Assembly (NCBI GenBank): GCA_030613245.1
Contig: JAUWMI010000043.1
Span: 1-38,428, forward strand
DNA: 38,428 nucleotides
Origin: Candidatus Sumerlaeota bacterium
GTDB taxonomy: Bacteria; Sumerlaeota; Sumerlaeia; MWCT01; JAUWMI01
Reading direction: 5' to 3'
Shown: positions 1 to 38,428 of the stretch, in pieces
Numbering within the stretch: the stretch's first letter is position 1
How the letters are laid out: each line of letters starts with the position of its first letter
Notes under the pieces: model-generated
What the model was told of the DNA's origin: nothing
What the model saw: only the letters and a program-made list of their open reading frames with translations
Databases searched by the model: none
Position numbers and translations under genes: made by a program

Positions 1-68
1 AATGCCACACTAATAATTCTACGGACATCCTCCTCATCATCCACCACCATAACACGCCACTTTGCCAT
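1..68 (-). CDS. Response regulator receiver domain, N-terminus only (runs off window)
   Basis: The minus strand from 68 reads MAKWRVMVVDDEEDVRRIIS and continues past the window edge. A hydrophobic strand followed by a DDEEDVRR acidic pocket is the start of a CheY-like receiver domain; the paired Asp residues normally bind the metal ion next to the phosphorylated Asp, which lies outside this window. An AGGTGG ribosome-binding sequence sits about 6 bases upstream of the ATG. Such a protein would receive phosphate from a sensor kinase. The output domain, if any, cannot be seen. Only 22 codons are present, so the family call rests on this motif. Confidence 0.75.
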   Translation of the reverse strand, partial: MAKWRVMVVDDEEDVRRIISVA

Positions 69-112
69 GAGCTACCACCTATCCCTTCAAGAAAATGAAA
101 GGGTTATCCCCT

Positions 113-298
113 TCAATCTCCAAATATCACTGTTTTTAGAATATCACGTGCTCGATTGCAAGCACTATCAACATGCGCAAGAGTCATTCGGGCTGGCAAA
201 ACTGCGCAGCAACCGACACAACCGTACGCCACGCTTTGAGTAGTCAATGTGCTATCCATAACATATAATAAATTGGAAAGCGTAAACTCGTATAACAA
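113..298 (-). CDS. Short hypothetical ORF upstream of the response regulator
   Basis: This is a 61-codon ORF whose stop lies 44 bases before the response-regulator start, on the same strand. The product begins MLYEFTLSNLLYVMDS and contains a GCVGCC cluster. I recognise no family. The same-strand spacing would fit a leader or short operon partner, but I see no strong ribosome-binding site and it could be spurious. Confidence 0.2.
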   Translation of the reverse strand: MLYEFTLSNLLYVMDSTLTTQSVAYGCVGCCAVLPARMTLAHVDSACNRARDILKTVIFGD

Positions 299-487
299 CG
301 TTGCACCACGCTGAATGTATATGTGTATCCTTTCATAAATCGCATTTGGGCAATTGACAGCAGCGAAAAAAGACTTGACACTTCAGGGTACTATTGTTAC
401 GAAAAAGCGGCGTTTTGAAAGGAAAAAAACCACGAGAAATACTCGCCAAATTTTAATCATTTGGCATCTTTCTTTCCTCATCCGGGT

Positions 488-564
488 TCCCCTGTAGCTC
501 AATTCGGCAGAGCAACCGGCTGTTAACCGGTGGGTTGTAGGTTCGAGTCCTACCGGGGGAGCCA
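488..564 (+). tRNA. tRNA-Asn (anticodon GTT), CCA encoded
   Basis: The full cloverleaf can be folded by hand. The acceptor stem is 488-494 with 554-560, containing one T-G pair. The D stem is GCTC/GAGC (497-500 with 510-513). The anticodon stem is ACCGG/CCGGT (515-519 with 527-531), with anticodon GTT at 522-524. The T stem is GTAGG/CCTAC (537-541 with 549-553) around TTCGAGT. The discriminator base is G561 and CCA follows at 562-564. No intron or unusual base is seen. Confidence 0.97.
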
Positions 565-586
565 CTTCGACTCGCTTCGCTCGCTC

Positions 587-745
587 ATGGCAAGCCAATC
601 TAGCCGTAAATGGTATGTCTACATATGCGACCGCCGTGGACAGCTTTACACGGGGATCACCACCGACCTTGAGCGGCGGACGGACCTACCGAAAGCCAAT
701 CACTACCTTCCAGCGCATAATCGCCTCTCTGGTTCACACCATTAA
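587..745 (+). pseudogene. GIY-YIG endonuclease-like protein, truncated
   Basis: Starting 22 bases after the tRNA, the sequence encodes MASQSSRKWYVYICDRRGQL followed by YTGITTDLERR. This is the N-terminus of the short GIY-YIG (UPF0213/YhbQ-like) family, with WYVYIC and YTGIT forming the two halves of the motif. After DLERR the family similarity stops: the expected region with the HN-containing helix and catalytic Glu is replaced by unrelated sequence and a stop at 745. Intact members are about 85-100 residues; this one has 52, only about 31 recognisable. It is read as a truncated gene, probably inactive. Confidence 0.6.
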
Positions 746-863
746 TTTGTAAGATGCCTCTCTCAATCGGTCTGTCGTAGAGAGCAATTCGCACTTCATT
801 GGGTGTAAATATGGTAAGATAGACGATTCGAGGGATAAGAAGTTTCTTTTCATCGGGAGCCAA
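705..863 (-). pseudogene. Possible C-terminal scrap of a large serine recombinase
   Basis: The minus strand encodes EKKLLIPRIVYLTIFTPNEV followed by RIALYDRPIERG. The pattern of a leucine-rich helix followed by a strand and 'PNEVRIALYD' resembles the C-terminal end of resolvase/invertase-type recombinases, where a long helix precedes a short strand. Only a TTG could start it and an in-frame stop lies a few codons upstream, so it is not an intact gene. The match is by eye only. It touches the broken end of the GIY-YIG fragment, next to a tRNA, which would fit an old integration scar. Confidence 0.3.
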
Positions 864-1010
864 GTCCAGAAAATTCTATAAGATTGCATCTCCAGAGGAG
901 TCTTGGAAGAGAGATAGGGAAATAATAGTATAGCTTTGACGCATTTTTATTGCCAATTTCAATAAGCTTTGGTAGAATTTTTCTATTTCAGAGTGAAAAG
1001 GACTCAAGAA

Positions 1011-2336
1011 ATGCGTCATACCGTACTCATTATTCTTTGCATTCTAGTGCTCTTCAATCTTAGTTTTGCCGATTGCATCGATGATGAATATTATGCATTT
1101 TCTATGGAGAATTTATTAGATTTTTGGGAATACGGCCATTCGATCCTTGCCGCATCACCGCAGAAAATCACAAAAACCGTAGATGGCATTACTTTCACAT
1201 CCGACTATGACAACGGAAGTTTGGAAGACGTTTCATCTGTCGGTATCGATGAATTCAACTGTACAATATATGGGGAACCTGGTGCTCTGGGAACGGCAAA
1301 GTATTGGTTCCGTTTCAAAATGACAGGAGTAGCAGGGCGAACCATTACACTTAACATTGATCATTCGAGAAATCCCCGCCCGGTGATCAGCCTGGATGGA
1401 GTCACCTGGCGGAGACTAACGGCCGGTGAGGCACCTTCGCTCTATCAAATCGTCCTCGCCTTTGGACCATCGGAAGACTCTGCCGAGCTCGCCTTCTTCT
1501 ATCCATTTGGTGTGGCGGAAATTTACCAGCAAGTCTCCGATATAGTGAACACCACAGAGCATGCCTCAACCCAGACAATCGGTCAGAGCTTTCAGGGACG
1601 TGACATGTGGATGGTGACTGTTACCGACACAACCGTTCCTGATACGGACAAGCATCGGGTATGGGTGCACTCCCGTGTTCATGCCGGTGAGGTGACTGCT
1701 ACACATACAGTGCTGGGTATTCTCGAACAGATAACCGAAAACTCCCCATTGGGGGAACTGCTGCGAAGGCATTGCATATTCAACATTGTGCCTCTAATGA
1801 ATATCGATGGTGTCTTTCTCGGGCATACTCGATGGGACTCACAAGGGTTCGATATTGAAAGAGACTGGTGCACGCCGGTGACCCTCCCGGAAGTTTTGAA
1901 TATCAAAGCTCAGGTAGATAATTTCATGGCAGGTTCGAACCCAATTGAAGTGGCCCTCAATCTACATGCGACACAGGGAAATTATGTTGATACCTTTTTC
2001 TTCAAACATGTTCAACCGAGTGTCACTACCAATTTTGAACAAATCCAACAAAATTACATAGACGCCTTCGACAACGCTACCCCTCTTTTTGACAACCTTA
2101 GTCCTCACACCAGCCAACTGCATGCCTGTTATTTTATTGAGTCCTACTTCTGGAACAACTGGGGAGAAAATGTTATGGCACTGACACATGAAGGGCACTT
2201 TTATAGGCGTATCACCGATAGCGATTGGATCACCGACGAAGACTACAGAGAACTCGGTCGTGAGCAAGCTGCGGCACTAGTCGAGTATTTGAATTTACCC
2301 GGATTTACAAACGTCCCCGACTGGATATTTTACTGA
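1011..2336 (+). CDS. Secreted M14-family zinc carboxypeptidase, cytosolic-carboxypeptidase-like architecture
   Basis: The product has 441 residues. The start at 1011 is preferred over 969 because AAAGGA lies about 8 bases upstream and the protein then begins with a signal peptide (MRHTVLIILCILVLFNLSFA). An N-terminal beta-rich domain (about residues 30-165, with YWFRFKMTG and an SLDGVTWRRL strand) resembles the domain that precedes the catalytic domain in CCP-type M14 enzymes. Zinc ligands are visible as H224-A-G-E227 in HSRVHAGEV and H319 in LNLHATQG; the candidate catalytic Glu is E394 in THEGHF. It should hydrolyse C-terminal residues of peptides outside the cytoplasm; substrate unknown. 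It stands alone, with no obvious operon partner. Confidence 0.85.
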   Translation: MRHTVLIILCILVLFNLSFADCIDDEYYAFSMENLLDFWEYGHSILAASPQKITKTVDGITFTSDYDNGSLEDVSSVGIDEFNCTIYGEPGALGTAKYWFRFKMTGVAGRTITLNIDHSRNPRPVISLDGVTWRRLTAGEAPSLYQIVLAFGPSEDSAELAFFYPFGVAEIYQQVSDIVNTTEHASTQTIGQSFQGRDMWMVTVTDTTVPDTDKHRVWVHSRVHAGEVTATHTVLGILEQITENSPLGELLRRHCIFNIVPLMNIDGVFLGHTRWDSQGFDIERDWCTPVTLPEVLNIKAQVDNFMAGSNPIEVALNLHATQGNYVDTFFFKHVQPSVTTNFEQIQQNYIDAFDNATPLFDNLSPHTSQLHACYFIESYFWNNWGENVMALTHEGHFYRRITDSDWITDEDYRELGREQAAALVEYLNLPGFTNVPDWIFY

Positions 2337-2422
2337 GTTTTCCCCTGGCCCAAAGCGATCCAGGGAGACTTCTTATTGTTGAATATCCCCCCTTTTACAA
2401 AAACAATTTGTCCCGGATACTT

Positions 2423-2497
2423 TTAATAGGTTAAATTCGTCTTGTGATACTCAAGAATTTCTTTGACGTTAGTAGTATCAGCAACCAAATGAAAGAC
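2423..2497. repeat. Copy 1 of a 75-base diverged repeat
   Basis: This stretch aligns without gaps to 8379-8453 over 75 bases at roughly three quarters identity; the shared core is TGATACTCAAG followed by ATTTCTTTGAC. On the minus strand both copies encode a short peptide end of the form FHL....(V)KE(I/M)LEY..TN before a stop, so they may be the 3' end of a decayed gene, perhaps a transposase. Each copy lies in the gap on one side of the large surface-protein gene. Confidence 0.5.
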
Positions 2498-2572
2498 CGT
2501 GCCACCTTCGAGAGCCCCTTGCTACCAGCTTTACCCTGATCCGCCTAAGGTGGAAAAGGTTGCACAAGGTCA

Positions 2573-2815
2573 TTACCAAGCCGCCCCATCAGCAGGCCGT
2601 AAGCCATGCTGGAGACAGCAAAAATGCCCTAACCCCTGCCGCAAGCATCGAAGTTTAGATAGCCGCAATGAAGCCGCTGCGCTCTCAGATGCTCCAACTT
2701 GCCCAGCCCATAGCATATCTTGAGCTTTACGTTGCCCTGCCATGAATTTGCCACTGTAGACGCCAATTTCGTCATTTATATTCTCAAGAATTGTAATTCT
2801 AGGAAAGCCACTGTC
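2573..2815 (-). pseudogene. Decayed coding fragment, family unknown
   Basis: The minus strand stays open for 80 codons with no start codon at its beginning. It reads DSGFPRITILENINDEIGVY, then SGKFMAGQRKAQDMLW. The first 45 codons look protein-like and the rest less so. I do not recognise the family. Together with the repeat at 2423 it accounts for most of the 635-base gap between the carboxypeptidase and the surface-protein gene. Confidence 0.25.
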
Positions 2816-2971
2816 TCAGGAGATGCCCTAAAAAGGTGCATAGTATGGTTAGTGCAAAACAAATGTAGGCCGAAAACACCCGACTTGAATTGACAAATTA
2901 AAGATATTATGGAAGATTTACTATCAATTCTGAGATAGAAAAAACATTAAACTGATAAGGAGCGTAGAACC

Positions 2972-5900
2972 ATGATAAAGCCAAAACTGAATTGGAGAAT
3001 TTCTTTTGCGGCCCTACTTCTCATAGGTACGTTGTTGAGTGCGGGCTTTATCCAGTTGGACATCTTTGCAATAGAGTCTGGCGGAATTCATACGGAATCC
3101 GCCCTGGATATCAAAACTGAGAATCCTGACGTCCTCGCAGCGGCGCCTAATCTCCGGGTAGATCCCCAGCCCATGGAGTGCACTCCTACGCCCACTCCGA
3201 CCATTACGCCTACTCCCACACCCACACCGACATGTACTCCAACGCCGACACCGACCCCTACTCCTACGCCGCCTCCCACTATCGGCGTTATTAGCGGCAC
3301 TGTCTTTGAAGACTTGGATGGCAAGGGTACCCAAGATTCAGGTGAGCTCGGGATCGAAGGCGTGACTATCACGCTCGATGGAGCTGCTACCACTGTCACG
3401 GATGCCGCAGGATTCTACAGCTTCGATATCATATCGGAGGGTGTTCACACAGTGGTCGAAACTGACTTACCAGGATACCTCTCAACCACCCCCAATGAGG
3501 TACATGTTAATGTTATCTCAGGTAATAACTATGAGGTCAATTTCGGAGACGTGCCGGCGGCAGTGGCTCTACTTGCACCACTGGCACCACTGCATGGCAC
3601 TGTCTTTGAAGACCTGGACGGCGACGGTGAATATGACACCAATGAGGTTGGAATCTCCGGTGTAAACATCAGTCTCTTGTATATGGGTGGCTCGGCCGTG
3701 ACCAATTCCTACGGCTGTTATTCCATTCCCACGACAATGGAGAGTTTGGACACAGTCGTTGAGTACGACAAACCAGAGTACTTCTCAACAACTCCAAATG
3801 AAGTGGTATTGGATATTATTGAAGGAAATGACTATGAGGTAAACTTCGGCGACGCACTTAGGAGTTCCAATTTTGCGGTCATCTATGGCACTGTCTTTGA
3901 AGACCGCAATGGCGATATGATAAGAGGCCAGGGACAGGAAGGAGAACTGGGAATTTCTGGTGTAGTTATCGCCCTTGATGGCACTACCATAACTTTGACA
4001 AATGTCTTCGGACAATACACGTTCAGCACTTCAGAGGGAATTCATACGGCAGTTGAGACAGACAATCCTGGATATTTCTCGACCACGACTAATACAGTGA
4101 CCGTTGAGGTAGATTTGGGCAATGGCTATGAGGTTGATTTCGGTGACGCACTTCCTAGCGCAGTTCATGGCATCACCTTTGAAGACATAAACGGCAACGG
4201 GGCTCTGGATGCAGGAGAGCCGGGTATCCCCGATGTTTCTGTCAGTATCGTTGATGTTGGTACCACAGTAACGAATGCCCTCGGGCAATACACCCTTATC
4301 ACTACGGAGGCGGGCCCCACGTCAGTAACCGCGTCACTCCCACTTGGTTATTTCAGAACCACGCCTGGCGCGGTGTTCTTTGATGTCACCCTGGGTGACG
4401 ACTACGAGATTAACTTCGGTTATAAAGATTCACCATCTGTATTTGGCGTCATTTACGGTACGGTCTTTGAGGACGCAAACCATAATGAACTTCAGGGCCT
4501 TGGCGAGAATGGCCTGGCGGGTGTAACGGTGTTCTCCACGGATGCAGTGACCTCCCATGTGACCACCAATCAGCTTGGCCAATACACGTTGCGCTACGAT
4601 ACTGCCGCCACGGTAACGATTACCGAAATCAATCCGCCTGACTACGTCTCTACAACGCCGGACATTGTTCAGGCCGGAGTTGTTCTCGGATCCAGCGGGC
4701 CTTCACCAATTGATTTCGGAGATTTCCCGGGTATCAAAGTCACCGGGCAGGTCTTTGACGACAAAAACGTCAATGGTGTCAATGACGATGGGACCGGTGT
4801 GGCTGGAGCGACGGTTGCTGCGAACACAGACAGCTTCTTGACCCTGGGAGACGGCATTTATAAACTGTACGTCACCCTCACCGACAGTGACCCGATTCTA
4901 GTCACCGAGACAGATCCGTCTGGTTATGTATCCACTAACGCCATACCAGGCACGGGCATGATCAGATTTGATTATAATACCCTGCGCATTGACAGCCCCT
5001 CATCCGGCACTGTCTACACTAACGGTGACTTTGGTGACGTAGAGGCTAGTAACGTTATAACTACCACCGGTCAGGTGTGGAATGACAATGGCGCTGGTGG
5101 CGGGATTCTTGGAAATGGGGTGCGCGACGGTACAGAGCCTGGCCTTGGCGGCGCTGTAATTTATCTCAGCAGCGGTTTGTCACAAACCACCAGCTCAGAT
5201 GGATTCTTTACCCTCTACGCTCCCCCTGACCAGGTAACCACTGTAACCGAGACCAATCCTGTCGGCTACATATCTACCAACGCTATACCCGGTGACTATG
5301 GCGTGAAGTTCGACAATGACACAGTAGTCCTTAGCCCTATGCCACCTTCTTCTACCTCCTATGGTAACCTTTTCGGCGACGTCCTGGAAACTCATGTAGC
5401 TGTGATTACTGGTACCGTCTTTGACGACGAAAATGAGAACGGTGTGCTTGACGGAGTCGAGCAAGGTATTCCCGGAGTGGCGGTCAGTATGCAATTTGAT
5501 GGTGGTACCAGCATAACCGTGCCTACGGATTCTGCCGGCTCCTACCAGTTTGCCGTGGCTCCCGGCACTCAAGTGCGAATCACCTCTGCTGGGCCGGGTG
5601 GCGATTACTATCCCACCACGCCGGAGAGCATTATCGTACGTCCTCCGACAGCCGGCACATACCCCGATAATAACTTCGGCTACAGCGATGATATCGATGT
5701 CGCTATAATCTATGGCCTTGTGTTTGATGACGCGAATAGCAACGGCCAACAGGAGTTTGGAGAACCGGGGCTGGCTGGAGCTACTATTTGGCTCGACAAC
5801 ACCACTTCCATAACAACTACAAGCAATGGACTTCTTTCAGGCACTTTCACGTTCGTGGTATATGAAGTGGTTACCTACGCTCTGACCGAGACGAATCCGC

Positions 5901-7969
5901 CCGGATATCGCTCTACTACACCTGACTCTATCAACGTCCAAGTTACCGAATTGAGTAAATCCTACTACGTTGAATTTGGCGATGTCCTCAATCCCTCTAC
6001 TGCCTCCATTTATGGCACCGTGTTCAACGACACAAACGGCGACGGCAGACAGGACCCAGGTGAACCCGGCATCTCCGGCGTATTAATATCACTCGATGGG
6101 GTGCTTGATTCTGTGACGAAAGCCTTCGGACAATACGCTTTCGAAACCACAGTGGAGGGTTCTCACTACGTCGTGGAGACGGACCCTGTTGGATTACACT
6201 CAACCACGCCAAATACAGTAACGTTGATGGTCCACATGGGCAATGACTATGAGGTCAATTTCGGTGACACTTCGGATCATCCTCATATGGTCTCTATCTT
6301 CGGTATGGTTTTTGAAGACCTTAACGGTGATGGTAAATGGAATTGGAATACGGGAGAGCTCGGTATTGCCGGTACGACAGTCATTCTTGATGGGGTGACT
6401 ACTCATGTGACAAATCAGTGGGGACAATACGCCTTCACTACCACAGTAGAGGGAGCTCATACAATAGTGGAGACCGATCAGTCAGGGTACTTCTCGACCA
6501 CGCCTAATGAGGTGCACCTTGATGTTGCTTTGGGCAATAGCTATCAAGTCAGTTTCGGCGATGCCATTGAGGATTCTGAATTCGCTTCCATCTTCGGCAC
6601 TGTGTTTGAAGACATCAGCCGTGATGGTGTGTGGGACGACGACGAGCTTGGCATGCCTAATGTGACCATTACCCTCGATGATATTGTTACCAGTGTGACG
6701 AATACTTTGGGACAGTACACCTTCAAAATTATAGAGGAGGGTGCCCACACTGTCGTCGAGACAGATCCGCCTGGATACTTATCTACTACACCTACTTCAG
6801 CGACGCTGAATGTTACCTTTGGTCAAGGTTATCAGGTCGACTTTGGTGATGCGATTGCCCCAACACCTACCCCAACACCAACTCCGACCCCATCGCCGAC
6901 ACCTACGGCTACTCCTACGCCGACAGCAACACCTACGCCTACACCATCTCCTACACCATGGCAGATTGTGTTTGACTTCATCCCGGATCGAGAGGAGTGG
7001 ACTACTGGGGCTGCACCGGTTTTCTATAGCGTCCCGGATTTCGCGTGGGAACCAGACTACCTGAAGATTATTTCTACCACGAATGCTGATTGCTTCGGCT
7101 ACTGGCAGAGTCCACCGAACGCCATTCCTGCTGATTCGGATTATCTCTATCGCGCCCGCTTTAACGTCTCGACCGACATAACGGATCAAGCACTAGTTCC
7201 TCAATTACGGGTTCGTGCAAACTCGCTCAACTTGCAGCAGTACGATGTCCTCTCAATTGAGAGTGCGGGTGACGGCGCTGCATCTCCCGACGTATTGGGC
7301 ACAGATTACGACCTTTACTTTGTGCCGCCAGCGAATGATAGCTGGGCTATACTTGCCTTCGACCTGCTTAACTTCAACCCCGACGATGCGGCGGGAGCAG
7401 AACTTTGGCTAGATACGGTTACGGTGAATCGCATTGCTCTGGATTCGCTCTCCGCCCCCGTTGTGGTGCAGGATTATACATTCGAGCTGAGTCAGGATGG
7501 CTGGACAACCGGAGGGGCACCGATATTCTTCAGTCCGCCGCAGTACATTTATTCTGCAGGCGCGCTTGAGCTACACGCCACAACTAACACGGATACGTTC
7601 GGTTACTGGGTGAACCATCCCGCAGATATAACTATTGAGACGGACAAACTGTATCGAGGGACATTCGAAGTTCGCACAGACGTGACCAACCCTGCGCTTG
7701 TTCCGGAGATGCGGCTGCGATTCAACACTGGAAATTTTCAAGTCTCCCATTCGTTCGGCATTGCAAGCATTGGTGACGGAGCGAACTCTCCGGGCACGAC
7801 AAACACGACGTACGATCGGCTCTACTTTGTGCCTCCAGCGAACTGCGTCGGTGAAGATTTACTCATCTCCTTCGACATACTCAACTTCAATCCCGGAGAC
7901 GCCCCAACTGCGAGCCTGATCCTCGACCGCGCAATAATCGAGACACTCTCGCTCCCAGCCTTGCCCTGA
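2972..7969 (+). CDS. Giant secreted protein with 12 SdrD-B/Cna-B-like repeats and twin C-terminal domains
   Basis: The product has 1665 residues. AAGGAG lies 9 bases before the ATG. A signal/membrane segment (about residues 10-34) is followed by a Thr-Pro linker (about 70-104). Twelve repeats of about 90-110 residues follow, each opening like GTVFEDLDGDG.D..E.GI, then a GQY strand and a (Y)EVNFGDA end. This is the pattern of SdrD-B domains, whose D-rich loops bind calcium in known members. A second Thr-Pro linker (about 1297-1330) leads to two tandem, related beta-rich domains of about 160 residues (both with WTTG.AP, FGYW, LVP.(L/M)R(V/L)R, YFVPPAN, LNFNP). These resemble carbohydrate-binding sandwiches, but I cannot name the family. 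No LPXTG or PEP-CTERM anchor is seen. Likely a stalk displaying a binding head. Confidence 0.85.
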   Translation: MIKPKLNWRISFAALLLIGTLLSAGFIQLDIFAIESGGIHTESALDIKTENPDVLAAAPNLRVDPQPMECTPTPTPTITPTPTPTPTCTPTPTPTPTPTPPPTIGVISGTVFEDLDGKGTQDSGELGIEGVTITLDGAATTVTDAAGFYSFDIISEGVHTVVETDLPGYLSTTPNEVHVNVISGNNYEVNFGDVPAAVALLAPLAPLHGTVFEDLDGDGEYDTNEVGISGVNISLLYMGGSAVTNSYGCYSIPTTMESLDTVVEYDKPEYFSTTPNEVVLDIIEGNDYEVNFGDALRSSNFAVIYGTVFEDRNGDMIRGQGQEGELGISGVVIALDGTTITLTNVFGQYTFSTSEGIHTAVETDNPGYFSTTTNTVTVEVDLGNGYEVDFGDALPSAVHGITFEDINGNGALDAGEPGIPDVSVSIVDVGTTVTNALGQYTLITTEAGPTSVTASLPLGYFRTTPGAVFFDVTLGDDYEINFGYKDSPSVFGVIYGTVFEDANHNELQGLGENGLAGVTVFSTDAVTSHVTTNQLGQYTLRYDTAATVTITEINPPDYVSTTPDIVQAGVVLGSSGPSPIDFGDFPGIKVTGQVFDDKNVNGVNDDGTGVAGATVAANTDSFLTLGDGIYKLYVTLTDSDPILVTETDPSGYVSTNAIPGTGMIRFDYNTLRIDSPSSGTVYTNGDFGDVEASNVITTTGQVWNDNGAGGGILGNGVRDGTEPGLGGAVIYLSSGLSQTTSSDGFFTLYAPPDQVTTVTETNPVGYISTNAIPGDYGVKFDNDTVVLSPMPPSSTSYGNLFGDVLETHVAVITGTVFDDENENGVLDGVEQGIPGVAVSMQFDGGTSITVPTDSAGSYQFAVAPGTQVRITSAGPGGDYYPTTPESIIVRPPTAGTYPDNNFGYSDDIDVAIIYGLVFDDANSNGQQEFGEPGLAGATIWLDNTTSITTTSNGLLSGTFTFVVYEVVTYALTETNPPGYRSTTPDSINVQVTELSKSYYVEFGDVLNPSTASIYGTVFNDTNGDGRQDPGEPGISGVLISLDGVLDSVTKAFGQYAFETTVEGSHYVVETDPVGLHSTTPNTVTLMVHMGNDYEVNFGDTSDHPHMVSIFGMVFEDLNGDGKWNWNTGELGIAGTTVILDGVTTHVTNQWGQYAFTTTVEGAHTIVETDQSGYFSTTPNEVHLDVALGNSYQVSFGDAIEDSEFASIFGTVFEDISRDGVWDDDELGMPNVTITLDDIVTSVTNTLGQYTFKIIEEGAHTVVETDPPGYLSTTPTSATLNVTFGQGYQVDFGDAIAPTPTPTPTPTPSPTPTATPTPTATPTPTPSPTPWQIVFDFIPDREEWTTGAAPVFYSVPDFAWEPDYLKIISTTNADCFGYWQSPPNAIPADSDYLYRARFNVSTDITDQALVPQLRVRANSLNLQQYDVLSIESAGDGAASPDVLGTDYDLYFVPPANDSWAILAFDLLNFNPDDAAGAELWLDTVTVNRIALDSLSAPVVVQDYTFELSQDGWTTGGAPIFFSPPQYIYSAGALELHATTNTDTFGYWVNHPADITIETDKLYRGTFEVRTDVTNPALVPEMRLRFNTGNFQVSHSFGIASIGDGANSPGTTNTTYDRLYFVPPANCVGEDLLISFDILNFNPGDAPTASLILDRAIIETLSLPALP

Positions 7970-8001
7970 CCCGCCCGAAGCGGACGGAAAGGTTTACCAC
8001 A

Positions 8002-8027
8002 CAGGGGCACGCTGTAGCGTGCCCCTG
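8002..8027. repeat. Short palindrome, GGGGC...GCCCC family, isolated copy
   Basis: Two perfect 12-base arms (CAGGGGCACGCT and its complement) flank a GT centre. The core is nearly the same as the copy at 22971-22996. It lies 33 bases after the surface-protein gene, so its RNA could fold into a strong hairpin at the transcript end, although no clear T-run follows. Confidence 0.8.
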
Positions 8028-8279
8028 ATTCTTTTCGGCTGGGGTAATGGTTGGAGCGGCATCAGCAACCGTAACGTCAAGGAGAATTTTGCCCCTGTGG
8101 ACGGGCAAGATGTGCTGGCCAGCCTGGCAAAGATCCCGATCGAGACGTGGAACCTGAAGAGCCAGGATCCCTCGGTCCACCACATTGGCCCCATGGCCCA
8201 GGACTTCTACGCCGCGTTCGAGGTGGGCGAGGACGAGCGCCACATCTCCACCGTCGACGCCGATGGCGTAGCAACATAG
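8019..8279 (+). pseudogene. Peptidase S74 (endosialidase chaperone) domain fragment
   Basis: The translation contains SNRNVKENFAPVDGQDVLAS, then IPIETWNLKSQDPSVHHIGP and MAQDFYAAFEVGEDERHIST. This is the bacterial intramolecular chaperone domain found at the C-terminus of tail fibres and trimeric surface proteins, where it folds the trimer and then cuts itself off. In active members the cleavage site is a Ser-Asp pair; here it reads SN, so self-cleavage is doubtful. The region usually following VDADGVA is lost at a stop. The upstream body of the protein is missing; the first codons derive from the palindrome at 8002. It is therefore a stranded 3' fragment, about 80 residues. Confidence 0.75.
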
Positions 8280-8378
8280 GTTCTTAATTGTACAGGTGGC
8301 TCCCAATAATTCGGGACGTTACCTGCTTTTTTTTATCCTCAAAACAGGGCAGATTGATTCTCCAACTTTGACACTTTC

Positions 8379-8453
8379 TTAAAAGATTCAATTGGTGTTT
8401 TGATACTCAAGCATTTCTTTGACCTTAATAGAATCATTGCTCAGATGAAAGTT
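8379..8453. repeat. Copy 2 of the 75-base diverged repeat
   Basis: It is the partner of 2423-2497, in the same orientation. Minus-strand translation gives NFHLSNDSIKVKEMLEYQNT and a stop, against VFHLVADTTNVKEILEYHKT in copy 1. The shared peptide suggests both derive from coding DNA. Confidence 0.5.
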
Positions 8454-8620
8454 TGAGAGTTAATTCTGCCGTATTTTTCAGATCCTTGTCACGCCCTTGA
8501 GTAATACCTTAGAAAATGCTATTGAAACTTTGACACTTCTTCTGCACTATACTTTTCCCAGTTTATCTTCTGTTGTCTGTGTAATAAGTGTGGAAACTGA
8601 TGGAAGATCCACGCTAAGAA

Positions 8621-8814
8621 AATGTAGCTTTTTGTTGGCCCACCGCATCAGGAACGATTGATGTTTTATGGGTTAATAACGTTGATTCTTTGGAAGAATA
8701 TGATATAGGCACTGATGAACATCGAGGAGCAATGCCAATTCTTATACCAACGTCTATGGTGACTCCAACTTCGTTCAGGTAAATGGTCTGCCTGAGACAG
8801 GTGTTAAGAAATAA
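8621..8814 (+). pseudogene. Possible FN3-like domain relic with one frameshift
   Basis: One frame reads NVAFCWPTASGTIDVLWVNN and VDSLEEYDIGTDEHRG. A second frame takes over near 8730 and reads NANSYTNVYGDSNFVQVNGL before ending PETGVKK and a stop. Joined, they give a strand-rich pattern like a fibronectin type III domain (a W near the start, closing strands 'FVQVNGLP'). No start codon precedes it. With the S74 fragment and the repeat at 8379 it fills most of the 890-base gap after the surface-protein gene. Confidence 0.35.
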
Positions 8815-8862
8815 GAATAGTAAGAGGAAATCAGTAGAGATGATTGCGAGCGTGAGAACGGA

Positions 8863-11139
8863 ATGACTGTGCAATTAAGTAAAGATGAGAAGATTGGTGA
8901 ATTGCTGCATAAAGCATTGGGTATTCTTGCAGCGTTGGTGACACTGGCGTTCTGCACCATCATGCAGAATAGCAATGTCATTAAAGAGCTTATCTGGTGG
9001 GATGGACTTCTATTACTACTGGCAGTGACTTTGCTTACAAGAGTGTTTCCTACAGTCTTAGCCCCGGTGTTTGAGCTCTGGCAGGCGGGGAGATGGTGGC
9101 GCTGGGCCTTAGGGTTTTTATTCCTTTATTTTTTATGGGGGGTTATCAGTCTTGCCTTTACCCCCGAGGCATCCAGGGGAATGGTTCTGATTGCTCGTAA
9201 CGCTGGCTATATAGTTATGTTTCTTTTTGTGGCAGGTCTGCTCAGAAGGTCGCAGGGAGAGATCTCAGTACTGGAGCCAGTTTTGTGGGCGGCAACAATT
9301 GCAAGTCTTTATGGAATTTTGCAGTATTTTGGCATTGATTTTCTCAGATGGAAGCATTTTGACCGACCTGTGGGGACATTTGGCAATCCTAATTTCTTTG
9401 CAGATTTCCTGGTAGCTCTGGTTCCTGTGTTGGCAGTAAGGGAGCTTGGATTACGTAATTCGAGGAAGGGATTGCGCTTTCCAGTGCGAACAATCTTGGT
9501 AACTTTGGCCATTTTGGCAACTCAGTCACGGCAAGGCATGCTTGGCTTTGCCATGGTAGCCTGGTTAGGAATACTATTCGTTAGCACAGGTTTCAAGCAT
9601 GACAGGGGACGGGTCAAGCTCTTGGTAAGAAGAGCACTCCTTCTGACGATCCTTGCCTCAGGGATTTTCGTTTCATTGAGTGTAAATTTCTTCCCCCAGT
9701 CATTCAGGCACCTCTCCAGCACCAGCACCATAAGACTGCGTTATGAGTTGTGGAGAGGGAGTCTCGAGCTTGTGCGTGAGCGACCGTTCACCGGATATGG
9801 GCTGGGTTCATTTCCAGAAGTTTCCTTGATTCTAATGCCACGGATAGAACCTATCGTCCATGGGCAAAGACCAGCACATGCCCATAGTTGGCCAGTAGAA
9901 TTTATGGTGGATGGAGGTGTAACCGGCCTCTTGCTATTTACAGGATTTTTATTTTTCCTCTTAAAAGGGTTAAGGGAAGGCGCAAGGTCCTCTACTTCTA
10001 TGCCAGGTGAGCGATTATTGCTGTTGGCGATAATAGCCGGTATTAGTGGACTTCTTGTAGCTACCAGCGTGGGAGTGTGGTTCAACTGGTTCGGCGGTGG
10101 CTGGATATTTTATCTCCTGGCCGGGATAGGCGCCGGGATAGCAAGCAGACAAGCTAAGTGCACTTCCTCCATTAGGAGAAAAGGCCCCATTATAATAGGG
10201 CTTTTGGTTCTTCTGTTCTGGGTAGGGCTGACGGTATTCTCGGTCAATGTGTTCCTGGCTTCGCACCAGGCATTTCTGGGGAAGGTGTTCATGACAAGTA
10301 ATCCAAAGATAGCAGTCGGACACTATGAACGAGCCTTCCAAAAGTTCCCGTGCTGGCAGGATTTCCGAAGAAGCTACGTAGCGAGTTTAATAAAGGTAGG
10401 GAGGCTGAGTGAGGCAGAGAAAGTGCTCCATAATGTAGTAAGCCGTGGTCATCCCGACGCATGGTCAGCGATATTTATGGGGAAGATAATGACCGCACGG
10501 AAAGAGTATCTAGGAGCGGAGAGATATCTTCGTGAGGCTTATAAGCTGAAACCCGACGGCAGCACACTGATGCTTCTTCTGGACGTGCTGGATTTAGAAG
10601 GGAGAACAACAGAAACTTTAAGATTGAGTGAGAGACACCTGGAGAAGGAACTCTATCTTCCCCTCTATCACCGTTATCTGAAACAGCAGCATAAGCTTGG
10701 CAGAACAAGACAGGCGAGAGATTTTCTCCGCATGCTTGCCAGTAACCCGCCTCCCTGGGCGCCCTTAAAGGGAATGGCCCATATATTGCGCTGGGAAGCT
10801 GAGTTAAGCTCTTTGCTTGGCGACCTAATAGCAGCAAAGGCGTCATACCGTCTGGCATTGAATTTTGACCCGAACAATTATCAACTCTGGAACGATTACG
10901 GGCTGACGCTCTGGGACATGGGAAGGCTTGAGGCGGCAGACAAGGCTTTTTCTCGGGCAGAGAAACTTAAACCGGACGAGATTTTTGTGCGCTATAACCG
11001 ACTGGAGCTTGCCCTACTTTGCGAGAATTACCAATTAGCCAGGGAAGAGATACAACACCTGCGCACTCTACCCTTACCTGAGAAATTACGCGTCTCAATA
11101 AATGAGATAATGCAACGGTTCCCCCAGTTGAGTGAGTGA
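8863..11139 (+). CDS. O-antigen ligase-like membrane protein with C-terminal TPR domain
   Basis: The product has 758 residues. About a dozen hydrophobic segments cover residues 20-455. The Wzy_C/O-antigen-ligase region is visible as the GTFGNPNFFADFL loop (about residues 167-180) and the large periplasmic loop with RPAHAHSWPVEFMVDGG (about 335-351). After the last membrane segment, residues 465-755 form repeated helical pairs with TPR spacing (for example NYQLWNDYGLTLWDMGRLEA, then ADKAFSRAEKLKPDE). Such Wzy/WaaL-type proteins with TPRs polymerise or transfer surface glycans; exact substrate unknown. The ATG at 8863 has a weak GAGAACGGA sequence upstream. No glycan gene cluster surrounds it, though a GT-C enzyme lies at 13.5 kb. 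Confidence 0.85.
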   Translation: MTVQLSKDEKIGELLHKALGILAALVTLAFCTIMQNSNVIKELIWWDGLLLLLAVTLLTRVFPTVLAPVFELWQAGRWWRWALGFLFLYFLWGVISLAFTPEASRGMVLIARNAGYIVMFLFVAGLLRRSQGEISVLEPVLWAATIASLYGILQYFGIDFLRWKHFDRPVGTFGNPNFFADFLVALVPVLAVRELGLRNSRKGLRFPVRTILVTLAILATQSRQGMLGFAMVAWLGILFVSTGFKHDRGRVKLLVRRALLLTILASGIFVSLSVNFFPQSFRHLSSTSTIRLRYELWRGSLELVRERPFTGYGLGSFPEVSLILMPRIEPIVHGQRPAHAHSWPVEFMVDGGVTGLLLFTGFLFFLLKGLREGARSSTSMPGERLLLLAIIAGISGLLVATSVGVWFNWFGGGWIFYLLAGIGAGIASRQAKCTSSIRRKGPIIIGLLVLLFWVGLTVFSVNVFLASHQAFLGKVFMTSNPKIAVGHYERAFQKFPCWQDFRRSYVASLIKVGRLSEAEKVLHNVVSRGHPDAWSAIFMGKIMTARKEYLGAERYLREAYKLKPDGSTLMLLLDVLDLEGRTTETLRLSERHLEKELYLPLYHRYLKQQHKLGRTRQARDFLRMLASNPPPWAPLKGMAHILRWEAELSSLLGDLIAAKASYRLALNFDPNNYQLWNDYGLTLWDMGRLEAADKAFSRAEKLKPDEIFVRYNRLELALLCENYQLAREEIQHLRTLPLPEKLRVSINEIMQRFPQLSE

Positions 11140-11295
11140 TATTGGCATAACCAACAGTTTTTTGACTTTGCACCCAGATTTCGTTTGACCTGGCAACGTG
11201 AAATCATTTATCTGCTGTTAGCTGCGATCTGGTTTCATCCTTTAAGACACAGCAGAAAAACTCTACACCTCGTCGTGATCCCCTTTAAGTAGATC

Positions 11296-13044
11296 TTATT
11301 TTTTCCGGGAATCGAATAGGCCCGTTATGTCCATCTGTTTGTCGTGTGCCATCCTGAATCGGTACGTTACCACTACGGCGTTCTCATTGATGACTTGTGC
11401 CGGAATCTCCAGATCCCACCGCAACTGCCCCTTCTTCAAGCTCGTCGTTTGATACTCTGGATCCTCACTGATATTTGGTTCGGCTTCCAGCAGCTTAATT
11501 TGAACCGATCCGTCCCGGCTATAAGGCATCCGATCCTTTAATTTAAGTGATATAACCTTGTTTAGGTAGTTGGATACCGTCAATTTGTATTCAAACTCAG
11601 AAACCTCATTGCCTCCCTCTATGTGTTCACTTTTTGTTACCAGTTCCTTTACAACTTGCACCTGGGGATCAACACCGAAACCTGCCTTGAAGTCCTCGCC
11701 ACTAGCGACTAGCTTCAGTGTTCCGCGGCCAACAAACTCACCATTAAGATAAGCATTGTAGGAGCCGGGAAGGAAAACATAGGCGCTGGTGTTCTTCGCT
11801 GAAGCCTCCTCATACACAAAATCAGTTAACACTGGAGCTGCAATATGGGTGAAGTCAGCAGGAACACTTACCGTGGCAATCTGTAAGATCTGTTCATCAG
11901 TCCGGCTGGCGAGGCTCACAGGCTGGGATAACTTGTATGTAACGCTCACACCTTCCATACGCATAATTCTCTTCCTTCCAGCCATAATTATATCTGCTTT
12001 CTGCGTCAATTCTAACCATTGTGCCTCGTTGGCAGCAACATTCAACGCGGCCCAACGCTCAGGTAGGGGTGCTTGCACCTGTTGTGCGGCATAACGTTCC
12101 TGCTGGACTCTTCCTAAGGTCCTTTCAATCTCTTCCGCTTTCAAAACTTTCTTCGGACCCAGGGCTATTTCCAGGGGTTCAATCACCGGAGGTTCTGCGG
12201 TGAATGCTGGCTGAGCTGTTGAAAGCGTAAGTCGTACACCATTCCAATCTTCCCCACTTCTCTGCCTTACAAATGCATTGTATTCCAAACCCACTGAGTC
12301 ACGTTCTTCATCTGAGCGTAGATTATACTGTGGATACCAGCCCACCTGACTTACCAAATAATGTAAATTGATGGCTACTGGTTGGTCTGTATCCTTTGTC
12401 AGATGCACCAATGCTTCTCTCTGCGTCCGACTATAGCCTGCTGCAAGTTCGGAACGCTTGCGCTTCAGAAGGTCAATCTCCTTTTCGGTCTCTTGTCTCT
12501 GCTCTTGTAATTTCAAGCGCTCTTGCACAAATTCTTCATGTTTGCCCAGGCCGTACTCAGCCAGTTGTTGCAACTCCTGAAACTTCAAAACCCCCTGCTG
12601 CAGTTCCTTTTCTGCGGTGCTCGCAGTAAATTGATCCAGGTTGCCGATAATGTTTTCCTTGACCAAGAGCAATCTCTCGTATGCGCTAATTTCCCTTAAT
12701 TGTTTCTCGAGTTTAGCGATTTCCTCGTCAATAGCCTTGACCTCTGGCCGTGTCTCGCCCGTGATTGCCTTGGTGCGATAAGTGACAGAATGAATCCTGC
12801 TGTTCCCTTCTGACTCGGCAGACAGACTTGCTGGGATGATCCTATCCGGCAGATCGGTCACCACAATTTCCAGAGGCCCCTGTGGTCCCACGACTTGCAC
12901 TGTGCGAGTAACCAGAGCCTGATCCCTGTAAACTGTTACGTCCGTTACGTCCCCCTTTGTGACCTGTGTTGCCTGAGCTACACCAGCCGCAAAAGTCACT
13001 ACCAATACCATTGCCATACAGGTTCTGTACATCGTTCTATTCAT
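11296..13044 (-). CDS. DUF4140/DUF4139 (mucoidy-inhibitor-like) secreted protein
   Basis: The product has 582 residues. The start at 13044 is chosen because AGGAGGTG lies 7 bases upstream and gives a signal peptide (MNRTMYRTCMAMVLVVTFAA). DUF4140 is seen first (VTDVTVYRDQALVTRTVQV, then LEIVVTDLPDRIIPASLSAE). A long coiled coil follows (about residues 95-200, rich in E, K, Q and L). The DUF4139 domain comes last (LHYLVSQVGWYPQYNLR, LTLSTAQP, ending in VTYRFRMAHDK). The family is named after a MuiA-like protein but its biochemical role is not settled; it is probably periplasmic. It is convergent with the O-antigen-ligase-like gene. Confidence 0.85.
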   Translation of the reverse strand: MNRTMYRTCMAMVLVVTFAAGVAQATQVTKGDVTDVTVYRDQALVTRTVQVVGPQGPLEIVVTDLPDRIIPASLSAESEGNSRIHSVTYRTKAITGETRPEVKAIDEEIAKLEKQLREISAYERLLLVKENIIGNLDQFTASTAEKELQQGVLKFQELQQLAEYGLGKHEEFVQERLKLQEQRQETEKEIDLLKRKRSELAAGYSRTQREALVHLTKDTDQPVAINLHYLVSQVGWYPQYNLRSDEERDSVGLEYNAFVRQRSGEDWNGVRLTLSTAQPAFTAEPPVIEPLEIALGPKKVLKAEEIERTLGRVQQERYAAQQVQAPLPERWAALNVAANEAQWLELTQKADIIMAGRKRIMRMEGVSVTYKLSQPVSLASRTDEQILQIATVSVPADFTHIAAPVLTDFVYEEASAKNTSAYVFLPGSYNAYLNGEFVGRGTLKLVASGEDFKAGFGVDPQVQVVKELVTKSEHIEGGNEVSEFEYKLTVSNYLNKVISLKLKDRMPYSRDGSVQIKLLEAEPNISEDPEYQTTSLKKGQLRWDLEIPAQVINENAVVVTYRFRMAHDKQMDITGLFDSRKK

Positions 13045-13193
13045 TGCGACCACCTCCTGTTTTATAAATACGACATCAAAATTTCTGATAACGTTCTGCA
13101 GATAAAGTGACTTCGCCGAAGGCAATTTGAGAGAATTCTTGATTTCCTCCTTATGCGCTGTCACCCGAAGTCACCGCAATCTCGTCAATCTCA

Positions 13194-13463
13194 TTAGCCA
13201 GCATAGACTAATTTATTGACCACTAGAATAGCCAAAAAGTTAGACGGTATTTGAAAGAGCCAAGTCCATAATATGTTGCCAAAAGATGTCAGAAGCCCTA
13301 GCCAAATAAGACAATACAAGAGAACGCTAAAATCTTCGTAATAGCTCTCCTTCTTCATCCCGATTTCCGCTAACGGTCCGCGGTTCCGCGAAGTGCCGGC
13401 TTGTCCGCCGAAGCTCTTCCGTAGGTGGAAGGCATTTAAGAGAGCTGAGCGAACCACAAACAC
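13194..13463 (-). CDS. Doubtful 89-codon ORF, two hydrophobic segments
   Basis: The C-terminal half (SVLLYCLIWLGLLTSFGNIL, then WTWLFQIPSNFLAILVVN) could span a membrane twice. The N-terminal half overlaps a GC-rich hairpin-forming stretch at 13391-13430 (TCCGCC...GGTGGA) of the kind often seen between genes, and is probably not protein-coding. No ribosome-binding site is convincing. It is the only candidate in the 460-base gap between the DUF4139 gene and the glycosyltransferase gene. Confidence 0.2.
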   Translation of the reverse strand: MFVVRSALLNAFHLRKSFGGQAGTSRNRGPLAEIGMKKESYYEDFSVLLYCLIWLGLLTSFGNILWTWLFQIPSNFLAILVVNKLVYAG

Positions 13464-13506
13464 ACTTTAAGACAAGGTTGAGCTTTAATCTTTGGAATAT
13501 ATATCA

Positions 13507-15051
13507 TCATCTATCAGTTCTTAAGTTGCTTAGATCATATAGATAAACCGCTGCTCCAATACTCTTAAAAGAATCAAGCCTTATTGCTATGCTGTCGAGG
13601 TAGTCCAGAAATAATCTTTCTTCATCAATACCTTTACTTTCCCGTCTGCGGACGTGGGAGAAAATTATCCATACTAGCTTATTACCGCATAGTTTATTCA
13701 GATCCTTGATGTATCTGCTCGGATTATCTCTGGAAGATACACCCTCAACGTAGTCACTTTTCTTGAAGTCGTACTTATCCGAATAAAATTCAAATGCTGG
13801 CCATGAACCATAGTATACATACAAGAGATCTCCGTCCTGCTGATGATCTACAACATAGCTTATGACTGGTTTGATCTCTTCACGGGTGCGCGGCTTTATG
13901 AGATGATAACTCGCAAATAGTAGCGGTGGAAAAACTAATAATCCTATAAGAGCGATTCCTATGATAGGTAAATTACGACGTGTTTTAGCTCTGATTTGCT
14001 CTGCTCCTTCTGCCACAAAAAGTAGCAGAAGAGGAGCAATGAATAATAACAACCGCCCACTGAATGGATACCTATGAAGCCCAGACGCTAACAAGACAAA
14101 AAGTATGGGAGATATCAAGACAAAAAACGCTTTCCTTTTCTCCCGGAACATTGCAATACAGCCAATGAGAAACGTTAATCCTCCAATATGATATAGAGAT
14201 AATCCTGCTGGTTCGTCAAAAATCTCAAAGAAGGCTTTGACAAGCCATTTAGCATCAGAGAAAGACATGGGTGGAAAAGGTATAAATCTTCCACCCCAGT
14301 AGTTCAGTAAATGCTCATGGTGACTTAAATCACGAAGGGAAACGAAATAACAAGCGGCAAAACTCAATATCCATATTGCATAGATAATTGAAAGCCGCCC
14401 GATTCTTGACCATTCCTTTGCGCTTAAACAGAATAAAGTTAAGCTCGCTCCCACGCCCGCCAAAATGAATACAGCGGGATGCGAAAACCAGATTGCGATT
14501 GCTCCAATAGCTCCAAAAAGAATAATCCGTGAAGTGGTCAATCTTTCTGATTGGATATAAATTGCCGCAACGTATAATAATAGTAACCCTATAACTACAT
14601 CGCCTGAGTATTGTTTAACCTCTGACGAATAGTAAATCAGACTATCTGAAACCGCGAAAAGGCCAAGAGCAATTGGAACAGCTTTTGTTGCGATGTAATG
14701 TGTGGCCAACCTGCAGAAAAGAAAGAGTGAAATTATTCCACACAGAAAGGGAAGCAGCCTGAGTACATATTCGCTGGTGCCAAGTGCTTGAACAAAGAGT
14801 TTTTCAACAATTAAAAAGCCTACTGGTGCAGCTTGAAAGGTGTCCAATGGTTGCAGAAGTTCTGAAAACGACCTATTAATGATATTTAATGCAAGATAGG
14901 CTTCATCCAGCCATAGTGAACGATTGGACAGGTATTGAGTAAGGCGTAAGACAATGCCAAAACAAATAATCACCCACAAGAGCTGCTTAGAATCATAGAA
15001 AAGACTCGCTCGCCGGGATAAGTCCTTCAGCTTTGAGTTTCTTATATCCAA
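13507..15051 (-). CDS. GT-C (GT39/ArnT-like) membrane glycosyltransferase
   Basis: The product has 514 residues with about ten to eleven membrane segments. The first periplasmic loop carries SLWLDEAYLA (D49-E50), the catalytic acidic motif of the PMT/ArnT superfamily, and residues 138-150 (YYSSEVKQYSGD) match the second conserved loop. Members transfer a sugar from a polyprenyl-phosphate donor to lipid, glycan or protein on the outer face of the inner membrane. The start is uncertain: the best reading is TTG at 15051 with only a weak AGGCAA upstream, because no ATG precedes the first motif. Nearby polyprenol-related function: the kinase-like gene at 36605. Confidence 0.8.
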   Translation of the reverse strand: MDIRNSKLKDLSRRASLFYDSKQLLWVIICFGIVLRLTQYLSNRSLWLDEAYLALNIINRSFSELLQPLDTFQAAPVGFLIVEKLFVQALGTSEYVLRLLPFLCGIISLFLFCRLATHYIATKAVPIALGLFAVSDSLIYYSSEVKQYSGDVVIGLLLLYVAAIYIQSERLTTSRIILFGAIGAIAIWFSHPAVFILAGVGASLTLFCLSAKEWSRIGRLSIIYAIWILSFAACYFVSLRDLSHHEHLLNYWGGRFIPFPPMSFSDAKWLVKAFFEIFDEPAGLSLYHIGGLTFLIGCIAMFREKRKAFFVLISPILFVLLASGLHRYPFSGRLLLFIAPLLLLFVAEGAEQIRAKTRRNLPIIGIALIGLLVFPPLLFASYHLIKPRTREEIKPVISYVVDHQQDGDLLYVYYGSWPAFEFYSDKYDFKKSDYVEGVSSRDNPSRYIKDLNKLCGNKLVWIIFSHVRRRESKGIDEERLFLDYLDSIAIRLDSFKSIGAAVYLYDLSNLRTDR

Positions 15052-15183
15052 CGCCCAATGTTGCCTAACTATAAAATAACCGCAGTATTGCGTTTATGCC
15101 TCCGAATTGGCATCTTATCCGCATTCATGCTACTGGAAAAAAATCCTTCCATGCTTAATTCAAACATGAAAATTCAGAAGTCT

Positions 15184-16569
15184 TTAATGCGCTATCCTTA
15201 TCAATGCCTGTAAAATTGCTTTCTCCTCGCCCTCAAGGAGTGTCCTCATATCCAGATGCACCTCGTCGTTTTTGATCCTGGCAATTATGGACGGCTCGTT
15301 CTGCCTGAGACGGTAGATCAAGCGATCAGGTGACAGGGCGGATGAGCTCAGCGCCAACACAAACGTTTTGATCGGGACAGCAGGTAAGGCACCACCACCG
15401 GTTGCGCTTTCATCTTCCGCCACCCTGACACTGACAGGAAGTTTCTCCTTCTCGATCATCTTTTTCAATCTTATTGCCCTTTTCTTGAGAGCTTCAGCAG
15501 GTGTGGTCAGTATCCTTAAGGTTGGGTTGTTCTCAATGAGCGTATCCGGATTAAGAAAGAGTCGGAGCGTTTGCTCCAGGGCTATATCGGTCATTTTACA
15601 GACGCGTAACATTCGACTCAGGGGATGCTTCTTGATTCGGGCGATCAATTCTTTTTTGCCTACAATGATGCCTGCCTGAGGGCCGCCAATCAATTTGTCG
15701 CCGCTGGAACAAACCAGATCCGCTCCTGCGGCAATGCTCTCCTGTATGGTGGGCTCTTTCGGCAGACCATATTCCTCCAGATTGACCAATGCCCCACAAC
15801 CCAGGTCATCAACGACAATCACCGGCTGCTTCGGTTTGAGACTGACGAGCTCGGCAACGGATACCTCCTGGGTGAATCCCACTATTCGATAATTACTTGG
15901 ATGGACCCGCAAGACAACGCCGGTGTTTTCGGAAAGCGCCTGCTCGTAGTCGCGCAGATGCGTCCTATTCGTCGTCCCCACTTCCACCATTATGGCACCG
16001 CTCTGATGAATACAGTCCGGCAGGCGATAGGAGCCGCCTATCTCGATCAACTGGCCGCGAGAGATGATGACCTCTCGGTTCTTGCACAGCGCCGCCAAAA
16101 TGAGAAGCGTAGCAGCAGCATTGTTATTTACCACCATTGCCGCTTCAGCGCCTGTGATTTTCGTCAGCAAGTATTCGGTCATATAGTGCCGTTTACCACG
16201 GAGTCCTGTTTCCAGGTCTATTTCAAGGTTGCAAAAGCGATTGAGCCCTGCCAGCACATCAACCGCACCCTGGGGCAGAACAGCTCTGCCAAGTCCTGTG
16301 TGCAAGATAATACCTGTGGCATTGATGACGGGACGTATCCTTTCCGACTGATTTTGAAGCAGGGACGACTGCACCCTGGCCACGATGTCATTGATTTCCG
16401 GACAGCGATCGCCAGTTTTAAGATTGTCTCTGAACCATGCCAGAACATTATGAATTGCATCCAAAACCATGGGTCGTGAATATTCTGCTATCATGGCTTC
16501 AATTTGAGGTTCTTCCAGCAAAACGGAGACGGATGCCAGATTGCGTCTTGGATCGTCACTATTGCCCAT
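15184..16569 (-). CDS. selA: L-seryl-tRNA(Sec) selenium transferase (selenocysteine synthase)
   Basis: The product has 461 residues, close to the usual 460-470. The start at 16569 has AAGGAAGG about 8 bases upstream. The N-terminal tRNA-binding region is followed by the type I-fold PLP domain: INATGIILHTGLGRAVLP, VVNNNAAATLL, VEVGTTNRT, VDDLGCGALVNL, and SSGDKLIGGPQAG with K292 as the PLP-binding lysine. The C-terminal domain ends in IIARIKNDEVHLDMRTLL. The enzyme converts Ser-tRNA(Sec) to Sec-tRNA(Sec) using selenophosphate. selB and selC are not beside it in this window, and I found no protein here with an obvious in-frame TGA selenocysteine. Confidence 0.96.
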   Translation of the reverse strand: MGNSDDPRRNLASVSVLLEEPQIEAMIAEYSRPMVLDAIHNVLAWFRDNLKTGDRCPEINDIVARVQSSLLQNQSERIRPVINATGIILHTGLGRAVLPQGAVDVLAGLNRFCNLEIDLETGLRGKRHYMTEYLLTKITGAEAAMVVNNNAAATLLILAALCKNREVIISRGQLIEIGGSYRLPDCIHQSGAIMVEVGTTNRTHLRDYEQALSENTGVVLRVHPSNYRIVGFTQEVSVAELVSLKPKQPVIVVDDLGCGALVNLEEYGLPKEPTIQESIAAGADLVCSSGDKLIGGPQAGIIVGKKELIARIKKHPLSRMLRVCKMTDIALEQTLRLFLNPDTLIENNPTLRILTTPAEALKKRAIRLKKMIEKEKLPVSVRVAEDESATGGGALPAVPIKTFVLALSSSALSPDRLIYRLRQNEPSIIARIKNDEVHLDMRTLLEGEEKAILQALIRIAH

Positions 16570-16878
16570 CTTATCAACCTTCCTTGAATAGAATTCCTCA
16601 CTGGGCAAGACATTCCTTTGGTTTCTACTTTGAATTGTTCTATTTATTACCTTAAACTGGTTGTCATGCAACAAATATCTTCTACGCCGTATTTATTTGG
16701 TGGTGATGTGCATCATTGAGCATGTCCTCCGTGTCAGCTTAATACGACGTTTGTCTGCACTTGACTTCGCCTGGCAACGCGAGCAAGATATAATTGATCA
16801 GTTGCTGGTACGGGGACGGTACCGGGACAGGTTAAATAGAGGGGCCAGGGAGGTACAAGAGGGGGGAAATCAGTAAGA

Positions 16879-17010
16879 ACACCCACACAGGGCGGCCGAC
16901 CCGACGGGACGCATTTCATAGAAAAACTGGAAGCGCTGCTAGGCCGTTGTCTCAAGCGTCAGAAACCGGGACGAAAAAGAGAAATCCATAACCTGTCCCC
17001 ATGTTTTTAA
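16879..17010 (+). pseudogene. C-terminal end of a REP-associated (IS200-like) transposase
   Basis: The frame ending at 17010 reads TPTQGGRPDGTHFIEKLEAL, then LGRCLKRQKPGRKREIHN. The pattern 'GRP.G...F(I/V)EKLE.LLGR.L..(R/Q)KPGR.R' is the usual C-terminus of REP-associated tyrosine transposases (Y1, IS200/IS605-like). The catalytic HUH region and Tyr are absent, so it is a 3' remnant of about 43 codons. It is bracketed by the inverted pair GGGACAGGTT (16823) and AACCTGTCCC (16990). This and some hairpin-forming sequence upstream are what the gap between selA and 17046 contains. Confidence 0.6.
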
Positions 17011-17045
17011 ATGAGTTTAAACGATAGCTTAAAGAGTGAAATAGA

Positions 17046-17351
17046 ATGCTGGAAACTCTAGAAGCACTAATGATATCTTGGTTTTTGTTTTGTCTGTTGG
17101 GAGGATACATAGGCGGGATAGTCAAAGTGTTCTTTAAACCAAATTCTAATATAACTTTCATTCTGGGAGTAGGCATTGGATTCCTACTCGCAACAATAAC
17201 TGTTTTATGTTTTGGCATTAGCATTGAGCTAACATTGAAGCGATTTATTTTAGTGTTTTTCTTGATCCTTGTTATTTCTATACTTAATTGGTTCGTCTGG
17301 ACAAGGTTCCCACCCAGAGCTGTCCATCAGAAAAAATCCAACCGGGATTAA
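17046..17351 (+). CDS. Small membrane protein, unknown
   Basis: The product has 101 residues with three hydrophobic helices (about 8-28, 38-58, 66-87) and a short charged tail. I do not recognise a family. Codon use is AT-rich compared with neighbours. The ribosome-binding site is weak. Its TAA stop at 17349-17351 is followed in the same frame by 47 more open codons (17352-17495), so the protein may once have been about 150 residues. Confidence 0.45.
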   Translation: MLETLEALMISWFLFCLLGGYIGGIVKVFFKPNSNITFILGVGIGFLLATITVLCFGISIELTLKRFILVFFLILVISILNWFVWTRFPPRAVHQKKSNRD

Positions 17352-17495
17352 TCCGAGGATTATGAGTTGCTAAAAAATACAGTAAATGAATCAGCAAAGG
17401 AGTTTGGCAATCGGCTTGAAAAGTCAGGCTCCATTGTATTTCAACGAATGGGTAAGGTGATAAAGGAGGCTGCAGAGAAGCACCTTATATTCTAA
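17352..17495 (+). CDS. Short helical ORF in frame with the preceding membrane protein
   Basis: Directly after the TAA of the previous ORF the same frame encodes SEDYELLKNTVNESAKEFGN, RLEKSGSIVFQRMGKVIKEA and AEKHLIF. It is strongly helical and protein-like. It could start at the TTG at 17367, with CGAGGA 7-8 bases upstream. Otherwise it is the cut-off tail of the upstream protein. The TTG reading would give 42 residues. No family recognised. Confidence 0.4.
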   Translation, partial: SEDYELLKNTVNESAKEFGNRLEKSGSIVFQRMGKVIKEAAEKHLIF

Positions 17496-17518
17496 ATATA
17501 AAAAAGCTGGACTTAAAG

Positions 17519-18148
17519 ATGAAAGAAAGTTTTAAGACTATTCGTTTTACAAGGTTCCCTTTGGGGAGCACAGTATTAGGATTTGTTGGCATGTTTTTTT
17601 CCACCATGTTTCTCAATATTAATCCAATATTAGGAACTTTCTCTGGTGTATATGCTGATATTTTAACGAATATGCCAAGAACGCTTAAGTATTCACTGTA
17701 TTTATTTCTAATCATTGTATATGTGTTGCACTTGGTAATCCAGTATTGGCATCAAGTTCGTCTTATTGAAGACCGTATTGTGATAATCGGAGCTAAAACA
17801 GAGATATTAGACTGGTTATCTTCCGTTTGTAATGGATTACTCGTGCCTATTATGGTATTGGCATTTGTATTTTTCTCTGTAATACATGAACTGCATCCCA
17901 TAATCTACATAACAATGATTCTTTATTGCACAATTCTTGCTTTCCTTACCTGGCGCTCGTATAAAACCCGGTATGAAGCAAAAGTAAAAGATGTGAAAGA
18001 TATGAAGCAACGAGTTTTCTTCAAGGAGGATTTAACAATAGAGATCAACGGAAACGAATTTGATATCGATTGCGCCTTCCGAAGGAAAAAGTTTATCAAT
18101 GAAGTTCGTAAGAGAAAAGCAGACTCCATACAGGGACAGGTTAAGTAA
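17519..18148 (+). CDS. Membrane protein, unknown
   Basis: The product has 209 residues with four hydrophobic segments (about 18-38, 58-78, 103-123, 126-146), then a charged cytoplasmic tail rich in Lys. The gene is AT-rich and lies 23 bases after the small helical ORF, so the three may be one transcript. I do not recognise the family. The last codons (IQGQVK and stop) come from a GGGACAGGTT repeat end, the same motif that borders the transposase remnant at 16.8-17.0 kb; the natural C-terminus may have been replaced. Confidence 0.5.
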   Translation: MKESFKTIRFTRFPLGSTVLGFVGMFFSTMFLNINPILGTFSGVYADILTNMPRTLKYSLYLFLIIVYVLHLVIQYWHQVRLIEDRIVIIGAKTEILDWLSSVCNGLLVPIMVLAFVFFSVIHELHPIIYITMILYCTILAFLTWRSYKTRYEAKVKDVKDMKQRVFFKEDLTIEINGNEFDIDCAFRRKKFINEVRKRKADSIQGQVK

Positions 18149-18308
18149 TAGCGGCTCGGTGGGTGCTCGCCGTTGGGAATACTACGAATGACTACCCTAC
18201 GCCCTCCAGCGAATCTTTTGCGCGCTCAGAATGGCAGGGAAATGAGGGGTGAGTGGGGGTCGTAGGCTAAAGCGACCTGCTCGGGCGTACGCGCTTGCTC
18301 CTCAAAAA

Positions 18309-18476
18309 TCATGAGCACGTTCTCTCGTTCGAGCCACGGCCGGGGAAACTCGGTTGCAGCCTTCGCCGAGCCTTACCCAGGCGAAAGAAATCCAGGATAG
18401 AATATGGCGCAAAGAGCAACCCTGTGCCCAGAAACGTCGTTTTCAGAAACTCGCGCCGGTCCACTCGCTTTCCCAT
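18309..18476 (-). pseudogene. Orphan Tat signal peptide (5' end of a lost secreted protein)
   Basis: On the minus strand an ORF of 55 codons starts MGKRVDRREFLKTTFLGTGL followed by LFAPYSILDFF. The RREFLK motif, then a hydrophobic stretch, is a textbook twin-arginine signal. After about 32 residues the sequence turns into basic, low-similarity residues and stops. It is divergent from the DUF2961 gene by 142 bases. It is probably the remaining 5' end of a Tat-exported gene whose body has been deleted. It is the only recognisable item in the 470-base gap here. Confidence 0.5.
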
Positions 18477-18617
18477 AACTCCATGCTCCAGCTGAAAATT
18501 TTTCTCTTGCGCTCCGTTTCAGTTCTCATATACTCAGCAGCTCAGACCACAAAACATGCATGCATTAGCCGCATCCAATACGCCTCACAACACCTTTTTC
18601 CGCAAGGGAGACTTTCT

Positions 18618-20513
18618 ATGAAACGATTGCTGGTTGCAATAATTTGTCTAATAACAATGCCTGCCATGGTAGGATTCGCAAGCGAGAAAACAGACATACA
18701 ATCCGGATCCACCCTTGATGCCCTCCCATTTCTCCAATCTTACTATGCCAAACGAATTTCCAGTGCAGACAAAACAGGGAAGAATCGCGACTGGATTCGA
18801 ATTGAGCCTGGCGAGACCGCAACGCTCGCCGAAATTGACGGCCCAGGCTCAATCACCCACATCTGGTGCACCGTAAACGGCGGAAAGTATTACCCAAGAA
18901 AGCTGGTGTTACGAATGTACTGGGATCATGAAACCGAGCCCAGCGTCGAGGCCCCACTCGGTGACTTCTTTGGCGTGGGACACGGCCTCAACCGCAACTA
19001 CGTCTCGCTTCCCTTTACGGTCTCCTCAAATGGTAGGGCACGCAACTGTTTTTTCAAGATGCCCTTTGCCACACATGCCTTAATCCAGGTAACCAACGAA
19101 GGCCTGGAGTCTGTGTACAGCCTTTATTATTATATTGATTACCGGGTGCTGGACGAGCTGCCGCGTAATATGGCACGCTTCCACGCCCAGTACAACCAGG
19201 CCTTCCCCTGCACGACGAGAGACAACTACATTATTCTCGAGGCCAAAGGCCAGGGTCACTATGTAGGCTGCAACCTGAGCGTGGAAGGTACAGCCAAGAA
19301 CTGGTGGGGAGAAGGGGACGATATGATCTATATTGATGGCGAGACCACCCCATCGCTGGCTGGCACAGGCACGGAAGACTACTTTTGCGATGCATGGGGC
19401 ATGCGCCCGTTTGCGTCGCTCTACTACGGGTGCACTCTCTGCGAAGGATTTTACAGGCCAGGCCAGAAGACCACCATGTATCGCTTTCACATCGAGGATC
19501 CCATTCCATTTCGCAAAAGTATTCGTGTCACCATCGAGCACGGCTCAGAAAACGACCGGGCCGACAATCTCTCCAGCGTAGCCTATTGGTACCAGACTGA
19601 GCCACACACGCCGTTCACGACTCTTGCGTCTGTATATGAGCGCCTGACCGAAGATGGAAGAATATTGTATGAAGCACAGATGCTGGAGAAGCGCGCCCAG
19701 ACAGCAGTGGCGGCTGAAGAATGTTACGACATTATCGCAGATTGCGAGAAATTCGTCATCATACATCCGGATCACGAAACCACAGGCAAAGTACGCGCCG
19801 TTGCTGGCTTAATGCACGAGAAGCTCGGCAAGTACAAAGAAGCTAAAAATATCTACCGCCAAATAGCGTCGGACTTTCCAAGAAAAACTACTATTGGCCG
19901 CCGGGCGCGAGCCCAGCTCCGAATAGTCAGCCGTCAGGCTCGAATCAGCAAAAAATTCAACGTCAATGATATACTACTTCTGGAAACACGCAATGCCTTT
20001 GGCTATCAACTCGATTTCACCTCATACCGTGAAACGCCGGACTGGATAAATAGCTTCTCCAAGAGTAAAGCTCCAGGGCTCTACGGCACAGGCTCCCGCT
20101 TCACTTACGCTGAAACACCGGAAAGCATAGCATTTATCACTCCTGATATTCCTGTTGAAGGCCGCTACGAGGTCTATGTAAGCTGGGCCAAAGCCGCTAA
20201 CGCATATAATGTCCCCTATGTTGTTTATCATGCAAAGGGCATGAGAGAGATTGTTCTTACGCAGGACGGGAGGGGCGGCGAAGGAGAGACGAACTGCGAT
20301 CGCTGGCACAAGTTAGGAACTTTTTGGTTCCCGGCTGGCCGCGATGCGAGTCGTGCAGCGGTTTCGGTTAAGGCAGGCGCATCGCCTCAAGAAATTCGTC
20401 CTTCGCGCGGCCACGAACGCCGGGTCTACATGGATGCAGTGAAATTCCTTCTCATTGAACCCGCAGAACCACAACCAAAAACCCTTTTCCAGAAACTCCT
20501 TTTCTGGAAATAG
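18618..20513 (+). CDS. Secreted DUF2961 (GH172-like) glycoside hydrolase with golvesin-like C-terminus
   Basis: The product has 631 residues. AAGGGAG lies 8 bases before the ATG at 18618, giving a signal peptide (MKRLLVAIICLITMPAMVGF). Residues 35-350 match DUF2961: GSITHIWCTVNG, the WDHE.EPSVEAPLGDFFGVG signature, and TPSLAGTGTEDYFCDAWG, whose Glu is in the conserved active-site motif. Characterised members of this family (GH172) act on fructofuranose- or arabinofuranose-containing glycans. A helical, TPR-like stretch follows (about 355-445). The C-terminal 150 residues (FTYAETPESIAFITPDIPVE, GRYEVYVSW, RRVYMDAVKF) resemble the golvesin/xanthan-lyase carbohydrate-binding fold. It is an exported sugar hydrolase; exact substrate unknown. 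Confidence 0.85.
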   Translation: MKRLLVAIICLITMPAMVGFASEKTDIQSGSTLDALPFLQSYYAKRISSADKTGKNRDWIRIEPGETATLAEIDGPGSITHIWCTVNGGKYYPRKLVLRMYWDHETEPSVEAPLGDFFGVGHGLNRNYVSLPFTVSSNGRARNCFFKMPFATHALIQVTNEGLESVYSLYYYIDYRVLDELPRNMARFHAQYNQAFPCTTRDNYIILEAKGQGHYVGCNLSVEGTAKNWWGEGDDMIYIDGETTPSLAGTGTEDYFCDAWGMRPFASLYYGCTLCEGFYRPGQKTTMYRFHIEDPIPFRKSIRVTIEHGSENDRADNLSSVAYWYQTEPHTPFTTLASVYERLTEDGRILYEAQMLEKRAQTAVAAEECYDIIADCEKFVIIHPDHETTGKVRAVAGLMHEKLGKYKEAKNIYRQIASDFPRKTTIGRRARAQLRIVSRQARISKKFNVNDILLLETRNAFGYQLDFTSYRETPDWINSFSKSKAPGLYGTGSRFTYAETPESIAFITPDIPVEGRYEVYVSWAKAANAYNVPYVVYHAKGMREIVLTQDGRGGEGETNCDRWHKLGTFWFPAGRDASRAAVSVKAGASPQEIRPSRGHERRVYMDAVKFLLIEPAEPQPKTLFQKLLFWK

Positions 20514-20621
20514 ATGTGCAATGCCGGGAATGCTGGCAAGTACGCCTTTGGCGGATGGGTGGCCCTATGGATTTGGACGCACCCACACGGATGTCACAAG
20601 GACAACCCATCGGGCTATTGT

Positions 20622-20645
20622 AGGGGCGTTCAATTGAACGCCCCT
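20622..20645. repeat. GGGGC palindrome, copy at the antiporter 3' end
   Basis: A perfect 24-base palindrome (AGGGGCGTTCAA and its complement) contains the last codons and the TGA stop of the antiporter gene on the minus strand. Confidence 0.9.
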
Positions 20646-21874
20646 TCTTCGCGCTCGATCTTTAGCTTTACCAGCAGCCGGTTCATCGTCAGTCCTTGAA
20701 TCACCAGAGAGAAAAAGACAACACCAAACGCAGAGAGCAGAATCAGACGGCTGATGTCACCGTATATTCCCTGATAGGAACCGATCACTTCGTGCGGAAG
20801 TCCCAGCACCAGCGCAATAGGAATTGATCCGCGCAACCCGCACCAGAACAACACATGACTCCAGCGAAATGGAATACTATCGCCGAGCCGATTAGCGATC
20901 TGCACGGTTGGATACACGGTTATAGCTCGCGCAATCAGGACAACAGCAATTGCCGGTATAACCTCCAGTAAATGCGCAACCAACCCGCCCGTGAGTAACG
21001 CACGCAGTTCAAGACCAATCAGCAAGAACAAAATCGAATTCACAATAAAATCTACAGCCTCCCAGAAAGTCAGTACCGTAACGCGCGTCTTTTTGGACAT
21101 CGAAAACAGCGTCCCATAGTTTCCAATGATCAATCCTGCCATTACTACTGCAATTATACCGGAGACGTGGAGCATCTCCCCTACCCAGAACGCACCATAG
21201 GCCAGCACAACTGTGATTGAAACCTCCAGTAGGTGATCGTCAATTCGTTTCAGAATCGCATACGCCAAATATCCTAATGCCGCACCAACCACCGCCCCGC
21301 CGAACGATACCCAGACGAATTCAGCAATCGCTCCCGACACATGAAATTCATGGTGCCCTGTGAGTATCCCTACAATAATACCAAACACCACCACACCCGT
21401 GCCGTCGTTGAACAGGCTTTCGCCTTCTACAATCGTACGCAGCCTCCGGCCTACACCCATTTTTCCAAAAATTGCCAGTACGGAGATCGGATCCGTGGGC
21501 GAGATCAGTGCACCAAAAAGCAGGCCAAATATTAACGGAACCGACCAGATCGCACTCAACATCACACCAATCACAATTGTTGAAACTACCACGCCAAATA
21601 TGGCCAGTATGCTGATCGGTCGGAAATTCTCACGCAAATGCTGAAGATCGAGTTGCAGGCTCCCCTGGAACAGCAACGGAGGCAACAGGAGTACGAAGAT
21701 CATTTCCTTCGTGATACCGATCTTCTCCGGCTCGGGACCAATCTTGGTGACGGCAATCACCAGACCAACGATCACCAGCGCAATCGTGTATGGCAGCCGT
21801 ACTATCTTGACAGCTATGGCTACCAGACATGCCAGGAGTAATAATCCAATGTATGCGCCCAGGACCTCAGTCAT
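20630..21874 (-). CDS. CPA1-type Na+(K+)/H+ antiporter
   Basis: The product has 414 residues. The start at 21874 has GAGGA 8 bases upstream. About 12 membrane helices are visible. Conserved CPA1 features are LLPPLLFQGSLQLDL, the ISPTDPISVLAIF stretch and GESLFNDGTGVVVF, where the ND pair is the ion-binding acidic site, with YGTLFSMSKKTR in the second half and FWCGLRGSIPIALVL near the end. It exchanges protons for Na+ or K+ across the inner membrane. The C-terminus is short (KIEREEGAFN) and its last residues are encoded by the palindrome at 20622, so the original cytoplasmic tail may have been cut. Confidence 0.9.
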   Translation of the reverse strand: MTEVLGAYIGLLLLACLVAIAVKIVRLPYTIALVIVGLVIAVTKIGPEPEKIGITKEMIFVLLLPPLLFQGSLQLDLQHLRENFRPISILAIFGVVVSTIVIGVMLSAIWSVPLIFGLLFGALISPTDPISVLAIFGKMGVGRRLRTIVEGESLFNDGTGVVVFGIIVGILTGHHEFHVSGAIAEFVWVSFGGAVVGAALGYLAYAILKRIDDHLLEVSITVVLAYGAFWVGEMLHVSGIIAVVMAGLIIGNYGTLFSMSKKTRVTVLTFWEAVDFIVNSILFLLIGLELRALLTGGLVAHLLEVIPAIAVVLIARAITVYPTVQIANRLGDSIPFRWSHVLFWCGLRGSIPIALVLGLPHEVIGSYQGIYGDISRLILLSAFGVVFFSLVIQGLTMNRLLVKLKIEREEGAFN

Positions 21875-21973
21875 TTGCTGTTCCTCACTGCTATTATCAT
21901 GGCGACTTGCTTCACTTTGGCTTTTGCATCTTCTGATAACGAAACGAAGCGGCTGAGTCAACCGCAAATAATG

Positions 21974-22001
21974 GTAAGGGCGTATTGCAATACGCCCCTA
22001 C
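21974..22001. repeat. GGGGC palindrome, intergenic copy
   Basis: A 28-base palindrome with 14-base arms and one mismatch; its core CGTATTGCAATACG is the same as the copy inside the HgdB-like gene at 28648. Confidence 0.9.
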
Positions 22002-22074
22002 AAAAAAATTTGGTTCCTGGGATTCCATAATGGGTGGTTTTAATAGCATTGATTGGCCTTCACATTCATCAATT

Positions 22075-22101
22075 GTAGGGGCGTTTAATTAAACGCCCTT
22101 T
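22075..22101. repeat. GGGGC palindrome, intergenic copy
   Basis: A palindrome with an AT-rich centre (GTTTAATTAAAC) between GGGGC and GCCC ends, with one mismatch near the 3' end. Confidence 0.85.
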
Positions 22102-22166
22102 TAAAGCGCCTGTCCCTCCTGATATTCCAGTTGACTTACCCTATCATCCACTTCTTTAATCTTTTG

Positions 22167-22192
22167 TAGGGGCAATTCATGAATTGCCCCTA
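22167..22192. repeat. GGGGC palindrome overlapping the COG2122 gene's 5' end
   Basis: A perfect 26-base palindrome with the centre AATTCATGAATT. Its AGGGG and central ATG are 6 bases apart, so the element itself resembles a ribosome-binding site plus start codon. That ATG (22179) is in frame with the gene that follows. Confidence 0.9.
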
Positions 22193-22199
22193 TATCAGG

Positions 22200-22973
22200 A
22201 TGACCGACATGTACGAACCACGTACCTATCGTAATTTCGTCCAGGCGAAGAACCTCAAGAGATTCACTGTTCGAATTGAGGAGACTGACCTGTACATTTC
22301 CGTAGGGGCAGATTATAATCTGCCCTTACTCAACGAGGCGAGCACTGCAGCAAGTCAGGCACGCCAGATTATTCAAACCTACATCCACGCCCATCCCGAA
22401 TTTCAGACTTCTCTCAAACCGCTGCCGCTCACGCCTGATACCCCTCCATTGGTGCGCACCATGATTGAGGCCAGCGCGTCCGTGGGCGTCGGCCCAATGG
22501 CTGCAGTGGCTGGAACCATTGCGGAACACGTTGGCCGTGCGCTGCTCGAGGCAAGGCTGGCCCCCTTCGACCGTTCGCCGGAAGTCATTGTCGAGAATGG
22601 CGGCGACATTTTCCTGCGCTCCGTCATGGCGCGCACAGTCTTGATTTATGCAGGGAATTCCCCCCTATCAATGAAGGTAGGAATACGGGTAGACCCCATG
22701 CCTAAGGGTCTTGGGGTCTGTACGTCATCCGGAACTGTTGGCCACTCGCTCAGTTTTGGACGGGCTGACGCGGTAATGGTCATTTCATCCTCCACCACAC
22801 TTGCGGATGCAGCTGCCACGGCGCTCTGCAATCGAGTGAAAACTGAAGCGGATATTGAGCCGACCCTGGCTTTTGCAGAGACGATTGAACGAATTCAGGG
22901 AGTGGTAATTATTATGGACGATCGCCTTGGCGTGTGGGGGGCAGTTGAGCTGGTTAAACCCGGCGCAGAGTAG
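22200..22973 (+). CDS. UPF0280/COG2122 ApbE-like protein, probable sulfide-assimilation partner
   Basis: The product has 257 residues. The family is seen in YEPRTYRN at the start, VGVGPMAAVAGTIAEHVGRA (about 95-114), VENGGDIFL, KVGIRVDP, LGVCTSSGTVGHSLSFGRAD and TTLADAAATALCNRV. COG2122 proteins share the ApbE fold; the Methanosarcina acetivorans member MA1715 is linked to sulfide use in homocysteine synthesis. The adjacent NIL-ferredoxin and DUF39 genes complete that set. Starts at 22200 or 22209 are best; CAGGA at 22196-22200 suits 22209. A palindrome copy lies in frame within the gene (22302-22329), and the TAG stop is the first three bases of another. Confidence 0.85.
   Translation: MTDMYEPRTYRNFVQAKNLKRFTVRIEETDLYISVGADYNLPLLNEASTAASQARQIIQTYIHAHPEFQTSLKPLPLTPDTPPLVRTMIEASASVGVGPMAAVAGTIAEHVGRALLEARLAPFDRSPEVIVENGGDIFLRSVMARTVLIYAGNSPLSMKVGIRVDPMPKGLGVCTSSGTVGHSLSFGRADAVMVISSSTTLADAAATALCNRVKTEADIEPTLAFAETIERIQGVVIIMDDRLGVWGAVELVKPGAE
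22302..22329. repeat. GGGGC palindrome inside the COG2122 coding sequence
   Basis: A 28-base palindrome (GTAGGGGCAGATTA and its complement, one mismatch) read in frame as about nine residues (VGADYNLPL) in the N-terminal part of the protein. The reading frame stays open on both sides. Confidence 0.85.
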
Positions 22974-22996
22974 GGGCACGCTGCAGCGTGTCCCTA
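22971..22996. repeat. GGGGC palindrome carrying the COG2122 stop codon
   Basis: A 26-base palindrome with one mismatch; the centre CACGCTGCAGCGTG nearly equals the 8002 copy. Its opening TAG is the stop codon of the COG2122 gene. Confidence 0.9.
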
Positions 22997-23057
22997 CAAA
23001 CACCCGAACAATTATTGAAAATTCACTAATCCGTCCCTATCGCTATTTTGTCATTTT

Positions 23058-23104
23058 GTAGAGGCAATTCATGACTTGTGCGCCTCAGGTGTAATTGCCC
23101 CTAC
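23058..23104. repeat. Long-form palindrome (47 bases) between convergent genes
   Basis: Outer arms are GTAGAGGCAATT and AATTGCCCCTAC. Between them lies CATGACTTGTGCGCCTCAGG, an asymmetric core shared with 25257-25295 and 28073-28114. Confidence 0.8.
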
Positions 23105-23151
23105 GTTGGTGGCACGGTCAATTACCGCATTTGGCGCGAAGGCGAGATGCA

Positions 23152-23559
23152 TCAAAAATAGACTTCAATCGCCTGCGTAGGGCAAACCTTCACGCACGCC
23201 TCGCAGGCAATGCACTTCCCGGCATCGTAGTCTACTTCCATTGTAGCGCGGTCAATCGCCAGCGCCTCTGTCGGACAAAACACTGTGCAGACGCCGCAGT
23301 GCGTGCATTTCTCATCATTGCGCTTGATATCCTGCGCCAGCGGGTCAATCTGGACGTTTAACCTGTTAAGGTATTCAAGTGCGCTCTCGACATCTTTCTC
23401 TTTCCCGCTCACTTCGAGAATCAGCAATCCTTCTTTGTTCGGTATAATGTTCGCCTTGAGAATGTTGAATGTAATTCCGTAATCCTTCACCATCTGACAG
23501 ATAATCGGCTTATCAATAATTGCCAGTGGAAAATGTAGAACCAGGCGTCGTGATATCAT
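23152..23559 (-). CDS. NIL-domain 2[4Fe-4S] ferredoxin, homocysteine synthesis
   Basis: The product has 135 residues. The N-terminal NIL (ACT-like) domain covers about residues 3-75 (RRLVLHFPLAIIDKPIICQM). Two ferredoxin motifs follow: C85-x2-C88-x2-C91-x3-C95 and C116-x2-C119-x2-C122-x3-C126, each ending in CP. This is the partner of DUF39 proteins (MA1822-type in Methanosarcina) and probably feeds electrons or sulfur to the DUF39 enzyme. It follows the DUF39 gene by 57 bases on the same strand, so the two form an operon, with a palindrome in the gap. GGAGTA about 11 bases upstream may be the ribosome-binding site. Confidence 0.92.
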   Translation of the reverse strand: MISRRLVLHFPLAIIDKPIICQMVKDYGITFNILKANIIPNKEGLLILEVSGKEKDVESALEYLNRLNVQIDPLAQDIKRNDEKCTHCGVCTVFCPTEALAIDRATMEVDYDAGKCIACEACVKVCPTQAIEVYF

Positions 23560-23592
23560 GGCCAGAGATACTCCTTCTTTTCCGCCTAAGAT

Positions 23593-23620
23593 GTACGGGC
23601 GGTTCGCGAATCGCCCCTAC
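23593..23620. repeat. GGGGC palindrome in the DUF39-NIL intercistronic gap
   Basis: A 28-base palindrome with two mismatches and the centre GGTTCGCGAATC. On the minus strand its TAG is the stop codon of the DUF39 gene, so it forms a hairpin-capable element within the operon mRNA. Confidence 0.85.
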
Positions 23621-24831
23621 TGCTCCACCTTGTTTACCGGACGCTCCACAAAACCTTTAAACGTATATCCACTTCCAACGGATGGAAGCAATTGCACGGG
23701 CTCGCCCAGCAAAAACTTGCCTTTTTGAATCCTTTCCTTGAGTGCCAACGCGACTTTCCGCGCCTTGGGATAACTTGAAAGCGGCCCCGTTGGAACGGTT
23801 TTCCCATTAATTGTAATCTTGCCGGTCTTCAGCTCCTTATAATTCACCTCACCCAGCGTTTTGGGTTCGCGCTGTGGATACGCAATACTATAATCCATAA
23901 TTGGAGCATAAATCTCCTCGTCGCGAATCGCAGTATAGCGCACAATCTCCTCGTTGAGAATCGGAATGGGAATTCCCAGGCCTACGATCAACGTACATCC
24001 ATAGCCAATGAAACTCGCACCCATGAGCCACTCAGGCTTCATCTGCTTAAGATCCCCAAGCACCGAAATTGTTCCGCCCGGCATGCGCACACAGCCATTC
24101 TCCGACCGCGGCACTTCTGGATTATGCTGCGTCCCTTGCCAGACAACGTATCCCGTGCCGCCACCGAGAAAAATTCGCGTGCCAATCCCAATGGTCTTAA
24201 ACAGTGGATCATTCAGCAAGGGGCTAAGCTGCCCGGCGCTGCAGTAGTTAGCATTGCCAAAATTGGGCCTCAGCACACCGAGGTAGGTATAGATTGTGCG
24301 GTCGTTGCTCGCATTCACCGCCACGTTATAGTTCTGATAAGCATTGCGCGGATTAAACAGAAACGCTTCGTTTAGATCCTTAATGTTGAGCCAGCTATCC
24401 AGCTTCTTACGCGGATAGCAATCCGTTCCGTAGGCTTCAGCCTGCAGACGAATGTCCTTGCCCGCCACTAGGTCGTGGATCACATGCCCACCACCGTACG
24501 AGAAGTTGCCGGGAAATACTTTATTCAACGGATCTTCTACAGGGGATTCGGTGCATCCAATGTACATATCCACAGCCGCCAGTCCGCAGCACGCCATCAC
24601 CTCATTCAGCCATGCCTTCTGGATCTTCAGCCGAGGTTTCGTGTGGCCGATATTCAAAAACGCTCCTGATGAACACATCGGTCCAAAGGTTCCGGTGGTG
24701 ACGACATCCACCTCTTCGGCGGCTTTCTTCGCACCTTTCTGATCCACGATGTCAATAATCTCCTCCGCCGTGACAACGACTGCCTTGCCTTTACGAATCT
24801 TCTCGTTAATCTCTGCGTACGTCTTTGCCAT
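23617..24831 (-). CDS. DUF39 homocysteine-forming enzyme
   Basis: The product has 404 residues. GGAGGAGG lies about 6 bases before the ATG. The DUF39 family runs the full length: VDVVTTGTFGPMCSSGAFLN, AWLNEVMACCGLAAVDMYIG, LFNPRNAYQNYNVAVNAS, FLGGGTGYVVWQGTQHNPEV, GGTISVLGDL, YAPIMDYSIAYP. In anaerobes and methanogens this protein with its NIL-ferredoxin partner makes homocysteine from aspartate semialdehyde and sulfide, bypassing the O-acylhomoserine route. Conserved cysteines (MCSSG, ACCG, YCSAG) are present. Unlike some members, no CBS domains are attached. The upstream SAM-I riboswitch and terminator show control by S-adenosylmethionine. Confidence 0.92.
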   Translation of the reverse strand: MAKTYAEINEKIRKGKAVVVTAEEIIDIVDQKGAKKAAEEVDVVTTGTFGPMCSSGAFLNIGHTKPRLKIQKAWLNEVMACCGLAAVDMYIGCTESPVEDPLNKVFPGNFSYGGGHVIHDLVAGKDIRLQAEAYGTDCYPRKKLDSWLNIKDLNEAFLFNPRNAYQNYNVAVNASNDRTIYTYLGVLRPNFGNANYCSAGQLSPLLNDPLFKTIGIGTRIFLGGGTGYVVWQGTQHNPEVPRSENGCVRMPGGTISVLGDLKQMKPEWLMGASFIGYGCTLIVGLGIPIPILNEEIVRYTAIRDEEIYAPIMDYSIAYPQREPKTLGEVNYKELKTGKITINGKTVPTGPLSSYPKARKVALALKERIQKGKFLLGEPVQLLPSVGSGYTFKGFVERPVNKVEQ

Positions 24832-24929
24832 AAGTTCCTCCTCCAGTGTTCTGAGACCTGTCTGCCAACAGACATGGATGAAGTGAGCAGAAAACGAAAA
24901 CCGCTGGGAAAACCAGAAGCAATCTGAGT

Positions 24930-24953
24930 AGGGGCGTTAAATTTAACGCCTCT
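24930..24953. repeat. GGGGC palindrome in the DUF39 leader
   Basis: A 24-base palindrome (AGGGGCGTTAAA and its complement, one mismatch) between the riboswitch terminator and the DUF39 start, therefore inside the 5' untranslated RNA of full-length transcripts. Confidence 0.85.
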
Positions 24954-24991
24954 TCAAATCAGAGTCAGGTATATCCTGAGGCAAGGAGAGC

Positions 24992-25021
24992 AAAAAAATA
25001 CCCTTTCCGGCTAAGAAAGGG
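24992..25021 (-). terminator. Intrinsic terminator of the SAM-I riboswitch
   Basis: On the minus strand CCCTTTC pairs with GAAAGGG around a 7-base loop, followed by TATTTTTTT. It lies 17 bases after the riboswitch P1 helix, the usual place for an expression platform. SAM binding should favour termination before the DUF39 gene. Confidence 0.9.
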
Positions 25022-25038
25022 CTTGCGTGCAGCATTTA

Positions 25039-25149
25039 CTCTCATCTTTCGGACCTGAACATGGTCCGCAGGAATTGGCACCTGACGTCTTGCTCAGACC
25101 GGTTGCCGTGGCTTCACCGGGCCCGTCCCTCTGCCACTCTTGATAAGAG
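25039..25149 (-). promoter_or_regulatory. SAM-I (S-box) riboswitch
   Basis: Read on the minus strand, the element opens CTCTTATCAAGAGTGG, then GAGGGACGGGCCC, GGTGAAGCCACGGCAACCGG, GGTGCCAATTCCTGCGGA, and closes with TCCGAAAGATGAGAG. P1 pairs CTCTTATC with GATGAGAG (one T-G pair). The kink-turn GATGA, the CGGCAACC segment and the GGTGCCAATTCC joint are the S-box signatures that bind S-adenosylmethionine. It controls the DUF39-NIL operon, consistent with feedback on methionine synthesis. Confidence 0.96.
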
Positions 25150-25156
25150 CTTTCGA

Positions 25157-25185
25157 AAATAAATTTCCGAACTCTTGTTTGTCAA
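25157..25185 (-). promoter_or_regulatory. Probable sigma-70 promoter for the riboswitch transcript
   Basis: On the minus strand TTGACA (25185-25180) and TTATTT (25162-25157) are separated by 17 bases, and the riboswitch begins about 8 bases downstream. The -35 is perfect, the -10 is weak. Confidence 0.6.
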
Positions 25186-25212
25186 AGAAGTGCTCTTGTC
25201 AAAGAAGTACTC
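25179..25212. repeat. 17-base tandem repeat covering the -35 region
   Basis: Two adjacent 17-base units (TTGTCAAAGAAGT-G/A-CTC) differ at one base. Each unit holds a TTGACA on the minus strand, so the -35 element is duplicated. Confidence 0.75.
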
Positions 25213-25256
25213 TTTTTTATAACATCGCGGTCTCCCTGTCAAGTCCCTTTTTTTCG

Positions 25257-25295
25257 TAAGGGCAGTTACGCCTGAGGCGCACAAGTCGTGAACTG
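25257..25295. repeat. Long-form palindrome, upstream of the riboswitch promoter
   Basis: Arms GGGCAGTT and AACTGC enclose the complement of the GACTTGTGCGCCTCAGGCGT core found at 23058 and 28073. It is in the opposite orientation to those copies. Confidence 0.75.
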
Positions 25296-25481
25296 CGTCG
25301 AGCATTATCGTGGCCACGAGGCTCATTCCGCCATAAAAATCCCGCGGCTGTGCTGTTCATTTACGAAACAACGCATCGCAATAGAATCCTGGCAGCAATG
25401 TCTTTCAATTCAAGGTATTTCTTCATCACTGTCTAGCAATTAAGCAATTAGACAGTTTAGCAATGTAAGCGGAAGCGGAAT

Positions 25482-25517
25482 AAAAAAAGGGGTAAATAAG
25501 ATTACCTTATTTACCCC
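25482..25517 (-). terminator. Intrinsic terminator after the lamin-tail protein gene
   Basis: On the minus strand a 12-base-pair stem (GGGGTAAATAAG with CTTATTTACCCC, 5-base loop) is followed by seven T residues, 25 bases after the gene's stop codon. The rest of the gap from 25296 to 25481 holds only short AT-rich repeats. Confidence 0.92.
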
Positions 25518-25541
25518 TCAGAATTACTATGCCAGGCAGCC

Positions 25542-27809
25542 TCAGTAGAGATCCCAATCAATCATCTCATTGTGCCCATAAGAGAAATTGTTATCAATGA
25601 TGATGCTGTCCACTAATCCGCCAACCAGGGCAGCACCAGGGCGCGCCTCTCTGAAGCCTATCCCAACATAGCCGCTCGTAATATCGGTATCGGTGACCTC
25701 CGAGAATTTCACACTGTCGACGTAGGTTATCACGTACGTGCCGTTGGCGAAGATGCGCAGATGATGCCAACCGGGGGCATTGTAGCCTGTAGAGTCGGCC
25801 GCAAAGTAGGTCAGGCTATCATCAGCAACTAGCATCTTGATCGCTCGCAGACAAGTGCTCGTGCCATCATCGTACCATTCAATGGCATAGCAATTCTCAT
25901 ACCCTGAGCTGCTGCCTGCGGATCGCGTTGTAGCCCGCCATCCGGTATCACCAACACCACGGACGAACAAGCCGATTGACTCGAGCTCAACACCCGTGTA
26001 GACCCAGGCCTGGATATTGATGTTGCGCTGCGCAAAGTTATGATCGCCGAGGAGATTTATCTGGCCACCACCAGCCGGATCATCGCACCGACCAACTGAA
26101 TCGGCTGATGGGGACGGCCACCACCAATACCACCACCAGGAATCCTCAGGCGAATCGGGCGCGCCGACAGAATCTGGATCAATCGAACGAATAGGGAAAA
26201 AGTCGCTTTTCCACGGCAGCTCAGGTCCTGCAGCCGGGAAGCTATCAACATACGGCATTTCGGAAGACCAGAGGGTGAACTGCCTGTTCTTCTCGCCCGG
26301 CGTGGGCCACATCACATCGAAGTCCACCTGGTTATTATCCGTGTCAACCGCATCAGCCTTTCTCCCGAGCGAAAACTTCGAGCCGAAGTTGTCGCCACTT
26401 TTGTAACCAGCGTCTTCGTACGACCATGCCGGAAGCGACGCAGCTCCACCAGAGCCACCCATCTCGTAGCCCAGCGCGTCAATCACCGTGCCACCTGGAT
26501 AATCCCTCAGCACTACGGCATCCGGCGCACCATTCTGCAAGCTCTCGCCCACAACCAAGTCAACATTGGGCACACCAGCCATGCCAATCACGTAAAATGC
26601 GTCGTCGGGAATTGTCGTTCCCGGCGGGATCGTGGCTACCGCCGTCTCCGATCCATCGGCACCATTGACAACCGACAGGGTGTAGCTCGAGATGTCGGTG
26701 CCTGGCACGCCCCAGATCTCCACAAATTCCGCAGTGTCCGGGCTGCCCGCCTGATCGTAGTCAACCTCGTTGATCACCGGCTTCGGCTCAGTGTAGGTCA
26801 GCTTGCCAAGCGCGCCATTATAACCAGCATTATACAGCCGGGAACCCCAGTAAACGGTGTTGTTGGGTGCGCCGCCTTCCTCGGTAATAAGACCGCCGTA
26901 ATAGAGAATCGCGGGCTTACCCCATGACAGGTACCCCCATGTCGGAACGGGCATGCTGGCGAGGATCGTACCATGCACTGCATCGTATGCGACAATCCTT
27001 GCATCCCAGTACAAGAGAACCCAGTAGAGTCCGTCAGCATAGTCGCCACCTATGGTGTTAGACCAGCCACCCACGGTAGCATCTTCCGGGTTGAACACGT
27101 CGTCACGCACCCAGTTGGCGTACGCCCAGCTACCAGGATTCCTATTCCTACGGACATCCGGAAATCCCAGAGCCGGACTCGTGTCGCCGTCGTCCATCCA
27201 GGGCCCCATGCCGAGGAGTGTGTCTCTATCCCTAACAGCGATGCCCGCTTTGCAGAAAGGTGCGGGAATCGTGCTCACCACACTCCAGGTGGTCAATGTG
27301 GCGTCTAGCTGCAGTATCTGGCCCTTGTCAAGGTCACTGCTACCACAAGCCATGTACAGTGTAGGACTGGTGCTGGTGCCACGCACATTGGCGCCACGGC
27401 TGAACGAAAGCCCTGGAGCCGGCATAAGCACACCCGGACTGGTGTTCTCATCAGCCCACATCTGAACAACCTCACCAATGCTGAGATCGGCCCCATACAG
27501 TACGCCGTCAGTCGTGCATGTGAGACTGAATGGGCTGCTCCCATCAGCGAAGGCAGTGCCTTTGATGTACGAGCCGTCAGCGGAACTCCAAATACTAAGT
27601 TGCGGGTTGTATCCTATAGCCTTTTCGAAAGTGCTGAAATATCTGTTATTCGTGATGATGTGCCCAGTGGATGGATTGTACGCAGTGTTGTAATGACGGT
27701 AGGGAGTCTGTGACGTATACCAGTCAATCGTGGGATTGATGGGAACTGCCGAAGCAATTGAACAAACCATCAATGCCAGCACAATAAGCGCTAATCGTCT
27801 CATGTTCAT
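25542..27809 (-). CDS. Secreted protein: propeller-like region, lamin-tail domain, LamG-like C-terminus
   Basis: The product has 755 residues. AAAGGGG lies just upstream of the ATGs at 27809 and 27803; the signal peptide is MRRLALIVLALMVCSIASA. Residues 25-340 form beta-rich repeats with YNPSTGHIITNNRY, TTDGVLYGADLSIG and GGDYADGLYWVLLYWD, suggesting a propeller. Residues 345-460 are a lamin-tail (LTD) domain: PVINEVDYDQAGSPDTAEFV, EIWG, TIPDDAFYVIG, and a DALGYE end. The C-terminal 170 residues (NINIQAWVYTGV, GWHHLRIFANGTYVITYVDS, SGYVGIGFRE) look like a concanavalin-type sandwich. It is exported and probably binds glycans or other surfaces; no catalytic residues recognised. It has its own terminator. 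Confidence 0.75.
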   Translation of the reverse strand: MNMRRLALIVLALMVCSIASAVPINPTIDWYTSQTPYRHYNTAYNPSTGHIITNNRYFSTFEKAIGYNPQLSIWSSADGSYIKGTAFADGSSPFSLTCTTDGVLYGADLSIGEVVQMWADENTSPGVLMPAPGLSFSRGANVRGTSTSPTLYMACGSSDLDKGQILQLDATLTTWSVVSTIPAPFCKAGIAVRDRDTLLGMGPWMDDGDTSPALGFPDVRRNRNPGSWAYANWVRDDVFNPEDATVGGWSNTIGGDYADGLYWVLLYWDARIVAYDAVHGTILASMPVPTWGYLSWGKPAILYYGGLITEEGGAPNNTVYWGSRLYNAGYNGALGKLTYTEPKPVINEVDYDQAGSPDTAEFVEIWGVPGTDISSYTLSVVNGADGSETAVATIPPGTTIPDDAFYVIGMAGVPNVDLVVGESLQNGAPDAVVLRDYPGGTVIDALGYEMGGSGGAASLPAWSYEDAGYKSGDNFGSKFSLGRKADAVDTDNNQVDFDVMWPTPGEKNRQFTLWSSEMPYVDSFPAAGPELPWKSDFFPIRSIDPDSVGAPDSPEDSWWWYWWWPSPSADSVGRCDDPAGGGQINLLGDHNFAQRNINIQAWVYTGVELESIGLFVRGVGDTGWRATTRSAGSSSGYENCYAIEWYDDGTSTCLRAIKMLVADDSLTYFAADSTGYNAPGWHHLRIFANGTYVITYVDSVKFSEVTDTDITSGYVGIGFREARPGAALVGGLVDSIIIDNNFSYGHNEMIDWDLY

Positions 27810-28072
27810 ACCCCCCTTTGGACATTACAAAAACTCGAGCCGGTTCATCTCCTTTCGTTGCCCTCCAGAAAACGGAGTTCATCTAATTAACCAGCTAATA
27901 AAATCTAGCGTGAGTGGTATCGGTTAGTCAATCCCTATTTTGCTTAAGAAGCCAAAGTTTTCTGTGGGCTGCGCCTCCCGCATATCTACTCCGCATGAGT
28001 GTACCTTCAGTCCATTAAAACGCCTAACATTGGATTCTGGACAAACCGCTTACGAACAGGTCAAAAACTAGC

Positions 28073-28114
28073 AGCAGTTCATGACTTGTGCGCCTCAGGC
28101 GTAACTGCCCATAC
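28073..28114. repeat. Long-form palindrome upstream of the HgdB-like gene
   Basis: Arms GCAGTT and AACTGCCC enclose CATGACTTGTGCGCCTCAGG, the same asymmetric core as 23058-23104. Confidence 0.8.
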
Positions 28115-28175
28115 AATCCATAACCAATCGCCTATACGCGTCCATTGTTATGCTTGATCGGGAAACATGCATTGT
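28112..28175. repeat. 64-base direct repeat, copy 1 (palindrome flank)
   Basis: It begins TACAATC right at the end of the long-form palindrome and contains ATTGTTATGCTTGATCGG. It aligns without gaps with 28226-28289 at about three quarters identity. Confidence 0.75.
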
Positions 28176-28201
28176 GATAACTAATTGAACCGCAGCCAGA
28201 A

Positions 28202-28227
28202 TAGGGACGTTCAATCGAACGCCCCTA
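28202..28227. repeat. GGGGC palindrome, short form, upstream of the HgdB-like gene
   Basis: A 26-base palindrome with two mismatches and the centre CGTTCAATCGAACG. Confidence 0.8.
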
Positions 28228-28289
28228 CAATCAGTAACAAATCATTCATACGCACCTATTGTTATGCTTGATCGGACAACATATCAATG
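28226..28289. repeat. 64-base direct repeat, copy 2, reaching the HgdB-like start codon
   Basis: It repeats 28112-28175 but follows a short-form palindrome instead of a long-form one. Its last bases are the ATG of the next gene. The remainder of the 27810-28286 gap shows nothing recognisable. Confidence 0.75.
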
Positions 28290-29411
28290 AAACGAAAAAT
28301 CGGCATCACCACAACTGTCCCGGTTGAAATCATCCTCGCTGCGGGCGACATTCCCGTTGACTTGAACAACGTATTCATCACTTGCGATGATCCGAACCAC
28401 TGGGTCAACGTGGCTGAGGAGCACGGCTATCCGCGTTCGCTGTGCGGGTGGATCAAAGGGATTTATGGCCTTGTGATTGAGCGCCACCCCGTTGATGCGG
28501 TGATTGTCGTCACGCAGGGCGATTGCAGCAATACCATTTCAATGATGGAAACCTTCCAGCTCGCCCCTTCGCTCCCGCGGTGTTCTCCATCTGCCCAGGG
28601 TCACGCGGAGTGCGCAACAAGTTCTCAGCCGCCCGAGAATTCTTCTTGTAGGGGCGTATTGCAATACGCCCCCACCACAGGAGAAATTCCGGTAATTCCT
28701 TTTAGCTATCCGTACAATCGCGATCCTCAACAGCTGCGTATTGAAATGGAGCGGTTGATACAGAAGCTAGGAACAAGCTGGGATCATGTCAACGATACCA
28801 TGCGGACGCTGAGGCCTATCCGCCAGGCTCTACAAGAGCTGGACAGGCTAACATGGGAGGATGGCGTGGTCTCGGGTAAGGAAAATCACCAGTGGCTTAT
28901 CAGCAGCAGCGATTTTAACGGCGACCCTGATGCGTACTACGATGCGCTGCAGCGTTTTCTCAATGACGCACGAAAGCGCAAGCCCGTCACGGCACAGTTC
29001 CGTTTGGGCTACATCGGCATTCCCCCGATCTTCACCGACTTCTACGACTATCTCGAAGCCAATGGAATTCACATAGTGTTCAACGAAGTCCAGCGCCAAT
29101 TCAGTATGCCCTTCAACTGCGACGACCTCGTCGAGCAATACCTTCGCTACACCTACCCTTACGATATCTTCGCGCGCATCCGCGATATTCAGACGGAAAT
29201 CACCCGGCGACACGTTCAGGGCATTATCCACTACACCCAGGCGTTTTGCCATCGCCAGATCGAAGACCTCATTTTTCGCCAGCACCTGTTCGTTTCAGAG
29301 TCACGACGCGATCCAATTCCGATCCTCACAATCGAAGGAGATCGCCCGATTCCTCTGGACGCCCGGACGCGACTGCGGCTCGAGACCTTCATGGCTCTGC
29401 TCTCAGCCTGA
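28287..29411 (+). CDS. 2-hydroxyacyl-CoA dehydratase (HgdB/D-component)-like protein with internal insertion
   Basis: The product has 374 residues. The start region (KIGITTTVPVEIILAAGDIP, VDLNNVFI) and the Cys positions in SLCGWIKGIYG, TQGDCSNT and YTQAFCHRQIEDL match the [4Fe-4S]-binding HgdB family, whose members dehydrate 2-hydroxyacyl-CoAs or are double-cubane reductases. A single protein without a HgdA partner or an activator ATPase nearby suggests a less usual role. Between METFQLA and IPVIPFSYPYN, where relatives run on directly, lie about 40 extra low-complexity residues (about 94-133), including 10 encoded by a palindrome. There is no strong ribosome-binding site. Function inferred from family only. 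Confidence 0.75.
   Translation: MKRKIGITTTVPVEIILAAGDIPVDLNNVFITCDDPNHWVNVAEEHGYPRSLCGWIKGIYGLVIERHPVDAVIVVTQGDCSNTISMMETFQLAPSLPRCSPSAQGHAECATSSQPPENSSCRGVLQYAPTTGEIPVIPFSYPYNRDPQQLRIEMERLIQKLGTSWDHVNDTMRTLRPIRQALQELDRLTWEDGVVSGKENHQWLISSSDFNGDPDAYYDALQRFLNDARKRKPVTAQFRLGYIGIPPIFTDFYDYLEANGIHIVFNEVQRQFSMPFNCDDLVEQYLRYTYPYDIFARIRDIQTEITRRHVQGIIHYTQAFCHRQIEDLIFRQHLFVSESRRDPIPILTIEGDRPIPLDARTRLRLETFMALLSA
28648..28675. repeat. GGGGC palindrome inside the HgdB-like coding sequence
   Basis: A 28-base palindrome (GTAGGGGCGTATTG and its complement, one mismatch) read in frame as part of CRGVLQYAPT. The same core occurs at 21974. Confidence 0.9.
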
Positions 29412-29438
29412 CCGCCGATCACTGTTGACAATTTAACT

Positions 29439-29467
29439 CGTAGGGGCAGGTTTAATACCTGCCCTTA
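29439..29467. repeat. GGGGC palindrome after the HgdB-like gene
   Basis: A 29-base palindrome with two mismatches, ends GTAGGGGCAGGT and ACCTGCCCTTAC, 28 bases after the stop codon of the HgdB-like gene. Confidence 0.85.
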
Positions 29468-29586
29468 CTGCCTCTCCTAGATCCCCGCAGCCTCGACCCA
29501 AGCTTGACTCCCTTGAAGCTATTCATTAAAAGTTAATATTATTGCTTCTGGAGAAGCGAAAGACAGAATAGAATGAGGAGGATTCT

Positions 29587-30705
29587 ATGCCACTAGCAAC
29601 AGAACTTAACCCAATTCCGCGGTTCTTGATGGGGCCTGGACCGAGTGATGTACATTCAAGGGTGCTGAAGGCGATGGCCACGCCGCTCATCGGCCATCTG
29701 GATCCACAGTTCATCGTCATGATGGACGAAGTCAAGGCGATGCTCCGGGAGGTGTTTCGCACCAAGAACGAGATGACCTTTGCTGTCTCGGCGCCGGGGA
29801 GCGCGGGCATGGAAGCTTGTCTGGTGAACTTGCTGGAGCCAGGCGATGAGGCACTCGTTTGTGTTAATGGCGTGTTCGGCAATCGGATGAGCGATATCGT
29901 GGAACGCTGCGGTGCAAAGCTGCGTCGAATTGACGCCGCTTGGGGGACCGCGATCGACCCAGCGCAAGTGAAAAGTGCTCTGGAACAGGGCAGCCCGAAG
30001 CTGGTCGCCATCGTTCACGCTGAAACGTCGACGGGGGTGCTCCAACCCCTGGACGAAATCGGCAAACTCGTCCATGATGCGGGGCCGCTCTTCGTCGTGG
30101 ACGCCGTCACTTCCCTAGGAGGCGTCGACGTGCGGGTGGACGATTGGGGCATTGATGCCATCTATAGCGGTACCCAGAAATGCCTCAGTGCGCCGCCGGG
30201 TTTATCCCCAGTCTCCTTTAACGCGCGAGCAGTGGAAGTAGTAAACCGTAGAAAGACTAAAGTACAAAGCTGGTTTTTGGATATCGGTTTGCTGCGCAGC
30301 TACTGGGAAGGCGCAAAAAGGGCTTATCATCACACCGCACCGATTTCCTCAGTGTATGCACTCCGGGAGGCACTGCGGCTGGTACTGGAGGAGGGATTGG
30401 AAGCACGCTTTGCACGCCATCGCAGAAATCACGAGCTGTTGCGAGATGGTCTGGAGGAGTTGGGCTGCGAGTTCATCGTGGCACCAGAGTATCGCCTGCC
30501 ACAACTTAACACGGTCAAGCTCCCCAAAGGGATGGAAGACGCAAGCGTACGTTCTCAGCTGCTGAACGACTACAACATTGAAATCGGCGCAGGGCTGGGT
30601 GAATTTGCCGGTAAGGCTTGGCGAATCGGCCTGATGGGATGCAGCAGTACAGAGAACCATATCAACATGTTACTGTCCGCATTAAAGAAGATCAAACGCG
30701 GTTGA
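29587..30705 (+). CDS. Class V aminotransferase, alanine/serine-glyoxylate type
   Basis: The product has 372 residues. GAGGAGG lies 6 bases before the ATG. The family is clear: [87 protein letters not shown], and [16 protein letters not shown] with the PLP-binding Lys in TQK. Such enzymes convert glyoxylate to glycine with alanine or serine as amino donor. The next gene on the same strand is a glycolate/lactate dehydrogenase fusion, whose product from glycolate is glyoxylate, so the pair makes metabolic sense. There is a 273-base gap between them, so co-transcription is not certain. Confidence 0.9.
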
Positions 30706-30822
30706 TTGAAGAATCTGAGTGACGTGGTGCTCATCACGGAACATCCTTAGAGCACCTAACAAAAAGAACTATCAAACCACCACGGCACGACGCGGTTGCG
30801 CCTTAGGCGCATTAAGAATGTT

Positions 30823-30845
30823 GGGGCGATCCGGCGGGTCGCCCC
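30823..30845. repeat. Degenerate GGGGC palindrome before the GlcD-GlcF fusion
   Basis: Arms GGGGCGATC and GGTCGCCCC surround CGGCG, with one mismatch. A second small palindrome TGCGCC-TTA-GGCGCA lies just upstream at 30797-30811 and resembles the inner part of the long-form core. Confidence 0.65.
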
Positions 30846-30978
30846 TATTCCCGTTGTGTACGTTGTGTCGTTGTGGTTAGAATTTCATTTTGATAGTGTC
30901 TCTTAGGGGCTTTGCTGTAGATCGGTGACTTCCCCTGAGAAATCAGCAGTCGAATCGCAAGTTCTTGGAGTAATTCCG

Positions 30979-33861
30979 ATGGAATCCTCAAAACTAAAAT
31001 CGTTCGAAAAGAATCTGAAGGCCCGGGTTCGAGGTCAGGTTTCCTTTGACGCCTTCGCTCGGGGGCTCTATTCCACAGATGGCAGCATCTATCAGGCCCA
31101 ACCCGTAGTCGTAGTCTTGCCACTGGATGAAGCCGATGTCAAAGCAGCCGTAGAGACCGCAGCCGAATACAAGGTGAGCATCCTCCCCCGAGGAGGCGGG
31201 ACCAGTTTGGGAGGGCAGGTTGTGGGAAAAGCGATGGTGATCGATTTCTCCAAAACCATGAACCAGATCCTTGAAGTAAATGTGGAGCAGAAGTGGGTCC
31301 GGGTCCAGCCGGGAATCGTCCGGGACAATCTCAACGCTGCCCTTGCCAGGCATGGCCTGCATTTCGCACCTGATCCAGCCACCTCCAGCCGGGCCACGGT
31401 AGGTGGCATGATCGGAAACAACTCCTCGGGTACCAAGAGCATTATCTACGGCAAAACCGTGGACCATGTGCTGGAGACGAAAGTCCTGCTGCCTGACGGA
31501 GAGATCCTGGAGTTCAAAGAACTCACCGCGGAACAATACACGCGCGAGATGGTTTCCAAGGGCCGGAAAGCAGAGATCCTCGGTGGCTTTCGCCAGATCA
31601 TCGAGGCTAACCGAGAGGAAATCGAAGCGAGGTATCCCAAAGTAATGCGTCGCGTGGGCGGCTATAATCTGGATGAATTCATTCACACCGATCAATGGAA
31701 TCTCTCCAAACTAATTGCGGGCAGCGAGGGGACTTTGGGAACCCTACTTGAGGCCAGGATCAATCTGGAGCCTTTGCCGAAGCATACTGCGCTGTGTGTT
31801 GTACACTTCGCCAGTCTTCAGGAAAGTATCCAGGCGGTTGCTCCGATACTGGCCCACAAACCTTCCGCCGTGGAGATCTTTGATCAGATTGTAATCGAAC
31901 TGGCACGGAAGAATTTATCTATCGCTCCCTTGTGCGACTTCATCGAAGGAGATCCCGGGGCCATCCTGTTTGTAGAGTTTTTCGGGGACTCTCCCGAAGA
32001 AGCTGAGGACAAAGTGAGAACGATGATCTCGGATATTCGGAGTCAGGGACTTGGCTACGCTTACCCTATCCAGCTCACTCCAGAGGATCAGAACCAGGTC
32101 TGGACCGTCAGGCAGAACGGCTTGGGACTCATGCTCGGCATAAAAGGAAACCGCAGACCGATTCCTTTCATCGAAGACGCCTGCGTGCCAGTGGAGGTGT
32201 TACCGGAATACATTGATCAGGTTCTCGACATCTGCAAAAAACATCAGACCGAAGTAGCCATGTATGCGCACACAAGCGTTGGTGTGATCCACGTCCGTCC
32301 GATTCTCGATCTGAAGAGGCAAAGCGACATCGAGAGAATGAAAGCTATTGCAAACGAAACGTTTGAGCTGGTTAAGTCGTACGGCGGTTCCTGGAGCGGC
32401 GAACATGGCGACGGGCGGGTCCGCAGCTCCTTCATGGAAAGATTCTTTGGCTCTCAGCTATATGGGGCTTTCAAGGAAGTGAAACGACTCTTTGATCCTG
32501 CCGGCTTAATGAATCCCGGCAATATCGTGGAATCCCCCCCAATGGATCAACACCTCCGGTACGGGACTGCCTACCAGACCCCCTCCTTTCCCACCGAATA
32601 TCATTATCGAGAAGACGGTAGTTTTGCCTCCGCAGTAGAGATCTGCACGGGAATTGGTACCTGCCGGCAAACTCTGATTGGAACGATGTGTCCGAGCTAC
32701 CGTGCCACCCAGGACGAGGAACACTCCACTCGGGGTCGGGCGAATGCCCTGCGGTTAGCGATGTCAGGTCAACTGGGTCCTGGCGGTTTAACAGACAAAA
32801 GGTTGTTCGATATTTTGGATCTCTGTCTGTCCTGTAAATCGTGTAAATCTGAATGCCCCAGCAATGTCGATCTGGCAAGGCTGAAAAGCGAATTCCTTCA
32901 AATCTATCACGACCGCCACGGGCTCTCGCTTCGCGATCACTTTCTTCGGAGATCCATCCAGATGGCGAGTTTTTTCTCCGGTTGGAAAGCTCCCCTGGTA
33001 AATTGGATTCAGAAAACGCTATTGTTCCGCGTAACGCTCGAGAAATTAGCAGGGATCGATCGTCGGAGATGCCTTCCGGATTATGCAAGCAAGCCGTTTC
33101 ATCGCTGGTTTAGGAACCATCCAAAGCAGAATTCGAACATCGGCAACAAGGTTGTACTATTTGATGATACATATATTCATTACTATGAGCCAAATGTCGG
33201 AATATCCGCCATTCAACTGCTGGAGTCCTGTGGATACGAAGTGATCCTGGCCCGGGCGGGATGTTGTCAGCGTCCCCAGATCTCTCATGGGTTCTTGCGG
33301 GACGCGAAGCGAGAGGGTGAGAAAACCCTGCGAGCTCTAGATGAATATATTCAGCAGGGAATGAAAGTTGTGGTCTGTGAACCAAGTTGCGCTTCTGCCT
33401 TAACCGATGATTTGCCAGACTTGATTGACGACGAGGCCCTTGGCCGTAGAATCTCCGAGAATGTTATGATGATCGATGTCTTTTTGGCCGGTGAGATTCA
33501 ATCAGGAAAACTGAATTGCGATTTTACCTCACCGTTGAAAAAGATTCTGATCCACGGGCACTGCCATCAAAAGTCCCTTTATGGTACAACCGCAATGAAC
33601 AAGGTGCTGGCTAGGGTCCCGGATCTTTCAGTAGGAGAAATAGATTGCGGTTGCTGTGGCATGGCGGGTTCGTTCGGCTACGAGAGGGAGCACTACGATC
33701 TCTCCCTCCAGATTGGAGAAGACCGGTTGTTTCCCGCAATCCGAAGTGCAGATGAGGAAACCTCGGTGGTTGCCTGTGGGTTCAGCTGCCGTCATCAGAT
33801 TCGCGACGCGACCGGAATTCAGCCCATCCACTGGGTGGAAACCGTGCGAGGGAGAATGTAG
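30979..33861 (+). CDS. FAD-linked dehydrogenase with C-terminal Fe-S/CCG domains (GlcD-GlcF-type fusion)
   Basis: The product has 960 residues. The ATG at 30979 has GGAG 8 bases upstream and is preferred over a GTG at 30925. The FAD-binding PCMH domain comes first (ILPRGGGTSLGGQVVGKA about residue 70, VGGMIGNNSSGTKSIIYG about 150), then the FAD-oxidase C domain (ending in LFDPAGLMNPGNIVE about 510). Two Cys clusters follow (near residue 556, CTGIGTC...CP; near 616, CLSCKSCKSECP). The C-terminal half has two CCG-type motifs (AGCCQRP about 762; CGCCGMAGSFGYE about 891). This is the membrane-associated D-2-hydroxyacid dehydrogenase layout, oxidising glycolate or D-lactate and passing electrons to quinone. 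The substrate cannot be read from the sequence. Confidence 0.9.
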   Translation: MESSKLKSFEKNLKARVRGQVSFDAFARGLYSTDGSIYQAQPVVVVLPLDEADVKAAVETAAEYKVSILPRGGGTSLGGQVVGKAMVIDFSKTMNQILEVNVEQKWVRVQPGIVRDNLNAALARHGLHFAPDPATSSRATVGGMIGNNSSGTKSIIYGKTVDHVLETKVLLPDGEILEFKELTAEQYTREMVSKGRKAEILGGFRQIIEANREEIEARYPKVMRRVGGYNLDEFIHTDQWNLSKLIAGSEGTLGTLLEARINLEPLPKHTALCVVHFASLQESIQAVAPILAHKPSAVEIFDQIVIELARKNLSIAPLCDFIEGDPGAILFVEFFGDSPEEAEDKVRTMISDIRSQGLGYAYPIQLTPEDQNQVWTVRQNGLGLMLGIKGNRRPIPFIEDACVPVEVLPEYIDQVLDICKKHQTEVAMYAHTSVGVIHVRPILDLKRQSDIERMKAIANETFELVKSYGGSWSGEHGDGRVRSSFMERFFGSQLYGAFKEVKRLFDPAGLMNPGNIVESPPMDQHLRYGTAYQTPSFPTEYHYREDGSFASAVEICTGIGTCRQTLIGTMCPSYRATQDEEHSTRGRANALRLAMSGQLGPGGLTDKRLFDILDLCLSCKSCKSECPSNVDLARLKSEFLQIYHDRHGLSLRDHFLRRSIQMASFFSGWKAPLVNWIQKTLLFRVTLEKLAGIDRRRCLPDYASKPFHRWFRNHPKQNSNIGNKVVLFDDTYIHYYEPNVGISAIQLLESCGYEVILARAGCCQRPQISHGFLRDAKREGEKTLRALDEYIQQGMKVVVCEPSCASALTDDLPDLIDDEALGRRISENVMMIDVFLAGEIQSGKLNCDFTSPLKKILIHGHCHQKSLYGTTAMNKVLARVPDLSVGEIDCGCCGMAGSFGYEREHYDLSLQIGEDRLFPAIRSADEETSVVACGFSCRHQIRDATGIQPIHWVETVRGRM

Positions 33862-33900
33862 CGGGCTCGGTTGCTCTCATTGCAGGAACGCTTCTCTGAC

Positions 33901-33947
33901 TAAGCGGCCGACGACCGGCCCTTTTTTTTGTGTATTAGCAGGCGATG
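33901..33947. repeat. 47-base direct repeat, copy 1 (includes a terminator)
   Basis: It begins TAAGCGGCCGACGACCGGCC and ends TGTGTATTAGCAGGCGATGA. It is nearly identical to 38317-38361. Confidence 0.8.
33904..33929 (+). terminator. Intrinsic terminator after the dehydrogenase fusion
   Basis: A GGCCG/CGGCC stem with a 5-base loop is followed by eight T residues, about 45 bases after the stop codon. Confidence 0.75.
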
Positions 33948-33977
33948 AGGCTAGTATCTTGCCGTGCATAAAAAAGT

Positions 33978-34007
33978 ACTTGACATTGCAAAGTGAATGG
34001 ATATACT
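33978..34007 (+). promoter_or_regulatory. Promoter with overlapping putative operator for the membrane-protein/regulator pair
   Basis: TTGACA (33980-33985) and TATACT (34002-34007) are separated by 16 bases, 41 bases before the next start codon. An imperfect palindrome ACTTGACATTGCAAAGT (33978-33994) overlaps the -35. A related sequence occurs at 35075-35091, after the regulator gene. Autoregulation by the winged-helix protein is an inference. Confidence 0.65.
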
Positions 34008-34048
34008 TTTTCTAGATTCGTCCAGAAAAGCGTTGGAGAGGTGGTCTT

Positions 34049-34678
34049 ATGCGGATCGATAAAGCTTTGGAGCAGATTTCAGAAATCCACGAGCATCTGG
34101 CAAAGAGCCAGATGTATCGCGGTTATCGAGCTGTTCCGGCGGTTCTATCGGGCGTCCTGGCTATTGTCGCGGCGTGGATTCAGCCCTTTATCGCCAGAGG
34201 TGTCGATCCACGGGTTTTCGTCCTATATTGGACCATAGTCGCAGTTGCGGCGTTTCTCATCATTGGGGGAAGAGTGATTTACGGCTACCTCCGGGAAGAG
34301 GACCCTCATGTTAGACGAAGAACGGCCGTGGTCGTTGGGCAGTTAGCCCCAAGCCTGGCGGTCGGCCTCATCCTGACCCTCGCTTTTCTTGTCCCGGAAG
34401 ATAGGCGTCTAATTTCTTTTCTTCCGGGAATCTGGGCTTTGCTATATGGACTCGGATTGTCCGCGTCCAAACCGTTCCTGCCGAGGATGATCGGCTGGGT
34501 GGCCCTTTTCTATATCCTGTGCGGTTGCGTACTGTTGCGAAGGGCCGTCGATCTCGATCTCGTAAGCCTTTCGCCTTGGGAAATAGGAATCCCTTTCGGA
34601 GTCGGTCAGATCCTCAGCGGCTTGATCCTCTATTGGAACCTGGAAAGGAGACGCAATGACTCGCAAGGACAAGAATAA
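34049..34678 (+). CDS. Membrane protein paired with a winged-helix regulator
   Basis: The product has 209 residues. AGAGGTGG lies upstream of the ATG. An N-terminal helix (RIDKALEQISEIHEHLAKSQ) precedes six probable membrane helices (about 30-48, 59-79, 97-115, 122-140, 147-165, 177-196). It overlaps the regulator gene by 23 bases, so the two are co-translated. I know this arrangement from operons that continue into creD, and a creD fragment does lie downstream. Molecular role unknown; it may sense a membrane state and act on the regulator. Confidence 0.7.
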   Translation: MRIDKALEQISEIHEHLAKSQMYRGYRAVPAVLSGVLAIVAAWIQPFIARGVDPRVFVLYWTIVAVAAFLIIGGRVIYGYLREEDPHVRRRTAVVVGQLAPSLAVGLILTLAFLVPEDRRLISFLPGIWALLYGLGLSASKPFLPRMIGWVALFYILCGCVLLRRAVDLDLVSLSPWEIGIPFGVGQILSGLILYWNLERRRNDSQGQE

Positions 34679-35051
34679 AAAGGAATCCGGTCGATACGCC
34701 TACGAGGGCCTTGACCGCATCATGCACGAAAAAGCGAGGCTGGGAATTCTGACTTCCCTTTCGACCCACCGGGAAGGGCTTTTATTCAACCAACTGAAGA
34801 ACCTTTGCTCCTTGAGCGATGGAAACCTGAGCCGCCACATTCAGGCCCTGGAGAAGGCTGGCCTGGTCGAGGTGTGGAAGGGATATCATCGCAAACGGCC
34901 CCAGACCTTGTGTCGCATCACGCCGGCAGGACTCAGGCGTTTTGAAGCGTACCTTCACGAACTGGAAAAAGTCGTAAAGGACGCCGCCCATGCGAACAAA
35001 GAGGCGCCGGCCCGCGACAAAACCAGAGCGCAAGGCTGGGCGCCGGCGTAA
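34656..35051 (+). CDS. Winged-helix transcriptional regulator (MarR/HTH_27-like)
   Basis: The product has 131 residues. AAAGGAG lies 6 bases before the ATG, inside the upstream gene. The winged helix spans about residues 20-95: helices in HEKARLGILTSLSTHREGLL and FNQLKNLCSLSDGNLSRHIQ, recognition helix LSRHIQALEKAGLVEV, and wing KRPQTLCRITPAGLRRFEAY. A basic, Ala-rich tail follows. It probably represses its own promoter at 33978, whose operator-like palindrome has a second copy just after this gene. No ligand-binding domain is present, so the signal probably comes from the partner membrane protein. Confidence 0.85.
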   Translation: MTRKDKNKKESGRYAYEGLDRIMHEKARLGILTSLSTHREGLLFNQLKNLCSLSDGNLSRHIQALEKAGLVEVWKGYHRKRPQTLCRITPAGLRRFEAYLHELEKVVKDAAHANKEAPARDKTRAQGWAPA

Positions 35052-35074
35052 GAGGGGTCTTTTTTTGCATGTTT

Positions 35075-35091
35075 ACTTGGTAATGTAAAGC
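35075..35091. promoter_or_regulatory. Second operator-like site
   Basis: ACTTGGTAATGTAAAGC matches the 33978-33994 site at 12 of 17 positions and has the same ACTT...AAAG symmetry. It lies between the regulator and the LamG gene. A CGCTTGT/ACAAGCG hairpin follows at once. Confidence 0.4.
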
Positions 35092-35243
35092 GCTTGTTAG
35101 GGACAAGCGTAAGGAAAAACTAAGATTATGATTAATTTTGCCGGAGAACCGACGGTGTCTTAGATGAACAGGAAATCAGAATTCCGCATCTTATGCGGAT
35201 CAGTCTAATTATTGTTGGACCGACATAGAAAGGAGGAATAATC

Positions 35244-36284
35244 ATGCGCGCAAGGAAACTAACCCAATTCGCAGTCTCTCTTTTCGTCACTATTCTTGTT
35301 AGCACGGTTGCTGCTGAGCAACCACAAGAGAACTCTCAGTTGTGTCTCGCGCTTGACCTTTTTGATGGTTCGCACATCAGAGGCATCCCGAGAATTAAGT
35401 CAGTTCCCGTCCAAACGTCCTACGCGAAGATGGACATCCCCTTGGAAGAAATCGCGAGTATTAAGATCGAAAACGGTCACGAAACAGCATCCTTTGAACT
35501 GCGTAATGGGGACAAACTGACGGGGGCTCTGAACCTCGAGTCGATAGAACTTCAAACAGTCTTCGGGGAGGTATTATTCAAAGTTCCCCATGTGAGGACC
35601 GTCTATGTTTATCCAACAGGTAAAACCGACCAATGTCTTGTTCTTTACTACTCGTTCGACAAGGACGAAGGCGGCAAAGTAACTGACCTGAGCGGACGGG
35701 GGAATCATGGCGAGGTCCATGGCGCAAAATGGACAAATAAAGGCAAGGTTGGTGGAGCGTATGAGTTCGACGGGCGAGCCCACATTGCCTTAGAAAACAA
35801 ACGATTTCTTGATAGCTGCACTGACACTACAATCAATGCTTGGTTTAACTGCCACCTGCCTCCGGGACAAGGTGGGCAGATTATTGCTTCCGGTGACGAA
35901 CGTGGCGGCAAGGATCCCACAACCACTCGGATTAATACTGCAGGATTTGAGGATTTCGGACTTACTGATACGAATAAGGGCGTAAGAATCACTACCCGTT
36001 ACGGCCACGGTGTCGATGTTAATCCAGGCTCCTGGCAAATGCTCACCATTACGCTGGAGTCTGGTCCAACCAATAGCTCTTACAAAGTATACTTGGATGG
36101 CATTGTCATTGATAGCCAGGAATACCCAGACCACTTCTCGATTTCCTATGATAGGGATATGCCCACTCAAATTGGCGCCATACACGGAGTCCAAGGCTGG
36201 GTCGGACTTATTGACGAAGTAATGGTCTTGAACCACGCACTATCAAAAAGCGAGATCAAGCAACTGTACCGTAGCCAAAAGTAG
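35244..36284 (+). CDS. Secreted LamG-domain protein
   Basis: The product has 346 residues. AAGGAGG lies before the ATG, and the signal peptide is MRARKLTQFAVSLFVTILVS followed by TVAAEQ. Residues 30-125 form strands alternating IPRIKSVPVQTSYAKMDIPL and FELRNGDKLTGALNLESIEL, a small beta domain common in planctomycete-like secreted proteins. Residues 128-345 are a LamG/concanavalin domain: LVLYYSFDKDEGGKVTDLSG, RGNHGEVHGAKW, AYEFDGRAHIAL, TINAWFNC, WQMLTITLE, YLDGIVID, GLIDEVMVLNHALS. It probably binds carbohydrate or matrix outside the cell. It lies between the regulator and a creD remnant. Confidence 0.85.
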   Translation: MRARKLTQFAVSLFVTILVSTVAAEQPQENSQLCLALDLFDGSHIRGIPRIKSVPVQTSYAKMDIPLEEIASIKIENGHETASFELRNGDKLTGALNLESIELQTVFGEVLFKVPHVRTVYVYPTGKTDQCLVLYYSFDKDEGGKVTDLSGRGNHGEVHGAKWTNKGKVGGAYEFDGRAHIALENKRFLDSCTDTTINAWFNCHLPPGQGGQIIASGDERGGKDPTTTRINTAGFEDFGLTDTNKGVRITTRYGHGVDVNPGSWQMLTITLESGPTNSSYKVYLDGIVIDSQEYPDHFSISYDRDMPTQIGAIHGVQGWVGLIDEVMVLNHALSKSEIKQLYRSQK

Positions 36285-36557
36285 ATTGGTGGGGAAGTTT
36301 GGCAGGGGAATCATAACCACCGGACGGAGAAGACACGGCAGGCCGCGCTCCTCATCATCCTTTACAGTCTCAAAGTGCTCGGGAGTGGAAGGCGAACTGT
36401 AATTATTGCGGCGGCATTGCTCATTATCTACGCGTATCTGTACGTGGCGCTCCAGTTGCAGAACTACTCCTTGCTGTTCGGAACGGCAGGTCTTCTCATC
36501 GTATTGGGAATCGTGATGTATTCGACTCGTAACCTGGACTGGTCGGCGCGGAAGTGA
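36285..36557 (+). pseudogene. creD: CreD-family inner membrane protein, C-terminal remnant
   Basis: Immediately after the LamG stop, in the same frame, about 90 codons stay open. The last 65 read YSLKVLGSGRRTVIIAAALL, IIYAYLYVALQLQNYSLLFG, TAGLLIVLGIVMYSTRNLDW and a short tail. This is the CreD C-terminus (last two membrane helices, 'LQ...YSLL(F/L)G', 'R..DW'). Intact CreD has about 450 residues, so most of the protein, including the periplasmic domain, is missing. It could still be translated from the GTG at 36375. Confidence 0.7.
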
Positions 36558-36604
36558 CGGCATGGGGAGTGTTCCCGGCGCTGATCTGCTCGGATGGACA
36601 ATCC

Positions 36605-37354
36605 ATGACTTTATATGCTGAGGATATCGTGCGTTTCTTTGTCGCGAACGTTCCTGACGCGACTACTCTCGCCGTTGCAGGCCCGGTGGCATTGGCATGG
36701 GCTGCAGCATGCCTGATTTTTGCCGGACTTTTGAAAACACGCAGGAAGTTCAAGACCGGGTACACACGGAAGGTTTTTCATTTTCTCATCTTTGGCACAG
36801 TCGTGGTAGTCCACTGGTTATGGGGAACTCCCGGCGTATGCCTGTTTGGTGGCATGACGAGTTTGGTTATCGCGTATGCGCTTCTAAGGGGCAAGGGCCA
36901 CGTCATGTATGAGGCAATGGCCCGGGAGAAGGATGCGCCAAGGCACACGTATTATATAGTCATAGCCTACTTCGCGACGCTTATAGGAGGTCTGCTGAGC
37001 AACATTTTCTTTCCCGCCACTGCCGTCTTCGGCTATCTTGTGACCGGGTTTGGGGACGCTGTTGCAGAACCGATTGGGACACGCTTCGGTAAGCACGAGT
37101 ACAAAGTACCGGCCATCAGTGGAGTCAGGGCAACCAGGAGTCTGGAAGGTTCTTGCGCCGTTTTCATCGCGTCGGTACTGGCTTTGACTCTATGGTTTGC
37201 CCTTTCACATCAGTTTGAGCTGTCCGGGAGATCATTGCTTATAGTTGTGCTGATATCCGCTATTTCGACACTGGTCGAGGCAATCTCGCCCCACGGATGG
37301 GACAATGCCACGCTGCTGGTAGTCCCCGCCTTCCTCGGGGCCATCTTGCTGTAA
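36605..37354 (+). CDS. Dolichol/phytol kinase-like (SEC59/DGK1/VTE5) membrane protein
   Basis: The product has 249 residues from the ATG at 36605 (GGATGG upstream), or 266 from a GTG at 36554 that overlaps the creD stop. About seven membrane segments are seen. Family signatures are TRKVFHFLIFGTVV, VFGYLVTGFGDAVAEPIGTR, FGKHEYKVPAISGVRATRSL, EGSCAVF and STLVEAISPHGWDN; the GFGDA(V)AE region carries the catalytic acidic residues. Members phosphorylate polyprenols, phytol or diacylglycerol, often with CTP. A polyprenyl phosphate made here could serve GT-C enzymes such as the one at 13.5 kb. Substrate not determinable. Confidence 0.8.
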   Translation: MTLYAEDIVRFFVANVPDATTLAVAGPVALAWAAACLIFAGLLKTRRKFKTGYTRKVFHFLIFGTVVVVHWLWGTPGVCLFGGMTSLVIAYALLRGKGHVMYEAMAREKDAPRHTYYIVIAYFATLIGGLLSNIFFPATAVFGYLVTGFGDAVAEPIGTRFGKHEYKVPAISGVRATRSLEGSCAVFIASVLALTLWFALSHQFELSGRSLLIVVLISAISTLVEAISPHGWDNATLLVVPAFLGAILL

Positions 37355-37448
37355 ACGCGCAGCGCAAAAACGCACAATCCGGTGCTGCGTTTCTTTCAGT
37401 GGAACGCGGACGTTATAGTGGTTTCAGAAAGTTTTGTCTCCTTCGAAT

Positions 37449-37481
37449 CCTCTCCCCTTGTGGGAGAGGGTAGGGTGAGGG
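37449..37481. repeat. GC-rich hairpin repeat (CCTCTCCC...GGGAGAGG)
   Basis: An 8-base-pair stem with a 5-base loop is followed by GTAGGGTGAGGG, a sequence type widespread between genes in many bacteria. The gap from 37355 to 37564 holds little else. Confidence 0.7.
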
Positions 37482-37564
37482 GGATGATGAGGACAACACT
37501 TTAAAGAGCATCTCTAGAGGTTTGAAAGAATTCCTGGTTGAAGGTGACTGGGAGCTAAAGCAAG

Positions 37565-38278
37565 ATGCTGAACTTCTGTCTGCAAAGTGTTTTCAGAGAG
37601 TACGGATGGCAATTCTTCAGGCGTGTAGCTGTGCCGCATCCTGTAAGAACAGCGAAGGCTTTGCTCTATTACGGCCATCGCGACTTCTCGGGCGACATCA
37701 TCACAACGTCCGACGAGGAGCCTGACCGAAGCCTTGGAGGCCGGCGATCCATCGTTGGGGTCGGCTTCTGCTTAAAGCCGATAGATCCACCTTGCCCCTC
37801 AGGACGTGCGAACCATGACTGCCATTACCTGGAGTGCCTGTTGCATTCGCCAATCCCGGACACTCCCGATTGTTGCACACAATGCGCGATCAAGGAGATA
37901 GGGATCATGACCTTGCAGGCAGGTGCTGCCTTCTACATCATGACTTCCGCCAAGGACGTTCTGTTAGATCTGTTTACACCTGCCATTAACGAGGGCCGAT
38001 TCTCCTCAGGACTCTTTTTGCTTTGTCGCTATTCCCTTAGGCCATTTGCAGTAGGTCTGCTGGCATCGGGCATTCGAGGGTGGTTGTTACCGTTTGAGCG
38101 GGGCGATTGCATGGATTACAAGACATGGCTTCTGGCAGATCGCGGAGTCAAAGACGAACAGACCTCAATCAGCAAACAGGGCCGAAAAATTATCAGAGAA
38201 CTCTTCGGGAACGTGACGAAAGAGCCAGACTCCCCCAAGAAATTCAAAAGGCAGGGCTATATACTCTGTCCCGAATAG
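37565..38278 (+). CDS. Cys-rich conserved protein of unknown function
   Basis: The product has 237 residues. Cysteines cluster in GVGFCLKPIDPPCPSGRANH, DCHYLECL and DCCTQCAIKEIG (about residues 65-115), with more in FLLCRYSLRPFA and RGDCMDYKTW. The remainder is alpha/beta in character (TLQAGAAFYIMTSAKDVLLD). The Cys/His pattern could bind iron-sulfur or zinc. I think I have seen this as a conserved hypothetical family but cannot name it. GGGAG lies about 11 bases before the ATG. It follows the kinase-like gene by 210 bases on the same strand. Confidence 0.6.
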   Translation: MLNFCLQSVFREYGWQFFRRVAVPHPVRTAKALLYYGHRDFSGDIITTSDEEPDRSLGGRRSIVGVGFCLKPIDPPCPSGRANHDCHYLECLLHSPIPDTPDCCTQCAIKEIGIMTLQAGAAFYIMTSAKDVLLDLFTPAINEGRFSSGLFLLCRYSLRPFAVGLLASGIRGWLLPFERGDCMDYKTWLLADRGVKDEQTSISKQGRKIIRELFGNVTKEPDSPKKFKRQGYILCPE

Positions 38279-38316
38279 CGGCTAATAACTCATTGCTAGC
38301 CGCCCCGCTCATCCGC

Positions 38317-38361
38317 TAACCGGCCGACGACCGGCCGTTCTTGTGTATTAGCAGGCGATGA
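38317..38361. repeat. 47-base direct repeat, copy 2
   Basis: TAACCGGCCGACGACCGGCC to TGTGTATTAGCAGGCGATGA matches 33901-33947 with two bases deleted and two or three changed. The T-run of copy 1 is reduced (GTTCTTG), so termination here would be weaker. Confidence 0.8.
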
Positions 38362-38428
38362 ATCAACCCGTGCTGGCCGTGGTCCGCCGAGGCGGAGGTG
38401 TTCCCCCAGGAGAAACGGTGGAAGAATA

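Follow-up and report, generated by a model that had tools for sequence, protein, structure and literature searches.

A GTAG-type REP palindrome at the end of an in-frame insertion in an HgdB-like gene of a Candidatus Sumerlaeota bacterium

We propose, with a probability of roughly 0.83, that a gene of the 2-hydroxyacyl-CoA dehydratase D-component family (HgdB-like) has received an in-frame insertion of about 105-117 bp, the right end of which is a repetitive extragenic palindrome (REP) of GTAG type from a RAYT-spread family, and that this REP copy would have arrived along with some 80 bp of further DNA and been tolerated in a loop of the protein. The gene lies in a 38,428-nucleotide stretch of Candidatus Sumerlaeota DNA, referred to here as the window. 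Coordinates of the features in the window and of the RAYT-like genes elsewhere in the host genome are collected in Table 1.

Table 1. Features of the window and RAYT-like genes of the host genome
Feature	Position	Strand	Remarks
HgdB-like (2-hydroxyacyl-CoA dehydratase D-component family) gene, host of the insert	28287..29411	+	374 aa; from ORF, Pfam and fold
Region with in-frame insert	28562..28682	+	net gain of 37-39 codons relative to relatives
Part of insert before palindrome, about 80 bp	28568..28647	+	no match in host genome or plasmids
GTAG-type REP palindrome, GTAGGGGCGTATTGCAATACGCCCCCAC	28648..28675		right end of insert; reads CRGVLQYAPT; 13 of 14 pairs
Second GTAG-type palindrome, GTAGGGGCAGGTTTAATACCTGCCCTTAC	29440..29468		28 bp past stop codon of HgdB-like gene
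Same-family palindrome copy, GTAAGGGCGTATTGCAATACGCCCCTAC	21974..22001		from genome search
GTAG-type palindrome with another stem, GTAGGGGCAGATTATAATCTGCCCTTAC	22302..22329	+	in frame as VGADYNLPLL in UPF0280-like (PRK04334 family) gene 22179-22973
RAYT-like gene	C1:14616-15152		GTAG palindrome(s) in frame (host RAYT set, L132-L135)
RAYT-like gene	C50:52707-53231		insert's palindrome in frame (same set)
RAYT-like gene	C50:53448-53933		GTAG palindrome(s) in frame (same set)
RAYT-like gene	C65:12288-12866		GTAG palindrome(s) in frame (same set)
RAYT-like gene	C74:8799-9328		GTAG palindrome(s) in frame (same set)

The insert and its host protein

Between the conserved segments METFQL and IPVIPF, the HgdB-like protein is 37-39 residues longer than any of 51 aligned relatives, none of which carries an insert at this site. 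This agrees with an earlier reading of the window from its letters alone (the sequence-only reading), which had described some 40 extra residues inserted in frame and proposed that relatives would lack them; its claim that the frame stays open also holds, the ORF running without a stop across the whole stretch. The insert amounts to about 35-39 codons (about 105-117 bases). In three relatives from the same order the flanks are nearly contiguous, matching up to about residue 95 and again from about residue 132; the nearest relatives, at approximately 51-63% identity, come from a different family of that order and show the empty site at the protein level only. A direct repeat, CGCCCC, at 28562-28567 and 28667-28672 (spacing 105 bp, or 35 codons) may mark the boundaries of the insert, although six bases in GC-rich DNA are suggestive only.

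The protein matches PF06050 (HGD-D) with a score above the cut-off, its best structural matches are HgdB-type subunits (3o3n_B) and the double-cubane protein (6eno), and all alignment-invariant columns are retained. In an AlphaFold2 model built from 32 sequences (mean pLDDT 85.4), residues 102-131, which follow helix 81-95 and precede strand 136-140, have a pLDDT below 50, and the remaining fold is intact; the insert residues are accordingly predicted to form a disordered loop, and the looping out suggested by the sequence-only reading is reproduced in the model. In alpha/beta folds of this kind, the far end of the strand preceding the helix is where the cluster-binding end lies, and judging from the fold the loop should point away from it. 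Most simply, the insert can be read as a surface loop that the protein tolerates, probably translated and, we infer, neutral rather than useful. Just upstream of the gene, the window also contains a decayed GTAG-type palindrome (TAGGGACGTTCAATCGAACGCCCCTA) at 28202-28227, about 60 bp before the start codon, and two imperfect copies of a stretch resembling CGCCTATACGCGTCCATTGTTATGCTTGATCGG within 28100-28280.

The palindrome encodes only a minority of the approximately 40 residues. Both the insert and the palindrome are real, as had been claimed, but the palindrome covers only 28 of the inserted bases, which limits how much of the insert a REP can explain; the remaining 80 bp or so match nothing. 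Searched as DNA, this stretch found no donor in the host genome or plasmids. In the next frame it reads FAPAVFSICPGSRGVRNKFSAAREFFL, followed by the TAG of the REP, and this translation gave no convincing protein match in 61 genomes and no Pfam hit. The stretch also has nothing in common with the other copies of the REP.

A dispersed palindrome family

The palindrome described by the sequence-only reading is present and translated as stated, although it is not the full palindrome that had been reported: the window copy is mismatched at one pair (28650 A / 28673 C), whereas the consensus of the genome, GTAGGGGCGTATTGCAATACGCCCCTAC, is perfect. Within the host genome (4.29 Mb, 97 contigs) we found 43 copies with three mismatches or fewer against none for a reversed control, and the palindrome is therefore not a product of chance. 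Matches to the query elsewhere in the genome covered only the palindrome and a few adjoining bases. At least 117 GTAG-type palindromes, beginning with GTAGGGGC and with varied stems, were present in 683 kb of host sequence compared with none for a control anchor, the sample lying mostly around copies of the insert's own family, such that the numbers for other stems describe the sample and not the genome. Conserved ORFs hold only two of the 43 close copies, in the HgdB-like gene and in a transposase, and about four of the 117 GTAG-type palindromes. The family is thus high in copy number, dispersed and mostly outside genes, its members carry the GTAG tetranucleotide at one end (GTAGGGGCGTATTGCAATACGCCCC(T/C)AC), and five RAYT-like genes reside in the same genome. 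On the strength of the 43 close copies and at least 117 related palindromes, we identify the palindrome of the insert as a GTAG-type REP, and a presumably mobile one. Most of the other ORFs containing a palindrome were set aside by eye, being spurious-looking or having the palindrome before the likely true start (e.g. the NuoH-like ORF at L097). A text search of the literature with the sequence of the element returned unrelated papers only.

Several REP copies elsewhere in the genome have a flank in common on one side only, beginning exactly at the edge of the palindrome. The copy at 21974-22001 and that at position 13700 of L080, for example, are 94% identical over 97 bases from the palindrome edge on one side and differ on the other. 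Because the sharing is one-sided and starts at that edge, carriage of a flank is plausible, and such flanks may travel with the element. The flank common to these two copies reads MESQEP(K/N)FF up to the palindrome, and both may lie within the first part of a gene. In the UPF0280-like gene, relatives are about four residues shorter at VGADYNLPLL, as if the palindrome had replaced part of the original sequence. Composite arrays, made up of several GTAG palindromes with differing stems and conserved spacers in alternation, were seen at L090 4198-4435, L095 9403-9831, L099 9137-9697, L100 9037-9948 and L101 9683-10098, some of them near contig ends. The exact palindrome GTAGGGGCGTATTGCAATACGCCCCTAC also occurs in two genomes from other phyla (G176 and G042) that share no rank below domain with the host, a distribution that hints at horizontal spread.

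Transposases with internal palindromes

All five RAYT-like genes of the host hold one or two in-frame GTAG-type palindromes, some decayed, in the loop that links the HUH motif to the Tyr motif, directly behind the former. The gene at C50:52707-53231 carries GVLQYAPT just after MPNHLHGIIII, with the loop reading HLHGIIIITHD-LKGVLQYAPT-KELR, and its palindrome is that of the HgdB-like insert, read in the same frame. Loops of the others read CKGGARTAPT; CRGVLLNAPD with SRGVYLNAPT; VGATLVVAHD with RAGTRPAPT; and, in a fifth gene split over two frames, VGADLCVCPD with KGEHTGSPL. Assignment to the RAYT group draws on several matches: NCBIfam REP_Tyr_transpos in two proteins (E 3e-17 and 1e-19), scores of 62.7, 70.8 and 41.9 bits against NF047646, which lie below its cut-off of 80 bits, Pfam Y1_Tnp above the cut-off in two of three proteins, the motifs MPNHLH (HUH) and WQRNYYEH (Tyr region), and a weak match to TnpArep 4er8 (E 0.025) with similarity around both motifs. 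The most abundant stem in the host, the GTATTGCAATAC family to which the insert belongs, is that of the C50 gene, and two smaller families have the stems of the C65 gene; the other abundant stems (ACGCCG/ACGCTG, AATTCA, AGGTTT) have no match among the resident RAYT-like genes. Four genomes of the same order contained no matching transposase and no exact GTAGGGGC..GCCCCTAC palindrome, as expected of a recent arrival.

RAYT-like relatives were detected at E values up to 1e-20 in 74 of 386 genomes, and among 63 distinct genes read, 57 have a loop palindrome of at least eight pairs, with differing stems. With a minimum score of 10, palindromes were found in 35 of the 63 loops, whereas an equally long stretch upstream gave one and synonymous recoding would be expected to give 0.4; raising the minimum to 13 left 19 loops, with none upstream and 0.02 expected. 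Since the peptides differ while the palindrome persists, what is kept in the loop is the symmetry of the DNA and not the peptide. One exception is a plasmid relative in Leptolinea (L221), a transposase ORF with no internal palindrome.

Copies were counted with the exact pattern GTAGGGGC-N8..16-GCCCCTAC in 26 genomes with such transposase genes. Every exact copy lay inside a transposase gene in eight of them (G180, G215, G067, G040, G241, G253, G305 and G263). Across the 19 low-copy genomes, 21 of 56 copies were inside transposase genes, although these occupy no more than about 0.1% of the DNA, and a further seven were within 1.5 kb; in G086, with 71 copies, all those among the copies listed had the stem of the internal copy or slight variants of it. 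Conversely, 41 of 45 genomes with no match at E up to 1e-20 had zero copies, and counting copies outside transposase genes only, any were found in about 14 of the 26 genomes with the transposase versus four of the 45 without, a contrast biased by genome sets picked in part for having internal palindromes. Overall, the association is strong and general. A tentative explanation, to which we give slightly less than even odds, is that in a widespread RAYT subfamily the coding sequence contains the transposase's own REP, which yields a loop by the catalytic site on translation and serves as a master copy seeding dispersed REP families, including that of the HgdB-like insert, so that a change of stem would be a change of loop. 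The data agree almost equally well with the reverse order, in which REPs land repeatedly at a loop of the transposase gene that tolerates them. We found no description of palindromes inside a transposase reading frame in the mainly open-access literature searched, and claim no priority.

Origin of the insert and comparison with known systems

The resident RAYT-like HUH/Y1 transposases most likely spread the REP family, given the matching palindrome in one of them, and the internal RAYT copy may have been the source of the palindrome; mobilisation is here deduced from sequence association. The insert would have survived by keeping the frame and by falling within a loop that joins a helix to a strand. 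A variant with a lesser, though appreciable, chance is that the REP landed later, in 80 bp that were already present, either from a separate earlier insertion or because the ancestral loop was longer. The lack of likeness between the 80 bp and other REP copies is in its favour, but no relative among the 51 aligned has a longer loop there, and the one-sided flanks at other copies make joint carriage plausible.

An element specialised for landing in frame within genes and retained for its peptide, like those of Rickettsia, is improbable. The GTAG palindrome is stop-free in two of three frames, and two conserved non-transposase genes in a single window hold such palindromes in frame; nevertheless, copies in conserved ORFs are as scarce as described above, and the frames differ between the two genes (CRGVLQYAPT versus VGADYNLPLL), which argues that no constant peptide was selected. 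We consider it very improbable that the hairpin is an RNA element favoured by selection within the gene, e.g. for slowing translation or stabilising the message: the REP stem is strong and the insert RNA does fold more stably than shuffled sequences (z -2.57), but the repeat brought that stem with it, selection in the HgdB-like gene is not needed to account for the stability, and relatives do without the insert. The least probable explanation is an assembly error at the repeat, for although the assembly is in 97 contigs with a dispersed repeat at the site, ordinary reads are long enough to span a 28-bp repeat, and halves of the same gene stand in register on both sides with the frame open. An in-frame insertion ending in a GTAG-type REP provides another example of a mobile palindrome adding residues to an enzyme with its conserved core kept. 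The REP inside the transposase weighs more than the insert, as a transposase gene holding its own REP in coding sequence would offer a direct answer to how REPs spread and how RAYTs and REPs are matched.

The host protein shares its fold and PF06050 with the HgdB-type subunit of (R)-2-hydroxyisocaproyl-CoA dehydratase and with the double-cubane-cluster protein, at about 17-19% identity to the solved structures, and the loop insert is its sole unusual feature. Rickettsia palindromic elements are about 150 bp long and frequently lie in ORFs (PMC10969869). The parallel to them drawn by the sequence-only reading stands as regards the outcome, a palindromic repeat that joined the reading frame of a conserved protein gene and left it open, but the insert is not an isolated oddity comparable to Rickettsia alone. 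Its element is a 28-bp REP dispersed through the genome, mostly outside conserved genes; in the insert it follows about 80 bp of non-repeated DNA, and only the palindrome and a few bases are repeated rather than a unit of about 150 bp with a conserved peptide. REPtrons (RAYT/TnpAREP with flanking REPs; PMC2817692, PMC8266576) likewise combine an HUH/Y1 transposase with GTAG palindromes, whereas our host has its palindromes within the reading frame, in the stretch from the HUH to the Tyr motif, either in place of flanking copies or in addition to them, and the proteins match the NCBIfam model only below its cut-off. GTAG-tagged REPs have been reported within coding regions of several species and likened to the Rickettsia elements (Di Nocera et al. 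2013, PMC3733652). The host palindromes resemble these in being short, starting with GTAG, numerous and divided into several stem families per genome, with some copies intragenic and read through and RAYT genes in the genome. They differ in that the window palindrome includes the GTAG itself and has 14-bp arms (GTAG...CTAC), compared with 6-9 bp for most published stems, and in that the host transposase holds the palindrome inside its ORF, while the published REPs flank or overlap RAYT gene ends. With intragenic GTAG REPs and Rickettsia palindromic elements already on record, the HgdB-like insert is a further case of a published kind.
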